Positions 1 through 64,000 of a stretch of 64,000 bases of DNA are shown here, piece after piece (within the stretch, counting starts at the first letter, position 1; each line of letters starts with the position of its first letter). The stretch spans positions 2,790,001 to 2,854,000 of the forward strand of contig NW_024468249.1 in the NCBI RefSeq assembly GCF_002104995.1, read 5' to 3'. The notes below the pieces were generated by a model. The model had not been told where the DNA came from, ran no database searches, and saw nothing but the letters and a program-made list of their open reading frames with translations. Source of the stretch: Linderina pennispora. Lineage: Eukaryota > Kickxellomycota > Kickxellomycetes > Kickxellales > Kickxellaceae. The position numbers and the translations under genes are program-made.

Positions 1-723
1 ACTGCCAGTGTATGTGTCGGTCGAGAGCAGCGGTGCGTCCCACCATTCAACTGTGGGCGGCTCCGGCGGCCGGATTGCAGTCGTGTCCAGCACCTCATCT
101 TCGAGCCGCGCCTTCTCTGCGCGCTCGGCGATTTCGGCCTTGAGCTGCTCGAGCTTCTGCTCGGCACGCACCCGGTCGCCCTGCTCAATAAACCGGCCAG
201 GCCGTGCAAAATGGATTTTCTTGGCGTGCCTACGCTGCTTGGGCATTGCCGAGCGCTGGCCTCCCAAATGCGGGTCAAAGTACGGGTTCTTTTGCGGGTC
301 AGCAAATGCTACCGGCGCCTCGTGCTCAATCTTCATCCGCTTAGGCTGCGGCTGAACGCGCTGGTTCGCCTTTATCGACGATATCCGTGGCATGGGAACT
401 CCACGCGTGGATTTGATGTCGCCGCTTAGCATTGGGTGGAGCTCAGTCGGTATCGCTGCGGATTTGCTGCTGCTGGCCCGGACGCTGCTGGCGCCAATGC
501 CCTGTGCCTTCATCCGAGCCTCGATTCGGGCGCGCGTGGCAGCGATCGATGCATGCAGCGACGGTGCGCTGGATGTTGTCGATGATTCTGCTGCTGCAGG
601 CGGGGGTCGAACGCTACTTGTGCCAGCACTGGTCGGAATTCCCATTTTAGCCATGCGAGCCAAAACCTCAGCCCGCTTCTTCGCAATGAGCTCCTTTGTT
701 GCTTCCTGGCTTGGCGTAGACAT
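1..723 (-). CDS. PRP3: U4/U6 snRNP protein Prp3, N-terminal part (3' end beyond window)
   Basis: Spliceosomal protein of the U4/U6.U5 tri-snRNP, acting in nuclear pre-mRNA splicing. The frame opens at ATG 723-721 and stays open to the window edge, giving 241 codons without a stop. The first 110 residues are Ala/Ser-rich with helical charged stretches. The Prp3 signature follows: NPYFDPHLG, then RPGRFIEQGDRVRAEQKLEQ, then an acidic/basic helix and PPTVEWWD, the same order as in human and yeast Prp3. The C-terminal PRP3 and DUF1115-like parts lie outside the window. It is divergent from the WD40 gene, sharing a 613-bp upstream region. No intron is needed in the visible part. Family assignment is firm; only the C-terminus is unseen. 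Confidence 0.9.
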   Translation of the reverse strand, partial: MSTPSQEATKELIAKKRAEVLARMAKMGIPTSAGTSSVRPPPAAAESSTTSSAPSLHASIAATRARIEARMKAQGIGASSVRASSSKSAAIPTELHPMLSGDIKSTRGVPMPRISSIKANQRVQPQPKRMKIEHEAPVAFADPQKNPYFDPHLGGQRSAMPKQRRHAKKIHFARPGRFIEQGDRVRAEQKLEQLKAEIAERAEKARLEDEVLDTTAIRPPEPPTVEWWDAPLLSTDTYTGS

Positions 724-1336
724 GACTGATAGAAAAGGTGTAAATGAGGACTAGATAGCAACTTCCCATCTGGCGCCGCCCTTTTGTATATATTTTTGCT
801 GTCGGCGCAATTTCACTAAGAGTATGGGTCATCGCGTGATACTGACGCGATCTCGACGCGGGTGAGCCTAAATGCTGCGATCGCGTTTGTTTTTACTCGC
901 TTTTTACTGATATTAAACCCCATTAACGCGTTTCAGCTCTTTTGCCTGTTCATTTCGGCCCGTTTTTTGTTACTTGCACTCTTGCTGCTCTTTCATTCTT
1001 CATTTTGCTGCCAGCCCACGGCCAAACATTGTATGTACGCTATTCATAGACACGCTCGCTCGGAAGCATTCCGCAAAGAGCGCCGAGTATCCATTGAGCA
1101 AACTGTACATGAGCCCAAACGGAGCAAGAGAGTGAAAAATTTTCGGCTAATGGAAGCCGAAGAGCCCCGAACCAGATAGAATGAGCCGTTTTGAACGACG
1201 AAACGCAACGCTGCGACTAAAATTCTCTCCCTCCCTTCTCTGCTCTGCATTTTTAAACACCAACAATTAGGGCACAATCCTCTTCGCAGCACATAGTCTG
1301 AGACGCGACTTACTCTGCCTCCACACAGCAAACAAA
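724..1336. promoter_or_regulatory. Divergent intergenic region, Prp3 / WD40 gene
   Basis: This 613-bp region separates two genes transcribed away from each other, so it must hold both promoters. I see T-rich and C-rich stretches but no clear TATA box. Short open frames here have no recognisable features. Confidence 0.5.
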
Positions 1337-3325
1337 ATGGTAAGACAACCTGGTGCGTGAAAAGTGTACGTGAAATGCATAGCCGCCCTGCAATACTAAA
1401 CCGTCCTTGCCCACCCACCCTTTGCCTAGGTTAACCCTGGAGACTACCTCCCGTCGGACGAAGAGATCGATATCGAGATGTTCGACTCTGACACAGAGCT
1501 CAGCAAATCGCTGACGGCGCTGCGACAACAGGCCGCCAGCACACGGGCGGCAGCAAAGGAAGACTCTGACAGCGACTTTGAGACCACAAAACCAAAGCGC
1601 GGCGCACCAGCCTCTAAACGCGGCCGTGGGCGTGGGCGTGGACGCGGTGCTGGTACAGCAGCAGGTAGAACAAGAAACGCTGCGGAGGAGGAGGATCCTG
1701 ATAATCCAAAGCCAAAGCCCCGTCGCGGACGCCCGCCAAAGCCAAAGACCGACGATGGCGAGTACGGAGCTCCTAAGAAACGCGCGGCAAAGGGCAAAGG
1801 GAAGGCAAGACAAACCACGCTTGACGATATTAAGGGTCCAGCAAAGCCGCTTGTTTTTGATCCAGCAGAGATTGCGGCGCTCAAGGAGCAGTACCCTGAC
1901 CAGTACTGGACGCAATTAACACACCCAGCCTCGACTGACGCGAGCGACCCGATGGGCGGCCCCATCGACTATATTGACGAGGAGCACCCGCTAGAGCTAA
2001 TACCAACCAACATTGCAGATCAGATGGCTCTGACGGGAATTGCGCTGTCGCCCGACGGCACACTACTGGCGACGCTGGGCAGCTCCGGACAGATTCACAT
2101 ATGGGACACAGAATCATTCGAGTGCCTAGCTACGCTGCGTGACAAGTCGGAGCCCAACATTGACGAGTTCTTTGTCGGCCAGTTTACTCCTACCGGCGAG
2201 TACCTGGTTGTTGGTGGCAAATTGAAGGACCGCAAACGGTGGTCGGAGGCCGACGAGGACAACCACATCCTGCCGTGCCCACTCAAGATCTTCAACGTGC
2301 TGACGGGCGAGGTAGTGGCGAGACTCGAGGGACATGCAGAAGAGATCCTCAGCGTCAAGGGCGTTGTGTACAAGGGCGAGAACTACTTTGTGACCACCAG
2401 CCAGGACGGCTACATCCGGCGCTGGCACATGGACTCGTCGTGGATTGTTCTGCTTGAGGAGTCGAAGGAGATCACCGATGGCGTTACCTGCATGGCATTT
2501 ACTGTATCGTTTGTCCCCAGCACTGGCAACCGCTTCTTCCTAGCGTCCACCGACGACCATGTCACGCTCATGGATCTAGAGCGGTGCGTAATTGTGCAGC
2601 GCTTTGACCCCATATACTCGTCGTACTGCGACTGCGGCAAGTTCATTGAGCCTGTCGAGAAGCCACTAGTTGGCTCTAAAAAATACAGCATCATCGAAAA
2701 CGACGACGCGACAAATGGCGCAACGACATCGGAGGCGCCAGTCGAACTGCCTGCACCTAGCGGCCCCTACGCATACTTTGTCACGCGTGGAGTTGAATTG
2801 CTGGATGCCGAGGACAACACGGTCTCCTCACGGCCCAACACATGCACTTTGCACCGGCTGGTGTACCCGACCGAGCCCGATGGCAAGTTTGAGCTGCAGG
2901 AGATCCGGCGGTACTATAATGAAGACTACCTGTCGAACTCGTGGCTAATTCGCATTGCCAGCAACGGACGGTACCTGCTGGCGCCAACGCTCAACGGTCA
3001 GGTGTTTGCGTTCCACATTGCCACTGGCAAGGTCACGGGTATCCTGCGTGATCACGATACAATTGAGGTGCGCGACTGCAAATTCCATCCATCGCGCAAG
3101 CTCTTGTTTACGTGCAGCGACGATGGCACGGTCAAGGTGTACAAGAGCGTCTACAGACCCAAGGGCGCGATGAAGGCAGGCAATGGCTGTGCTGAGGATG
3201 TCGAGATGGCTGAAGAGTCTGTAGCAGCGTCTACAGCTGTAACCAACACCCCAGTTGCTGAAGAGCTGAAGAACAGCAATGAAGGCGACGACAGCGCCAT
3301 GGTGGATGTGGTCAGCACAGATTAG
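1337..3325 (+). CDS. WD40-repeat protein with basic AT-hook-like N-terminus, two exons
   Basis: Probable nuclear WD40 scaffold protein of 632 aa. Exon 1 contributes only the start codon (ATG 1337-1339). An intron at 1340-1429 begins GTAAGA, carries the branch-like ATACTAAAC and ends CCTAG. Exon 2 then reads VNPGDYLPSDEEIDIEMF in the same frame as the long downstream ORF, which makes the upstream start convincing. Residues about 50-110 are Arg/Gly/Lys/Pro-rich with GRGRGRGRG and RRGRPPKPK, like AT hooks. WD repeats follow, for example SPDGTLLATLGSSGQIHIWD, EGHAEEILSVKG, TTSQDGYIRRWHMD and FTCSDDGTVKVYK. The tail is acidic. I do not recognise an exact ortholog; a chromatin-associated role is inferred from the AT-hook-like segment only. 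Confidence 0.85.
1340..1429 (+). other. Intron directly after the start codon of the WD40 gene
   Basis: 90-nt GT-AG intron. The donor GTAAGA directly follows ATG. The branch-like TACTAAAC lies about 30 nt before the CCTAG acceptor. Reading resumes in phase 0. Confidence 0.8.
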
Positions 3326-3849
3326 CTCTTCTATTTAAAACTGCAGGAGGTTATAAATCACATATCAACTTGTTCAAACATTTGCCGCCAAGACGTACAT
3401 AGCTCCTCTTATCTCTATTGTCATATACAGCACTCGCACAACATCTACATGTACTAAGCTCATTTTCTGGTTTTCTGTAGTAGGTCCAGGCCCCAAGACT
3501 TCTTAAATTTAGACTTGCTACATCCAGTGCCAGCTGCGTATACAGTGTCATGAGCAAATGCTTGTCTCTTAGCTGACTGCGTGTTAGGCTCCACCTGTTG
3601 TCCCATCCACCATGTGGTTGGCGAGCTACTTGCTGGGTCTTATATAGCAGCACCCCTTGTTTAAAAAATTGGCTATTTAGATACTTCATGAAATCTACGC
3701 AACGAGGCACCAATAGCCTGATGCCGTGACATATGCACAGCCTGGTATAGCCGCTATACGATGGTCCTCCGAATACCCATGCTACTTGATAGACAATTAC
3801 ATGCTGCTGTTTTATGTTTTGCTTGGAGAAATGCTCTACACCATGGATT
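3326..3849. other. Convergent 3' intergenic region
   Basis: Tail-to-tail spacer between the WD40 gene and EAF. A 170-codon antisense frame crosses it but looks non-coding: no domain, and it overlaps the EAF 3' end. I see no other feature. Confidence 0.5.
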
Positions 3850-4953
3850 TCAGCTAACTCCAAGGCTACGCTCTAGGTCCTCTTCTAGATCATCAAACTC
3901 GTCAGAGTTTTCGTTATCCTGGTCAGCTGCTGACGACAGGCCTTTACTCTGCGAGGTAGCTGAATTGGGCGCTGCATGTATTGGCGAGGTGCTACCCGAC
4001 TCGATATCGCCAAACAGGTCGTCTGCATTGCCGGCATCGTCGACATTAACAGTCTCGAACTCGCTATCATCGTCTTCTCCCACTTCCTCAAACGTCTCAA
4101 AGGGCGCAGAGGTGCCAATGGGCGCTGGGATGTCCTCAAACACAATATCATCGTCGCTGTTCTGGTCCGACAGCGACCTGACATCGTCGTCGTGGTGGAA
4201 CTGCGCGTCTTCGACATCCTCAAACATGTCATCATCGCTAGCAGCATCCAGTATCTCGTCGATATTCTCCTCCAGCTCCATGCCCAGCTGGTCGTCCGGG
4301 CCCTGTGGTTTATGTGCTGCCTGCGAGCTCGAGCCGCGGCGGCTCTGGTTGCGCGATACGTCTCCCGACTCACTGCCATCGTTGAGGATCCCCTCCAACT
4401 CGAGCGCAAACGCATCATCGTCAGAGCCATCCTCCATATCTGAGGTAGCCTTGCCTTTGGGCTTTGGCTTTGGTTCTACTGCCACGTATGTGCTGCTGGG
4501 CAGCGCCAGTTTCCCTGAAGCTGCACTTGCACTGGCAGCACCACTGACGGTACCAGCCTTTACCGTGCAGTTGGACGATATCCGTTCGACCACAAACACC
4601 TGGCTCTCTTTGTCGTACAGCAACACGCAATCGACCTCGTCGACGTCCCGCGGCACAACATCATAGTCACCCTCATAGGTGCACTGTGTTTTCTGGTCCC
4701 ACGCGTCAATTTCCATCAGCAGTGCCTGCTTGGCCGACGTGTCCAGCAGCCGTGCCCGAATGTTGCTGCCATTTTCAAGTGTCTCCCGGCTCACTTTGGT
4801 TGTGCTGCGTGGCAATTGCCGCGACACTATGTGGAACTCGCTATCCTCCGAGCTCTGGGCACCTGCCGCGTCGGAGTCATTGGCTGTCTGCGGGCTGATT
4901 GAAGCCCCTACCCGTACATTGTAGGTTGTCAGGGTTTCTAAATTAATGGACAT
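3850..4953 (-). CDS. ELL-associated factor (EAF)-type transcription elongation protein
   Basis: Predicted nuclear partner of the RNA polymerase II elongation factor ELL, 367 aa. The N-terminal EAF domain (about residues 8-135) shows the family pattern: a short NVRVGASI strand, FHIVSRQLPRST, and the conserved VDCVLLYDKESQVFVVERIS segment followed by a basic turn. The rest is the expected acidic, Ser-rich transactivation-like region with runs of Asp/Glu (DDDMFEDVEDAQ, NSDDDIVFED) and the linker PKPKPKGKA. The start ATG 4953-4951 is the first in frame. It is divergent from the RAD51D-like gene with 173 bp between the two start codons. A single exon is sufficient and no disruption is visible. The EAF assignment rests on the N-terminal pattern. 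Confidence 0.75.
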   Translation of the reverse strand: MSINLETLTTYNVRVGASISPQTANDSDAAGAQSSEDSEFHIVSRQLPRSTTKVSRETLENGSNIRARLLDTSAKQALLMEIDAWDQKTQCTYEGDYDVVPRDVDEVDCVLLYDKESQVFVVERISSNCTVKAGTVSGAASASAASGKLALPSSTYVAVEPKPKPKGKATSDMEDGSDDDAFALELEGILNDGSESGDVSRNQSRRGSSSQAAHKPQGPDDQLGMELEENIDEILDAASDDDMFEDVEDAQFHHDDDVRSLSDQNSDDDIVFEDIPAPIGTSAPFETFEEVGEDDDSEFETVNVDDAGNADDLFGDIESGSTSPIHAAPNSATSQSKGLSSAADQDNENSDEFDDLEEDLERSLGVS

Positions 4954-5126
4954 TTTTTAAAAAATAAAACAAAGGTTCGGAAGTGGACAGAAATTGGTGT
5001 GCGAACCACAACCTTGTATCACTGGCAGATGCCAGTCAGGCAATTTTTTTCCCAATAGGTGACCAGAGCGGCGCAGCCATACCGCTCTCTCCCTTGTCTG
5101 ACAAATATCTATACGCCGCTACTATC

Positions 5127-6134
5127 ATGCCTCCACTCGGTTCAGCAAAGTATATCAGGCAGGCCACCAAGGGGCTGCTGCCACTGGACTCCTGCGTGTC
5201 GGCACTCCAGGCCATCGGCGTACTGACAGACTTTGACATACTCCTGCAGTCGGACGTGCTCTCGCAAACACCGGCTGCCCTGCATCCGCACATCAAGCAG
5301 CTGCGCATGATAGTACTTGATCACTTTGCTAGTGCTGGAGCTACCGCATTAGAACTGCAGCCAAGGTTGAAGGAACCTGCTATTAGCAGCGGTGTCGCAG
5401 CATTAGACTCGCTGTTGCTCGGAGGGCTACCCATGGGCCACATTATGGAGCTATGCGGCAAGTCAGGAGTAGGCAAGTCGGGGCTAGCTATATCTTTTGC
5501 CGCCCACCACCTGCTGTTGCCAGAGGCCACGGATAACACACGCAGGGTCTACTATATACACACCAGTACTTTGTCAGTGTGGCGCATTCAAAAGACGCTA
5601 CAAGCTCGCTTGCGAGACTTGGGCAAGAAGACGACGGGATCGGCACTGCAGGAGGCCATGGAGCGTGTTACGACTGTAGAATGCACGACTATCGACGCAC
5701 TGTTAACATTTCTCTACGGGTTTGTTGACATGCGCTCTACTGCAGACGCAGAGTCGCACGGTTCCCATGATCTGCTGGTCATTGACAGCATCCGCCCACT
5801 GCTTGTCAGTGCGCTCCAGAAGGATATGGACGTTGATGTGCATATACATGCAGTCGGGGCTGCTCTGCGCCAGCTTTGTCGCATGATACACCCTCCATGC
5901 GCAGCGCTTATCGTCAATGGCGTCAGTGTCCGCGAGCAGCCAGATGGCACGGTCAGCGTGAGACCTAGCCTAGGCACCTCCTGGGGACAGGTCAGTCACA
6001 CACACCTACTGTTGGACCAGGGCGATATGCAGAATGCCGATAACCGGAGACATGAAGGTGCTAGCAACTGTGCTAAAGTCGCCATCCATCGCTGCTGGTC
6101 AGCACATATCGCTCACACTACCACCATAGACTAG
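5127..6134 (+). CDS. RAD51 paralog, RAD51D-like RecA-fold ATPase
   Basis: Predicted homologous-recombination protein of 335 aa, close to the usual RAD51D length. Upstream in-frame GTG codons exist, but ATG 5127 gives an N-terminus (MPPLGSAKY...) that aligns with RAD51D, so I chose it. A small helical N-terminal domain (residues about 1-75) is followed by GVAALDSLLLGGLPMGHIME. Walker A is GKSGVGKS at residues 111-118, Walker B is HDLLVIDSI, and LGTSWGQVSHTHLLLDQ corresponds to the paralog LGxSW...LLD motif. Eukaryotic RAD51D works in the BCDX2 complex at broken forks. No intron is apparent. It is convergent with the SH3 gene, 68 bp away. Assignment to D rather than another paralog is inference. 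Confidence 0.75.
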   Translation: MPPLGSAKYIRQATKGLLPLDSCVSALQAIGVLTDFDILLQSDVLSQTPAALHPHIKQLRMIVLDHFASAGATALELQPRLKEPAISSGVAALDSLLLGGLPMGHIMELCGKSGVGKSGLAISFAAHHLLLPEATDNTRRVYYIHTSTLSVWRIQKTLQARLRDLGKKTTGSALQEAMERVTTVECTTIDALLTFLYGFVDMRSTADAESHGSHDLLVIDSIRPLLVSALQKDMDVDVHIHAVGAALRQLCRMIHPPCAALIVNGVSVREQPDGTVSVRPSLGTSWGQVSHTHLLLDQGDMQNADNRRHEGASNCAKVAIHRCWSAHIAHTTTID

Positions 6135-6202
6135 GCAAGTTATGGAATATTTTGATAATAGCGATGTTGAAACATGTTAGAACTGTACCATCCAGACTGC
6201 AC

Positions 6203-8458
6203 TTACAACTTGTGCAGGATCTCTTTAAAGTAGCCATTTGCTTCTTCATCCTGTTTGCTGCTGCCTTTCCAGCTGCTGCCATCAGATACGCGCCTTCTGT
6301 GCTGTGACTCGGCACTAGGAGCCTTTGCCCTGCCCTTATCACTCTGACCAAGGTCCTGCTGTGACCTCTGCTGCCTAGGCTGGCTTGCCTCGATGGCTGA
6401 CGGAGTCATAAAGTGAGCAGTCGAAAAGAACAGGCAGCGCCGTGGAATCATTCCGCATTCATTATTCTGCGACGCATTCATTGCCAACACCCACCCGTCG
6501 GCAAACTCGCCCAGCACATACACACTATCACTGCGCTGCACGGCCAGCTCGTCGGAAAGAGAAGGGAGGTGTGGCTCGACAATACGCAACGGCCCTAGTG
6601 GTGGCTTGTGGCGCTTGGAAAACTGATAGTTGTCTGAGATGCTCTCGCTGCTGCCTGGTACACTCGCAGGTGATGGATGGGTGGGTTTGGTGGCGGGCTT
6701 TTCTACAACAGGTGCGACCACTGCGGGCTGAGACCGTGGGCTGACTATATTGCCAACACGCTGTTTGAGGCGTTCGAACAGATCGTCGACCTTGCTGGAT
6801 GTGGCAAGCGAGGGTTGAATCGGACTGTGTCGCGCAGCGGCTCTGCCGCGACCATGCTTTGGCTTGCGTATCCCCCCGCGCGGGCCGGGTATACCGCTTG
6901 TCGAGTCCTGTGCTGACCCTGGTGTTTCAAGCAGCGGCCCGGCATGGGCCGAGGATGATGAGCCTTGAACTGCTGTTCCTACTGTCGCCAGCCCGTGCAC
7001 AGTGTAAATTGTCGTATTTTGCCGGCGTGTAGCACGCGGCACTGCGACGATATCTTGATTCGCTGACACTTGGCGTGCTGCGCGGCCTGGTCGCTGCGAC
7101 GTTATAGACGCAACCCGGTTATGCGGAGCCAATGCTGCTGCTTTCCTGCCTTTGCTCACATCCTCAGAATCGAACAGCGAGTCTGTGGGCAGCTGTACTC
7201 GACCAGCACTCCGCCGATCAAACGACTTCGATATTGGTTGGCCTGCAGTCGACCGGGATACACCACCCGGACGCATGCGACGTAGCTTCTCTTCAAAGGT
7301 CAGTTCGTCGTCGTCGTCGTCGTCGTCATCCGATAGGATCGGGTGTGACACTGTACTGTTGACCATGGCTGCCTGCTGGGTCCGCGCACTCATACGCCGA
7401 CCACGACGCCGGAAGTAGAAATACAGCGCAATACCGGTAAGGAGTAGGACACCGATTACGATTAATGCAATGAATCCGAGCGGCAGGTCAGTAGTCTCAC
7501 TGCTACCACTGTTAACTGGCCCGTGGCTGTTGCTGGTTGTAGCAGTCTTGGGCACAACATCTGTCGCTGACATGATGGTAGGCGACTCGGCTTCAGTTGA
7601 CCTCATCTTGGATATTGACGGCGTCCTTGTTGTGATCCTCCCGGGCAACGTCACCGGCGTCGCATGCCCTAGACGCGGCGGTAGATAGTCAACCGTGAAC
7701 GTCAAGGGTACCTGATAGCCGACGGTAGATACACCAGTGAGTCTGCCGGCAGGTAACTTTGTTGCTGGCGGCTCAAAAGCACGTGTAGTGGCTGCAGGAG
7801 GGATCGGTGAAGCGATGGTCGTAGGCGACGACTCAATGTGAAGCACCATCACAGGCTCTGTTGCCTGTGGATCGGCCGCCAGTACCGGGATATCAGAGAA
7901 TGTTGCGATCGGGGTTCCCATCGCTATCATATCTTCTTCGCTCAGGTCCCGCACGCTCGTGGCCGTGTGCCTATCTTGCACCTGTGGTGCCCGGCTAACG
8001 GCACTTGATGCAATAGCGCTGTCCTGCTTTTGTTGCTGTTGGCCGACTGTTGGCTGGCTTGGCGTGTTTGACGGACTGACAACGCTCTTTGTACCGCTGG
8101 TTAATACCGGTGTCGAGAGCCCCAGTCGCAGAGGAGTCTGCTCAACCTGTGATGTGTTTTCGAGCACGTAATGGTGTACAGCATTAAGCTGCGGGTGCTT
8201 CTGGTGATGATGGCGCGAGGTACTGGACTTGGGTAAATAGCTCGATGGTGCTATGTAACTGGATTTTGGCATGGCTGCTGACAGTGTAGCCCGAATGATC
8301 GGCCAGGATGCTGATTCATGGGTGCTGAGTCTTGCGGGCTGTGATGAATGGGCCAGCGGAGGTGTGGGTGTGTTTAGCAGATCCTGCAGCCGCAGGATTT
8401 CATGCATGGCAGGGACAACACTGATATCGCCTGAGTCTTCTATTATGTCGGGCACCAT
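6203..8458 (-). CDS. Single-pass membrane protein with cytoplasmic SH3 domain
   Basis: 751-aa predicted type I-like membrane protein. I chose ATG 8458-8456; the frame is open slightly further upstream but only through a TTG. Residues 1-320 are Ser/Thr/Pro-rich, mucin-like. One membrane helix (LGFIALIVIGVLLLTGIAL, about residues 325-345) is followed by the stop-transfer YFYFRRRGRR. The cytoplasmic part carries a run of eight Asp encoded by a GAC/GAT microsatellite (plus strand near 7303-7330), basic low-complexity sequence, and an SH3 domain at about 630-680 (DELAVQRSDSVYVLGEFADG then GWVLAMN). No signal peptide is visible, so an upstream exon could be missing. The architecture resembles fungal membrane SH3 sensors (Sho1/Mtl-like) but orthology is not claimed. 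Confidence 0.75.
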   Translation of the reverse strand: MVPDIIEDSGDISVVPAMHEILRLQDLLNTPTPPLAHSSQPARLSTHESASWPIIRATLSAAMPKSSYIAPSSYLPKSSTSRHHHQKHPQLNAVHHYVLENTSQVEQTPLRLGLSTPVLTSGTKSVVSPSNTPSQPTVGQQQQKQDSAIASSAVSRAPQVQDRHTATSVRDLSEEDMIAMGTPIATFSDIPVLAADPQATEPVMVLHIESSPTTIASPIPPAATTRAFEPPATKLPAGRLTGVSTVGYQVPLTFTVDYLPPRLGHATPVTLPGRITTRTPSISKMRSTEAESPTIMSATDVVPKTATTSNSHGPVNSGSSETTDLPLGFIALIVIGVLLLTGIALYFYFRRRGRRMSARTQQAAMVNSTVSHPILSDDDDDDDDELTFEEKLRRMRPGGVSRSTAGQPISKSFDRRSAGRVQLPTDSLFDSEDVSKGRKAAALAPHNRVASITSQRPGRAARQVSANQDIVAVPRATRRQNTTIYTVHGLATVGTAVQGSSSSAHAGPLLETPGSAQDSTSGIPGPRGGIRKPKHGRGRAAARHSPIQPSLATSSKVDDLFERLKQRVGNIVSPRSQPAVVAPVVEKPATKPTHPSPASVPGSSESISDNYQFSKRHKPPLGPLRIVEPHLPSLSDELAVQRSDSVYVLGEFADGWVLAMNASQNNECGMIPRRCLFFSTAHFMTPSAIEASQPRQQRSQQDLGQSDKGRAKAPSAESQHRRRVSDGSSWKGSSKQDEEANGYFKEILHKL

Positions 8459-8897
8459 TTGCTTCGATAATATGAGCTTGTTAGGAGAGCACAATGTTCA
8501 GATATGGATAAAGAGAAAGGAAATGTGAAAGAGCATTTGCTTGTAAAGGTACCAGGGTCCAAAAACCACCAGCCTTCTTCGAAGGCATGCCGAACGAGCA
8601 TATGAATATTTCAATCTTTTCAGGCTGCTTGGTAGGCACCCGAAAAATAAACCACGCTTTTTGCAGGACTTATTTCTGTGCTTCGATGCCTGTCCAGGAG
8701 GGCTATATTTGCTATGGTCTCGAAATATAGCATTGGCTTCCAACCGATCAAAATTTCGGAAAATAGCATGAAAAATTCGCGCGTAATTTATGCACTTTCA
8801 GCATCCAAAAAAAAAACGGCCAATTTCCTCCCTCACCCGCCTTTCCTCTTTGCCAACGAATTTTGATATCGCATTTACCCTTTGTTTGTACATTAGA
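8459..8897. promoter_or_regulatory. Divergent intergenic region
   Basis: 439 bp between the SH3 gene and the SAP30BP-like gene, which are transcribed away from each other. It holds an A-run near 8810 and pyrimidine-rich sequence near 8825-8890 just before the second gene. No clear TATA box. Confidence 0.4.
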
Positions 8898-9724
8898 ATG
8901 GCCACTCCGCAGAATGTGCTGGCAACTGCGTTTGGTGCATATGCCAGCGATAACGAGGATAGCAGCGACTTTGAGAACTCGAAAGGCACCCTGGACGAGG
9001 GTACGGGCGACCCAACTTGTACAGTACGACACAGACGAAAACGACGAAGTCGAAGAAGGCATGAGCAACAGCAACGGGGCCTATGGAGAAGGCCAAGGAA
9101 GGAACTATTGAAGAGGAGGATACGGCTGAAGGCACACCTCAGGGCAGCGACACAGAGCCAGACGGCGAGCCCTCTGCAGAGTACAGCGGCGTAGACGCCG
9201 AAGCACTTTCAGGGTTTAGAGCTGTGCAGCGCGATCTGGACAATCTGTTGGGAAGCGACAAGGTTCCTGACTTTGCACCACTGACGAACCCAACGCCGTG
9301 CGCACCCGAACTAGCGGCCAAATTCGATCAGTGGCACGCATTGAAGAACCAGGGAGCCAACTACAACGCGGTGCTGGCACGCAACAAGACACTACGCAAC
9401 CCGAACATCTACGATCGACTGGTCGACCATCTGAACATTCAGGAGACAGGGTCAAACCTGCAGGTCGCCGGGTTTGAGCCGGAAACACTGCGGCAGGGCT
9501 TTGATGCCCGTGTGCTGGCTGAGGAGCAAGAGAGGAGGGCGCGTGAGTCTGCAGTCCGCCGGGCATCGGGGAATACAGGCATTAACAAGCGGATCGAGTT
9601 CCAGCCTGCCAGCCAGAACCCTCCCCAGACACTGGCAGGCACAAACAACAAGGCATTCAGCGATGCCCTACAGCGGGCGCAGCTGATCGCCCAGCACCTG
9701 TCTCGGCCCAGTAGTAACAAGTAG
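8898..9724 (+). CDS. SAP30BP/HCNGP-like protein, probably two exons
   Basis: Nuclear co-regulator/splicing-associated family (SAP30-binding protein, HCNGP). The N-terminus from ATG 8898 (MATPQNVLATAFGAYASDNE) matches the family's MAxxxNVLxxxxxYAxD opening. The conserved core lies downstream in another frame: TPCAPELAAKFDQWHALKNQ, YNAVLARNKTLRNPNIYDRL and VAGFEPETLRQGF. The frames join through a possible 71-nt intron at 9001-9071 (GTACGG to AACAG), giving 251 aa. The intron itself reads as acidic protein in a third frame (YDTDENDEVEE), so an indel instead of an intron is possible. The HCNGP core ends with a low-complexity Ser/Asn tail. Confidence 0.7.
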
Positions 9725-9816
9725 TGCTGCGCTCTCCTTTTTTTTCTAAAAGTGTATCTTGCTACATACAGGCATCGTTCAAATGTAAAGCACAATGAGA
9801 GATTGGAAGGGCGACT

Positions 9817-10812
9817 CTAGTAGTACGGATAGTCGTCGTCCTCGTTGTCGTTCTGGTCGGCAAATGGGTCATCATGGCTTCGACAGCAGTGGTGCGGCAG
9901 GAAGAACTGCTGCTGTCGGACATGGTGGTGGCCGTGCTGGTGGTGTCAAATCCCATGGTATCCGCACCATCAGCCTCAGAGACAAATGTAACATCACTGC
10001 GACTGAAGTTTATCAACTCGCTCTTACACTGGCGGTGTTTTAGCTGATGTCTATCAGTCCCTGCCGCCAGCTTCGGAGTGTTTTGGTGGACCTCCGCTGT
10101 GCACACTCTGTTGACCTCGTCATCCTCCCCCCAATACCCAGTATCGTCAGGCAGAGATCCTGAGCTCCTGACGGGATCTGCCTCGCAATCTCTGGGTGTC
10201 TTGGAACGACCCATGCGACCGCGTAACGACTCGATCCAAGACTCATGGCGACGAATCTTCTCTGGCTTTTGGGTAGTGGCCCGGCTCCTACTGCAGTTAC
10301 GATTCGATGTGACAGTAGATGTGGTTGAAGACGAGAATGTGCGTCCCGCGGAGCGACCAATTTCCGAGCCCCATCCCTTCGCTGCCTGCCTTTGGCTTGG
10401 GTTTCGACGTCCATGCTGACGGAAACACAAATACCTTTGCTCCAGATCATACGTGTCTCCTTGGCCCAGCAGGCTCCGGTTCAAGTACTTGCGCCCGCCC
10501 ACGACGCCCATGTTGCTGCTGCTAGATTTTTGCGCGTTATGCCGTCTCGGCTTTGTGCCATTAGCTTGTCTCATCGTCAGTTGAAAACGGACAGTCACTC
10601 TCATCGCTCAGGTAGCTGTCGAAAACAGGAGCCTGTGAAGCCCCTTTGCTAACCCGTACACTGAATGGCTCACTCTTGGCCCCCCACGTGTGTCCGAGCC
10701 GCCGGTCTCCCGGCATTCCTATGCTGCTGGGGCCGTAGTCCAGCGATGTCGTCGCTGGCATCATCTCAACGCCACTGTCATCGATCTCGTCAGAAAAGCG
10801 AATCAGAGACAT
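9817..10812 (-). CDS. Hypothetical Ser/Thr-rich protein, frame broken twice
   Basis: I do not recognise this gene. It starts at ATG 10812-10810 with MSLIRFSDEIDDSGVEMMPA. After about 83 codons the frame meets TAA at 10563-10561. A +1 shift before that point leads into a long frame containing GGRKYLNRSLLGQGDTYDLE and RRHESWIESLRGRMGRSKTP. Near 9880 a second shift gives a plausible acidic C-terminus ending DPFADQNDNEDDDYPYY before the stop at 9819-9817. Low-complexity Ser/Thr stretches separate these islands. The protein looks largely disordered. Frameshifts may be sequencing indels; an unrecognised intron is an alternative near 10430 (GTATTT...TCAG on the coding strand). Confidence 0.4.
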
Positions 10813-11643
10813 TCTATCTTGGAGGCTGAAGTGGATATGTAGGTGCAGGACAAGATACTGAAGAGCAGCAGCAAGAAATGATGGAAATACAGAGGAATCT
10901 GACAGATATTAGGAGGAATCGAGAGCGTGTGGAATGGAAAAACAAGCGACCTGAAAAATGGATGAGACCACTGAATTATGCCGTTCGCGATTATTCTGTT
11001 TTTGCTTCTCGGGCATGCAACGGTGGCCACCAACGCCCTCCAGGTTAAATATCTCTGGGGACAGGTTCCTTGGCTGTCGCACTCGCCGTGTACTATTTTT
11101 ACCACGCTGCTGTTGCTCAGATAAGCAACCTTTCCCAACCCACTTTAGCGAGGTGCAAGTCAAACAGAGTGTGGTTGTGAAGCAGGTGATGGCGCGGGGT
11201 CGCTGCTCCTTGCTGGCAGGCATGAACAAGGCAGCCTCTACTTTCTGTATGTGCATGAAACACTATTTCACAGGCTGTCAACCCACACGCGAAATTCGTG
11301 TAATATAGGCACATCGCTGATCAGACCGCATATTTTTTCATCGACGTTGATGGTCTGGTTGGACAAATTAGGCACATCCCCCGATGCACAAGCCTGGAAC
11401 CTCTTGCAAACAATACCAGCACACTACTGTTTCATCGCTGGACACATGTCCCAGGCTCTGTCTACTTTAGCGTCAGCGGAGAAGCGTCAACAATATATTG
11501 GGGACTTTACTCAGACAAACCAAAAAACGAAAGAGAGAAATTACGAGTTGTTGAGGGGGACAGCGGATAGGGGAAAGGAGGAACGAGTAGAATAAAAAAG
11601 AGATAACTATGCTGATAAAAGGGGCATGAATCGAGACGGGCTT
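10813..11643. other. Intergenic region
   Basis: 831 bp between the 5' end of the serine-rich gene and the 3' end of the mucin gene. Short frames on both strands have no recognisable features. Confidence 0.4.
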
Positions 11644-14600
11644 CTAGATGTTGACAAAGTTGGCACGCAGCTCCTGCTTTCTGGCGCATGCGTCGGCGAC
11701 GGATCCAGATGACCATGATGACGATATACACAAACACGGCGATTCCGATTCCGATTCCGATCCACTTCAGGTTCGAGCGCGACTTTTCTGTGCTGGCAAA
11801 CGGACTGTCGACCTGGTTCGGTGCATTGGGGGCGGCCTGCGACACTCCGCTGATCGAGTCCAGGATCGCTGTAGTCCTTGAAGTATGTCGAGTCGATCAG
11901 CTGAGACCACTGGCTCTGCCGGTACAGGCTGCTTGATTCGTCGCGGATCTGCGTCTTAAGGTTAGTCAGCAGCGCCTGCAGCTCAGCCTTCGGGTTCGCC
12001 GACGTCGTGGACTTGGTCACAAACATATCCATGTAGAAGTGCGGGTAGCTGGGCTCAATGGTCTGCCGCTTGCGCAGTGGTGTCGATGCAATGGAGATAT
12101 CGTCGGCGTTCTGGTGCAGGTAGGGCGAGTTGATGCGGCTCGTGCTGATACCCATAGCGTTAGCCACATCTGGTGGCAGGAACGAGAAGAACTGATTGGC
12201 AAGGTAGTTTTCTGGGCCGATCAGGTTGGCGTAGATGCCTTTGATGCGCAACGTGAACTTGATGCACTGTGAGCACGTCATACCTTTCAGGCTCGGGTTC
12301 GTGATGATCGGTAGACGCGGCGTCGGAGTGGCCGACGGTGCTTGGCCCTGGGTGCCAGTCGCTGTCAGCGTCAGGACACCGGTGATCTTGGATGAAGATG
12401 TGGTTGGAATGGCTGTCAACTTGCTGAGATCAGCCGACGTCGGGACATTGATCGATGTCGAGGTCGTAGCTGCCGCCGTGATTTGCACGGTTGTTGAGGC
12501 AGATGTGGAAGGGGACACAACCGTAGTGCTCGCGAGATGCGATGCTGAGGGAGTGGTGCTCGATGCTACACCAGTATCAACGTTGCTAGTTGCAATTGAC
12601 GTCTGGCGAGTTACCGATGAAGCACCAGTCTCCTGCGATTCGTTGCTCTGGGTGGCACTGCTTGGGAATGTAGGTTCGCTCTGAGAGGCGGTAGCTGATC
12701 CAGTCGCCTGCGAGGAGCTGCCAGGAGCGGTAGGCACAGTCTCTGTGGCGGTAACCGAGCCAGTCGCCTGCGATGAGCTGCCAGGAACGGTGGGCACAGT
12801 CTCTGTAGCGGTAGCTGATCCAGTCGCCTGCGAGGAGCTGCCAGGAGCGGTGGGTACAGTCTCTGTAGCGGTAACCGAGCCAGTCGCCTGCGATGAGCTG
12901 CCAGGAACGGTGGGCTCGCTCTGAGAGGCAGTAGCTGATCCAGTCGCCTGCGAGGAGCTGCCAGGAGCGGTGGGTACAGTCTCTGTAGCGGTAACCGAGC
13001 CAGTCGCCTGCGATGAGCTGCCAGGAACGGTGGGTTCGCTCTGAGAGGCAGTAGCTGATCCAGTCGCCTGCGAGGAGCTGCCAGGAACGGTGGGCACAGT
13101 CTCTGTAGCGGTAGCTGGTCCAGTCACCTGCGATGAGCTGCCAGGAACGGTGGGCTCGCTCTGAGAGGCAGTAGCTGATCCAGTCGCCTGCGAGGAGCTG
13201 CCAGGAGCGGTGGGTACAGTCTCTGTAGCGGTAACCGAGCCAGTCGCCTGCGATGAGCTGCCAGGAACGGTGGGTTCGCTCTGAGAGGCAGTAGCTGATC
13301 CAGTCGCCTGCGAGGAGCTGCCAGGAACGGTGGCACAGTCTCTGTAGCGGTAGCTGGTCCAGTTGCCTGCGACGAGGTGCCAGGAGCAGTGGGCTCGCTC
13401 TGAGAACCAGTAGATGTCGGGACATTTGTTCTACTGCTAGTCACTGAATTAGTACTCAACGGCTCATCAGTAGGAACTGTCGGACCTGTCGAGGCACTCG
13501 CAGTCTGGAAAGCGCTAGATGAGCCGGTATGGCTAGATGGGAAAGCAGAAGACTGATCAGTGCTTGATGGGAAGGGGGCTACCGATGATGGGGGCAGGGT
13601 GGGCTCGCTGCTCGCAGTGGGTCCGACGGTGGGCCTGCTATGAGTTGGTGTCGCACCAATGGTGGTCGCCAATGAGGACGGCGGCATGGTTGCCGAGGTT
13701 GGAAGCAATGTCGCTGAAGTTGGGAACGGGCTAAACTCGCTGCTTGCAGTAGGCTCTTCGCTTGTGAATGTCAGAGGGCCTGATGGTGTCGAACGGGTGG
13801 GTCTTTCGGTTTCCGAGCTACCACCCCGCGATGACGAGCCAACAGGTGTGGTGTCCTCATCAGTTGGACGATCAACGGAGGTTGGCAACAGTGTCTTAGA
13901 GGTCGGGAACAATGTCATCGAAGTTGGGAACGGGCTGAAGTCGCTGCTCGCAGTGGGCTCAATAGTGGGGCTGTTCCGGGTAGGCGAAGGACGAGTGGTG
14001 TTGTCGACACCCGAAGTATCTGCCTGTGAGGTTGGGGCGACAGGCGTTGTATCATTGTCGGTGGTGGGCTCTGCAGTGGGGCTGTTCCGGGTAGGCGAGG
14101 AGCGAGTGGTGACATTGACTTCTGACGTGTTGGCCTGCGAGGTTGGAGCAACAGGCGTTGTGTCATTGTCGGTGGTGGGCTCGACGGTGGGGCTGTTCCG
14201 GGTAGGCGAGGGACGAGTGGTGACATTGACTTCTGACGTGTTGGCCTGCGAGGTTGAAGCAACAGGCGTTGTGTCATTGTCGGTGGTGGGCTCGACGGTG
14301 GGGCTGTTCCGGGTAGGCGAGGGACGAGTGGTGTTGTCAACATCCGAAGTACCTGCCTGTGAGGTTGGAGCAACAGGCGTTGTGTCATTGTCAGTGGTGG
14401 GCTCTGCAGTGGGGCTGTTCCGGGTAGGCGAGGAGCGAGTGGTGACATTGACTTCTGATGTGTTGGCCTGCGAGGTTGGAGCAACAGGCGTTGTATCATT
14501 GTCAGTGGTGGGCTCAACACGCGTTGTGTCATTGTTGGTGGTGGGCTCGACGGTGGGGCTGTTCCGGGTAGGCGAAGGACGAGTGGTGCTGTCAACATCC

Positions 14601-15389
14601 GAAGTACCTGCCTGTGAAGTCGGGGCGACAGGCGTTGTATCATTGCTGGTGGTGGGCTCCGCAGTGGGCCTGGTCTGGAACGAGGTGACACGGGTGGCGG
14701 TGCCGGCATCTGATGTACCTGCATCTGAGGTCGGGGCAACAGGGGTCGTATCGCCATCAGTAGTGGGGTTGGCACGGCTACTGTCTCTGGATGGCAATGC
14801 ACTTGTGGTGTCGTCAGCGGCGGAGGTGGGTGCGCGTGTTGTATCATCAGCAGTGGTGGGTTCTTTGGTGTTGGTCGGTGCGGTGTCACTCTCAACCTCC
14901 TCCTTAGTAGCGGTGGCAGTTGCGGTATCCCTCGGTGTGGTGTTGGAGCTTGGAGCCACATCAGAGGTGACGTTGTTGGAAGCCGGGTCGCTTCGAGTGG
15001 GCGTAGGCTCAGCCACGGTCCCATCAGTGGTCTGGGCCGTCTCTGCCGAGTTCCGCGTGCTGTCGTCGTTCAGCTCGAGAGTTGTGATACCAACTACGCC
15101 TGTCGTTGGGACGATGCCGCTGCTCTGGTCCTATAAATAAGTTGCGTGCAAAAATTGCAAAAATATTAATATTTGCCCTTATTGCCTTAAGAGTCAAAAT
15201 GGAGCCGCACTTTGTACGTTGGTGTTCCCAGAAATAAAGTTTTGTACTTATGACACCTACAGGTCCTCCAGGGGGGCCGCCATTCTGGCGGACCACAAGC
15301 CCATTCATGTGGTTTGGTGTGGCAGCACTGGCCGGGACCGCCAGGGCGGCTAGCAGAGCCAGTGCTACATAGACTCTCCGCGTGTTCAT
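11644..15389 (-). CDS. Cell-surface mucin-like glycoprotein with signal peptide, tandem repeats and C-terminal TM helix
   Basis: Predicted wall/membrane glycoprotein of about 1,204 aa once three single-base frame breaks are allowed. Exon 1 (15389-15261) encodes a signal peptide (MNTRRVYVALALLAALAVPA). An intron at 15260-15131 (GTAGGT to TTATAG) leads in phase 0 to a huge Ser/Thr/Pro region with two tandem-repeat blocks. A non-repetitive globular part follows (MTCSQCIKFTLRIKGIYANL, FFSFLPPDVANAMG), then a membrane helix (IGIGIGIAVFVYIVIMVIW) and a short basic tail ending ELRANFVNI. Frame breaks: one base missing at 13331-13334, where a repeat unit reads GTGGCAC instead of GTGGGCAC; one extra base near 11860; one extra near 11678-11685. 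The corrected length is a multiple of three. Dense Ser/Thr implies heavy O-glycosylation. Confidence 0.7.
12690..13390 (-). repeat. 60-bp tandem repeat block (20-aa unit) in the mucin gene
   Basis: About a dozen head-to-tail 60-bp units encode GSSSQATGSATATETVPTVP-type repeats. Units alternate between an ATETVPT and an ASQSEPT version, giving a 120-bp higher-order period. Near-identity between units shows recent expansion or homogenisation. One unit has lost a base at 13331-13334. Confidence 0.9.
13960..14690 (-). repeat. 111-bp tandem repeat block (37-aa unit) in the mucin gene
   Basis: Roughly six units encode EPTTDNDTTPVAPTSQA followed by a variable NTSEVN or GTSDVD segment and SPTRNSPT. 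Near 14500-14545 an extra partial unit (NNDTTRVEP) shows unequal exchange. The repeats are rich in Thr and N-x-T sequons. Confidence 0.85.
15131..15260 (-). other. Intron 1 of the mucin gene
   Basis: 130-nt intron on the minus strand, donor GTAGGT after GGACCT, AT-rich interior, acceptor TTTATAG before GACCAG. It joins the signal-peptide exon to the repeat exon in phase 0. Confidence 0.7.
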
Positions 15390-17499
15390 CTAAGCTCTGC
15401 TTAAACCAACAGGAGTGCCAGCGGACGCTAGGTCTAAACTCTGCGTTTGTAAGACCTTTGTTTCCTGCTTGTCGATTTTTATCCGGTCCGTTTGTGTGGG
15501 GGCTCAAAACAGTAACAATGCAGCGGTTCTGAACCTCAAAGACCAGGGCTAAAAAAGGGTGGGGTGATTAAAAAAAAAAACGAGGAAAATAAAAAGTAGA
15601 TTGTGTAGGGGAAAAGGGAAGGGCGGAAAGGTGTAAGGGCGGAAGGTGGGGTAAGAGGGTGAAAAGGGGAGAAGAGAAGGGGAGGTTAGAAGGGCCAAAA
15701 CAGACCTGAAATGCAAGAGGAAATCGTTTTATGTACGAGCTGTGCAAACAACTCGGGAAAGTGGTGATAATAAGCTGAAAATGTGCTGGTGTTCCCAAAC
15801 TGCGTTCTGGATTTTTAGCACACTATGAATTTACAAGAGGAAATCGCGAAAAGAGGACACTGGTGCCTTTTTTGATGGGGGAATCGGTCTGACAGACAAA
15901 AGGTGGCCAAAAGGCTGTCGCCAGCCGGCCCTACGCATATATACTTGCGCTGTACATGCACTTGCGCTATCTGAGCGCTGGCAATCTGCTTCTTTTGCTC
16001 CTTTCTATTTATTCCGCCTGCCACATGCATGTTATTTTCGGATGTGGGAGAATAGACCCCCACTCTGCGCTGCTTGGCGCCAGAACCTGGCACGACTGGG
16101 GATTAGAAAGAATAAAAATGCGCCTGCCTCTGGCCGCTGTTGGGATAAGCCAATGCCGATCACTGGCTCTCCCTTTTGTTTTTTCTCCCTCTTTCATCAT
16201 AATTCGGCCCCTTTCCCTCACTGCCACCCTTTGACGCATGCGGTCCCACTCACTTCACAGTCCCCCTTAGCCCATTGGGCGCGCCGCCATCACCGTGTTT
16301 TTTGGCATCCCATTGGTGCACCCTCCCCTCATACAGGTGGATTCATGCGCCATGCAGGAGATTGCTGATCACACTAGGACACACGCATCAGTGTCCCACC
16401 AGTGCACCCGGTTTTGGCAACAATAACCGCGGTCTGGCGGTCTATTAAAGCGGTCTCCCGGCATCGTCTCTGTCCACATGGATGTGGGGGATTACCCGCC
16501 TGGCTTATTCTAACTGGTGGCTTCTTCTGTATATCCCATTTTGCAAAGCACCTTTGGCGTATTTCTGGATAGGCTTTTGGGTTAGACCTAGCTGGATTAT
16601 TATTGTGGTGTGCTGTCCTTCACTAGCTATGCCTTCCTTTAGGATAACTATGCTTCTTGATAAACATATAGGCTATGTTTCTGCTAGTAGGAAAATCTGC
16701 TTTGTAGGTAAAAGGGTGTCAGCCTATATGTTAAGAAGCCTTGTTTAGTTTCTATAGACACAATGCTAGTATGATATCCAGAAACTCCCTCGACCTGTAT
16801 TAGTGCTGATAGAAAATTGGCCAATATGCCTGACCTAGCATTCACCATTTTTCACTAGTAGTATTGATACAGTCAGTTCTGTAAAATAAACACCCTTTAT
16901 AGATTCACCAGAGTTGCAGATTCAGCCTTTGACCACCCTTTTTCCAAATGATAGGAGCAACTTCCTTTATGGTTTGTCTGGTTTTATCTATATACCTATA
17001 TTGAAAGGAAACATATCTTTAGCTAAACATAGATAACAAACTGCCTTTTTTAAATCTCTACAGTAATATGCCTATTCAAAACTTGCTAAGCTATATTATA
17101 TCCTTTTATGCTGCACTCAGAATAGGATTTCAGTTTTTATCTATGATACTAATATAATATTAGAATATTTATTAAACTAAAGGAATTATATATATCTGCA
17201 AATTTTATTATATCAATAATGTTATCTTCTGAGTCTATATACTTTATCCCTACTGTGATACCCTAGTATAGAACTGCTACTATAACTGCATTATTGTCCA
17301 TCCCTTCTAGCTTATAAGTATAGCCAAAAGTAATAGAGGAAATCTAATCACTCTTACAATTTATAGTATATTCCTAATAATTATTATCACATTCCTAACA
17401 ATTGCTATAACAGCAGTAGCAAGGTTCATAGTAGAGCATACTATATTATAAAGAGCCCCTACTATAGTAGGTAGATATAATATTCATTAGGTATTAGTT
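15390..17499. other. Intergenic, becoming AT-rich degenerate DNA
   Basis: 15390-16480 is ordinary intergenic sequence with purine-rich runs at 15570-15700. From about 16480 the base composition shifts to strongly A+T-rich, with short palindromic TATA-like words and no open frame beyond 88 codons. It looks like decayed mobile or centromere-like filler, but I cannot name a family. Confidence 0.4.
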
Positions 17500-17606
17500 A
17501 TATAATATAGGAAATTTAAGCACTATAGCTATACTTGATAGGCATTATATATAGTTTCAGCAAAGTAATATATAATAGGATGTACTATTCAGCATTTATA
17601 TAAGTA

Positions 17607-17897
17607 CTAGTGTTGCATGGTTGACAATGACTGCCATGATGATGCCATAGAAGTTATCGAGTCGACCGACAATGAGAGCAGCTCTCACACTGAACCAATG
17701 GAGATATCCAGCAGAGACTTGTGACCACTACAATCACAGCTTTCCACCTCGGTTTCACTGATGAGGTCAGACATCACACTGCAACAGAATCTTCAAAAAG
17801 GCTAATGTGTGGCATTACTAGTTTTCCTTTCTCTTTCCCTTTTTCTTTAGTTTTGAAATCCAAACTTATCCACACCCCCTTATTAGCACAACACTAG
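17607..17897. mobile_element. 291-bp terminal-inverted-repeat element present only in the left arm
   Basis: Both ends carry the inverted 9-mer CTAGTGTTG/CAACACTAG, flanked by TA on each side. The right arm has an uninterrupted site (aagtaTTAGtaatt) at the matching position, so this is a clean presence/absence insertion. A short frame inside reads DAIEVIESTDNESSSHTEPM and ends in SSRDL and a stop, which could be the acidic tail of a pogo/Tc1-like transposase. That identity is a guess; the boundaries are well supported. The four bases between the TAs in the right arm could also be an excision footprint. Confidence 0.65.
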
Positions 17898-18169
17898 TAA
17901 TTAATATTGAATAAGTGTAATAGCAAAGAGTGTCCTAGTGATTTGGGAGATACTGTAGATAGGTTGGCCAAAAAAAATAGATTCGCCAGAACTAGAACAC
18001 CAACCACCCCATGTGTTCTGAATTACACATAGCCCACTGGTAGTCATACTCAAATAGAGCTGTATAAGCATAGGCCGCGAGGAATTACTAGTATGAATGC
18101 CGATCAATCTAGCTTGGCGAATGATTCTATTGGATACGTGCCGATTTTCTGAAAATCAGAAGTTGGAAT

Positions 18170-18241
18170 GCCTTCTTGGCTCAGTTGGCAGAGCGTCTGC
18201 CTAGTAAGCAGAAGGTCGCCAGTTCGATTCTGGCAGAAGGC
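18170..18241 (+). tRNA. tRNA-Thr(AGT), left arm
   Basis: 72-nt cloverleaf: acceptor GCCTTCT/AGAAGGC, D stem GCTC/GAGC, anticodon stem TCTGC/GCAGA with loop CTAGTAA (anticodon AGT), T stem GCCAG/CTGGC with loop TTCGATT. No intron. An identical copy is at 58303-58374. Confidence 0.93.
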
Positions 18242-18566
18242 AGTCATTTTTGCCCCTCCCTTTTATGCCGAGTTGGTGCGGTTTCTTTTTTGCTTGTGCT
18301 CTTGGCCGCTGCGCAAATACAGACACCTTCCCGGGGTGCCCCATGCCCCTGCCTGTGTCTCTTCCTGCGGTGGTGCCAATTTTTCAAAAATACAAGCGAT
18401 AAGGGTTGGATAGCGAAAGAAAGGGCCTGGGCGCCTCCTCTCCACCATTAAATAAAAACACACCACAGCTCTACAGAATGCCACATCAACCACCCAGCAT
18501 TTGGCCTAAAGGTGAACTTCGCCACAGAAACCGTCTTACAAAACAAAAAGCAACTGGTGCAAAAAT

Positions 18567-18648
18567 CGACGCCTGCAGGATTCGAACCTGCGCGTAGAAA
18601 CTACAATGCCTTAGCAGGGCATCGCCTTAACCACTCGGCCAAAGCGTC
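18567..18648 (-). tRNA. tRNA-Ser(GCT), left arm
   Basis: 82 nt with the long variable arm typical of tRNA-Ser. Acceptor GACGCTT/AGGCGTC, anticodon loop CTGCTAA (GCT), T loop TTCGAAT. Identical copy at 57887-57968. Confidence 0.93.
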
Positions 18649-19492
18649 GCATATTTCTTATTGGCTGCAAATTATTCCTTACTAATATTTAACTTTGGCG
18701 ATCATCTAAATACCCTCTATGTGGTATCTGTACAAATGCCAGCTCGGCGCATCTGATTCCATCAGCGACAATAGCAATAATAGGCCAGATCTATACATGT
18801 TGATTGAAAATCTATACATGTTGATTGAAATCCTGATTCATGTTTCAGTATAGAAAAGTGAGTTTTTGGCATATCAACCAATCTTTGTTTTATACAATGT
18901 TTAGTGCTTCCTAGTAGAACATCTATGTAGACAATCTACTATAGACCAGAGTTGGTGAGAATGCCATAAGAATGTATCCCACACACTGTATCATTGCAGC
19001 TGACCTCCTACTGATCAATAGTGTGCTATGCATAATCACTGCTGCTCTGTTATACTACTGTTTATACTGCTTAATCATATACTTGTAGATATGTTTTTTT
19101 ATCCATAGTCTACTTCCCATGTTTTCAGATCCCTCTAAGAGTTTCTGATGGGCTTTAAGAAGTACTGAGTATTCTGGGCTAATATTGGATAACAGACTTA
19201 ACTAAGCTTCCTTTCTAGACCAATTGTTTTCATACCAAACACTAGTAATATAGTACTTTAGGAATTTGCTAAGCTGGCTTCCTTACTCTTCTTGACTGCC
19301 ATTTTGTTTACTCTATGCTGGTTGTGGTGTTGAAAACCAGTTTCCCTATCAACATTATGTGATCAATATATTCCTTATTCCAGATCAGAAGATATTGTCA
19401 ATTACTATTACCTGCTTCTACAATTCTCTATAGGTATCATAACAATTAATCTCCTGTCCACTAAGATCTTCTTTCTTCTTTCTTCTTTCTTT

Positions 19493-19711
19493 CTAGTCCA
19501 TTGTTTCTATGATACCCTTTTGAAGTGGCCATTTTATAGCCACTTTATATAGTGCCATAGTTGAAAAATTATCAACTTTTTACCCCTTTACACTAGTTGA
19601 AGAGAAACATATATGCCTATTTGTCAGCAAAAAGCACTACATACCTATAGGTTTGATTACCTACCCAAGGTGTTCTTGAAGATATCTATAGGTGCCTTGG
19701 TCTGGAACTAG
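19493..19711 (-). pseudogene. Decayed ORF relic A, left arm
   Basis: A 73-codon frame homologous to 56671-56889. It reads LVPDQGTYRYLQEHLG, then stops at TAG, TAG and TAA in mid-frame at the same places as the right copy, then FSTMALYKVAIKWPL. Each stop fits a C-to-T change of CAG, CGG or CAA. Between the copies nearly all codon differences are transitions, with this arm more A/T-shifted. No family recognised; mobile-element origin is inferred from context. Confidence 0.5.
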
Positions 19712-19982
19712 TAGGCCTACCCTACTTACCTACTCCATGTCTGAGGTTATGAGATATTGAGCTAGGTTGGGCTGTAGCACCCAAGTAAAGGATAATATAT
19801 TGAGAAAAGACAAACCAAGCTAGTCTTAACGAGATATTAGGGAGTTAGTGAAAAAAAAGGAGAGTGACCAGACCAGTGACTGGACCAATTCGAGAATAAA
19901 AAAGAAAGAATGAGAAAAAGAAAAAGATGAGAAGTAATCTAATTTTCTGATACCCCATTCACTCTCAACTACTGGTACCATT

Positions 19983-20372
19983 ATGCAGCAGCATCCATAT
20001 GAGCTCTACCAAGAATCACTAGGTCAACCTTTTAAGAGCCCACTCTACTGAGCCAGCGAGCTAGGAAAGCACCTTACCAATACCTCCAATACTCAATTAG
20101 CTGACCAAGGCATGCTTGGTGCCATATGAATTATTTTAGAAGCTGACCCGCTCCTCACAGGAAACACTACTGCTTTAGGGAACAGTGCCGGGAGCACAAT
20201 GACTAAACCCACCTGCTGCCTGATTTTTAATACCACAGCACTGCTTGCTAATGGCAAATTATCAGCTGGCCAATCATGACAAATTGCCTTCTGCGATTAT
20301 AACAAGTTACTAGCTGTTAGTCAGACAGCATCTACTATTAGTATTCAATTTGTAGCTGCACCTAGTATATAA
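19983..20372 (+). pseudogene. Decayed ORF relic B, left arm
   Basis: A 130-codon frame from ATG 19983 to TAA 20370-20372, the same length as the right-arm copy (55999-56388). It begins MQQHPYELYQESLGQPFKSP and includes ILEADPLLTGN and CCLIFNTTALLANGKLSAG. Internal stops are TGA codons after ATA and TCA, as expected from CGA-to-TGA change, plus one after TAC. The terminal TAA is part of the TATA box of the downstream flavodoxin gene. Resembles the start of a retroelement gag-like ORF only in general character. Confidence 0.5.
20366..20372 (+). promoter_or_regulatory. TATA box of left flavodoxin gene
   Basis: TATATAA, 138 bp upstream of ATG 20510, conserved as TATATAA on the minus strand at the mirrored position in the right arm (about 55999-56005). 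Confidence 0.6.
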
Positions 20373-20509
20373 GCCCAGCATCTGTTCCCGCTGTCTGGCT
20401 TTCGACATCAACTTACCCCTATAAACAACTCGTGCAGTATCACTATATCAACCTGCTCTCCCCTTCTTTTCTGCAGCTTTTTTATACACAATCACTTACC
20501 ACAACAAAA

Positions 20510-21118
20510 ATGGCTCTCCCCAAGGTTTTCATCATCTCCTACTCGACCTACGGCCATATCCATACTGTTTCACAGTCAATTAAAGAGGGACTCGAGAAGA
20601 CTGGTCTGGTTGATATCGAGCATTACCAGTTCCCAGAGACACTCCCAGATGAAGTCCTTGGCAAAATGCATGCAGCGCCCAAGCCAAATATCCCTGTCAT
20701 CACTGTTGACAAGCTGACTGAAGCTGACGGTTTCCTGTTTGGCTTCCCAACCCGCTTTGGTGCAGCACCCGCTCAGGTTAAGGCACTGTTTGATGCCACT
20801 GGCAGCCTGTGGGCCAAGGGGGCCCTGTACGGCAAGCCTGCTGGCATTTTCTTCTCTACAGGCTCACAGCATGGTGGGCAGGAGACAACCGCATTCTCCT
20901 TCCTGCCCAATCTGGCACACCATGGCATGATCTACGTGCCTACTGGATTCCGTAACCAGAATCTGTTTGACAACTCGGAGGTTGTTGGCGGGTCGCCCTG
21001 GGGCACTGGAACTGTTGCTGGTGGCGATGGCTCCCGTCAACCTAACGAGAAGGAACTGTCTGTGGCTGTGACACAGGGCGAGGAGTTTGCCAAGGTCGTT
21101 GCCCGCCTCTCGGCTTAA
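20510..21118 (+). CDS. Flavodoxin-like NAD(P)H:quinone oxidoreductase (WrbA/Pst2 family), left copy
   Basis: 202-aa FMN-dependent two-electron quinone reductase, expected at the plasma membrane/eisosome or cytosol, protecting against redox-cycling quinones. The N-terminal phosphate-binding strand-loop is KVFIISYSTYGHIHTVSQSI. FGFPTRFGAAPAQVKALFD and the WrbA hallmark GGSPWGTGTVAGGDGSRQP (near residue 165) are intact. Length is standard for the family. I start at ATG 20510, where homology begins, rather than at an upstream in-frame codon. The right-arm copy differs by three residues (P/S, N/D, E/K), so both copies look functional and the duplication recent. It has a TATA box and lies head-to-head with tRNA-Ser, across relic B. 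Confidence 0.9.
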   Translation: MALPKVFIISYSTYGHIHTVSQSIKEGLEKTGLVDIEHYQFPETLPDEVLGKMHAAPKPNIPVITVDKLTEADGFLFGFPTRFGAAPAQVKALFDATGSLWAKGALYGKPAGIFFSTGSQHGGQETTAFSFLPNLAHHGMIYVPTGFRNQNLFDNSEVVGGSPWGTGTVAGGDGSRQPNEKELSVAVTQGEEFAKVVARLSA

Positions 21119-21346
21119 CTAATTCAACACATGCTTTTTATTGTGTGCCATCTCATGTGTAAAACAATAGATGAAATGAAAAAAATATCGGTCTAATCAT
21201 CGTCTTGCTGAACATAGAGGGTCTAGGGACATGGGCCTTGTAAAAGTACAGGCTACCATACGACATGCGCTGGCCATTGGAGATATATACGCTAGAAGCA
21301 AATGTTTGCTGAAGATGTATTACTGGTGTGCTATGGAACAGCTGCT

Positions 21347-22088
21347 TTAGTTTTTGAGATGGATATAGTTGAATGCACTCTTGTGGACAGTGCGTGTGCC
21401 GTACTTGTGGCGCTTGTAGTTGTATTCTTCAATGGTGACCATATCTCCCGAGACGCTGGAGACCCACACGACGTGGCCGTATGTGCTGCCGCGGTCAGTC
21501 TGGCCCACTGCTCCTGGAGCTGGCGTGTCATTAACCTGTGACACCCGAGGCGCGTGCTGCGTCATCCCACTGGTTGGCATTGCCCCATGCATTGCCCTTG
21601 TAGCGGTTGTGGAAATCGATGCCCAGACGCGAGTTAATGCGCCAGGCAACAAAACTGACACACTGGCATGAGTAGTACCGCCACTTGTCGACAATATCAC
21701 AGTTGCCGTTGTACGGGTAGTCATCACCCATTGGACCTGCCGACCCAGGGTTGGTGTTGCCAGAGGGACCAGGGGTTCCAGGGTCACCACTGGACGCATC
21801 GCACTTGCCAACAACATAGTTACTGGTTCCGGTCTGGACATAATAGTCGGCAACATAGCAGCCGTCCTGGGTCTTGCCCCACAGGGAGTCGCCCCTGATT
21901 GTCTCGCCTTCGGTTTGGCAGGAGAGAGTGACGTCGTCACCACGGCTGTATGTGCGGACAACGCTGTTGCTGGTGCCAGGACCGGAGCGGCAGTTGACGC
22001 TGTCTCCGTTGATGGCATAGCCGGAGACTAGCTGAGACGATGAGAGGAGAGCGGAAACGCTGAGCGTGGCAATGGTGGAGAGCTTCAT
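21347..22088 (-). pseudogene. SH3b-CHAP secreted hydrolase, left copy, frameshifted
   Basis: Nearly identical to the intact right copy (54129-54869) but with one extra base at about 21534-21541: GTCACAGGTTAATG where the right copy has GTCACGGTTAATG. The frame reaches TAA after 185 codons. The predicted product keeps the signal peptide, SH3b domain and catalytic Cys but loses the catalytic His (GHVVWV) and the last 60 residues, so it should be inactive. The remaining codons downstream are otherwise perfectly preserved in the new frame, so the break is very recent or a sequence error. TATA-like TATATAA and an ATCT tetranucleotide run (22187-22200) lie upstream, as in the right arm. Confidence 0.8.
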
Positions 22089-22709
22089 TTTCGGGTGTAG
22101 GTGTATGTTTTTTGTTGTGGTCTGGAGCCTTTTCGATGGAGGTATCTACAGTGGATTATATACCCATCTCCACCAGCACGCACCGAATCTATCTATCTAT
22201 TTTTAGCAGCGCGTCGGTATTGCGCTAGGCTCCAGCAGGTTTGTTTGCTTTAAGATATGCAACTGCGTTGCCCTGTTTCTGCAAGAAACCTGGGCAAGCA
22301 GCCCGATGTGTCTTTGGCACAAAAGAAAGAGTGCAACTCGGCATCATGCAGCTTCTGATGATACGTGAGAGAAAGCTATTTTCAGACCATGCATGGCGGC
22401 ACACCAGACAGGTTTGTTTGTCAAAACGTTGCATCAACACGCTACTGCTACTAACCAAGCTACACAATTCTACGACTACGCTGTCTGTCTTATTTTTAGA
22501 TCATGGGCCTGCAGGACCACAGGCTGTCTTTTGTAAGCAGGCTGTCAGGAACATGTATTTTTAGCTGATGTTCCCGACATGCATTGATCTTCGCAAATGG
22601 GGTTTAGAAAAAGAAAAAAAAAACCAGTCGGTACCCAATGTGCAAATGTGGTGGCCACGTTGGTCCTAAAAAGACAAAGAAGGGGCGACCCGGGCCAACA
22701 AAAAACAAT

Positions 22710-22780
22710 GGGGCCTGCAGGAGTCGAACCAACAACCTTTCGCTCTGGAGGCGAACGCGCTACCATTGCGCCAAGGCCCC
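22710..22780 (-). tRNA. tRNA-Trp(CCA), left arm
   Basis: 71-nt cloverleaf: acceptor GGGGCCT/AGGCCCC, D arm GCGC/GCGC, anticodon stem TTCGC/GCGAA with loop CTCCAGA (anticodon CCA), T loop TTCGACT. The T stem has one mismatch. Identical copy at 53435-53505. Confidence 0.92.
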
Positions 22781-23164
22781 ATCGAACCAATGAAATAACA
22801 AGTTCTGGAAATTGGCTCATTTCAGGCTATAGTCATGATAATTACTAATAGCGCAATATGTTGATAAGCATGCATACCGATCACCCCTTCTGTCGCCTGT
22901 TTGCTTTGGGCCCAGTAGGATGCAAACTGTACTTGCCCAAGCTAACCATCTGAACTTGCGATATCGTCCCCAGTGACTGGATCATTCCTAGCAAAGCTGC
23001 TGTGCATTACTTTATTGCTGCTTTGACTTCATGTTGTGAGTGTCAGGCCTGGCATGCTCTTAAATGTATATGCGCTCTACTCCCAGCAAACCCCTTCATG
23101 GCTGTATTGCCATCAGCTGGCTTCTGAAGACAATATATTCTTTTTTTTTTTTACAGGAACCGGC

Positions 23165-23417
23165 TTACGAAAAAGCTTCTATGGTGCGGGTCACCAGGAT
23201 TAGCGAGTCCATGAATCCATTGACGCTGACACGCAGAATCCGCGCTGTCTCGGCACTGAATGTCACCACTAGATTGCTGCCGTCGGTTGTAATCTGCCGG
23301 CTGGACTTGTCACCATTGATCTCGCGATCAACCGATAGCGAGTTCTTGGCGATGTCTGCCAGCCGTGGACTCGATGAAAGGGAATGTGTATGTCACGCTG
23401 TGGGGTAGGTCGACCAT
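23165..23417 (-). CDS. PCC1: Pcc1, KEOPS/EKC complex subunit, with one frame break
   Basis: Small subunit of KEOPS, needed for tRNA t6A37 and linked to telomere and transcription roles. From ATG 23417 the frame reads MVDLPHSVTYTFPF. One extra base near 23375 must be skipped to continue SSPRLADIAKNSLSVDREI, then SNLVVTFSAETARILRVSVN, then FMDSLILVTRTIEAFS and stop at 23167-23165. With that base removed it is 83 aa, the usual Pcc1 length, and aligns end to end with Pcc1/LAGE3. Pcc1 is normally single-copy and important, so a sequence error is likelier than loss. The left duplication arm ends inside this gene; only its 3' end was copied to 52905-53052. Confidence 0.75.
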
Positions 23418-23885
23418 GGTTGAGATGAAAAGTAACTGGAAATAATTCCAGTCGAGTGTGAAACCGCTTTAACCAGTTGCAAAATTCATTGTGGCAAAAC
23501 GAAGGAGCAGTCTGTTGTGGGTGGTGATCCATCCACTACCGCGTGTCACATTCTGGACATAGCCATGGAAATAGGCCCTGTGCCGAGTGTCTTGTAGGCT
23601 CTGTCGGCCGTAAGTGGATGTGTCCGTTGCTGTGTGGTCCTAGGACCATGCGCACTGATGCGCATGCAGACAAGCACCGACTTGCCAAGTAGAAGCAAGT
23701 GGAGCGGACTACGTCAACAGCAGATCTGCTGGATAATCATCAGCTTCACATTCGTATCCAAAACATAGTTTTCGGATGTTGCGGTTTAGGTGAGAGCTCA
23801 GTTTCTTTCCTACCATCTACTCTTTCTTTTTGCACCTTTAATTACCAACTGCTTTCAAATTCAAAGTAACCTAGATTCTACAAAG

Positions 23886-24719
23886 ATGGCTACTTTCGTC
23901 GAGCGTGTTCCACTCCGTTTCAACAACGTCACCGATTACTGATGATGGTATCAACACCAAGGAGTTCCTGGACGCGGCCAGCGGGTGTCGTCATGCTTTT
24001 CGGTAAGAAAGAATATGGCCGTCAGTAGGAGCCATGAGGCTACTCTGTAGAGCTTCTTTTTTCTTTCAGTATAGCAGCTAAGTTGCAGCGCTGTTGACGA
24101 AATTCCAAATCTAGATGAGTTGGGCTCGACTGCGTTTGCACCAGTCAAGTCGGACATTAGCGGCAATATTGCCAAGGTCCAGGCCAAGCTTAACAGCGAC
24201 CCTGTCAAGTACAATACACTCGAAAAGATCGTCCTTGATGAGGCGGGTACCAAGGATCGCACTGCCACGCAGGGTCTGTTGTGGTTGAAGAGGTAAGGAT
24301 ATCCCGGCAGAGTCCGACTAGCAGTGTGTGCGCGGAGGGGGCGTTGTATTGAAATCGATATTGCTGGCACTGGGTCACGCATTAGCGACGAACAGAAAAC
24401 TAATTCAGAGTTATATAGGGGACTCGAGTTCACCGCTCTAGGTCTGAGCAAGAACCTGTCGAACACGTCGGAGGAGCTGTCCAAGTCGTTCACGGATGCG
24501 TACCAGGCGACGCTGAAGCAGTTCCACAACTTTGTGGTCAAGGGCGTGTTCAGCCTGGCTATGAAGGCGTGCCCGTACCGCAAGGACTTTTATGTCAAGC
24601 TGGGCGGCGACAACGACCAGGTATACGGTGAGCTGAAGGTGTGGGTCGATGCGCTCCAAACGCAGCTTAACCAGCTCAACGTACTGTACGCCAAGGGATC
24701 GTACGACAAGGGTCTGTAG
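23886..24719 (+). CDS. Glycolipid transfer protein (GLTP) domain protein, three exons
   Basis: Cytosolic sphingolipid carrier of about 197 aa. Exons: 23886-24002, 24115-24292, 24419-24719. Introns 24003-24114 (GTAAGA to TCTAG) and 24293-24418 (GTAAGG to TATAG) fall exactly where the protein alignment needs them (LF|DELGS; LLWLK|RGLEF). Ligand-site features of GLTP are present: DISGNIAKV (the D..GN..K headgroup motif), the Trp of GLLWLKRG, and the His of QFHNFVVKGVF, followed by SLAMKACPYRKDFYVKLG. Exon 1 has two apparent one-base insertions (about 23931-23940 and in the GGG at 23983-23985); removing them makes the length a multiple of three. Everything else is intact, so the breaks look like consensus errors. 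Confidence 0.8.
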
Positions 24720-25977
24720 AAAAATATCCCAGCCTTCCAGAATGTGTTTTTGAAAAACTCTTGCGATATCTACCACCAGGTTTCTGGAACCCACATGTGT
24801 GCCAAATTCTAGCCAACTCCGACGCCAGTTAATGAATGGTGGTTGTGCTGGTCAATATGCTGGTGATCGTCCATTGGAAGGGGAGCAGCAGGGTGAGCGG
24901 CCATCGGGAGTAAGAAAAAGGGTACCTGCTAGTTGCTCCATCGACTCTGGCTTGATCGGAGCTTTTTTCCTTTTTGCTCACCTCTTCTGTGACCTGCGCA
25001 TCCAGGATCCAGACCGCGGCGGCAGGAGTCTTGGGCCCACCACGGCTACTACTGCCGAGCATCACAAAGGATGGACCGGGAAAAGATAGAACTGTCTGCT
25101 GCTCGCTGACTACTGCTGTTCATCGACTGAAGGAACCGCCGTGTGGCCCAGGTTGCGAGGAAAAACATGCGGTGTGCGTAGAAAACAGCACAACATGCTG
25201 ACCCAGGTGAGGACAATGGGCATGAAACTGTCCATCCCCGCGCTCCCCACCCCCTAGTCGCCGTTGTGCGCATCGATTTCCTTACATTTCGACCTTGTCG
25301 CGAGGAACAGCAGGCCAAGGTTGGCGGTTCTCTTCTGTCCGGCTGCCTAGCACTACAAAAAGCGACAGGTCCGCCTGGGTAGCACAGCCCTCTTTCTGGA
25401 TTCCATCCATGGTCCTTGTGTTTTTCTCTCTCACCCGTGGCACAGAAAACGTTGAAATTTTTTCCTTCTCTTTCCACTCGGTCTCCCCCAAATAAAATAG
25501 CTCAGTTCTTGTTTACAGTCTACCTCTCCTTTCCTTCCCTTCCGCCTCCCTTCAGAGCATTTCTATTATTCGCTCTTTTTATAGTCTTGCGTGCATATAC
25601 ATGTGGCGGCAGCGCGTGCTGGGATAATTTTCTTTGCAAGCACGGCTTATAAAAAGTTTTTCCATTTCCCTTTTGAACATTTTGCCTGTGGCTCGCCTTG
25701 CTGCTACTGGCCTTCATTTATTCCTTCATTCTGCGGGCTTGCTAAAAATACAAGGTCTGCTTCGTTTCGCTCTCCCTCCTCTCCACATGGGATTCTGCGT
25801 TTTGTGCATATAAATACGACCTGCTCAGATCCTCAACTACCGCTTCCCCCCTCGGTCTCCTATTTTTCGCTACCCTATTCGTATTTATTTTGTGTGGAGC
25901 TGGCTCCCAACCTCTCTCCCTTCCTCTCCCGTACAATTGCCCGATTCATTACCCATCCTCTGCATCTCCCATATATC
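24720..25977. promoter_or_regulatory. Long upstream region of the C2H2-like gene
   Basis: 1.26 kb without a supported gene. The last 550 bp are pyrimidine-rich (CT tracts near 25410-25560 and 25835-25970), typical of a fungal promoter/5' UTR. A frame open through this stretch is low-complexity Phe/Ser/Pro and is not credible protein. Confidence 0.45.
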
Positions 25978-26736
25978 ATGTACACAGCCGTGCACCAGCA
26001 GTTTCAGCAGCACCAGCACTATTACGAGTACCAGCGGCTGGACTCGGCATCAGCGTCATCCGAAAGCGACGACATCGACGATATTCTGAGTAGCTTGTGG
26101 CCCACAACTCGAGACGAGGCAGCGCGGGCGCCGCTGGCGTTAGCAGCACATGGCATCAGCAGCAAGGCGGTGCATGGAGGCATGGCGCAGTGGAACAGCG
26201 GGCAGTGTACGCCGCCTGATGACCACTCTGGCACGCGGGAGTTCCCCGGACATGCAGCTGGTAACTACTCAGTATACACACCTGTATCATGCAGCATCCA
26301 AATTGGTGACCCCGAGTGGCGCGTGGACTCGCCGCCGGCAGTGCCGCCAGGCCTGGTGCCTACGGTCGAGCCGATTTCTCCACCAACTTACTGCGGCTAC
26401 GCTGCAGAACCAGTCGTACAGCAGATGTCGCCTGTCAGCCCTACCGTGCCATCCATTTATCGCTCGACGTCCTGCCAGCTATGAGGGCAGGGCGTCACTA
26501 GGCCTAGGGAACGGGCAACCGGCCAACCGAAGTGCGTCATCGCTGGGTCTATTCCGCAACAGTAGGACTCATATGCAGCAGAGGTCGGCAGCCTCGCGTG
26601 TCCTGACTCCTGAGGAGAGGAGTCGCGAGACTTCAGTCTGTCAGTGGCCTGGCTGCCAGGGCTGTGGCTAGGCGTTGTCTGTCAGGCCAGGTCCAGAATG
26701 CTGACCTGAAGCGCCATCTGCAGGCTTCAACTATGA

Positions 26737-26767
<31 letters not shown>

Positions 26768-26822
26768 CAAGCCAGATGAGGCCAGGAAGCCCACGTTTGC
26801 AGATGTCGCTCGTGGCAGGTAG
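25978..26822 (+). CDS. Possible C2H2-like regulatory protein, Gln-rich, frame broken twice
   Basis: Starts at ATG 25978 (MYTAVHQQFQQHQHYYEYQR). Two +1 shifts are needed, near the TGA of CAGCTATGAGG at about 26481 and near 26665, to reach the stop at 26820-26822; with both, 280 aa results. The middle part is Ser/Pro-rich. Near the end VCQWPGCQ and NADLKRHLQAST look like half of a C2H2 finger of the type found in small fungal transcription factors, but the second His is missing. A run of nine GCA repeats encodes poly-Gln before the C-terminus KPTFADVARGR. A DNA-binding regulator is a guess. Confidence 0.4.
26738..26764 (+). repeat. (GCA)9 microsatellite
   Basis: Nine perfect GCA units encoding Gln near the 3' end of the C2H2-like gene. 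Likely length-polymorphic. Confidence 0.9.
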
Positions 26823-27035
26823 CTGCTCCGGCTTTGAGAGTCTTGCAATCATTCTAACTTAAAACCCCTTCAAAATTAATTTATCATTTAGAAGCTTTCT
26901 GCCAGCCGGCACTGCGCAGAATGGAGACTGAGCAGATTTCCTTGTCTTCTTGACATGTCCTTTTTTTTCTCGTCTTTCTTATTTTTTTCTCTATTTTTTT
27001 CCTCCTATCTGTGCAAGTGTTTTTCGAATTCAGCA

Positions 27036-27437
27036 ATGAGGTCCTCGCTTCTTACAACTGTCCAGGAGCACGCGTTTCCAGTGTTAGTAGGTTGTGTTGT
27101 GCTCTACTACCTTGCTTCGGCAATACTGGATGCCGTACATTCAAGAGGCCAACAAAGGCGTCTTACTACTGAGGACCAGCGGCGGCGGCAGATATACCAA
27201 CAGCGGCACGCATACGGCAGTAGCAGCAGCAACAATCACGACTCCACAGAGGAGCAACAACACGATGAAGAAAGGCTATTGCGCGGGCCATTTGGTATCC
27301 AGCCACGGCGGCCGGCCAGCAGCAGTGAGCAGTGGACAGGTGCGACTGTGCGCGATATGAGCAGCCTGGGCTCGCAGTTTGGTGGACCTGGCCGGAATGC
27401 TCGCGGCGGGTGTGCGTCTGGCGGATGCTGCGGATAA
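27036..27437 (+). CDS. Small single-pass membrane protein with Gly/Cys tail (SelS/SelK-like?)
   Basis: 133 aa from ATG 27036; an upstream ATG at 26955 would add only a low-complexity Phe/Ser stretch from a T-rich leader, so I prefer the internal start. One membrane helix near the N-terminus (FPVLVGCVVLYYLASAIL) is followed by a charged, Gln/Arg-rich helix, a disordered middle and the tail GGPGRNARGGCASGGCCG. This order (N-terminal TM, basic disordered cytosolic region, Gly-rich end with a near-terminal reactive residue) recalls the ER-associated selenoproteins S and K, whose non-selenoprotein homologs use Cys. Similarity is one of layout, not alignment. No SECIS would be needed because the codons are TGC/TGT. 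Confidence 0.5.
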   Translation: MRSSLLTTVQEHAFPVLVGCVVLYYLASAILDAVHSRGQQRRLTTEDQRRRQIYQQRHAYGSSSSNNHDSTEEQQHDEERLLRGPFGIQPRRPASSSEQWTGATVRDMSSLGSQFGGPGRNARGGCASGGCCG

Positions 27438-27501
27438 CAAAGCCGTGTCTTGCAGGCTTGCTAGTACGACAGTTGAAAAGCAGTTTAATTAAATCAAAAT
27501 A

Positions 27502-29995
27502 TTACAAATACTGCTGCGACTGGGTGTGTGAGACGTCTTGCTGCATGGTCTGGGACCGGCTGAGCATGGGCATCATAAACCCCTGCGGCTGTTGCTGCTG
27601 CTGCTGGCCCAAGTTGTAGATCGGGGATGGCTGTGTCGACATTCCAACTAGGCCTGTCAAAGCTGATTGAATATTGGCCAAGTAGCTTTGTTGTTGCTGC
27701 TGGTGCTGCTGCTGAGCAGACGGCACAGGACTGATAGGCCCTGACGGCGTGTGCAGCGCATACATGGACACTGACTTGTTCATCGATGGTGCATCCTGCG
27801 GCTGTGCCAGGCCACACGAAGAATTGTCATCAGGGTTGGCAAAGTATCCGACCAGATTCAGGATATCCTGGTTCAGGGTCTTTGCGGAGCTAGGATCCGA
27901 CAGCAGCAGCTGATCAATTGATGGTGCGTAGAACCCCGGACAGCTGGCGTTCTGCATATTGTTCTGACTGGCGCTGGTGGCGAAGAACGGCAGAGACGTC
28001 GTTGGTGTGATGCTGGAGGATTCCTGGGGTGTGCAGTAGCCGGAGAACATACCACCCATTGGTATGATGTCAGGGCGTGGCGTGGTGGCCAAATCGGGCA
28101 GCGAGGGCATCGTAGGCCGCCGAGACCCGCGGCTGGTACGTGGTCGGTTGGGGCAGCGTGGGCGGCAGCAGGTCCAGGAGCGGCTCAGCAGACAGAACCT
28201 GCATGTCGGTGGGCATCGAAGGGAATGCCTCCAGTGTGCTTTCTTGCACTGGCTGCTGCTGGTTGGGAACCGGCTGCAATGGATGTGGGACAGGGGTGGA
28301 CGAGGACTGCAATGGAGTGATCAAGGTGTGAGGCATAGTTACAGAACTGGACAAACACCGGCGAGTGGAACACAGGCGCACTGAATAGTGGGTGCGTCTG
28401 AATGAGCTCGGACCACTGTGGGTCAATCAGCAATGCGGCAGTGTCCTGGATCAGCACACGGGCAAACTCGCGCATCACTTGAAGGCTAGCAAGCTTCTCA
28501 GTCTTACCAGCCCCCTTGGCCGATTGGCGGACTCCAGCAGGGCTAGGGCGGTCCGGCATGGTCATGGCGCGGGTGCGAGTCTCAAGGTTCGATGAAAACT
28601 TTTGCAGCCATGGGAATACACCATAGACCAGCTGATCGGGCACCGGGACCTTGGTGCGTGCCAGGGGCTTGTATGTGTCAGGGTTGTTTTCCTGGGGCGG
28701 TGACTGGCCGGAGATCACCAGCGCCAGGTCAAGGAAGGCTTGAGAGCGCGAAACGCCCTCGCGGCGATGGTGGATGCGCCATTTGGCAAGCCTCACGACC
28801 TGCGTGGCTGACATGCCCAGCGGCTCACCCATGATCTTGTCTCGCGCACGCACCACATGCATGTCGGGAGTGTAGTTGATGTTAGACGCCTGGTAAGGCG
28901 GACATGTTGGCGTGTGAGATGGAGTGCGCGATCGCCTGCACGCGGTCCTCGTCGGACTGGAACAGGACCGTTGGCCTGGTCGTAAGACTGGAACAGGGCC
29001 TGCCCCAGCCACGTGCCAAGATCGGCGAGTGAGGCGTTAGCCGACGCTGTCGGCTGCGCATGCCACTGCATGAAAATCAGCAAAGAAATGGCATACCATG
29101 GGCACAGAAGCGGATTGGTGTGGCGCGCAACACCGATTTCAGCAAACCGTCCAACGTGCTGGGCTGACTCGGGCGACGCCTTTGAATTCGAGTAGCGGGA
29201 TCGAGTCGAGCTGTTCGTGTGGCCGGTTGTTGACCGTCAGGCTGCTGAGCCGTAGGTGCAGGCGGTGGTTGCCAGGGATCCATGTCGAGGCACCCAGTAC
29301 ATAGTGGGCCCATGCCTGCACGCCGACGTGCGGGTCCATGGCAAAATACCGCTGCACAATCGACATCTCCTGCTCGCTAGTGACGGCAAATGCCACATGC
29401 TGCCGTTCCTGCTGGGACCGCGGGACCTTGGACTGCTGCGATGCCTCACGGATCGCGTACTTGGTGCTCAGGATAGCTGAGGGCATGCAGCGGGTTCTCC
29501 TCGTCGGGCTTGCGGAACCGCCGCCAGAGTGCAAGGATCCCGCCCTCGACGTAGCGGCGCGCCGACTGATATGACATGGAGCCACCGGCGCTGGCGTTCC
29601 TGTGTCTGGTCGGTGCTACGCCGTGGGTTGCGCTTTGAGGGTAGCCTCGGAGTCTGTGTTGCCCACTTGAGGAAACCAGAGAGCTTCTCCTCATTTACCA
29701 GCTTGTAGTTGGGTTCGGGCAGTGTGCGGCAGTACCGGAACCACGCGCACACGTGCGTCACGTATGCCTTGATCGTCGTTATGGAGCATTTCTGCTCGGG
29801 ATCGATGAGCGATTTGGCTAAGATTACGTCCTGTGAATGGCCTTGGTACAGGTCTTTGTTCTTTATGAATTGCGCCCGCTTGGCCGTCGGTGCCAGGTCA
29901 CTGGCCGACACCACGCGCCGCTTAGCTGTCCGGGTTCCAACAGAGAGCGGAGCAATGGATTTGAAGCGCTTTGTCAAATCTCGGGTATCATCCAT
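27502..29995 (-). CDS. Ndc10/Crypton-type tyrosine-recombinase-fold DNA-binding protein, seven +1 frame breaks
   Basis: Starts at ATG 29995. The N-terminal core-binding helix bundle is SITTIKAYVTHVCAWFRYCR and LVNEEKLSGFLKWATQ. The catalytic-fold region shows the Ndc10_II pattern: VARHTNPLLCPWYAISLLIF, later VVRLAKWRIHHRREGV, then DQLVYGVFPWLQKF. The C-terminal third is Gln/Pro/Ser-rich. The coding frame changes seven times (about 29640, 29490, 29140, 28980, 28910, 28330, 28110), each time by one extra base. Removing seven bases gives 829 codons ending at TAA 27504-27502. The relatives include yeast centromere protein Ndc10 and Crypton mobile-element recombinases. Whether this is a host DNA-binding protein or a Crypton relic is open; the absence of in-frame nonsense substitutions favours a maintained gene. 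Confidence 0.6.
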
Positions 29996-31852
29996 GGCTG
30001 TATGTGTGAGGCAAACGGAGAGAAGCAGATTCCACGAAAATACGTTCTTTAGGACAAAGGAAAAGGCTGGAATAGATAAATGTACAGATTGGTTGCTATG
30101 TAACAAGGGGTACAGAGATACTGGATTGAGAAGAAAATAGACTATGTGACAAGGAAAGGGGTCAGGAGAAAAGTGATAGGCAGGAGTTGACTGTCTGGGT
30201 GCGAACAGCAGGTAGGTTAGAAAAAAGTCAAGGGCAGGGGCGATGGCAGCCAGAGGAGAAGAGGGAAGCTGGTGTTTGGACAAGACAATAGTTGTGGAAT
30301 ATAGGGTGCAGGAGTAGTGATCTTTATACCGATACTGCCAGATCTTTTCCCATGCAGGTAAAACCAGCTCCGGCGAAAGGCCCGCCATTTTTAGGTCCCG
30401 GAACCTGTCTGCGCAATGGGCTCCTCAATCACTATTTCGTGTCTTCAAACGTAAACATTGAAGCTTGTCACACTCTAATTTTCGCGCCCGCCCCCTTTTG
30501 CGGCGATAGCGTGGTTGCAGCGGCGGAGTATAACTTGAGCTGACGCCTACAGCGGTGGGGGTGAGAGGGTATAATTTTCGCTGTTTTGGACCACTGGGCC
30601 CAGTGTACCACAGACAAACATCCCGCCCTTCCTGGCGCTCGGCTCCCACCAGGTTTGTTGTGATTTTTGTTTTGTACCAGCTCAGCTTTAGCATCGCCAT
30701 ATTCAGCTCCCTGCCAGGGTCTCCCCCGATCCATTGCATGCCACGCACACTTGGCTCATACTATCCCAACCATCCCGATCTATTCTTCTCTCCTGGTGTT
30801 TCGCTCCATGGGCCTGTTCCTTTTCAGTCTGAGTTCCGGCGGTTGGAATATGCTATCGGGGGCATGGGGGTGATGTACTATTGAGGCCCGCATGAAAAAC
30901 GTAAACAAAGCGAAAGTACTGTCGCCTTGACTTGAGGTTGTACCGATTCTCAAAAAAACTTTTTTCGATGGATCGGTGCAGCAAATTTCAGTCCAGTGGT
31001 GGGAAGCATGGGGAAGGGTGCCATTAGACATTTTTGTCGCACCGTTACTCATCCAACGCACAATTCTGACATATCGTGGCAATGTTGTCGATTTGCGCCG
31101 AGCAAGATAATTCGACGTATAGCACAGATAAGCAGCTTCTTGCCCCGACTGACGTGCCGACAGAAGTAGGCAGCCCTTCAAGCTGGTTTGGTTATTGGTT
31201 GCCTCTTGGCGAGGTGTTGTGTCTTTTTCCGAGTTGCACCGCACATGACGCGCACATCGCTCATATCCCCACAAAACATTCCGCTGCAGACTTGTTATAC
31301 CGCTTATTGGAGACATTATACTCCTCCATAGGCAACATGGCCAAGGTCTGCCAACGGCCTAAATAAAACAAAGCAGGTTGTCCTGCCTTACACCAGCCCG
31401 AGAGCATTCTAGAAAACTAAACCCACTCTTGCTGTGGAGCCATCAGCATGGGCGCAGTTATCGAAACCCCAGTCAGTAAGGTATTATTCGAGTGGTGCGA
31501 GCCGCACACAAAAGATCCACAGCTAGGCTGGTGCCGAACTCTTGAAAGTAGATGTGACCGAGAAACTATTGCTGACCAGCTCAGAAAAAGTGCCTCCACA
31601 CCACCAGTTTGTTGTGCTGGCAATACAATGCTATTGCACAATTGGGTAGCTTGTCCCTGCGCCTACGCTTGTTCTGTTGGCGGTGGGGTCTGTAGACATA
31701 CTCTGCCCATGCCGTGACGCTGGCCACCCTGTTTTCCAATTGGATGGCTAATTCAATGGGGGAGGGGAGACTGTTTGTACAATGCAAAATTGGATGTCAT
31801 ACCCTTGACCGGCTTCGCGTACGTGGTTGTTTTGACGCATCGGCTTTTTTTT

Positions 31853-31967
31853 TATTGTCGGAATAGATGGATATCTCTGGGTTGTGCGGGGACAGCAAGT
31901 CTAATTTCAGATTGTGAAATACAGGTATTCCCATTTACCAACGTACCAGATATCTATTCCGACAATA
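31853..31967. repeat. 115-bp fold-back (inverted-repeat) element
   Basis: Left arm TATTGTCGGAATAGATGGATATCT (given here as 31853-31876) pairs with 31948-31967, the same sequence inverted without the GG. The 71-bp loop is unrelated. Could be a miniature inverted-repeat element or a hairpin. Confidence 0.6.
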
Positions 31968-32189
31968 ATCGACAGCTGAATAATGAATTGGAACCCGTGG
32001 CAGAGTGCGTAGCATAGAATGGATACGATTCTACATTGTAGAATGGGCAATGCAATTGACAGCTAGGAATTGTGCGAAATACCTGCTTTCCTGGACGACA
32101 CCAATGCTATTGTGCAAATTCAAGACTGTCCAGCATTCTGGCTCTTTCAAGGGCATCCGTAAAGACAGAGAAATGCTGCGGAGCAGCGA

Positions 32190-32196
32190 TATAAAA
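32190..32196 (+). promoter_or_regulatory. TATA box of the small secreted protein gene
   Basis: TATAAAA, 97 bp before ATG 32293, followed by a GC-rich stretch. Confidence 0.6.
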
Positions 32197-32292
32197 GGGG
32201 CGTGGGGGTGGGCGCTCTGGAGGCTGTTCATCTCAGTAATAGCCACACAGTTTTAATACTAATCAGCGCCTCAAATACCAACTACTCCAACC

Positions 32293-32458
32293 ATGAACGC
32301 CTACACTGCTGTCCTTGTCATCGCCGCTGTTGCTGCTGCTGCCAGCGCTCAAGTCGTCGGTGGTGGTCCCTGGTAATTATTTCCCAGGTATCGACCAGCT
32401 GGCTCGCACCCTCACTGCGCTAGCAGCCGAGCTCGCATCGCGAGCAGAGTATTTCTAG
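32293..32458 (+). CDS. Small secreted protein, 54 aa, one frame break
   Basis: ATG 32293 opens a clear signal peptide (MNAYTAVLVIAAVAAAASA), cleaved probably before QVV. After VVGGGP one extra base in the CCC at 32368-32370 throws the frame into TAA. Skipping it continues GNYFPGIDQLARTLTALAAE and ends in AEYF at TAG 32456-32458. The mature part would be about 35 residues: a Gly-rich start, then an amphipathic helix. No cysteine. Strong TATA box upstream. Without the extra base this is a typical small secreted or effector-like peptide; function unknown. Confidence 0.6.
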
Positions 32459-32526
32459 TAAATAACATGTTATGTCATCTTTCATCACGCTTTCTTCGAA
32501 TATATGTACTGGTACCAACTTGCTTG

Positions 32527-33459
32527 TTAGATTTGGGCAGAATGGTATATGGTTTCCATTTGCTTAATAATGTCCTCTATGCGCCTGCGCTGCCATAGTA
32601 CCTGGCGCTCGAGCCGCGTGTTGCCACGCACTTTCAAATAGTACGAGGCAGAGTGTGCTGGGCTGGAGAATTTTGGTGCGTAGGCAAAAGTGGAATGGCA
32701 CATCAACGCCCATATCGACGAGCCCATGCCAAAATACATGCGGAATGCAGAGCACGTTTGTGCCAAGTTGTAGATGCTGTGCAGCTCCAGGTTTGCTACA
32801 ATTCCGAGCAAAACATGCGGTGGGAGTGATAGCAAGTCATACTTGACTTTGGCTGGAGGAGGCAGTTGCTCTGGTGGTTCAAATTCTGAGCACCGGTGTG
32901 AGTCGGCCGGCGAAAGCGGGGGCGTTAAAAGCTGGTGAGGAATATCACGCTCTCCACTGTCCAGAAGCAGATCCGCACACTCTGCCGCCACCGCTCCCAG
33001 TGGCATATCTCTGCATGTGCTGAATTCCAGCGATAGTGGTGTCGCAGGAATATCAGTGGGGTCACACATCATCCAGTGCGAGTATGCATCTGGGGGCACG
33101 CGTTTAGGCGTAGGCAAGGCCAGCACTCCACGGGGTCCAATGTGGGGTGCCAGTTTGTGCATCAGGCTGTGTGAGTCCACCATGCACGTCGTCTCGAGCC
33201 GTTCTGTCAGCAGCGCATAGCATGATCTATGAACTGATAGACAGTGGGTGGGGTTGGCCGGATCAAAAGATTCGTAGACATGGTAGGTGTACCCGACGCA
33301 TGCCATAACGTTGTGATCGCTGTTGTGCTTCCATGTCAGTGCGGGGTGCGAAATTCCGCGTCTGCCAAGTACTCTGGCGTTACTCAAGTGGCGCCGATCG
33401 CGGAGTGTCAAATGAGGTAGCACATCGTCAGGAATAAAGCACGGTGCTACACAGGACAA
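32527..33459 (-). CDS. F-box protein (5' end unresolved)
   Basis: 310 codons from a TTG at 33459. The frame is open further, to about 33567, without an ATG, reading IGYSVLWRRKQHPLFNPPAL before FIPDDVLPHL, so an upstream exon with the true start is likely (a CCATAG acceptor lies at about 33550). The F-box sits at about residues 205-245: YDLLSLPPHVLLGIVANLEL then IYNLAQTCSAFRMYFG. This is the SCF ubiquitin-ligase adaptor motif that binds Skp1. Substrate-recognition sequence is not identifiable. The C-terminus is basic and helical. Confidence 0.6.
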   Translation of the reverse strand: MSCVAPCFIPDDVLPHLTLRDRRHLSNARVLGRRGISHPALTWKHNSDHNVMACVGYTYHVYESFDPANPTHCLSVHRSCYALLTERLETTCMVDSHSLMHKLAPHIGPRGVLALPTPKRVPPDAYSHWMMCDPTDIPATPLSLEFSTCRDMPLGAVAAECADLLLDSGERDIPHQLLTPPLSPADSHRCSEFEPPEQLPPPAKVKYDLLSLPPHVLLGIVANLELHSIYNLAQTCSAFRMYFGMGSSIWALMCHSTFAYAPKFSSPAHSASYYLKVRGNTRLERQVLWQRRRIEDIIKQMETIYHSAQI

Positions 33460-33567
33460 GGCGGTATAAGGCAGTGCCGGCGGGTTAAAAAGGGGGTGCT
33501 GTTTTCTCCGCCACAGAACAGAGTAGCCTATGAGCGAAGCAATTTGGCTATGGGGTACAAAGGAAAG

Positions 33568-35181
33568 TTATTGCAAATACGTACCGGCACAGATACAGCA
33601 GTATTCTACGCTTGGGCGATCAGCAGAGAGAGTTTGCAGAAGGCAATATAAAACGCAAGGGTGCTTTTTTAGTAGCGATCGCTCTTTTGTGCACTCCTCG
33701 GCTGGCACACAGCAGACATATTGGGCTGCGGCGGTGTTGGTCCTGTTGACATTCAAACTTACTGCTTGTGGAACCAGACGCGTGAGTGTGTAACACTGGA
33801 CATTTTTCCAGAAGGCCGTGTCTACTGGCAATTGCTGTCTGAACGGGCTCAAGGTTTTAATTGTCCGACCAACCAAGCTACACAGACGCGACTAATGCAG
33901 CGGATAGCCGATGCGGGACTGTATATGTGTGTGGGCTAGCCAGGTAAGTGCAAAGGCGGTGAGGGATGAGGAGGGTATGTGTGCGTGTCGGTGCGATATC
34001 GGTATTATAACAAGTGGTATACAAATATACTAGGTCTGAGGATGGGGTATTTGAGCATGAAACAAGGGGCAGAAAGTGGGCGTCGGAGAGGAGGAAAGGG
34101 ACAGAGCGAAGGATGAGCAGGCACGCCTGCGCGCTAGTTTATCTGCATTTGCAGCAAATATGTGGCTGCTGCATGGAAGGCAAGTGACCTGGGCGCTCCG
34201 TAGATGCGAAGTGAGGCATACAGTAGCAGTATTCGCATATAAAACAAACGCAGTTGTTGCAGCCTCGCTTGGCCATTCCTTCGTTGAAAAGCCCCCGCGT
34301 ACCTGCTGTGCTGCTTATGCTTCGATTTTCACATGTTGCGGCTGATCACCCGCCTCTTTTTCCTTTGACCATGGCCATGTTTTATTCCACCACAAGCCGA
34401 TTGCAGACATGGCTCGGGTCATTGGGTAGGCGGCAGGACAGTGCCTGCGTGGAGAGCAGAGGCTACGGATTGATACCTGCTTGACACATGCAGCTGCGCT
34501 CAAATCACATGCGTCTGCAATACCCAGCGCTCTTCACAGAGCAAGACTCTGTCCACAACATGGGCTTGCTGGGATTGGTCATCGCTGCTGGTGCCCACTC
34601 GTAAAGAAAAGCTGTATTCTAGGAAGCTTGACCTCTCAGTAAATAGCCAGGGATCTCCGGTTCGTAGTTAGCGACAAAACTACTTGAGCCTAGCAGTATG
34701 GTGGGGTACTAGACAGGGCACTTGGTCAAAAGCTGTAAGGCTCAGAATGGAGCTATGGTTATTCCCATTGCATCCCGCAGCTCATCGCTGGTGCCTGCAC
34801 TGATGCTGTTGCCGGCAGGTATGGCCAGCATGGAGGAGAGTATAGAGGTAAGCGAATCTAAACAGGTACAGACAACAGTGACAGAGACCGTAGCGATTAG
34901 ACGGTAGCCAGAGCAAAGCGTGCTGCCGGAAGCCCTTCTCCGCCACTGCCATCTACGCAAAAGCCTTGTGCCGTCGCACACCATGCCGATATTTGGAGCA
35001 TTGTTGCTGGCACCAGCTAGAGCGCCTGCATGGATCATGATCAAATCGCCTAATCTGAACATTCCAGAGAGCACCCATTAAAGCGCTCAATATTTGGGGG
35101 CTTTGGCTTTGCTCCGCCTCTGTTTATTTACTATTAGCCTGCAATTTAGCCCAATCCAGCTCCATTTATTTGCCATCGACA
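33568..35181. other. Intergenic region
   Basis: 1.6 kb with no supported gene. Purine-rich and AT-rich patches near 33950-34110. The last 100 bp are the poly(A) polymerase leader. Confidence 0.4.
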
Positions 35182-37318
35182 ATGAGCACGACAAAGTACC
35201 TTGGCGTCACTCCGCCTGTCTCCACCTCTCTGCCGACTGCGGAGGAGTTGGTGGTCACGGAGAAACTACTTGAGGTGCTGAAGGCGGCCGGGCAATTCGA
35301 AACCGAGGAGGCCAGTCGCAACCGGTAAGTGACTAGGAAAAGAAATGCACTGTGCTACTCTGCCTTGAATTCTGTCTCCATTTGGCCTCATTAACGTCTA
35401 TTCTTTCGCCGGCGCGGTTTCCCTAGTGAGCTTGTATTGGGAAAAATCGACAAATTGACGCAAGAGTTTGTGTACAAGGCGTCGCTGAAGCACGGGCTGC
35501 CCGAGTCAGTTGCGCGCGACTGCCACGGCAAAATATTCACATTTGGATCGTACCGACTCGGTGTACACGCTGCTGGTGCTGATATCGATACGCTGTGTGT
35601 GGCTCCAGCACATGTCACTCGCGAAGACTTTTTCGAGATTATGCACGGGCTGCTCAAGGGCCGCCCCGAGGTCGAGGAGCTGACGCCAGTGCACGATGCG
35701 TTTGTGCCCGTCATCAAAATGCAGTTTGGTGGGGTTGATATCGACCTGACGTTTGCGTCGCTGCAGTTGCCGACAATTGCCGAAGACCTGGAGCTGCTGG
35801 ACACGAATCTGCTGCGCAACCTAGATGATGCCAGTATTCGAAGTGTCAACGGGTCGCGTGTGACTGATGAAATCCTGCGGCTGGTGCCAAACATACCAAA
35901 CTTCCGACTGGCGCTGCGGTGCATTAAGCTGTGGGCCAAGCGGCGTGCGGTGTACTCGAACGCTATGGGGTTCTTTGGTGGTGTTGCGTGGGCTATGCCT
36001 GTTGCGCGTGTGTGCCAGCTGTACCCGAATGCGTGCGCGGGTACTATTGTTGCACGGTTCTTCCGCATCATGTTCAACTGGAAAGTGGCCGTCGCCTGTC
36101 TTGCTCAAGACAATCGAGGACGGTCCGCTGCAGGTGCGTGTGTGGAATCCAAAACTGTATGCTCAGGACGAGGCACACAAGATGCCAATCATTACGCCTG
36201 CGTACCCGTCGATGTGCGCGACCCACAACGTGTCGACATCAACCAAGACGATCATCATGGCCGAGTTCAAACGCGGTGCTGAAATCACTGACCGTATTAT
36301 GACCAAAAAGGCGGTCTGGGACGAGTTGTTTGAGAAGAGTGATTTCTTCTACAGGTATAGACACTATCTGCAGGTGAATGTTACATCCGAAGACGAAGAC
36401 GACCACCACCGTCTGCATGGTTTGGCGGACGCGCGTATCAGACACTACATCATGAAGCTCGAGGATGACCGATCAGATCGTGCTTGCCCACCCGTATATC
36501 AAGAGCTTTGATCACAGCTTTGTTGCAACTACTGATGAGGAAGTCCGCAAGATCCGCCAGGGAGTCCTGCCCGAGACTGACGCAAGCAGCGAGAGTAAGA
36601 CGAGCGGTGAGGGTAAGGCCAAGGCTGAGAACGAGGCTGAGAACGAGGCTGAGAACGAGGAGAAGGGCTCTAAGAAGAAGCTGTACACGTCGGCATTCTA
36701 CATTGGGCTGCTGATTAAGGAACGGCCAGTCCAATAGCACTGGGAAGCAGCGCATGGATCTATCATGGGCCACCCAGGAGTACATCAAGCTCATTAAGGT
36801 GCCGGATCTGTGGAAGGAGGAGTCGATGTCAATGACGGTGCGGTTCTTGCGTGGCCCGCAGCTGCCGGACGAGGTGTTTGATGGTCAGCCGCGCAGCCGC
36901 AAACACAAATCTTTGAAGAAGCGCCAGAGCGATGGAGCGGCCAGCGACGGGCAGCAGAGTGCCTCTGAGCAACAGAACAAGAAAACCAAAGGTTGCCAGT
37001 GCTGCAGTACCATCCACAAGTGGATTCGCTGCCGCACAGAGCAGTGCAGCGAAAGAGTCCATGCCTACAGCAGAAGCAAGCAAGGCGGCGCTGGCCGAGG
37101 CTGGCACCAGCTCCTCTGGGGCGTCGAAGCCTGGCCAAGAGCAGGGTGGAGCAGGCCCAACGGTAAGTAAGTCGGGCGAGGCTAATGGTGGAGCTCCAGG
37201 AGCCACATCTCAGAAGCCACCGACGCCTGACCTGACCACCCTCCCCACTATCGCAGCACCAGTCCCTCCTGCCGCAAAAACAGGCGGCATCAAGCTGAAG
37301 CTGGCTGGGTCGTCATGA
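35182..37318 (+). CDS. PAP1: Nuclear poly(A) polymerase Pap1, two exons, four +1 frame breaks
   Basis: Adds poly(A) tails in the cleavage/polyadenylation complex. Exon 1 (35182-35324, MSTTKYLGVTPPVSTSLPTA...) joins exon 2 at 35427 across an intron (GTAAGT to CCCTAG) at EASRNR|ELVLGKI. The nucleotidyltransferase site is complete: FGSYRLGVHAAGADID with its two Asp, and the third Asp in FGGVDIDLTFASLQ. The central domain (MGFFGGVAWAMPVARVCQLY), RNA-binding region (VLAHPYIKSFDHSF, FYIGLLIKE, DLSWATQEYIKLIK) and a low-complexity C-terminus follow. The frame shifts +1 at the AAA of 36082-36084, near 36469, near 36732 and at 36988-36992. Without these four bases the CDS is 677 codons. As an essential gene with perfect conservation elsewhere, the breaks are probably sequence errors. 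Confidence 0.88.
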
Positions 37319-39360
37319 AAAGCAGCATGCTGCCTTACAACTTGTTTTTGCCGTTTTTAGGTGTTGGCCTGATCCCACTATTTTAATAAATTGACCGCTT
37401 GTTCTTTCCGGATATTACTAGTGCTGCATATTGATTTTTGGCTGTGCCAGTGGCCTTACGTTGCATACAGGTGCGTGAGACGATGCAAAGCATTGCTCGC
37501 TCTGGTGCTTGCTCGTTTCCAGTGGAATAGCGGAACAGCAAAGAGCGGGTCAGCGGGAATGGCCTTGAGCTGTGTTGGGCATGTCCGCAGCAAATTTCCA
37601 CGTACCACATCCAACCATCCATCCTGCATCGAGCTCCTGCAAAGGCATTTCTGCCAGCATCGCCGTTGCTCAAAAGCTGGCTATAACGCTTGCTCCACAT
37701 TTTGCTGCCCTTCGCATCGGTGACAGGCGGGATTTGCAACCAAGATCTGTCATGCACAATGCGGTGGGGCATTGCTGGTTTGCATTATGTGGCCTGACTG
37801 AGCTGTGGACTGTCACTGCATATCTGCTGCATTCCAGCGAATATTGCTGGCACTTACTCGGGTGACATCCTTATCCATCCTGGAGGCATTGATATTATCC
37901 AGCCAGTAGCTGCCAAATACGGCAGGCATATTCATGCCGGCTGCCGCTGCACAATTGGCCCGGCGAGCAAGGCAATCTGTGGCCAGCTCAATGGACAAAG
38001 GGTGTTCCTTGTCCATTCTTACATACCTTCACTCGCCAGGCATGGAAGGTCTTGCCTACAGGCGTCGCTCACTTCCTTACGATTTTCATTGAGCGCCGCA
38101 ACAAAAGCTAGACCAGAACTGGTACTGGCATTCTTTTGAACTTTGTGCGATCAACTCCATCAGCAGATCTGCCTGTCAGCAGCGTTTGCAGTCAAGGTGT
38201 ACATCGAGCAAAAGAAACGGAAAATCCGAGCCCCGGCAGATTTTCCTATGTCACTTGGCCATTTGTTGTGGGAACTAACTCGAAGAGGATAGCAGAGATG
38301 GCTCTGGCCAAACCGCTAAAAAAAGGCACCGAGATCAATAGGAGCCGGTCTGCATGGCCGATGCTGAAAGAAGTAGTGAACGCATTGAGCTTATATTGCC
38401 CAAATAATGGCCGCGTATATCATACATGCTCTGCTGCCTTGCATATTTGGAGACACTGCTTCTAAAAATCCGCACACCCTACCTCCTGCAACGTGGATTG
38501 GGATTGGATAGACGTCCATTCGGCGGTGGACGGGCGGACATTATCTGTCATGGGATCAGGCAGCCCAGCACCAACATAGCCTTGACACGCTATTTGTGGA
38601 GAAGTGCTGTGACGATCCCATTGATGATGCTTTGCAGGCTGGATCCGGCGAGATTGTCGCCGTGTATGTCGGAGGGTGAGGTTCAGACGGCCCGCTTTTT
38701 TGCGGCGATGTGTGATCTCTACATCACTAGTCCTTTTTTGCTCTTTTCTGGAATTACGGTTGGTGATGCACTGCGCACAGGCTGGCATATGGTGGATCGA
38801 TCTGCAGTCAGCGGCAGATCAACTAAACCAGATCCAACCTTGTCCTTTTTTTCGCAGGCAGAGCCTTTTGATGAGCAATCTTTTTGCAGCCCCATCTTCT
38901 ATGGTTCTGAGACAGCAGGTTGCTCAAAGGGAAATGTTGGAAACAGGATATTAGCATGGTTTGGTACGTCCGCGCCGGTCAATAAAAGTGGCGAGTTCAA
39001 TGGGGGCAATGCCCCGAAGATTTCCGCCACCACATTCACGCATACTTGTCGAAGATCAATGTGTACACTCTGCACCATTTGCAAAGGAGCGAGCAGTGGG
39101 TTGATGGGGAAGGAGTTGGCTGCAGAGTGTCAAGGTGGCGGCTCTGTGAATCCATAGAAAAACGAAGGAACCAGGAGGCTGCATCTGGGGGTATTTGCCC
39201 CTGTGTGCTGCTACAACGATGCAGTCTGGCTCTTGGGTATAAAAGAACTGCTACTGTCTCCTATATTCCACTCACATCCATACGACATATTTCACCACCA
39301 AAGCAGCATTTGCAGCTAGCTATTGATCATTTAACTGTCTCTCAAGCACATCTGACGACT
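37319..39360. other. Intergenic region
   Basis: 2 kb. A 243-codon frame at 38426-39157 has no start ATG context or domain and mixed composition; I do not call it. The end is the promoter of the CBM9-like gene. Confidence 0.4.
39238..39244 (+). promoter_or_regulatory. TATA box of CBM9-like gene A
   Basis: TATAAAA, 117 bp before ATG 39361. Confidence 0.6.
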
Positions 39361-40033
39361 ATGCGCTCGCCTATCTCAAGCATCGTCCTAGCCTATCGCT
39401 GCTCTCACCTCGCTGGCCAGTGCTGCTGATCTAAACGTCCCGGCCTGCCCTGCAACTGCAACTGCCTCGTTCAATCAGGCTATCCCTGATCTTGCGCCAT
39501 GCCCACAGACTACTGTTGACCTCTGCTACACGTCTACAGCTCTGAACTTGGTGTTCACAGCATACGGTGAGACCAACTTCTACTTTGATCCCTCGCAGAC
39601 TACTAATGGCGACATCTGGGCCTACGAGGTCATGGAGGCATTCATCTACAAGGGAACCGACAATCCTCAGACCTATTTCGAGTACGAAGTGAGCCCGAAC
39701 AACGTCACCTACAATGCGTTTATTTTTAATCCGTCGCGCACCCGCGCAGCAGGTACTCCGTTCGATCATGCATTCGTCTCAAACCCATTCGGCGACGGCT
39801 TCAAGGTCACCACGGCACTGGATAAGCCCAACAACAAGTGGATTTCGACCTCATCGATCCCGCTCGCCCTGTTCAACGCTGAGAACCCAAAGGGCACCAA
39901 CTGGCGCATGAACTTCTTCCGCACAGTCACTGGCCCAACCACTTACCCGGACCAGCAGCTGTGCGGCTGGAAGAACACGAACGCAATGAATTTCCACATT
40001 ACTCCTTTCTTTGGAACCGTCGCCTTTGTTTGA
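39361..40033 (+). CDS. Secreted CBM9-like carbohydrate-binding protein, copy A, one frame break
   Basis: Tandem paralog of the gene at 41878. ATG 39361 starts MRSPISSIVLA. One extra T at about 39394 must be skipped to read IAALTSLASAADLNVPACPA, a normal signal peptide; the rest is uninterrupted to TGA 40031-40033 (223 aa). The fold is that of the CBM9/DOMON-like family: VFTAYGETNFYFDPSQTTNG, DIWAYEVMEAFIYKGTDNPQ, YFEYEVSPNNVTYNAF, PKGTNWRMNFFRTVTG, and FFGTVAFV at the C-terminus. It presumably binds sugars outside the cell. Cysteines pair in the N-terminal linker and QLCGW. Compared with copy B the central 160 residues are about nine-tenths identical, with the signal peptide and linker diverged. 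Confidence 0.7.
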
Positions 40034-41877
40034 ACACCTTACTTGAAGACGCAGCCTATGCATTTGATAATACATTACACTTTCTTAATCCACACAGCAA
40101 TGGCTATATATGCTACCCAAAGTTTGTTGCTTGAGAGGACGACAAACCAGCTCACTTTCGGCTGGTGGCTCCATGTGCCTGTCCCTTGTGCTATTGTGTA
40201 CTCGATTCTTAGGAGGATCGCATCGGCTATCTGGATGTAATGCCGTTATATTGGGCGGGGTGTAAGCCGTATGGTCACCACTACACCTCTTGTGTCTTTT
40301 TCTCAGGATGCAGCGCTCGGTGAGTTCTCCAAGAGGGGCATATTTTTGCTGTATGTGGGGACCATCCCCCAGGGGTACCAACCCTTTACCCTTTTTGGCG
40401 CGGGGGAACCTCCGCACTGTGCTCAACTGACGATTTACCTGCAGAATATGTACACTTGCTTGGTACTGCGTCGGCACTCCTTGAGAATCGATAGGCAGCA
40501 GATGGGCTTTGTTTATTTTGGTAAGCATTCCGCATTCTGTTGGCAAACTCGCGCTTTTGTGCAAGCATTTTTGTGGGGCTTTCTGCACTTCACGCATAGA
40601 GGGATGGGGCCAAGATAGCAGCGGGTAGTTCCAGGCTGCATGCATACTTCGCATACCTCCGAACAATATGTGGCCATTCTTGGCGCAGAGGCGAGCAATT
40701 GGCCGTAGTCAGCTGTGCGCAAAGATGGCAGGGGTCCAGCAGCAAATACGACCTTCAAGGCTGAGCAGTCATGTGGATGGCACGATCACAAAGAGCCATT
40801 TTCACACACATTGTCCACTGCATTTCCACCAGGCACTGAGTGTATAGATGATTTGTGGATCGAGGAAAGGCGAGGAGCTATCCTCGCCTATTTCTGCAAT
40901 TGCCAGGTGAACCCCGGCCAGCCAGTGACCAACCAATACTCGTGCATTCGCTTTTTGATACTGGTTTCTCCTCTGAACAAGACCCTTGGAATCCTACAGG
41001 TGGCCAGAGCGCATAGATGTTTGCCCGCTCTGATTGTACTCCAGATCTTCAGGCAATAAATGCCATGTCCATAAGGAGCGCAAGAGTATGTCCACTCTCG
41101 TCGAATGCATTCGTATATATCACGTCGGTTTCAGGCTTCCAGGCACGGTAGCAGGAGAATAATAACGCTCAACACTTTACTTTTACCAACGAATCCTGCA
41201 GGAACCCTCATTCGTGTTATGTTCTCCGTATTTGATATTCTGCAGTTCGCCACTGATCTACTGTTCTCCTTTGTGATCTTGCAGAATACCAAAGATAATT
41301 ATTAGGCATGAAGGCATGTATGCTCCTTGGCTTGACCTCAAGCTGTGTTTATATTCTGGTAGAACCCGCTCCTTCATTGCCCAAATGTTTTTGCCGTTCA
41401 CAGTTTTAGGTATTCGTTATGTTTGTAAGAATTCTGCAGTTTGTGAGCATACAAAAAGGATAGCAGCCAATCCACAGTTCCGCTGTTTGCAACAACCGGC
41501 GAAGGGACTGCAGTTGCATGCATCGCGTGAGCGGAAGCACTGCCCTTTCGCACCACCTTGTTGGCGGCATGCTGCAAACAGAATAATGTCGCGGGCGTGG
41601 GTGCAATCATGTGTGTCATGGGTTTCCTCCGCTGCTACGAACGCCGTTGAGAGGGCTTGGTAAAGACCTATATAAGGTGGGGAAAACATGGCGTCGTCTC
41701 TCCGCACAAACCACACTCACCACCAGAGCCACCATCTACTCGTCTCTTCTTCCCTCTCTTTATCTTTTACTTAATATAATTCCTACTCAGCCATCGTCGT
41801 GACCGCACCTTTCAACTTGCACACTTGCTATCCGCCGAGCCACTACTCAACCACCCTGCTTATTGTTAATTCCAACA
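40034..41877. other. Intergenic region between the CBM9-like paralogs
   Basis: 1.8 kb. A Cys-rich frame on the minus strand near 40,520-40,680 (ATYCSEVCEVCMQPGTTRCY) is noted but unsupported. A TATATAA at 41669-41675 and a pyrimidine-rich leader precede copy B. Confidence 0.4.
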
Positions 41878-42585
41878 ATGTACTCGCTTACCTCGATCAT
41901 CGCTCTTGGGGCTACCATCTTTGCCGCCTTCGCCAATGCCAATGGTGCCAGTGACAAGCCTTGCCCGCCAACCAAGGCAGATGTTCAAGTGCCTGCCTGC
42001 CCCTCAACAGTGACTGTCAGATTTGACAAGACTATTCCTGAGCAAACTGCATGCCCGCTGACCACTATCGGCCTGTGCTACACGTCTACAGCTCTGAACT
42101 TGGTGTTCACAGCATACGGTGAGACCAACTTCTACTTTGACCCCTCGCAGACTACTAATGGCGACATCTGGGCCTACGAGGTCATGGAGGCATTCATCTA
42201 CAAGGGAACCGACAATCCTCAGACCTATTTCGAGTACGAAGTGAGCCCGAACAATGTCACCTACAACTCATTTGTGTACAACCCGTCGCGAGTGCGCACT
42301 ACGGGTGCGCCTTTCGACCATGCGTTCATCTCTGATCCGTTTGGGGACGGCTTTAAGGTCACCACGGCGCTGGATAAGCCCAACCACAAGTGGGTTTCGA
42401 CCTCATCGATCCCGCTCGCCCTGTTCAACGCTGAGAACCCAAAGGGCACCAATTGGCGCATGAACTTCTTCCGCACAGTTACTGGCCCAACCACTTACCC
42501 GAACCAGCAGTTGTGTGGCTGGAAGAATACAGGAAAAGCCAGTTTCCACATCACCCCTGCTTTCGGGACTGTTGCCTTTATATAA
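41878..42585 (+). CDS. Secreted CBM9-like carbohydrate-binding protein, copy B
   Basis: 235 aa from ATG 41878; an in-frame non-ATG codon lies upstream but homology to copy A and the signal peptide (MYSLTSIIALGATIFAAFAN) fix this start. Cys-rich linker (DKPCPPTKADVQVPACPS). The beta-sandwich has the same signatures as copy A (VFTAYGETNFYFD, DIWAYEVMEAFIYKGT, KGTNWRMNFFRTV, AFGTVAFI). In CBM9-type modules the paired aromatic residues stack on sugar ends; the analogous aromatics here are the Trp of DIWAYE and GWKN, which is inference. Intact, with a TATATAA about 205 bp upstream. No catalytic domain is attached, so it is a free-standing binding protein, possibly a wall protein or lectin-like effector. 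Confidence 0.78.
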   Translation: MYSLTSIIALGATIFAAFANANGASDKPCPPTKADVQVPACPSTVTVRFDKTIPEQTACPLTTIGLCYTSTALNLVFTAYGETNFYFDPSQTTNGDIWAYEVMEAFIYKGTDNPQTYFEYEVSPNNVTYNSFVYNPSRVRTTGAPFDHAFISDPFGDGFKVTTALDKPNHKWVSTSSIPLALFNAENPKGTNWRMNFFRTVTGPTTYPNQQLCGWKNTGKASFHITPAFGTVAFI

Positions 42586-43037
42586 CCCAGTACATTTACC
42601 AGCACCAATAACTATGGAACTTTATTGCAATAATACACTGACAAGAATACTGCTATTGCAAATCAGATTCTGGTGTACTTTCAGCCAACCCTACAACCAA
42701 GTATGCACACATTCCACCCCATGCTTAATCTAGAAACACAATAGATTACATACATGACTCGCTGTCGCTTGATGCACAGGTTGCGCATGTAATAGCTACT
42801 GGGATAGCTTATCCAATGCATGATTATTCTGGATGACACGGACAAATTTTCTGCTCTACGGTTGTGGGACATCTTATTAAAGGTACTAGAAGCACTTTGC
42901 TTGCGATGTGAGCTCGGCTACTAGTCAGCATGGCTCGACACATCGATAAAAGCATCACGGTGAACCGACCATTTGAACATGTCTGATGATTATCAGCGAA
43001 ATGATGACCTTGCTCATCTTCTGTCTCGATAGCCTGC
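42586..43037. other. Downstream flank of the Fanzor remnant
   Basis: 452 bp. No gene. In TnpB/Fanzor elements the guide RNA is encoded at the nuclease's 3' side, so 42800-43037 is where a relic would sit. I cannot identify one by eye. Confidence 0.3.
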
Positions 43038-43800
43038 TCAGCGCAGGCGTTTCAGCGCTGGTTCGCCGCTGCTAGCAGCAGAATCACCTGCAGCTGCAGC
43101 ACGCCTCTTGCGCGGGTTCTTTGTAGCCGCAGTGGGGCAGGGGCATTGGTAATAATGACTACAGAACGGCAGAGCCATCCAGGAATATAGCCTAAACCAC
43201 AGAGTGACTGGAAAATGAGTCTGAAGTTTAGAACTGCTGCAATGTCGCGGTTCAAGAGCCGAGACAAATAGGCCCGCCTGTATTGTGCCATGGCCCGCTT
43301 ACATGACTCGCTTGTACAGCGGAGAAGGCCATGGCACTCTACAGCTGGGTTCTTCGATCTCTGGTAGGGGCACGGGTTGAGAACATGCCGGAATGTCTAC
43401 AGGTGTTAATCTTCAGAGAGTCCAGTAGTTATGAGCTTTATGGAATGAATATGACTAAGGATTGCTGAGGAAAAAAGGGAGGATGGGGCCGTTCCGGCCC
43501 ACGATGTTTATACAGGTGGGGATTTAGATCTGCACATGGTGGCGAAGGGAATGGGGTTGCCCGAATGTCAACAGCAGGGACTTTTCGCAGCAGGACAGGC
43601 ACATCGATGATGCTCGGAGTTCATCAGTTAGATAGACTTTAAAGCTATGGTGGTTGAAATTGATGTGCTATCCCTTGCCGCAAATCGGCGCATGGTGTCG
43701 GACCATCGGTGCACCCCAATTACCCATGACTAGTACTAGATTTGGACTGAACTTGCTCCGCAGTTTCGCAGAAAGCCACCGGTTCCAAATCTGAACACCA
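43038..43800 (-). pseudogene. Decayed Fanzor (eukaryotic TnpB-like nuclease), C-terminal half
   Basis: RNA-guided nuclease family of eukaryotic mobile elements. Reading the minus strand from about 43793: FRILGVQIWNRWLSAKLRSK, then NLVLVMGNWGAPMVRHHAPI, then KVYLTDELRASSMCLSCCEK. The first contains the Fanzor GxW motif; the second carries the RuvC Glu (DEx-R-x-SS) and the first half of the zinc ribbon (C-x2-C). After an insertion (43404-43572) it resumes at 43396: FRHVLNPCPYQRSKNPAVEC, HGLLRCTSESC (second half of the ribbon), then LLNRDIAAVLNFRLIFQS with the RuvC-III NRD...N motif, then a basic tail (KNPRKRRAAA...LKRLR) to TGA 43040-43038. It has an in-frame TAG after GKG, a frame change before the tail, and no recognisable RuvC-I half upstream. 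Not functional as it stands. Confidence 0.75.
43404..43572. mobile_element. 169-bp MITE-like element inserted in the Fanzor remnant
   Basis: Starts TGTTAATCTTC and ends GCCCGAATGTCAAC, flanked by TACAGG and AGCAGG, an imperfect 6-bp target duplication. Removing the element and one flank restores the Fanzor zinc-ribbon frame (CEKSL-x-TFRHVLNP). A relative with the same ends and size lies at 54968-55129. Both share CGCCACCAT-like, GGCC and CCTCAG blocks internally when read on the minus strand. Confidence 0.6.
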
Positions 43801-44424
43801 AGAATGCGGAAGCTGGGTGATTCGCTTATCGGATTGTTGGACCTGCAAAATACGAAGGAGCCAAGATAAGCAGGGCTTTAATATATGGTTCCAAATTCGT
43901 TTTTACCAGTGTTTTTAAGATATATATTTGCCATGGCACGATCTGAATCCATCCGCCAAAAGAGAGAATGCTGTTTTAGGTGTCCACAGAGCAAGTAATG
44001 CATACTCGCTGTGAGGCTCAAAGAAGGTGGGTCCTTTCAAGCAATCAGAAACGTTCTAGCGGACGGTCGGACGCTTTTTAGACTATAATTTCATAAGAAA
44101 AGAAAAGAAGAGAAAAGAGAAAAGAGAGATACAGCAATTATGATATATGGTGTGAATAGAATCAGAGGTAGTGTCTTGAAAAACGATGAAGACGATAGAG
44201 ATGTTGGAGGTATTATGTGGACCAAGTGGATGTGGGGAGGTTAAAAACATGAGCCAGAGAGCGGGTGTTGACTGGCAAATCAGAACTAAGAGCCAGTTAT
44301 CGCTGTGCAATGCAGAACGAGAAAAGAGAAAAGGACCAATGTTCAAGCGCTGAGGTAGAAGGGAGGAAAGAAAACACACTTTCGGTATTGCTGTCCTGCT
44401 TAGAAGCTCCCACTGCTTTAAAAT
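43801..44424. other. Upstream flank of Fanzor remnant / 3' flank of AMT gene
   Basis: Where the Fanzor N-terminal half should be I see no RuvC-I motif or long frame. An A/G-rich run lies at 44090-44130. Confidence 0.35.
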
Positions 44425-45873
44425 TTAAAGTGCGTTGACAGCAGTGCCCTCTACTTGCTTCTCGGCAACCTCAGAAATCGACGACTTTACAGATTGCTGA
44501 TCGGTTGATACCAGGGTGGCTGGGCGAGCGGCACCACCGCTTTCCATGGTCGACGGCGAGTTGACGCTGCGCAGAGGCAGGTGTGAACCAGCAAACTTGT
44601 AGCCATGCTCGCCCATCTCGGCAACATCTGTACCGTGAAGCTCGCTCTCTTCGTCAATACGCAGGTGTAGCGAGGGAATCAGGTTCAGAGTCAGCAGGAT
44701 GATGGAGGTAATCACAAATGACCAAGCTGCACCCGAGGTGCTAGCTGCTAGTTGGATGGCAAGCTGCTTCCAGTGGTGGTCAATCCAGCCACCATCGATG
44801 TAGGATCCATTGAGCTCGGCGACAGCCTTGCTGGCAAAGATGCCAGTCAGAAGGTTTCCAACCATACCGCCAATGCCGTGAACAGCGAACACATCGAGGG
44901 CATCGTCAAATCCAAACTTCTCCTTGAAGTCAACCGCATAGTGGCAGCAAACACCAGCAACAAGACCAAAAACGAGCGCAGCCCAAGGAGCAACGAAGCC
45001 TGAGGCAGGAGTAATGGCAACCAGACCAGCAATAGCGCCAGAGCAGAAGTGGAAGCTGGAGAACTTTTTGCCGTTGCGGAAATACGCGACCACTGACCAG
45101 GAAAGGCCGCCCATGCACGCAGCAATATGTGTGACACTCGAAGCCATGCCAGCACGGCCGTTGGCAGCAACAGCAGAACCACCGTTGAAGCCAAACCAAC
45201 CAAACCACAGCAGCGAGGTACCAAGGATGATGTTGAGGTAGTTGTGCGGCTCAAACTTTTCCGAGCCAAAGCCATGGCGCTTGCCGAGAATGATAGAGAA
45301 GGCCAGGGCACCAAAGCCGGATGCAATATGCACTGGAGTGCCGCCAGCATAGTCCAGCGAGCCCATGGTGAAGAGCCAGCCGTTGGGGGCCCACGACCAG
45401 TACGCAATCGGGTCGTATACAATAGTGGTCCATACAAACGTGAAAACGATTGCTGGGAATATGCGAATGCGCTCGGCGGCTCCACCGAGGGCCAGCGCCG
45501 GTGTCAGCGCAGCGAACATGCACTGGAAGATGGCATAGACATTAGCAGGGATGGATGGTGCATTCGGATGCGGTCTGTCAGCAACATCAAGCAGCAGTCC
45601 GTAAGTCGCGTCACCAATGAACTTGTTGCCGGACTTGTCAGACAGCGCCAGTGAGAAACCGAGCAGTATCCATTGGATGCTGACCACAGCCATGGCGATC
45701 ATACACAGGAAGACCAGACTGACGGCGTTCTTGCTGCGAGCCATGCCACTGTAGAAGTACCCGACACCAGGTACCATGATGAACACGAGCGCCGAAGAGA
45801 CCAGGATCCAGGCCGTGTCGCCAGTGTTGATTTGCGGCGTGTCCGTGTCGAATCGTTTCAGATGCTCAGCCAT
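44425..45873 (-). CDS. Ammonium transporter (AMT/MEP family)
   Basis: 482-aa plasma-membrane ammonium channel/transporter with 11 predicted membrane helices. I chose ATG 45873 (MAEHLKRFDTDTP); the frame is open further up but the conserved N-terminal INTGDTAWILVSSALVFIMV follows directly. AMT signature LDYAGGTPVHIASGFGALAF with the first pore His, and the second His in VFAVHGIGGMVGNLLTG, form the twin-His pore. SWAPNGWLFTMG supplies part of the recruitment site. The cytosolic C-terminal tail keeps the ELHGTDVAEMGEHGYKF motif used for trimer coupling. No breaks. Fungal MEPs are usually under nitrogen-catabolite control by GATA factors; I did not verify GATA sites in the promoter. Confidence 0.95.
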   Translation of the reverse strand: MAEHLKRFDTDTPQINTGDTAWILVSSALVFIMVPGVGYFYSGMARSKNAVSLVFLCMIAMAVVSIQWILLGFSLALSDKSGNKFIGDATYGLLLDVADRPHPNAPSIPANVYAIFQCMFAALTPALALGGAAERIRIFPAIVFTFVWTTIVYDPIAYWSWAPNGWLFTMGSLDYAGGTPVHIASGFGALAFSIILGKRHGFGSEKFEPHNYLNIILGTSLLWFGWFGFNGGSAVAANGRAGMASSVTHIAACMGGLSWSVVAYFRNGKKFSSFHFCSGAIAGLVAITPASGFVAPWAALVFGLVAGVCCHYAVDFKEKFGFDDALDVFAVHGIGGMVGNLLTGIFASKAVAELNGSYIDGGWIDHHWKQLAIQLAASTSGAAWSFVITSIILLTLNLIPSLHLRIDEESELHGTDVAEMGEHGYKFAGSHLPLRSVNSPSTMESGGAARPATLVSTDQQSVKSSISEVAEKQVEGTAVNAL

Positions 45874-47358
45874 GGTTGAAAATATTGAATATCTTGCAGG
45901 AGCACAGGACAAGCTTGCAAGGAGATGGTGCTGGAGGTAGTAGAATATAGCCAATATGTGTTCTTAGATGGAAGAAAAAGGAAAGGCTTTTCGTCTCACA
46001 ATTGGCGCTGGCGTCGGTGCAGTGCTCCAGACTTGTGTGCGAGTATAATAGCGGCACGACGTTTGCAATGCCAAAATTTTGAGGGAGCAGAAGGAAATCC
46101 CTACGAGGCTTGGTGCGTGGTCGTTTGTGGCGACAGTATTATTTTGTGTCTGTATTCAGTAGGCTGGCTGTCAAGGCAAAACAGGACGCCTGACGCTTAA
46201 CAAGACAGCGAATGTAGAATAACGCGGAAAAGAATAGCAGTAGCGAACAGGGAATATAGAAAATTAATGTGAGGCGCGCGTTGAGGTGCTTTCACAATGG
46301 TTGGACGCTGGGTCTTGGTGGATGTCTGACGTGGAATACAGAAGAACCGGCATTGCAGGGTGTCAGCGGAATGTGGCATGGGTTTTATATCCGCATGGCC
46401 CACAACGACCTTCATCTAGTTCCTGCGCTCCGGAAGAGGGGAGAGACAGCGGATTAAGAGGGAGGGAAGGTTTATGGAGATTTCCGGGCCAGAGTCCTGT
46501 CGGCGAATCAGTGCACATGTGAGGAAAAAGGCTACACAGGCTGAGACTGCTTCAGGAAGTACGCGAAAATCAGGTCTTGTGCAGCAGCGTTGACTCGACA
46601 AAAGCACACAGCCGTGACAGGTGCAGCCAATGGATGTGCGTGCGGCAGCTCCTTGATGAGGCCTGATATTGGCCCAGCCCCACGCATTCCCGACTGCGAT
46701 CGCTATCGATCGCTTTGATCCAGTGCTGATCTCCGATTAGCGCCATCGATAAGGGCAAGTGAATAGGGGGAGCACTCATCGGATGAGCCCTTCAAGCCAG
46801 CGAACAATGATGACGAGGCACGATCGCCAGAGATGGCGGCCATAGGCTCTCTGGCGACACGGAAGCTTCTCTCGGCTCGCGATGCCCATACCCAGCAACA
46901 TGGTCGTCATTAGTGGTATAAGACATTGTTTTTTTTTGGGAATAGCAGCAGACACAGGCCGGCTCGCTGAATGTCGGAAAGGGTTTTTTTGCTCAGGCCT
47001 CCACCCACGAACCACCTCACTCTTGTTTTACCCCGCTAAAACAAACACAGCATCTGTATGCACGCGTGAGCGCCATGACCTTCATTCAGGCTCAAAAAAG
47101 GGACGCATATCTACCCGGATACATCAGAAGGCAAAATCGCAGTCGGCCACCCGCTTATCGATTGCGTCGTCCATAACTCGGAATCCTACAATGGCTCCAG
47201 AGGCGTGCTAACATGAAATGCTGTTGAATATACATATGCGGCTCATATCGTCAGGTTTGCAACACTTACTATACCACATCTGGCAGTCTTTTTTCGCCTG
47301 CCAGGGTGAAGCCCTGGCAGATTTTCACCTGGATCGCCTTAACCCGAGTCCCCTGCTC
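45874..47358. promoter_or_regulatory. Upstream region of the ammonium transporter and spacer
   Basis: 1.5 kb without a supported gene. The proximal 300 bp should hold the AMT promoter. Short frames lack features. Confidence 0.4.
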
Positions 47359-48536
47359 CTACGACTGTATGGCAAGGTACGTGGCATTGTGCCTCTGCTT
47401 CTGCTCCTTGCTGACCTGGTCAATGTTTGCAGCATCTTTGCGAGGCGCATGTGGGCGAGATGGCGCAGCAGCAGCGGTCTGGGCAGTGCGGGTATCAAAG
47501 TTCTCTGCATCGGCAAGTTGGGCCTGCTAGGAAACATTTCTGGCTGCGCCTACGTTAATCCCAAATGCCTCACCCCACCTGAAAGCCCCGCGGCCAATAA
47601 GCGCCTCCAGGCCAGCGTCATCGATGGCAAAGGTCAAGGGCTGCTGGTGATCGCTGTCTTCGTTTTCATACTGCATCTCGGGATACAACTCTGCAGCATC
47701 GATGTGTATGCCGATGTAGGTGTCGTAATAAAGGCATTGATTGGACACGTAACCGTAGTAGTATCCGCTGATTGCATCATATACGAGCCGAGAAGTACCA
47801 TGTTGGCTTTGCAAGGCATCCAGGGCATCGGAATCAGGTATACTTTCCGACCTGTCCTACTCCAGACGCATATCATCGGCATATGTGGCATTGGACGGGG
47901 CTCCGATAGCGTAAAGAACGGGCTGACAGAGGGCTTAGCAGACTGTGCAGATGAATAGACAGCGATTGCTTCAGATTTCTCCACATCAGGTGATTTGGCG
48001 CGACACCCTGTGGCCTTGTCTGTTCCTGGATTCCCTGATGTACATTTCCCAGATGCTACAGAATACGGGACCAACATAGGCGAAGTTTTTTTTGGGGTGG
48101 TCTGCTGGCTGTCTGCGCCAGTATTGTCAGCCTGCTGCTGCTGTTGCTGCTGCTTCGGTATCGTTCGGGAAGCAGTACCCCTAGGGGCAGGTAAAATACT
48201 GGCTAGATCCGAAAACTTGCTATGCTTCACATTGGGCATGTCCGGCTTGCCTATATGCTTTTCTTTCACTGTCGCTGATGCACCAGGAGCGGGGTTGTGC
48301 CTAGGTATCAAATCGACAGCTATTTTGATTTTGTTGCTGCCACCTTGATGTGACGACACCCTAGGAGGTGGAAAAATCACCGCCAGCCTTGTGTCTAAGG
48401 CACATTATGGCTGCATGGACTGCCTCGACCCTCCTTTCCTCTCATTTGTGGCAGGAGTTCTACGCAGCACATCGGATTCTAACTCCGACGATAACTCTAA
48501 TGACGATCCGTATCCAGGTGCTACTGAGAGGTCCAT
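47359..48536 (-). pseudogene. PRCC-like gene with several in-frame stops
   Basis: PRCC family proteins are nuclear, splicing/mitotic-checkpoint-associated. From ATG 48536 (MDLSVAPGYGSSLELSSELE) the frame reads on through LAVIFPPPR, SSHQGGSNKIKIAVDLIP, SKFSDLASILPAPR and MLVPYSVASG, all in PRCC order. Then, in a second frame, RLVYDAISGYYYGYVSN, LTFAIDDAGLEALIGRGAF and the family's C-terminal RHNATYLAIQS. Stops interrupt at TAA 48407-48405, TAG near 47857, TAG 47529-47527 and TAG 47361-47359. All four could derive from CAA/CAG by C-to-T change; one frameshift lies near 47900. Either a decayed paralog or a gene with unrecognised introns. Confidence 0.5.
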
Positions 48537-48984
48537 TGCATCAGATATGTTACTGTAGTAGTGTGTTTGTTGCTGTTTGTACAAATGTGTGTTGACACGG
48601 CACACCATCCAAGCGAGTACACCAGTATTATGATCAGCCATGCGAGAATTGAAGAAGGACTAGCATGGTCGCATTAGTTCCATTGCCCACGACCTTGTCT
48701 ATGTACGATAGCTCCTATCCATTTTGTCTAGGCGGCAAATGTCTGCCCAATGGTAGGTCTGTCACATTTGGAGGAACACTTTTGCTCGACTCGTAAAATA
48801 GCTGTTGGAAAAGCATCAGTGCTGAACTGCTGGGGTAGAGCGATACTTGGATATTAATTGGATATTTAAAGTATATCACTACCAGAACAGGCAGTGTCGA
48901 GCGACTGAGGAAGAAAAAGAAGGCTATTGCTGCGGATGAGGAAATAGTCAAGACCATGGGTTGGGATGAACAAATATTTGCATC
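48537..48984. other. Intergenic region
   Basis: 448 bp between the PRCC-like gene start and the F-box/LRR gene stop. Nothing recognised. Confidence 0.4.
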
Positions 48985-50610
48985 TCAACTGTCTGAGACT
49001 GCTCCTGAATCTACGAAATTGAACTGTGGCATATCTAGAGCGCCGTCCTTCATTCCACGCCTATTGCGCCAAATTGCCAATTCAATCATATTGGCAATCA
49101 TCGCTGGGGCTCTGATCGTCTGCAGTACTGGCATGTGTCTAGTCAATTCAGCAAACCGTCGGAACGGTACATCATCCAGTACACCAAATATACTTGGCAC
49201 TGAAATGATCTCCAGGGATGGGGAAATTGTAGGTGAATCTAAAGCAAGCTCTGGATATCTTGGGTGTTCGCACCAGGCAACAGACAAGTGGATTAGCATC
49301 GGCAAACACAACAACAGCTGGGCAAGCTGCTCAGTTGCAATTGGGAAATGTATCTCCAGTCGCTGTAGCACAAAAACTTGGTCCTCACTTGGATTGACTG
49401 GTCTAAGGCAGGGAAGTGGGATTCGGCGCACCCTCAGATCAAGCATGTGTAAGTTGTAGCAGATGGTGAGCAGCGGTCGCAGATCAGCGTCACAGCACCG
49501 AGGATCTTCAGGAATGTTTCTTGATGTATCACCGATAACACGCAGCAGGCGAAGAGCTGGTGTGTCACAAAGGTAGAAATCGACAGTGGTATCTCTTTGT
49601 GGCAGCTCAATTACGAGGTCAAGCAGCTGTGGGTATCTTATCCGTCGCTGGAAGCTTACGCAGAGGTCTGCATCACTTGCAAGCCGCAAATAAGTCAGAC
49701 TTGGTAGCTCAAAATGCTCCTGATCGAAATCGTCCGTGTTACCATCGCCATGCAGTAGAACCGAAAGCTCCAAATCAAGTAACCTCAGGTTTGGAAAAGC
49801 GGACATAGTAGTGTCGGCAGAGCTTTGTCTGAACAGAAACAGGATGTCGCGCAAACTAAAGTTTTTCATAGTCAGTGAGGTCAGCGACTGCGAAATCGCT
49901 TGCGATACAACCCAAGGTCTATTTGCGGTGGATATTGGGATAGACTTGCAGACATACAATGTGCTAAGCGGCTGGTCTATGTCTGCTAGTTCTGGCGGTA
50001 TTGTAGCAGTTGATACCAACGTGCGCAGCAGAGGCATACGAGGGACTAGGCTGTATAATGGATGCATATCGGATATTGTGTCGGTACCAGTAGCCATGTA
50101 CTCTAACCGCTCGATGCAGCTGAAGTTTTCGATAAGATAGTCACTGAATGTAGTCGTCAAGTCTTGGCTGCGTGAAATCAGCCAGCTACGGTTGCGCTCA
50201 AGATACTGCCGGATTACCATCGACCGGATCGCAGGGAAGCTTATCGAGCTTATCTGCTGGTCAGTCAAGAACCTTTGCAATACGACCGAGTCTACCACAC
50301 ACGTCGATGCATCGATAACCAAGTGTTCGATTTGCCTGCGCTGCTCCGACGGTATGCGGTCCAGAGAATGAGCGCTCCAAGTAGCAGCCCGGTCAACCCC
50401 TGCCCCATACCGCTGAAGGTTACAACACACGATCCGATACAGATAGGGCAAGGTTGCCTGGCGAACACGTCGGCATGTGCTGAGTAGTGGTATAAGCCGC
50501 GCACTATGGACTTTTAGGTGCTGTCGTGGCTCAGAAACCACATGCAGAGTGTAAAACTCACAGACAACTTTGTCCAGAACCAGGTCTGGCAAGGAACTCA
50601 AACAAACCAT
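48985..50610 (-). CDS. F-box/leucine-rich-repeat-type protein
   Basis: 541 aa from ATG 50610 (MVCLSSLPDLVLDKVVCEFY), which places an F-box-like helix at the very N-terminus; an upstream in-frame extension is Cys-rich and implausible. The first 90 residues continue LIPLLSTCRRVRQATLPYLY, the usual second half of fungal F-box domains. The rest is a chain of irregular LRR-like units, for example FPNLRLLDLELSVLL, LPSLTYLRLASDADL, YPQLLDLVIELP and LQRLEIHFPI. Likely an SCF ubiquitin-ligase adaptor. Similar architecture is seen at 62613-64000, suggesting an expanded family. Intact. The same-strand oxidoreductase gene ends 76 bp upstream of this start. Confidence 0.7.
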   Translation of the reverse strand: MVCLSSLPDLVLDKVVCEFYTLHVVSEPRQHLKVHSARLIPLLSTCRRVRQATLPYLYRIVCCNLQRYGAGVDRAATWSAHSLDRIPSEQRRQIEHLVIDASTCVVDSVVLQRFLTDQQISSISFPAIRSMVIRQYLERNRSWLISRSQDLTTTFSDYLIENFSCIERLEYMATGTDTISDMHPLYSLVPRMPLLRTLVSTATIPPELADIDQPLSTLYVCKSIPISTANRPWVVSQAISQSLTSLTMKNFSLRDILFLFRQSSADTTMSAFPNLRLLDLELSVLLHGDGNTDDFDQEHFELPSLTYLRLASDADLCVSFQRRIRYPQLLDLVIELPQRDTTVDFYLCDTPALRLLRVIGDTSRNIPEDPRCCDADLRPLLTICYNLHMLDLRVRRIPLPCLRPVNPSEDQVFVLQRLEIHFPIATEQLAQLLLCLPMLIHLSVAWCEHPRYPELALDSPTISPSLEIISVPSIFGVLDDVPFRRFAELTRHMPVLQTIRAPAMIANMIELAIWRNRRGMKDGALDMPQFNFVDSGAVSDS

Positions 50611-50686
50611 TATCAGCGTATAATAGTAAATATTCGGTGAACAAAAGAGGCAAGGCACTTTTTTGGCCCCGGAGCAGCAACCCACT

Positions 50687-51955
50687 TTACTTATTGACAG
50701 GATATGTGCCAACGAAGGTGCTGCGAATAGCCTTCCCAAGCTTGATGTCTGGTGCGCATTTGTGGATTGCTTCATCACTGGGAACCACATGGCCTTTTCC
50801 CTGGATGAGCGCGTGCTTTTCGCCTAGAATTAGCTTCATCGACAATTTGGGTGGTCGAGACTCCTCCAACTCTGCGGCTATATTTTCGGTGGAGACTGCA
50901 GCAACGAGTCTAGCAATGTTTTTGCCCGCTAGTCTACCGCCAGATGCCGCAGCTCCAGCAAACTTGATCTGTGCCCGGTTGCAAATGTCACCCACAGCGA
51001 AAATGTGGGGGTAATTGGGGTCGTCGAGCTGCAGCGAACTCTTGACACGGATACCATTAGGCGTGAACATCGGTTCAGCTGTCGACGATGGCAGTTTGAT
51101 AAGAGTCTCCTTGGTCTTGGCACCCAGGCAGTTGAACACCAGATCTGCCTTGACATTCTCACCGCTGCTAGTCTCAATGACTACATTGCGCTTGACTGAG
51201 TTTACTAGCTCAGGGAGGATATCTGAAAACTCAAGTGCCTCACTCGATCCCAGATCATCAACAGGGGTCTCATTGACTACCCGCTGACTGAACAGAGTAT
51301 TGACACCCAGCTTGCACAGAATATCAGCTGCTCCCTGCCGGAACTCATATAGGAATGGCCCAGGCACAGGTAGGTCGCGTGAATGTACTAGCGTAATGGT
51401 CTTCTCAGGGAAATCCGTCTTTAGATCCGCTGCCAGCTCTGTACCGACTGCTCCTCCACCGACAACTACGATTGATTCGGCGCTTTTGATTAAAGCATGG
51501 TCGTACTCAAGGTCCCTAATGAATTCGTCCTTGGTGGATGCGCTAACACCGATAGGCGCTTGACGACTGACCCCCATGGCCAAGACCAAATAGTCGAATT
51601 CGAGCCGTTCCTGAGATCCAGCCAGCTCAACAAAGTGCGGAGTGACTTGAGAGATAATTTCTTTGCGGATGATAAACGATGGGTGCTGCAGCCATGGCAT
51701 CGAAGAGTACGGTGCCCACAGCTTGCGCCCATAGTCCAGCTGACTCAGTCCACGCGTCATACCTAGGTAATGCACGAATCCGTCGCGCCTGTCAACTAGC
51801 GTGATCTGGATGTTTGGGTTGGGCGGTGCCTGTTTGGTACCATCGTAGTCGCTGTTGGTAGCCAACAGATGCGTGTATATCGCTTTGGCGGCACCGAGTC
51901 CGCCATAATTTCCGCCGGCGATGATAATGCGAATAGGGGTATTGAGAACCGCCAT
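50687..51955 (-). CDS. FSP1/AIF-like FAD-dependent NAD(P)H oxidoreductase
   Basis: 422-aa pyridine-nucleotide-disulphide-oxidoreductase-fold flavoprotein (AMID/FSP1/Ndi1-like family), reducing quinones with NAD(P)H. ATG 51955 precedes the first dinucleotide-binding motif (IRIIIAGGNYGGLGAAKAIY). FDYLVLAMGVSRQAP is the FAD-contact strand, SIVVVGGGAVGTELAADLK is the NAD(P)H-binding motif, and YPHIFAVGDICNRAQIKFAG is the C-terminal FAD motif. No Cys-x4-Cys disulphide is present, which fits FSP1/AIF rather than true disulphide reductases. No mitochondrial presequence or membrane helix is evident. Intact. It is not in an operon; proximity to the F-box/LRR gene is just compactness. Confidence 0.85.
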   Translation of the reverse strand: MAVLNTPIRIIIAGGNYGGLGAAKAIYTHLLATNSDYDGTKQAPPNPNIQITLVDRRDGFVHYLGMTRGLSQLDYGRKLWAPYSSMPWLQHPSFIIRKEIISQVTPHFVELAGSQERLEFDYLVLAMGVSRQAPIGVSASTKDEFIRDLEYDHALIKSAESIVVVGGGAVGTELAADLKTDFPEKTITLVHSRDLPVPGPFLYEFRQGAADILCKLGVNTLFSQRVVNETPVDDLGSSEALEFSDILPELVNSVKRNVVIETSSGENVKADLVFNCLGAKTKETLIKLPSSTAEPMFTPNGIRVKSSLQLDDPNYPHIFAVGDICNRAQIKFAGAAASGGRLAGKNIARLVAAVSTENIAAELEESRPPKLSMKLILGEKHALIQGKGHVVPSDEAIHKCAPDIKLGKAIRSTFVGTYPVNK

Positions 51956-52899
51956 ATCTGTCTGGCTAATGTTGAAAAGGCGTGATAGATAGGAATACGA
52001 GAACAAAAAGTGACGAGTGGAACACTTTTGGACAAGAGGTCGAAGAGCTTTAGCAGATTTATATGCCGGTCATCACGCTTGAAAAATGCCAAGACTTGCT
52101 CAATGTTTATGTCCCTGGGTTTGTCACCACACTCATGCACAGTCTTTACAATTCGGTGGGATGCCTGTCCAACCCAATCGGATATTCCGTGCAGGAGCAG
52201 TATGCATGTTGTAGGCGGCCTCAGAATCCTTCCAATTGGATGCCTGGCTTATCTGTTCATGCACGCTGTGCATACCGCATTTGATAAGGGCTCCGCCCGG
52301 TAATTGACGTGAGAACGATAGAAAGCACTGACTGGCTCTGAAGGAATTGGTGTGGGTCTAAAGCACACGATGGGTGGTGTAGGGTAAAAGAAAAGAACGA
52401 GTAGTGAAAGATACCTTATATGTGAATATGTGTGTAACTTTCGTGTAGCGCAGATTCTGAATAAGCTGTCAAGTGATGGTATCTTAATCCAGAAATATGC
52501 GAGCGTTGTGAGCGTATCAACAATAGAAAGTGACAGAGTTAAGGAATATATATTGATGAAGAAGGCTAAAGAGAAGTAGGAAGGGAGAGGCGAGCGAAAA
52601 GGGTTTATACCATCGCTCAGGTGGCACAGCCAAAAAAAGAAGAAAAAGGACAACAGGATGAAAAACTATGTAGTTCACAGTAATCAGATCTTGAGATTCC
52701 AACAATGTCCATGATCGCCATTCCACCAACAACCATCTGACACATTCAAATGGCCGGTTTGCCATGATGCTCTTATTGATGTGTCAACCCATGCTGATTA
52801 GCAGCCAAACCTGCATCATGAGCAGGGTATTTCTAGTAGTCTAAAGAAATCAAAACTGATTTAGATAGTATAAACATATTATTACTAATAGTTACAACT
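51956..52899. other. Intergenic region up to the right duplication arm
   Basis: About 940 bp with the promoter of the FSP1-like gene. A 134-codon Phe-rich frame on the minus strand is low-complexity and not called. Confidence 0.4.
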
Positions 52900-52904
52900 A
52901 GGAG

Positions 52905-53052
52905 TAGCAAGTCTAGCTGACAGATTAAAACTGATGTCAGCAATCTAGTGGTGACATTCAATGCCGAGACAGCGCGGATTCTGCGTGTCAGCGTCAATGG
53001 ATTCATGGACTCGCTAATCCTGGTGACCCGCACCATAGAAGCTTTTTCGTAA
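52905..53052 (+). pseudogene. Pcc1 3' fragment at the duplication edge
   Basis: Last 49 codons of Pcc1, reading TDVSNLVVTFNAETARILRV and ending FMDSLILVTRTIEAFS at TAA 53050-53052. The 5' half is absent because the duplicated block starts here. Marks the right locus as the recipient of the copy. Confidence 0.8.
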
Positions 53053-53434
53053 GCCGGTTGCTGTAAAAAAAAAAAAGAATATATTGTCTTCAGAAGCCAG
53101 CTGATGGCAATACAGCCATGAAGGGGTTTGCTGGGAGTAGTGCGCATATGCATTTAAGAGCATGCCAGGCCTGACACTCACAACATGAAGTCAAAGCAGC
53201 AATAAAGTAATGCACAGCAGCTTTGCTGGGAATGACCCAGTCACCGGGGACGATATCGCAAGTTCAGATGGTTAGCTTAGGCGAGTACAGTTTGCATCCT
53301 ACTGGGCCCAAAGCAAACAGGCGACAGAAGGGTGATCGGTATGCATGCTTATCAACATATTGCGCTATTTGTCATTATCATGACTATAGCCTGAAATGAG
53401 CCGATTCCAGAATTCGTTATTTCGTTGGTTCGAT

Positions 53435-53505
53435 GGGGCCTTGGCGCAATGGTAGCGCGTTCGCCTCCAGAGCGAAAGGTTGTTGGTTCGACTCCTGCAG
53501 GCCCC
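53435..53505 (+). tRNA. tRNA-Trp(CCA), right arm
   Basis: Identical in sequence to 22710-22780; anticodon loop CTCCAGA, 71 nt. Confidence 0.92.
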
Positions 53506-54054
53506 ATTATTTTTTGTTGACCCGGGTCACTCCTTTTTTGTCTTTTTAGGACCAACGTGGCCACCACATTTGCACATTGGGTACCGACTGGTTTTTTTTT
53601 TTTTTTTTTCTAAACCCCATTTGCGAAGATCAATGCATGTCGAGCACATCAGCTAAAAATACATGTTCCTGACAGCCTGCTTACAAAAGACAGCCTGTGG
53701 TCCTGCAGGCCCATGGTCTAAAAATAAGACAGACAGCGCAGTCGTAGAATTGTGTAGCGTGGTTAGTAGCAGTAGCGTGTTGATGCAACGTTTTGACAAA
53801 CAAACCTGTCTGGTGCGCCGCCATGCATGGTCTGAAAATAGCTTTTTCTCATGTATCGTCAGAAGCTGCATGATGCCGAGTTGTGCTCTTTCTTTTGTGC
53901 CAAAGACACATCGGACTGCTTGCCCAGGTTTCTTGCAGAAACAGGGCAACGCAGTTGCATATCTTAAAGCAAACAAATTTACTGGAGCCTAGCGCAATAC
54001 CGACGCGCTGCTAAAAATAGATAGATAGATTCGGTGCGTGCTGGTGGAGATGGG

Positions 54055-54061
54055 TATATAA
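54055..54061 (+). promoter_or_regulatory. TATA box of the right CHAP gene
   Basis: TATATAA, 68 bp before ATG 54129, preceded by an ATAGATAGATAGATT run that offers GATA words; both are conserved in the left arm. Confidence 0.6.
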
Positions 54062-54128
54062 TCCACTGCAGATACCTCCATCGAAAAGGCTCCAGACCAC
54101 AACAAAAAACATACACCTACACCCGAAA

Positions 54129-54869
54129 ATGAAGCTCTCCGCCATTGCCACGCTCAGCGTTTCCGCTCTCCTCTCATCGTCTCAGCTAGTCTCCGGCTAT
54201 GCCATCAACGGAGACAGCGTCAACTGCCGCTCCGGTCCTGGCACCAGCAACAGCGTTGTCCGCACATACAGCCGTGGTGACGACGTCACTCTCTCCTGCC
54301 AAACCGAAGGCGAGACAATCAGGGGCGACTCCCTGTGGGGCAAGACCCAGGACGGCTGCTATGTTGCCGACTACTATGTCCAGACCGGAACCAGTAACTA
54401 TGTTGTTGACAAGTGCGATGCGTCCGGTGGTGACCCTGGAACCCCTGGACCCTCTGGCAACACCAACCCTGGGTCGGCAGGTCCAATGGCTGATGACTAC
54501 CCGTACAACGGCAACTGTGACATTGTCGACAAGTGGCGGTACTACTCATGCCAGTGTGTCAGTTTTGTTGCCTGGCGCATTAACTCGCGTCTGGGCATCG
54601 ATTTCCACAACCGCTACAAGGGCAATGCATGGGGCAATGCCAACCAGTGGGATGACGCAGCACGCGCCTCGGGAGTCACGGTTAATGACACGCCAGCCCC
54701 AGGAGCAGTGGGCCAGACTGACCGCGGCAGCACATACGGCCACGTCGTGTGGGTCTCCAGCGTCTCGGGAGATATGGTCACCATTGAAGAATACAACTAC
54801 AAGCGCCACAAGTACGGCACACGCACTGTCCACAAGAGTGCATTCAACTATATCCATCTCAAAAACTAA
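54129..54869 (+). CDS. Secreted SH3b-CHAP cysteine hydrolase, intact right copy
   Basis: 246 aa. Signal peptide MKLSAIATLSVSALLSSSQL..SG; bacterial-type SH3 domain at about 24-95 (VNCRSGPGTSNSVVRTYSRG, the NVRSGPG-like SH3b motif); a Gly/Pro linker (DPGTPGPSGNTNPGSAGP); and a CHAP amidase/endopeptidase domain at about 128-246. Catalytic Cys143 lies in SCQCVSFVAW, His205 in YGHVVWVSS, and the third residue probably in IEEYNY. CHAP enzymes cleave peptidoglycan peptides. A fungus has no peptidoglycan, so the target is probably bacterial, and the gene family was probably acquired from bacteria (inference). Strong TATA promoter. The left copy is frameshifted, so this may be the only active copy. 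Confidence 0.9.
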   Translation: MKLSAIATLSVSALLSSSQLVSGYAINGDSVNCRSGPGTSNSVVRTYSRGDDVTLSCQTEGETIRGDSLWGKTQDGCYVADYYVQTGTSNYVVDKCDASGGDPGTPGPSGNTNPGSAGPMADDYPYNGNCDIVDKWRYYSCQCVSFVAWRINSRLGIDFHNRYKGNAWGNANQWDDAARASGVTVNDTPAPGAVGQTDRGSTYGHVVWVSSVSGDMVTIEEYNYKRHKYGTRTVHKSAFNYIHLKN

Positions 54870-54967
54870 AGCAGCTGTTCCATAGCACACCAGTAATACA
54901 TCTTCAGCAAACATTTGCTTCTAGCGTATATATCTCCAATGGCCAGCGCATGTCGTATGGTAGCTAC

Positions 54968-55129
54968 TGTTAGCTTGGGGAATGAGTGGTTATCGAATAT
55001 ATGGAAAAATAACTTCTCAAAATGACTGAGGGGAAGAAGGAAGGCTGGTCGTCTGTCTGGGCCTTTGTACGTATGCGTTTCGGCCTTGTCTATGGTGGCG
55101 CAGGGGGACTCCGGACCCCGAATGTCAAC
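54968..55129. mobile_element. 162-bp MITE-like element private to the right arm
   Basis: Flanked by a perfect 6-bp duplication AGCTAC (54962-54967 and 55130-55135). Ends TGTTAGCTTGGGG and CCCCGAATGTCAAC form a loose inverted pair. The left arm lacks it at the mirrored site (near 21250-21265). Related to the element at 43404-43572. Confidence 0.65.
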
Positions 55130-55253
55130 AGCTACTTTACAGCCATTCCTAGACCTCTATGTTCAGCAAGACGATGATTAGACCGATATTTTTTATTTCG
55201 TCTATTGTTTTACACATGAGATGGCACACAATAAAAAGCATGTGTTGAATTAG

Positions 55254-55862
55254 TTAAGCCGAGAGGCGGGCAACGACCTTGGCAAACTCCTCGCCCTGGG
55301 TCACAGCTACAGACAGCTCCTTCTTGTTAGGTTGACGGGAGCCATCACCACCGGCAACAGTTCCAGTGCCCCAGGGCGACCCGCCAACAACCTCCGAGTT
55401 GTCAAACAGATTCTGGTTACGGAATCCAGTAGGCACGTAGATCATGCCATGGTGTGCCAGATTGGGCAGGAAGGAGAATGCGGTTGTCTCCTGTCCACCA
55501 TGCTGTGAGCCCGTAGAGAAGAAAATGCCAGCAGGCTTGCCGTACAGGGCCCCCTTAGCCCACAGGCTGCCAGTGGCATCAAACAGTGCCTTAACCTGAG
55601 CGGGTGCTGCACCAAAGCGGGTTGGGAAGCCAAACAGGAAACCGTCAGCTTCAGTCAGCTTGTCAACAGTGATGACAGGGATATCTGGCTTGGGCGCTGC
55701 ATGCATTTTGCCAAGGACTTCATCTGAGAGTGTCTCTGGGAACTGGTAATGCTCGATATCAACCAGACCAGTCTTCTCGAGTCCCTCTTTGATTGACTGC
55801 GAAACAGTATGGATATGGCCATAGGTCGAGTAGGAGATGATGAAAACCTTGGGGAGAGCCAT
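55254..55862 (-). CDS. Flavodoxin-like NAD(P)H:quinone oxidoreductase (WrbA/Pst2 family), right copy
   Basis: 202-aa duplicate of 20510-21118, with all FMN-site motifs kept (STYGHIHTVS, GFPTRFGAAPAQVK, SPWGTGTVAGGDGSRQP) and three substitutions (Ser in ETLSDE, Asp in PKPDIP, Lys in QPNKKE). None falls in a flavin-contact motif. Promoter TATA conserved. It is convergent with the CHAP gene across the 162-bp insertion, so the 3' flanks of the two copies differ. Confidence 0.9.
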   Translation of the reverse strand: MALPKVFIISYSTYGHIHTVSQSIKEGLEKTGLVDIEHYQFPETLSDEVLGKMHAAPKPDIPVITVDKLTEADGFLFGFPTRFGAAPAQVKALFDATGSLWAKGALYGKPAGIFFSTGSQHGGQETTAFSFLPNLAHHGMIYVPTGFRNQNLFDNSEVVGGSPWGTGTVAGGDGSRQPNKKELSVAVTQGEEFAKVVARLSA

Positions 55863-55998
55863 TTTTGCTGTGGTAAGTGATTGTGTATAAAAAAAGCTGC
55901 AGAAAAGAAGGAGAGCAGGTTGATATAGTGATACTGCGCGAGTTGTTTATAGGGGTAAGTTGATGTCGAAAGCCGGACAGCGGGAACGGATGCTGGGC

Positions 55999-56388
55999 TT
56001 ATATACTTGGTGCAGCTACAAATTGAATACTAATAGTAGAGGCTGTCTGACTAACAGCTAGTAACTTGTTATAATCGCAGAAGGCAATTTGTCATGATTG
56101 GCCAGCTGATAATTTGCCATTAGCAAGCAGTGCTGTGGTATTAAAAATCAGGCAGCAGGTGGGTTTAGTCATTGTGCTCCCGGCACTGTTCCCTAAAGTA
56201 GCTGTGTTTCCTGTGAGGAGCGGGTCGGCTTCTAAAATAATTCATATGGCACCGAGCATGCCTTGGTCAGCCAATTGAGTATTGGAGGTATTGGTGAGGT
56301 GCTTTCCTAGCTCGCTGGCTTATCAGAGTGGGCTCTTGAAAGGTTGACCTAGTGATTCTTGGTAGAGCTCATATGGATGCTGCTGCAT
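55999..56388 (-). pseudogene. Decayed ORF relic B, right arm
   Basis: 130-codon frame mirrored to 19983-20372, same start (MQQHPYELYQESLGQPFKSP) and same terminal TAA within the flavodoxin TATA box. Internal stops TGA-TAA, TGA and TGA. Equal length in both arms shows decay by substitution, not indels. Confidence 0.5.
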
Positions 56389-56670
56389 AATGGTACCAGC
56401 AGTCAAGAGCGAATGGGGTATCGGAAAATTAGATTACTTCTCCTCATCTTTTTCTTGTTCTTTCTTTTTTATTCTCGAATCGGTCCAGTCACTGGTCTGG
56501 TCTCTCCTTTTTTTTTTTTTTTTTTTTTTTTCGCTAACTCCTTAATATCTCTTTAAGACTGGCTTGGTCTGTATTTTCTCAATATATTCTCCTTTACTTG
56601 GGTGCTACAGCCCGACCCAACTCAAAAGCTCATAACCTCAGACATGGAGTAGGTAAGTAGGATAGGCCTA

Positions 56671-56889
56671 CTAGTTCCAGACCAAGGCACCTGTAGATAT
56701 CTTCAAGAACACATTGGGTAGGTAATCAAACTTATAGGTATGTAGTGCTTTTTGCTGACAAATGGGCATGTATGCTTCTCTTCAACTAGTGTAAAAGGGT
56801 AAAAAGTTGATGATTTTTCAACTATGGCACCATATGGAGTGGCTATAAAATGGCCACTTCGAAAGGGTGTCATAGAAACAATGAACTAG
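56671..56889 (+). pseudogene. Decayed ORF relic A, right arm
   Basis: 73 codons reading LVPDQGTCRYLQEHIG, then three internal TAG/TAA stops, then FSTMAPYGVAIKWPLRKGVI. Less A/T-shifted than the left copy (for example Arg CGA here, Gln CAA there). Confidence 0.5.
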
Positions 56890-57886
56890 AGAGAAAGGAG
56901 AAAGAAGGTCTTAGCGGACAGGAGATTAATCGTTATGACACCTACAGGGAATTGTAGAAGCAGGTGCTAGTAATTGACGATACCTCCTGATCTGGAATAA
57001 GGAATATGTCGATCATATAACGTCAATGGGGAAACTGGTTTTCAACACCACAACTAGCATAGAGTAAACAAAAAGGCAGTCAAGAAGAGTAGGGAAACCA
57101 GCTTGGCGAATTCCTAAAGTACAATATCACTAGTGTTGTATAACTGATCCTGATCCCTAGATCCACGCCACAGTGCGTACGCAAGAGTATAGTAGCCACA
57201 CTATATAGTTCAGTACATGCCAGCACGTCAGCAGCTCTCCTTAGATTCTTTACTGTCACTAATTATATACCACGTTAAGTTACCAGTATCACAACAACTA
57301 GTGTTTGGTATGAAAACAATTGGTCTGGAAAGGAAGTTTAGTGAAGTCTGCTATCCAACATCAGCCCAGAATACTCAGTACTTCTTAAAGCCCATCAGAA
57401 ACTCTTAGAGGGATCTGAAAACATGGGAAGTAGACTGTGGATAAAAAAACATATCTACAAGTATAGGATTAAGCAGTATAAACAGTAGAATAACAGAGCA
57501 GCAGTGATTATGCGTAGCACACTATTGATCAGTAGGAGGTCAGCTGCAATGATACAGTGCATGGGATACATTCTTGTGGCATTCTCAGCAACTCTGGTCT
57601 ATAGTAGATTGTCTACATAGACGTTCTACCAGGAAGCACTAAATATTGTATAAAACAAAGATTGGTTGATATGCTAAAAACTCACTTTTCTATACCGAAA
57701 TATGAATCATGATTTCAATCGACATGTATGGATCTGGCCTATTATTGCTACTCTATTATTGCTACTGTCGCTGATGGAATCAGATGCGCCGAGCTGGCAC
57801 TTGTACAGCTACCACATAGAGGGGTTTAGATGATCGCCAAAGTTAAATATTAGTAATGATTAATTTTCAGCCAATAAGAAATATGT

Positions 57887-57968
57887 GACGCTTTGGCCGA
57901 GTGGTTAAGGCGATGCCCTGCTAAGGCATTGTAGTTTCTACGCGCAGGTTCGAATCCTGCAGGCGTCG
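57887..57968 (+). tRNA. tRNA-Ser(GCT), right arm
   Basis: Identical to 18567-18648; long variable arm, anticodon GCT, 82 nt with discriminator. Confidence 0.93.
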
Positions 57969-58302
57969 ATTTTTGCACCAGTTGCTTTTTGTTTTGTAGG
58001 ACGGTTTCTGTGGCGAAGTTCACCTTTAGGCCAAATGCTGGGTGGTCGATGTGGCATTCTGTAGAGCGGTGGTGTGTTTATTTAATGGTGGAGAGGAGGC
58101 GCCCAGGCCCTTTCTTTCGCTTTCCAACCTTTATCGCTTTTATTTTTGAAAAATTGGCACCACCGCAGGAAGAGACACAGGCAGGGACATGGGGCACCCC
58201 GGGGAGGTGTCTGCACTTGCGCAGCGGCCAAGCGCACAAGCAAAAAAGAAACCGCACGGAAAACGCGCCAACTCGACATAAAAGGGAGGGTCAAAAGTGA
58301 TT

Positions 58303-58374
58303 GCCTTCTGCCAGAATCGAACTGGCGACCTTCTGCTTACTAGGCAGACGCTCTGCCAACTGAGCCAAGAAGGC
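58303..58374 (-). tRNA. tRNA-Thr(AGT), right arm
   Basis: Identical to 18170-18241; anticodon loop CTAGTAA. Confidence 0.93.
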
Positions 58375-58567
58375 ATCCCAATTTCTGGTTTCTAGAAAAT
58401 AGACACATATCCAATAGAATCATTCGCCAAGCTAGATTGATCGGCATTCATACTAGTAATTCCTTGCAGCCTATGCCTATACAACTCTATTTGAGTATGA
58501 CTGCCAGTGGGCTATGTGTAATTCAGAACACATAGGGTGGTTGGTATTCTAGTTCTGGTGAATATAC

Positions 58568-58590
58568 TATTATTATTATTATTATTATTT
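58568..58590. repeat. (TAT)n microsatellite
   Basis: Seven TAT units in the right arm; absent at the left counterpart near 17970, where there is an A-run instead. Confidence 0.8.
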
Positions 58591-58770
58591 TAGCTATCCT
58601 ATCTACAGTAGCTCCCAAATCACTAGGACACTCTTTGCCAATACACTTATTCAATATTAATTACTAATACTTATATAAATGCTGCATAATACATCCTACT
58701 ATATATTACTTTGCTGAAGCTATATAAAATACCTATTAAGTATAACCATATTACCTATACTTCCTATATT

Positions 58771-59519
58771 AAAAGTTATTTAAAGATATATAAATTTATA
58801 CTGGTTAAGAAACTAATAAAAAGAATAATTAAATAATGATATAGAAATCATTTACTAAGATAAAAATATAATTAAAAATCTAGAATATTTAGTAGAAACT
58901 ATCATTAATATAATAACTAGAAGAACAAATAAATAAAAGATACTAATAGTGTTTCATAGAAGTACTCTTTCTTGTATTTTTGTTTATTAGTTAATCTAGC
59001 TACTAATATCTTTTTGGCTATTACTAAATATTCTGATTATAAATTATTTATTAACTACTTGTAAATGATTTCTAATTTGTTAATTGGTTATTCTACTATA
59101 AGATACTTAGTTTCTTTAAACTTTCTTATTTGCAAATGGCCTCTATAGCAGAGTTGAAGGTACTAGCCAGTATCTTATCATTAGATAGTAGTACTAGATT
59201 AGTCTATATATCCTTATCTAAATCTAATATAAAATATTCTTCCCACCAGATTTATGATATTGGTGCCATACTATAGGAGGTCTCTAGGTAGTTCAGTACT
59301 ACCTCTGATCTTGCCCACCATATAGTATAATGGCAGTATTAATAAGCTAATAAAAATTAGTTTATAGGTATTCCTAGCTAGGCTATATGTTGCTCTAAAC
59401 AATAGGTTCTACAGTGTCAATTCTGACCAGATTCTATTAACTTTTGTTGTTACAGTGGTTACTTTCATAATAATTTATAGTTTAACAGCAAGACTAAGGC
59501 TATAGTAAATTTGGCTATA
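58771..59519. other. AT-rich degenerate DNA
   Basis: Strongly A+T-rich, with no open frame of note, similar in texture to 16480-17500. Probably decayed mobile DNA. Confidence 0.4.
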
Positions 59520-59993
59520 ATGGCCTTTGGTGTTGTGTTTGGACACTACCCTGAGGACACATACAAAGGCTATGGTTATAAGCAGAGCAACCTGTGATCA
59601 TTGCTGACCTTGGCTACCACTGAGTATAACTATCAGCTGATCAAGGTATAGAATCCTGTTGGTAAGATTGTCATCACATAGGCTATGGCCAATTTCCTAG
59701 ACCAGCTCATTTTGCTGTACAGTATAGCATAAAGCAATGTGTACTTGGTTGGTAATGCATATGCTAGCAGATCAGCCACATATGCCAAAATCCTGAGTAA
59801 CATCATATTATCTAGCGACCGCTATATGGCTCGCATTGCCCACCACACAGATGCATCAGAGTCGATAACTGAGTGGTGGTTATGCGATGCTAGCACCGTG
59901 ACTGGCACTCCCAACCTTATTTGCCCATTTGAGACCCACATTGCTGCCTCCCGTCATTGTGCCCTAGTATCGGCTATCGTATATGGCAGCTGA
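59520..59993 (+). pseudogene. Unidentified ORF decayed by four C-to-T-type stops
   Basis: A single 158-codon frame runs from ATG 59520 (MAFGVVFGHYPEDTYKGYGY) to TGA 59991-59993 without any indel. Its four internal stops are TGA (codon 26), two TAG and one TAA, each one C-to-T step from CGA, CAG, CAG and CAA. The last 85 codons are open (VYLVGNAYASRSATYAKILS ... HHTDASESITEWWL). GC content is higher than the surrounding AT-rich DNA. No family recognised; a retroelement gag/capsid-like or unknown mobile ORF is possible. Confidence 0.55.
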
Positions 59994-60109
59994 ACAGCAT
60001 ATCCAACCATTCTCAGAATTAATTTTTCTTTTTGAAAGTGAGACTGTTTTAATTAAAGCTGAGACAAGAGAGAAGCGGATTGAGTAGATAGCAGAAAGAA
60101 AGGATTAAT

Positions 60110-61615
60110 TTAGGCGTACTCAGCCTTCTCGGAATCGTCGTTGTCTTTGGAGGCGCGGATCTGGTAGCGGCTACCGAGGACACAGTGGAGCCCAACCGAA
60201 TGGACAGCGACAACATCCTCGACCTTGAGCCCCTTGGTCTCAGGCAGGAAGAAGAAGCAGAAGACAAAGGCGGCGATGTTGAAGCCCATGAAGAAGAAGA
60301 AGGTGTAGTCGCCCATAGCCTCCTGCATCGGCGAGAAGTAGACACCGATAGCGAAGGTGAACAGGTAATTGACAGCACCGCCAATGGCAGCCATGGCCGA
60401 CATGGCGTAGGCCGGGGTCATCTCGGCAGCAGCAGCCCAGGGCAGGGGACCGACACCAAAGTTGAAGAACACGTTGTACAGGAAGACCATGGTGATGACA
60501 AGGCCGTCAATGCCCTTGATGGAGCCAACAGCCATCAGCATCGAGAAGAGGGCCATGGTACCGTGCGACAGCAGCATCAGGGTACGACGGCCGAAGCGAG
60601 CGCCCAACAGCATGCCGACGAACGTGAAAATGGCAGCAACAATCGAAATGACGCACGACAGGATCTGGGCAGTGGTCGGGATCTGCGACGGGTCGTCCTT
60701 GGTGGTTCGGTTGAAGATCTGGGTCGAGTAGAAAATGACAGCATTGATACCGGACATCTGCTGGAAGAACATGAGCATACAGACAACGATGAACTGGTGG
60801 CGGAGGTTGTCGGGAGTGCGGCCAAGAATGAGATCCATGACATTCACCTTGGGGGCCTCTTCAGCGCGAGCCTGTGCCTTGGCATCGTCGTCAACCATGT
60901 CCTGAAGCTCCTGCTCGATGTCAGCGCCCTTGCGCAGCTTAATCAGAGCAGCACGGGCCTCCTCGACGCGGCCACGAGAGACGAGCCACTTGGGCGACTC
61001 GACACAGATGGGGAACAGCAGGGTGGTGGCAACGCCAATGACACCAGTGATACCGAATAGGATGCGCCACAGAGGGGGCTTGGCGAGGCCGAGCGAGACG
61101 GCGTTGGCCAGCAGAATACCCACGTTGGTGGCCAGCTGGAGGGTTCCGCCGAGGATATCGCGAGCCTTGGGAGTGGTGATTTCGCCGACATAGACTGACA
61201 GGGCACCGTTACAGAAGCCAGCAGCGAAACCGACAAACAGACGGCCGACAATCAGCTGGCCCAGAGATGTGGTGGTCGAGAGAAGGACACCGCCGACCAG
61301 GGCAAGCAGCGGGCCCCAGGTGAGCACGAACTTGCGGCCGTACCGGTCGGAGATAGGGTTGCCGGCAATGGTGCCGATCAGAGCACCGATAGCAAAGCAG
61401 CCGACAGCCACACCCCAGATGGTGGACTCGGTCGGGATACACGAGGGGAAGGGTCCGTTGTAGTGCTTCTCGCCAGTCACACAGTTGGAGATAACGTCGC
61501 CGGGAATGTTGATGACACCAATGTTCCAGCCAAAGTTGACACTGCCCAGGGCAGCCATCATGGCACAGAAGCACTGGTACTTTGTCACGCTGAGCGTACG
61601 CGAGTCAACAGACAT
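60110..61615 (-). CDS. MFS hexose (sugar porter) transporter
   Basis: 501-aa, 12-helix plasma-membrane sugar/H+ symporter or facilitator. ATG 61615 (MSVDSRTLSVTKYQCFCAMM). Family motifs: ISDRYGRKFVLTWGPLLALV after helix 2, GRLFVGFAAGFCNGALSVYV in helix 4, TPKARDILGGTLQ, PESPKWLVSRGRVEEARAAL before the central loop, QQMSGINAVIFYSTQIF in helix 7 (the sugar-specific QQxSGxNxxxYY pattern), LGARFGRRTLMLLSHG, and FFFLPETKGLKVED after helix 12. The central loop is Ala/Glu-rich. Intact; the codons are strongly C/G-ending, suggesting high expression. Confidence 0.93.
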   Translation of the reverse strand: MSVDSRTLSVTKYQCFCAMMAALGSVNFGWNIGVINIPGDVISNCVTGEKHYNGPFPSCIPTESTIWGVAVGCFAIGALIGTIAGNPISDRYGRKFVLTWGPLLALVGGVLLSTTTSLGQLIVGRLFVGFAAGFCNGALSVYVGEITTPKARDILGGTLQLATNVGILLANAVSLGLAKPPLWRILFGITGVIGVATTLLFPICVESPKWLVSRGRVEEARAALIKLRKGADIEQELQDMVDDDAKAQARAEEAPKVNVMDLILGRTPDNLRHQFIVVCMLMFFQQMSGINAVIFYSTQIFNRTTKDDPSQIPTTAQILSCVISIVAAIFTFVGMLLGARFGRRTLMLLSHGTMALFSMLMAVGSIKGIDGLVITMVFLYNVFFNFGVGPLPWAAAAEMTPAYAMSAMAAIGGAVNYLFTFAIGVYFSPMQEAMGDYTFFFFMGFNIAAFVFCFFFLPETKGLKVEDVVAVHSVGLHCVLGSRYQIRASKDNDDSEKAEYA

Positions 61616-62612
61616 GGTTAACAGAGTTTAAATGGTAGCAATAAAGGTATACAAATAGGTAGTCGTAGAGGGAATAGTTGGTATTAGTAGGGCATGGCCG
61701 CTTTTTTGGTGTTGTAGGATGGAGAATTCAGGTATTTTGCAGCCCATGGCACCGACATTTTATAGAGTCTGGAGGTGAACCGTGCCAGTCGAAAGGGGGG
61801 AGTGCAAAGTAACCTATGCATGTGCCTTAAGCCTTAACCTGGCACAAGCCATGGCAGGGAGAATATGTTCTAGAAGTCAGGCATGTCATACCAGCAGCAG
61901 CGCATATTTTCTACTTGCCAGAGCGTAGTCGGGCGACGCTAGGACTCTGCATGAGCTGCCTGTCCGATTGGATCGAATAGTGCCGAGGGGGTTCAGACCA
62001 TCCTCGTGGGAGACTCCGGGCTCAGTCCCAAATACCTCTCAAATGCATTTAATGGAGTCTGTCGGGTGAGCCCATGATGCGAGGGCGTTGGGGGGGGGAA
62101 GACAGCGAGCACACTTTGCAATGAAGACCGAGGGAGGCGAGCAGATAGTGGTGCCACATTTGCACTAGCGCCTCCATTGGGCTTGCTGATCGTACGACCC
62201 GGTAGTCTAGGCGATTGACTGAAGACAGCCATGACTGGTCATTTTCAAGACACTCGTTTGCTCGGAGGTTAGGTGAGGGTGGCACGGTCAGCACTGGTCA
62301 TCTGCACATGGGTGCTAGGCACCTTATCCGGAGATGGTCTTTGAGTAACCTGGTGCAGAATGTTTTTCAAAGCCAGTGTAGAGGTTTGTGCACAATAACG
62401 CAACCCGCCGTGTATATTTTCGGATCGTTAGGCGAAGAAAAGCATACGACCGCTCAATTGGGCAAATTGCACCAGTCAGCGACAAAAATCGACAGACACG
62501 GGTCCACTGCACACTTGGTGGGGTTTGTGGGCCTCGGCTGATGGAAGGATTTCAAGCCAAATGGGCTATTACCCTTGAGGGAAGGAATTATATTAGTTGT
62601 CAAATATAACAC
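61616..62612. promoter_or_regulatory. Upstream region of the sugar transporter
   Basis: 1 kb without a supported gene. A G-run (GGGGGGGGG) lies at about 62090-62098. The proximal part holds the transporter promoter; no clear TATA seen. Confidence 0.4.
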
Positions 62613-64000
62613 CTACTGCGCAGACACTTTAACGGCCAGGGCATTTCGGTCAGCAAGCGCCTGTAGCCCAGCAGCATACAGTCTGGGAATGTGCAGGCTC
62701 AAGAGTGACGGTATCCGGCAGACCACAGACTCGAGCCACACCTCCACACACGGAATGCGGCGGGGGGAGTCGACCGACACTGAACACCTCTGCAAGCTAG
62801 CACTCATCGCCCCACTGTGGCCAACAGTCACCCAAGAGCTGGCGTTCTGCAAATGCTCGAACTCGAGCTCAAGCAGCCACAGGCTGGGGAGCTGGGCCAG
62901 AATTCTCCCCACAGATGCCAGCGTGACCGACCGGGTGAATAGCGAGAGCCGCTGCAGATGTGGCCAGTTAACTAATGTGGCATCGCTGAAATCAAAACCC
63001 GATAGGCAGGCGGTGCGTGCAGATGACCAGGCCGCCAGCAGCCCTGCACACGACTCCGTACATGCAGCAACTGGCTTCCAGGCATTTCCAGAGATAGTGA
63101 TGGATAGGTGGTGGATATTATGCAGGAGCCGCACATCGATCCCTCGGAAGGTTTCTGCGTGCTCTTGTATCACGAGGTGTGTCAGGGGAGAGCATAGGAA
63201 GGCCAGGTAGGGGTTGGTCGAGTGCTCGTACGCGTTTGTTACCAGAAGCCGCCGTAGCGCCGGAAATGTATGCATATGGTGGCTTGGTAGGGAGTCCCTG
63301 GGCGGCTGGCGGCTGATGGCAAATTTCAGAGTCAATGAGCGCAGATCAGGGAATTCCGTGTGGCCCGCGGCTGATAGGGCAAACAGGGGCCATGGAAAGC
63401 CACCGCCAATGTTGGTTATTCGGAGAGACTGCAATTGCGGGCACATAACAGTCAATGCGCATGTGCCGCTTGTGATGAATCGTGCGTCAATGTCCATGCT
63501 GGTGAGGTATTCTGATGCCACAGGTAACCCGCTGCTGGCTAGGGGTTCAACCGCACATAGTGACTTTAACCGTGGCATAAACCTCCTGTTCAAAGCACGT
63601 AGTACTGAGCGAAGCCCGCTGCTGGTATGGTGGGCATGGGCAAAGTCAATGTTCGTGAGATTCGGCAGAATATTCGCCAAAACACCTGCTGTCTGATCCG
63701 CACTCCTTTCACATCCGTCGGAAAAACATCCTACCAGTGTGAGCGTCTCGATACTCTGCCACTTGGCAGACACAACTTGTTCTATTGCACCCAAAATTGC
63801 TCCAGCTCCTGGCTTTATGCGCAAATCCTGGGGATTGCCGGCTGTGCATGTTGAAAAGGCGCTGGTGTTTGTTACTATTTTGTGCCGAGTCTCATGATAG
63901 CCAAGCATGCTGCATAGGCACGAGACCATGGTCCGGCTGGATGTGCCCTGCATGTCCTGGAATTCTACGATGAGGGTGCGGGTGAGGGATAAATCCAGGT
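62613..64000 (-). CDS. LRR-type (F-box family-like) protein, 5' end beyond window
   Basis: At least 446 residues from the first ATG (63953), but the frame stays open to the window edge with LRR-like sequence (LSLTRTLIVEFQD), so the true start lies outside. Irregular leucine-rich units throughout: LPNLTNIDFAHAHH, CPQLQSLRITNIGG, FPDLRSLTLKFAIS, WPHLQRLSLFTRSV and LPSLWLLELEFEHL. C-terminus at TGA/TAG 62613. Same architecture as 48985-50610, so probably another F-box/LRR adaptor. No breaks visible. Confidence 0.6.
   Translation of the reverse strand, partial: LDLSLTRTLIVEFQDMQGTSSRTMVSCLCSMLGYHETRHKIVTNTSAFSTCTAGNPQDLRIKPGAGAILGAIEQVVSAKWQSIETLTLVGCFSDGCERSADQTAGVLANILPNLTNIDFAHAHHTSSGLRSVLRALNRRFMPRLKSLCAVEPLASSGLPVASEYLTSMDIDARFITSGTCALTVMCPQLQSLRITNIGGGFPWPLFALSAAGHTEFPDLRSLTLKFAISRQPPRDSLPSHHMHTFPALRRLLVTNAYEHSTNPYLAFLCSPLTHLVIQEHAETFRGIDVRLLHNIHHLSITISGNAWKPVAACTESCAGLLAAWSSARTACLSGFDFSDATLVNWPHLQRLSLFTRSVTLASVGRILAQLPSLWLLELEFEHLQNASSWVTVGHSGAMSASLQRCSVSVDSPRRIPCVEVWLESVVCRIPSLLSLHIPRLYAAGLQALADRNALAVKVSAQ

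Follow-up and report, generated by a model that had tools for sequence, protein, structure and literature searches.

The gene remnant on the minus strand of the window (the 64,000-nucleotide stretch of Linderina pennispora DNA analyzed here; contig NW_024468249.1, positions 2,790,001 to 2,854,000) belongs to a family that is, with good confidence, a Helitron1-like transposon carrying a Fanzor1 gene, of which the window holds a dead, internally deleted copy. Fanzor1 genes in Helitrons, multicopy Fanzor families and ghost loci are already in print (PMC3627910, PMC10711439, PMC10432273). Fanzor1 was found in Chlamydomonas Helitron2 (PMC3627910), Fanzor elements occur in up to hundreds of copies (PMC10711439), and Spizellomyces punctatus has 42 Fz and 134 ghost loci, with CA conserved beside Spu-1 (PMC10432273). 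The family described here may help to explain why eukaryotic transposons have kept Fanzors.

Extent and parts of the window copy

The stretch that was first flagged (43038-43800) is part of a longer element that runs from about 42886 to 44088, perhaps to 44122. Its parts are as follows.

42886-44088, minus strand: whole short-type (internally deleted) Fanzor element; the 5' limit is approximate, with weak homology to 44122
44035-44122, minus strand: degenerate 5' terminal sequence, in which 44079-44054 is AAAAAGTGTCCGACCGTCCGCTAGAA with 1 mismatch
43778-44034, minus strand: segment absent from the full-length element, in place of the N-terminal three quarters of Fanzor
43041-43777, minus strand: Fanzor1 C-terminal remnant, from profile/sequence matches, homology to L043 and motif positions
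43766-43749, minus strand: KLRSKF, in the Fanzor1 remnant
43727-43707, minus strand: MGNWGAP, in the remnant
43697-43683, minus strand: HHAPI, in the remnant
43670-43668, minus strand: in-frame TAG, in the remnant
43634-43605, minus strand: YLTDELRASS (E segment), in the remnant
43601-43587, minus strand: CLSCC (zinc ribbon half), in the remnant
43404-43573, minus strand: solo-LTR-like insertion, 170 bp, TGTTGACA...GATTAACA, from sequence and genome matches
43318-43301, minus strand: CTSESC (zinc ribbon half), in the remnant
43252-43211, minus strand: RuvC-III NRD segment NRDIAAVLNFRLIF, in the remnant
43064-43041, minus strand: basic tail EPALKRLR, in a frame that differs from that of NRD
43040-43038, minus strand: stop codon of the remnant, read from the sequence
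42890-43037, minus strand: 3' untranslated region, candidate omega-RNA scaffold, from sequence and alignment to L043
42913-42899, minus strand: Helitron-type terminal hairpin, with two mismatches in the window copy by hand count
42886-42889, minus strand: Helitron-type 3' terminus CTAG, read from the sequence
42864-42885, minus strand: right flank TA + ACCTTTAATAAGATGTCCCA, taken as host DNA

Homology to the full-length element L043 lies at 44122-44035, 43777-43558, and 43402-42884, and homology to the short copy L020 lies at 44088-43558. A TCTTT-rich stretch is found outside the degenerate 5' terminal sequence, and the 3' untranslated region contains a degenerate version of the stem GACACGT/ACGTGTC.

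Several other features of the window were recorded. Tandem paralogs at 39392-40033 and 41803-42585, probably encoding a secreted protein without a Pfam family, adjoin the element. A two-gene segment, nearly identical by eye, is present twice in inverted orientation about 32 kb apart (20366-22145 and 54021-55946); one of its genes encodes a protein of the FMN-reductase/flavodoxin type and the other a secreted protein of the SH3b/CHAP type, for which the match to CHAP falls just below cut-off. The open reading frame at 29468-30424 has no Pfam match, and its C-terminal part is, by eye, what we take to be like a tyrosine recombinase N-terminal domain (Crypton-like).

The window copy is a dead Fanzor1 gene

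The first-pass annotation had read a decayed Fanzor gene from motifs on the minus strand, and each of these motifs was found where it had been placed. The identification was borne out and can be narrowed to the Fanzor1 group. When PDB sequences were searched with phmmer, the 114-aa zinc-ribbon/RuvC-III island (43052-43396) matched Fanzor1 of Parasitella parasitica (PpFz1) at an E value of 3.3e-9, and SpuFz1 at an E value of only 0.38. The 47-aa piece with the E segment, searched by itself, gave no match. A search with family profiles had also been suggested; Pfam returned no Fanzor/TnpB match for the five window pieces searched (one unrelated match was below threshold).

The window Fanzor copy is dead, as had been proposed. 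The frame of the remnant is interrupted by the in-frame TAG, by frame changes, and by the LTR insertion. Compared with intact L043, substitutions at codon positions 1/2/3 number 14/11/7 and 14/10/18 in two ungapped blocks; this roughly even distribution is as expected without selection on the gene. The copy retains the E, the last D, and the Cys pairs. RuvC-I is missing, which is also what the annotation had stated, and homology to the full-length gene starts only at 43777, upstream of MGNWGAP.

An insertion in the gene had been noted at 169 bp; the insertion was confirmed and its length is 170 bp. We read it as a solo LTR, a reading that replaces an insertion of unknown kind and is based on its ends, a near-duplication, and repeated genome matches. 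The insertion starts with TG and ends with CA, and it is flanked by a 5-bp near-duplicated target, CCTGC (43578-43574) and CCTGT (43403-43399). At least 40 other places in the genome match it at 87-93% (40 of 64 candidates scored), and most of the 40 listed matches stop at its borders, 43404 and 43573. Two of the matches (C146:1386074 and C146:1390729) share a strand and are separated by about 4.7 kb, as for an LTR pair. By its coordinates, C146:1386074-1390900 is likely a full-length LTR retrotransposon between two same-strand 170-bp LTRs.

Full-length Fanzor1 genes elsewhere in the genome

The host genome (26.17 Mb in 222 contigs) was searched with the conserved island, a search that the annotation had recommended for finding full-length copies. 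The island protein has at least 150 genome matches, itself included, at 65-100% identity (all 150 scored, from 264 candidates), and of these 150, 13 fall within reading frames that stay open for 800 aa or more. The N-terminal 200 aa has at least 151 genome matches (150 scored of 231 candidates). Twenty regions (L041 to L060) were fetched that had been picked for long open frames, and which therefore give no fraction of intact copies. They contain nine complete ORFs of 857-876 aa, with starts placed at an N-terminal motif common to them; the element that holds one of these ORFs (L052) is 5' truncated upstream of it. The RuvC residues D530, E735, and D802 and the zinc-ribbon residues C742, C745, C778, and C783 are invariant in all nine. 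The RuvC residues were assigned as the counterparts of SpuFz1 D383, E541, and D606 from the profile alignment and the residue list in PMC10432273. The prediction that active elements exist or existed in this genome thus fits what is seen, inasmuch as nine full-length genes with their catalytic residues kept look active by sequence.

A profile of the nine ORFs was searched against the PDB and matched PpFz1 at an E value of 4.6e-85, SpuFz1 at 3.4e-34, and GtFz1 at 0.024. The match to PpFz1 consists of four collinear stretches from profile positions 7 to 824, the weakest with an i-E value of 0.1. This match rules out a zinc-ribbon protein unrelated to Fanzor, a reading that has the unreached Pfam cut-offs in its favor and that we regard as having virtually no chance of being right. 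TnpB profiles stayed below cut-off even with the intact ORFs (PF07282, E values of 0.016 and 0.13; NF040570, E value of 0.52), and this test was taken as nondefining: NF040570 is a prokaryote annotation model, and the control genomes in which PF07282 gave matches were all prokaryotes. A search of the genome with PF07282 gave 0 matches among 65 candidates scored, a search for homologous proteins with one long ORF as the query gave none at an E value of <= 1e-3 among 7999 candidates scored, and two peptide patterns gave 46 stretches in viral contigs, none of them confirmed. Ahead of RuvC-I (residues ~320-500 in L043 numbering), the ORFs of L041 to L052 are rich in alanine over one stretch and include a GGDATGDAV repeat that varies; both lie outside the PpFz1 alignment.

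Across the 36 pairs of the nine ORFs, a set picked for intactness, the pooled dN/dS ratio was 0.32 at a mean dS of 0.084. This ratio argues that the Fanzor protein is in use.

The window copy belongs to a short type

The window copy had been described as a decayed gene. Its death stands, but a simple decay of the full gene does not, since the copy is of a short, internally deleted type that is shared with other copies. The ~260-bp segment between its 5' end and the remnant is absent from the full-length element, present in L020, and partly present in L013. A further copy, L011, has the remnant and the 3' end in common with the window copy and no match to the ~260-bp segment. Loss of the gene front is common to at least two other copies.

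When the 5' part was used as the query, 40 of 40 scored candidates (131 in all) matched, itself included, the other 39 at 70-84%. Judged by coordinates, at least seven of the 39 are closely followed, on their own strand, by a Fanzor island or right end (C36, C185, C1:2945129, C179:1136474, C179:413538, C1:1592335, and C2:717106). Matches at C2:649371, C23:2783, and C1:2110101 adjoin RepHel or Fanzor ends. Because the segment recurs in other copies, upstream of islands and right ends, the missing gene front most likely marks an older nonautonomous subfamily and no private decay. A deletion private to the window copy was ruled out by its sharing with L020 and, in part, L013 and by the repetition of the 5' segment.

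The family has Helitron-type ends and is joined to RepHel units

Full-length copies are about 3.3-3.45 kb long and comprise a 5'-TC end, one ORF of ~870 aa, a conserved 3' region, a hairpin, and CTAG. In the 20 aligned regions, homology has sharp limits at both element ends. The element starts with (A)TCTTTACC and finishes with the hairpin GCTCGC-ATC-GCGAGC, about 8-9 nt, and then CTAG. Among 47 right ends, the hairpin is followed by CTAG in 36, CTGG in 6, CTAA in 1, and other sequences in 4, so that 43 of the 47 read CTRR. Neither TIR nor TSD was seen by eye at the ends of the 20 copies.

The right-end pattern has 221 matches in the whole genome at <= 3 mismatches, and the left-end pattern, which is common to RepHel units, has 143; reversed patterns gave 0 in both cases. 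This excess of right ends over left ends is consistent with rolling-circle transposition. Some family copies are 5' truncated, and in several the ATCTTT unit is repeated at the left. Such (ATCTTT)n units or repeated partial 5' ends were noted at the left ends of L042, L043, L046, L050, and L068 to L072, and L072 and L073, which have the same flank on two contigs, are one ATCTTT/partial-5'-end repeat apart. Tandem Helitrons and multiple 5' termini have been reported in fungi (PMC5148889).

A genome search with Helitron_like_N (PF14214) found six loci of one kind and one other. The second, diverged match is at C68:198243-198650, within a 1989-aa open frame. The helicase part of RepHel matches Pif1_2B_dom over the cut-off, and a helicase probe has 13 genome matches in all, one of which is a distant protein. 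Most RepHel frames have interruptions, and C182 carries a decayed copy without a recognized 3' end. Six 5' ends upstream of RepHel carry the Fanzor-family terminal sequence; two of these share one flank, leaving five sites. Measured from 5' end to 5' end, the RepHel module spans ~5.5-5.6 kb at three of the six loci; the remaining three give 3.6, 10.6, and 18.8 kb. The RepHel 3' end, GCTTGC-ATC-GCAAGC ... CTAG, differs from the Fanzor hairpin by one paired change and occurs eight times at <= 3 mismatches. In all eight cases a family 5' end follows directly (seven were read, and that on C23 was placed by coordinates); on C2, the unit after RepHel is, by coordinates, of the short type. The composites on C157 (~8.9 kb) and C112 both have their two outer ends and differ in their flanks, from which it follows that the pair moved as a unit or arose more than once. 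By coordinates, C23 holds a tandem array of a RepHel unit, a Fanzor unit, and a short-type segment, and in L055 a second Fanzor 5' end directly follows the right end.

The family shows these marks of the Helitron1 group: a 5'-TC, a 3' hairpin followed by CTRR, no TIR (by eye, in 20 copies), and a RepHel with the same ends. RepHel probably mobilizes the Fanzor-carrying copies. Fungal Fanzor1 elements, as far as the sources consulted describe them, are of inverted-repeat, MuDR-like, or Crypton-related kinds, and the window copy could accordingly be pictured as what is left of a Fanzor element that stood alone or moved by cut and paste (TIR type), with no tie to Helitrons. The 20 aligned copies without visible TIR or TSD, the 5' end and hairpin held in common with RepHel units, and the eight junctions out of eight make this highly improbable. 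A TIR/TSD element was rejected on the sharp ends, at which neither was visible by eye, and on the empty paralogous sites described below.

A YA|TA footprint at the insertion sites

The first two bases of the right flank are TA in 45 of 47 distinct right ends (T in 46 and A in 46; the exceptions are TT in L024 and CA in L028), a set in which about four pairs look like duplicated sites. Positions beyond the TA are merely A+T-rich. At 22 left ends, the first A is preceded by T (12 ends), C (7), A (2), or G (1). Pyrimidines thus account for 19 of 22 (p 2e-4; the window background before ATA is 48% pyrimidine), and the A after AT has a p value of 2e-27 against a window background of 24%. The 22 left ends are what remained of 34 rows after 13 were dropped and one (L055) was added. 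The rows dropped were the window copy, L013, and the L049:812 row, as other or decayed types, together with six RepHel-junction rows, one Fanzor-Fanzor junction, and three second copies of one site. In ATCTTT arrays, the A taken as the first was picked by eye, and L030, which is without such an A, was entered as G.

Empty sites were searched for with thirteen joined flank pairs (40 of 103 candidates scored). Empty paralogs were found for L059 (six) and L056 (one), all diverged, with ~2-12 bp differences at the junction; TA is present in seven of seven, with no duplication. Among the L059 empties, TATA is found at the junction in only two of six, and an A directly follows the left flank in about half. 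In a partial paralog of L043, the corresponding bases are AA, not TA. The empties of two copies suggest that the TA is of host origin and are compatible with more than one preinsertion sequence. By analogy with these two copies, the right flank of the window copy, TA + ACCTTTAATAAGATGTCCCA, is taken as host sequence.

The TAM of SpuFz1 is CATA (PMC10432273), and that of PpFz1 was reported as ATN (PMC11423790). The likeness of the YA|TA split to the SpuFz1 TAM suggests that YATA is the TAM and that every right flank serves as a guide. The same footprint could come from the target preference of RepHel alone, with Fanzor as a passenger that has no role in where copies persist, and we give this account close to an even chance. 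Canonical Helitrons insert at A|T, which speaks for it, as does the A+T richness of the flank past TA. Longer target preferences are also found in other Helitrons, such as TTTT in Chlamydomonas (PMC3627910). Against it, a similar CA + TA footprint occurs at Spu-1, an inverted-repeat element of another kind, where it equals the measured SpuFz1 TAM (PMC10432273), and the dN/dS ratio argues for a protein in use.

The 3' region as a candidate omega RNA

RNA folding of the 3' region was ordinary, with z-scores of -0.14 for L044 and -0.69 for the window copy, no better than shuffles. In the named stems, 97.1% of cells are paired versus 96.9% when shuffled and 17-41% when slid. Stem covariation is weak: double changes are seen in three pairs, and the five observed values were each attained in 21-49 of 500 shuffles. 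Rfam gave one match far below the gathering score, which was taken as chance. Divergence among the nine intact copies is 0.048 over the last 165 nt, close to the 0.052 of the 5' untranslated region (eight copies). Conservation is clearly higher only in the last ~110 nt, where divergence is 0.023, versus 0.084 at synonymous sites. This points to constraint near the 3' end of intact copies, in part perhaps due to the Helitron terminus.

The window copy has retained its 3' end and flank and lost its nuclease, the two structural marks of a ghost Fanzor locus, and short copies such as this one resemble the ghost guide loci of Spizellomyces. If an RNA is made, TA + ACCTTTAATAAGATGTCCCA would be its putative guide, by analogy with SpuFz1. 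The short copies, that in the window included, might then be live ghost guide loci whose omega RNAs are used in trans by intact Fanzor. This would fit the retained 3' end and flank, the activity of S. punctatus ghost omega RNAs with SpuFz1 (PMC10432273), and the number of right ends, which far exceeds that of long frames. We consider it improbable in view of the two hairpin mismatches in the window copy and the ordinary folding. In addition, the dead coding part of the window copy looks, by eye, better kept than its 3' untranslated region, which is evidence against a maintained guide function.

Proposed mechanism

A working model can be put forward in which RepHel would copy the element by a single-strand rolling circle. 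The last 100-150 nt (the 3' region) would be transcribed as an omega RNA, with the flank that follows CTAG-TA at the right end as its guide. Fanzor would then cut an unoccupied site that has a YATA TAM and matches the guide, and repair of the cut empty site would copy the element in; an occupied site would be shielded, its YA|TA having been split by the insertion. With its nuclease lost and its right end and flank kept, the window copy would be at most a guide-only locus. As a whole, the model (omega RNA, flank guide, YATA cut, and repair copying) is tentative, and we hold it somewhat more apt to fail than to stand. In its widest form, the composite of RepHel and Fanzor1 would be a eukaryotic single-strand transposon and the counterpart of TnpA plus TnpB, in which each insertion gives rise to a new omega RNA that targets the unoccupied form of its site, copies persist only at YATA, and nuclease-less short copies guide in trans. 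This form we regard as possible and rather doubtful.

In this genome, RepHel abuts a conserved Fanzor1 family whose termini match its own, right ends of the family number more than 200, and the target footprint predicts a specific TAM. Provided that the host can be cultured, what Fanzor does in single-strand transposition could be tested directly.

Comparison with known systems

Among the papers surveyed, few of them from subscription journals, none described a Helitron1-type element that unites a Fanzor1 with RepHel, and none placed a Fanzor in Kickxellomycotina or Zoopagomycota. The closest described systems include CRe-1, CRe-2, and CRe-3 of Chlamydomonas reinhardtii, nonautonomous Helitron2 elements in which, as here, a Fanzor1 gene lies in a Helitron with shared ends (PMC3627910). 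They also resemble the present family in that they occupy many loci, are often 5' truncated or internally deleted, and have 3' ends in excess (PMC3627910). However, they are Helitron2 elements inserted after TTTT, often with TSDs of 7-19 bp (PMC3627910), whereas the family described here is Helitron1-like, with TC...CTAG ends, a YA|TA site, and no TSD seen. Also unlike them, it has one recognized terminal hairpin, and the RepHel unit is physically joined in eight of eight recognized cases.

Spu-1, with SpuFz1, is likewise a Fanzor1 system of many copies in which nuclease-less loci with the 3' end kept are more numerous, and its CA/TA footprint equals the TAM CATA, like the YA|TA seen here (PMC10432273). 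Spu-1 has 30-nt inverted repeats, unlike this family (PMC10432273), and the family profile matches SpuFz1 more weakly than PpFz1. PpFz1 (PDB 9cf0; PMC11423790) is the closest solved sequence relative, aligned in the four collinear stretches; the Ala/Gly-rich profile positions 303-401 and 442-502 are unaligned to it.

In IS200/IS605 elements, an RNA from the right end uses the flank as its guide. Their TnpA and TnpB work in a like manner to what is proposed here, by pairing an HUH single-strand transposase with an RNA-guided nuclease, a parallel drawn in PMC10432273. There, Saito et al. likened Helitron HUH enzymes to TnpA and reported no transposase within the Spu-1 repeats (PMC10432273). In contrast to IS200/IS605, the guide role here is putative, and a eukaryotic RepHel and a Fanzor1 are carried in two modules that lie end to end.
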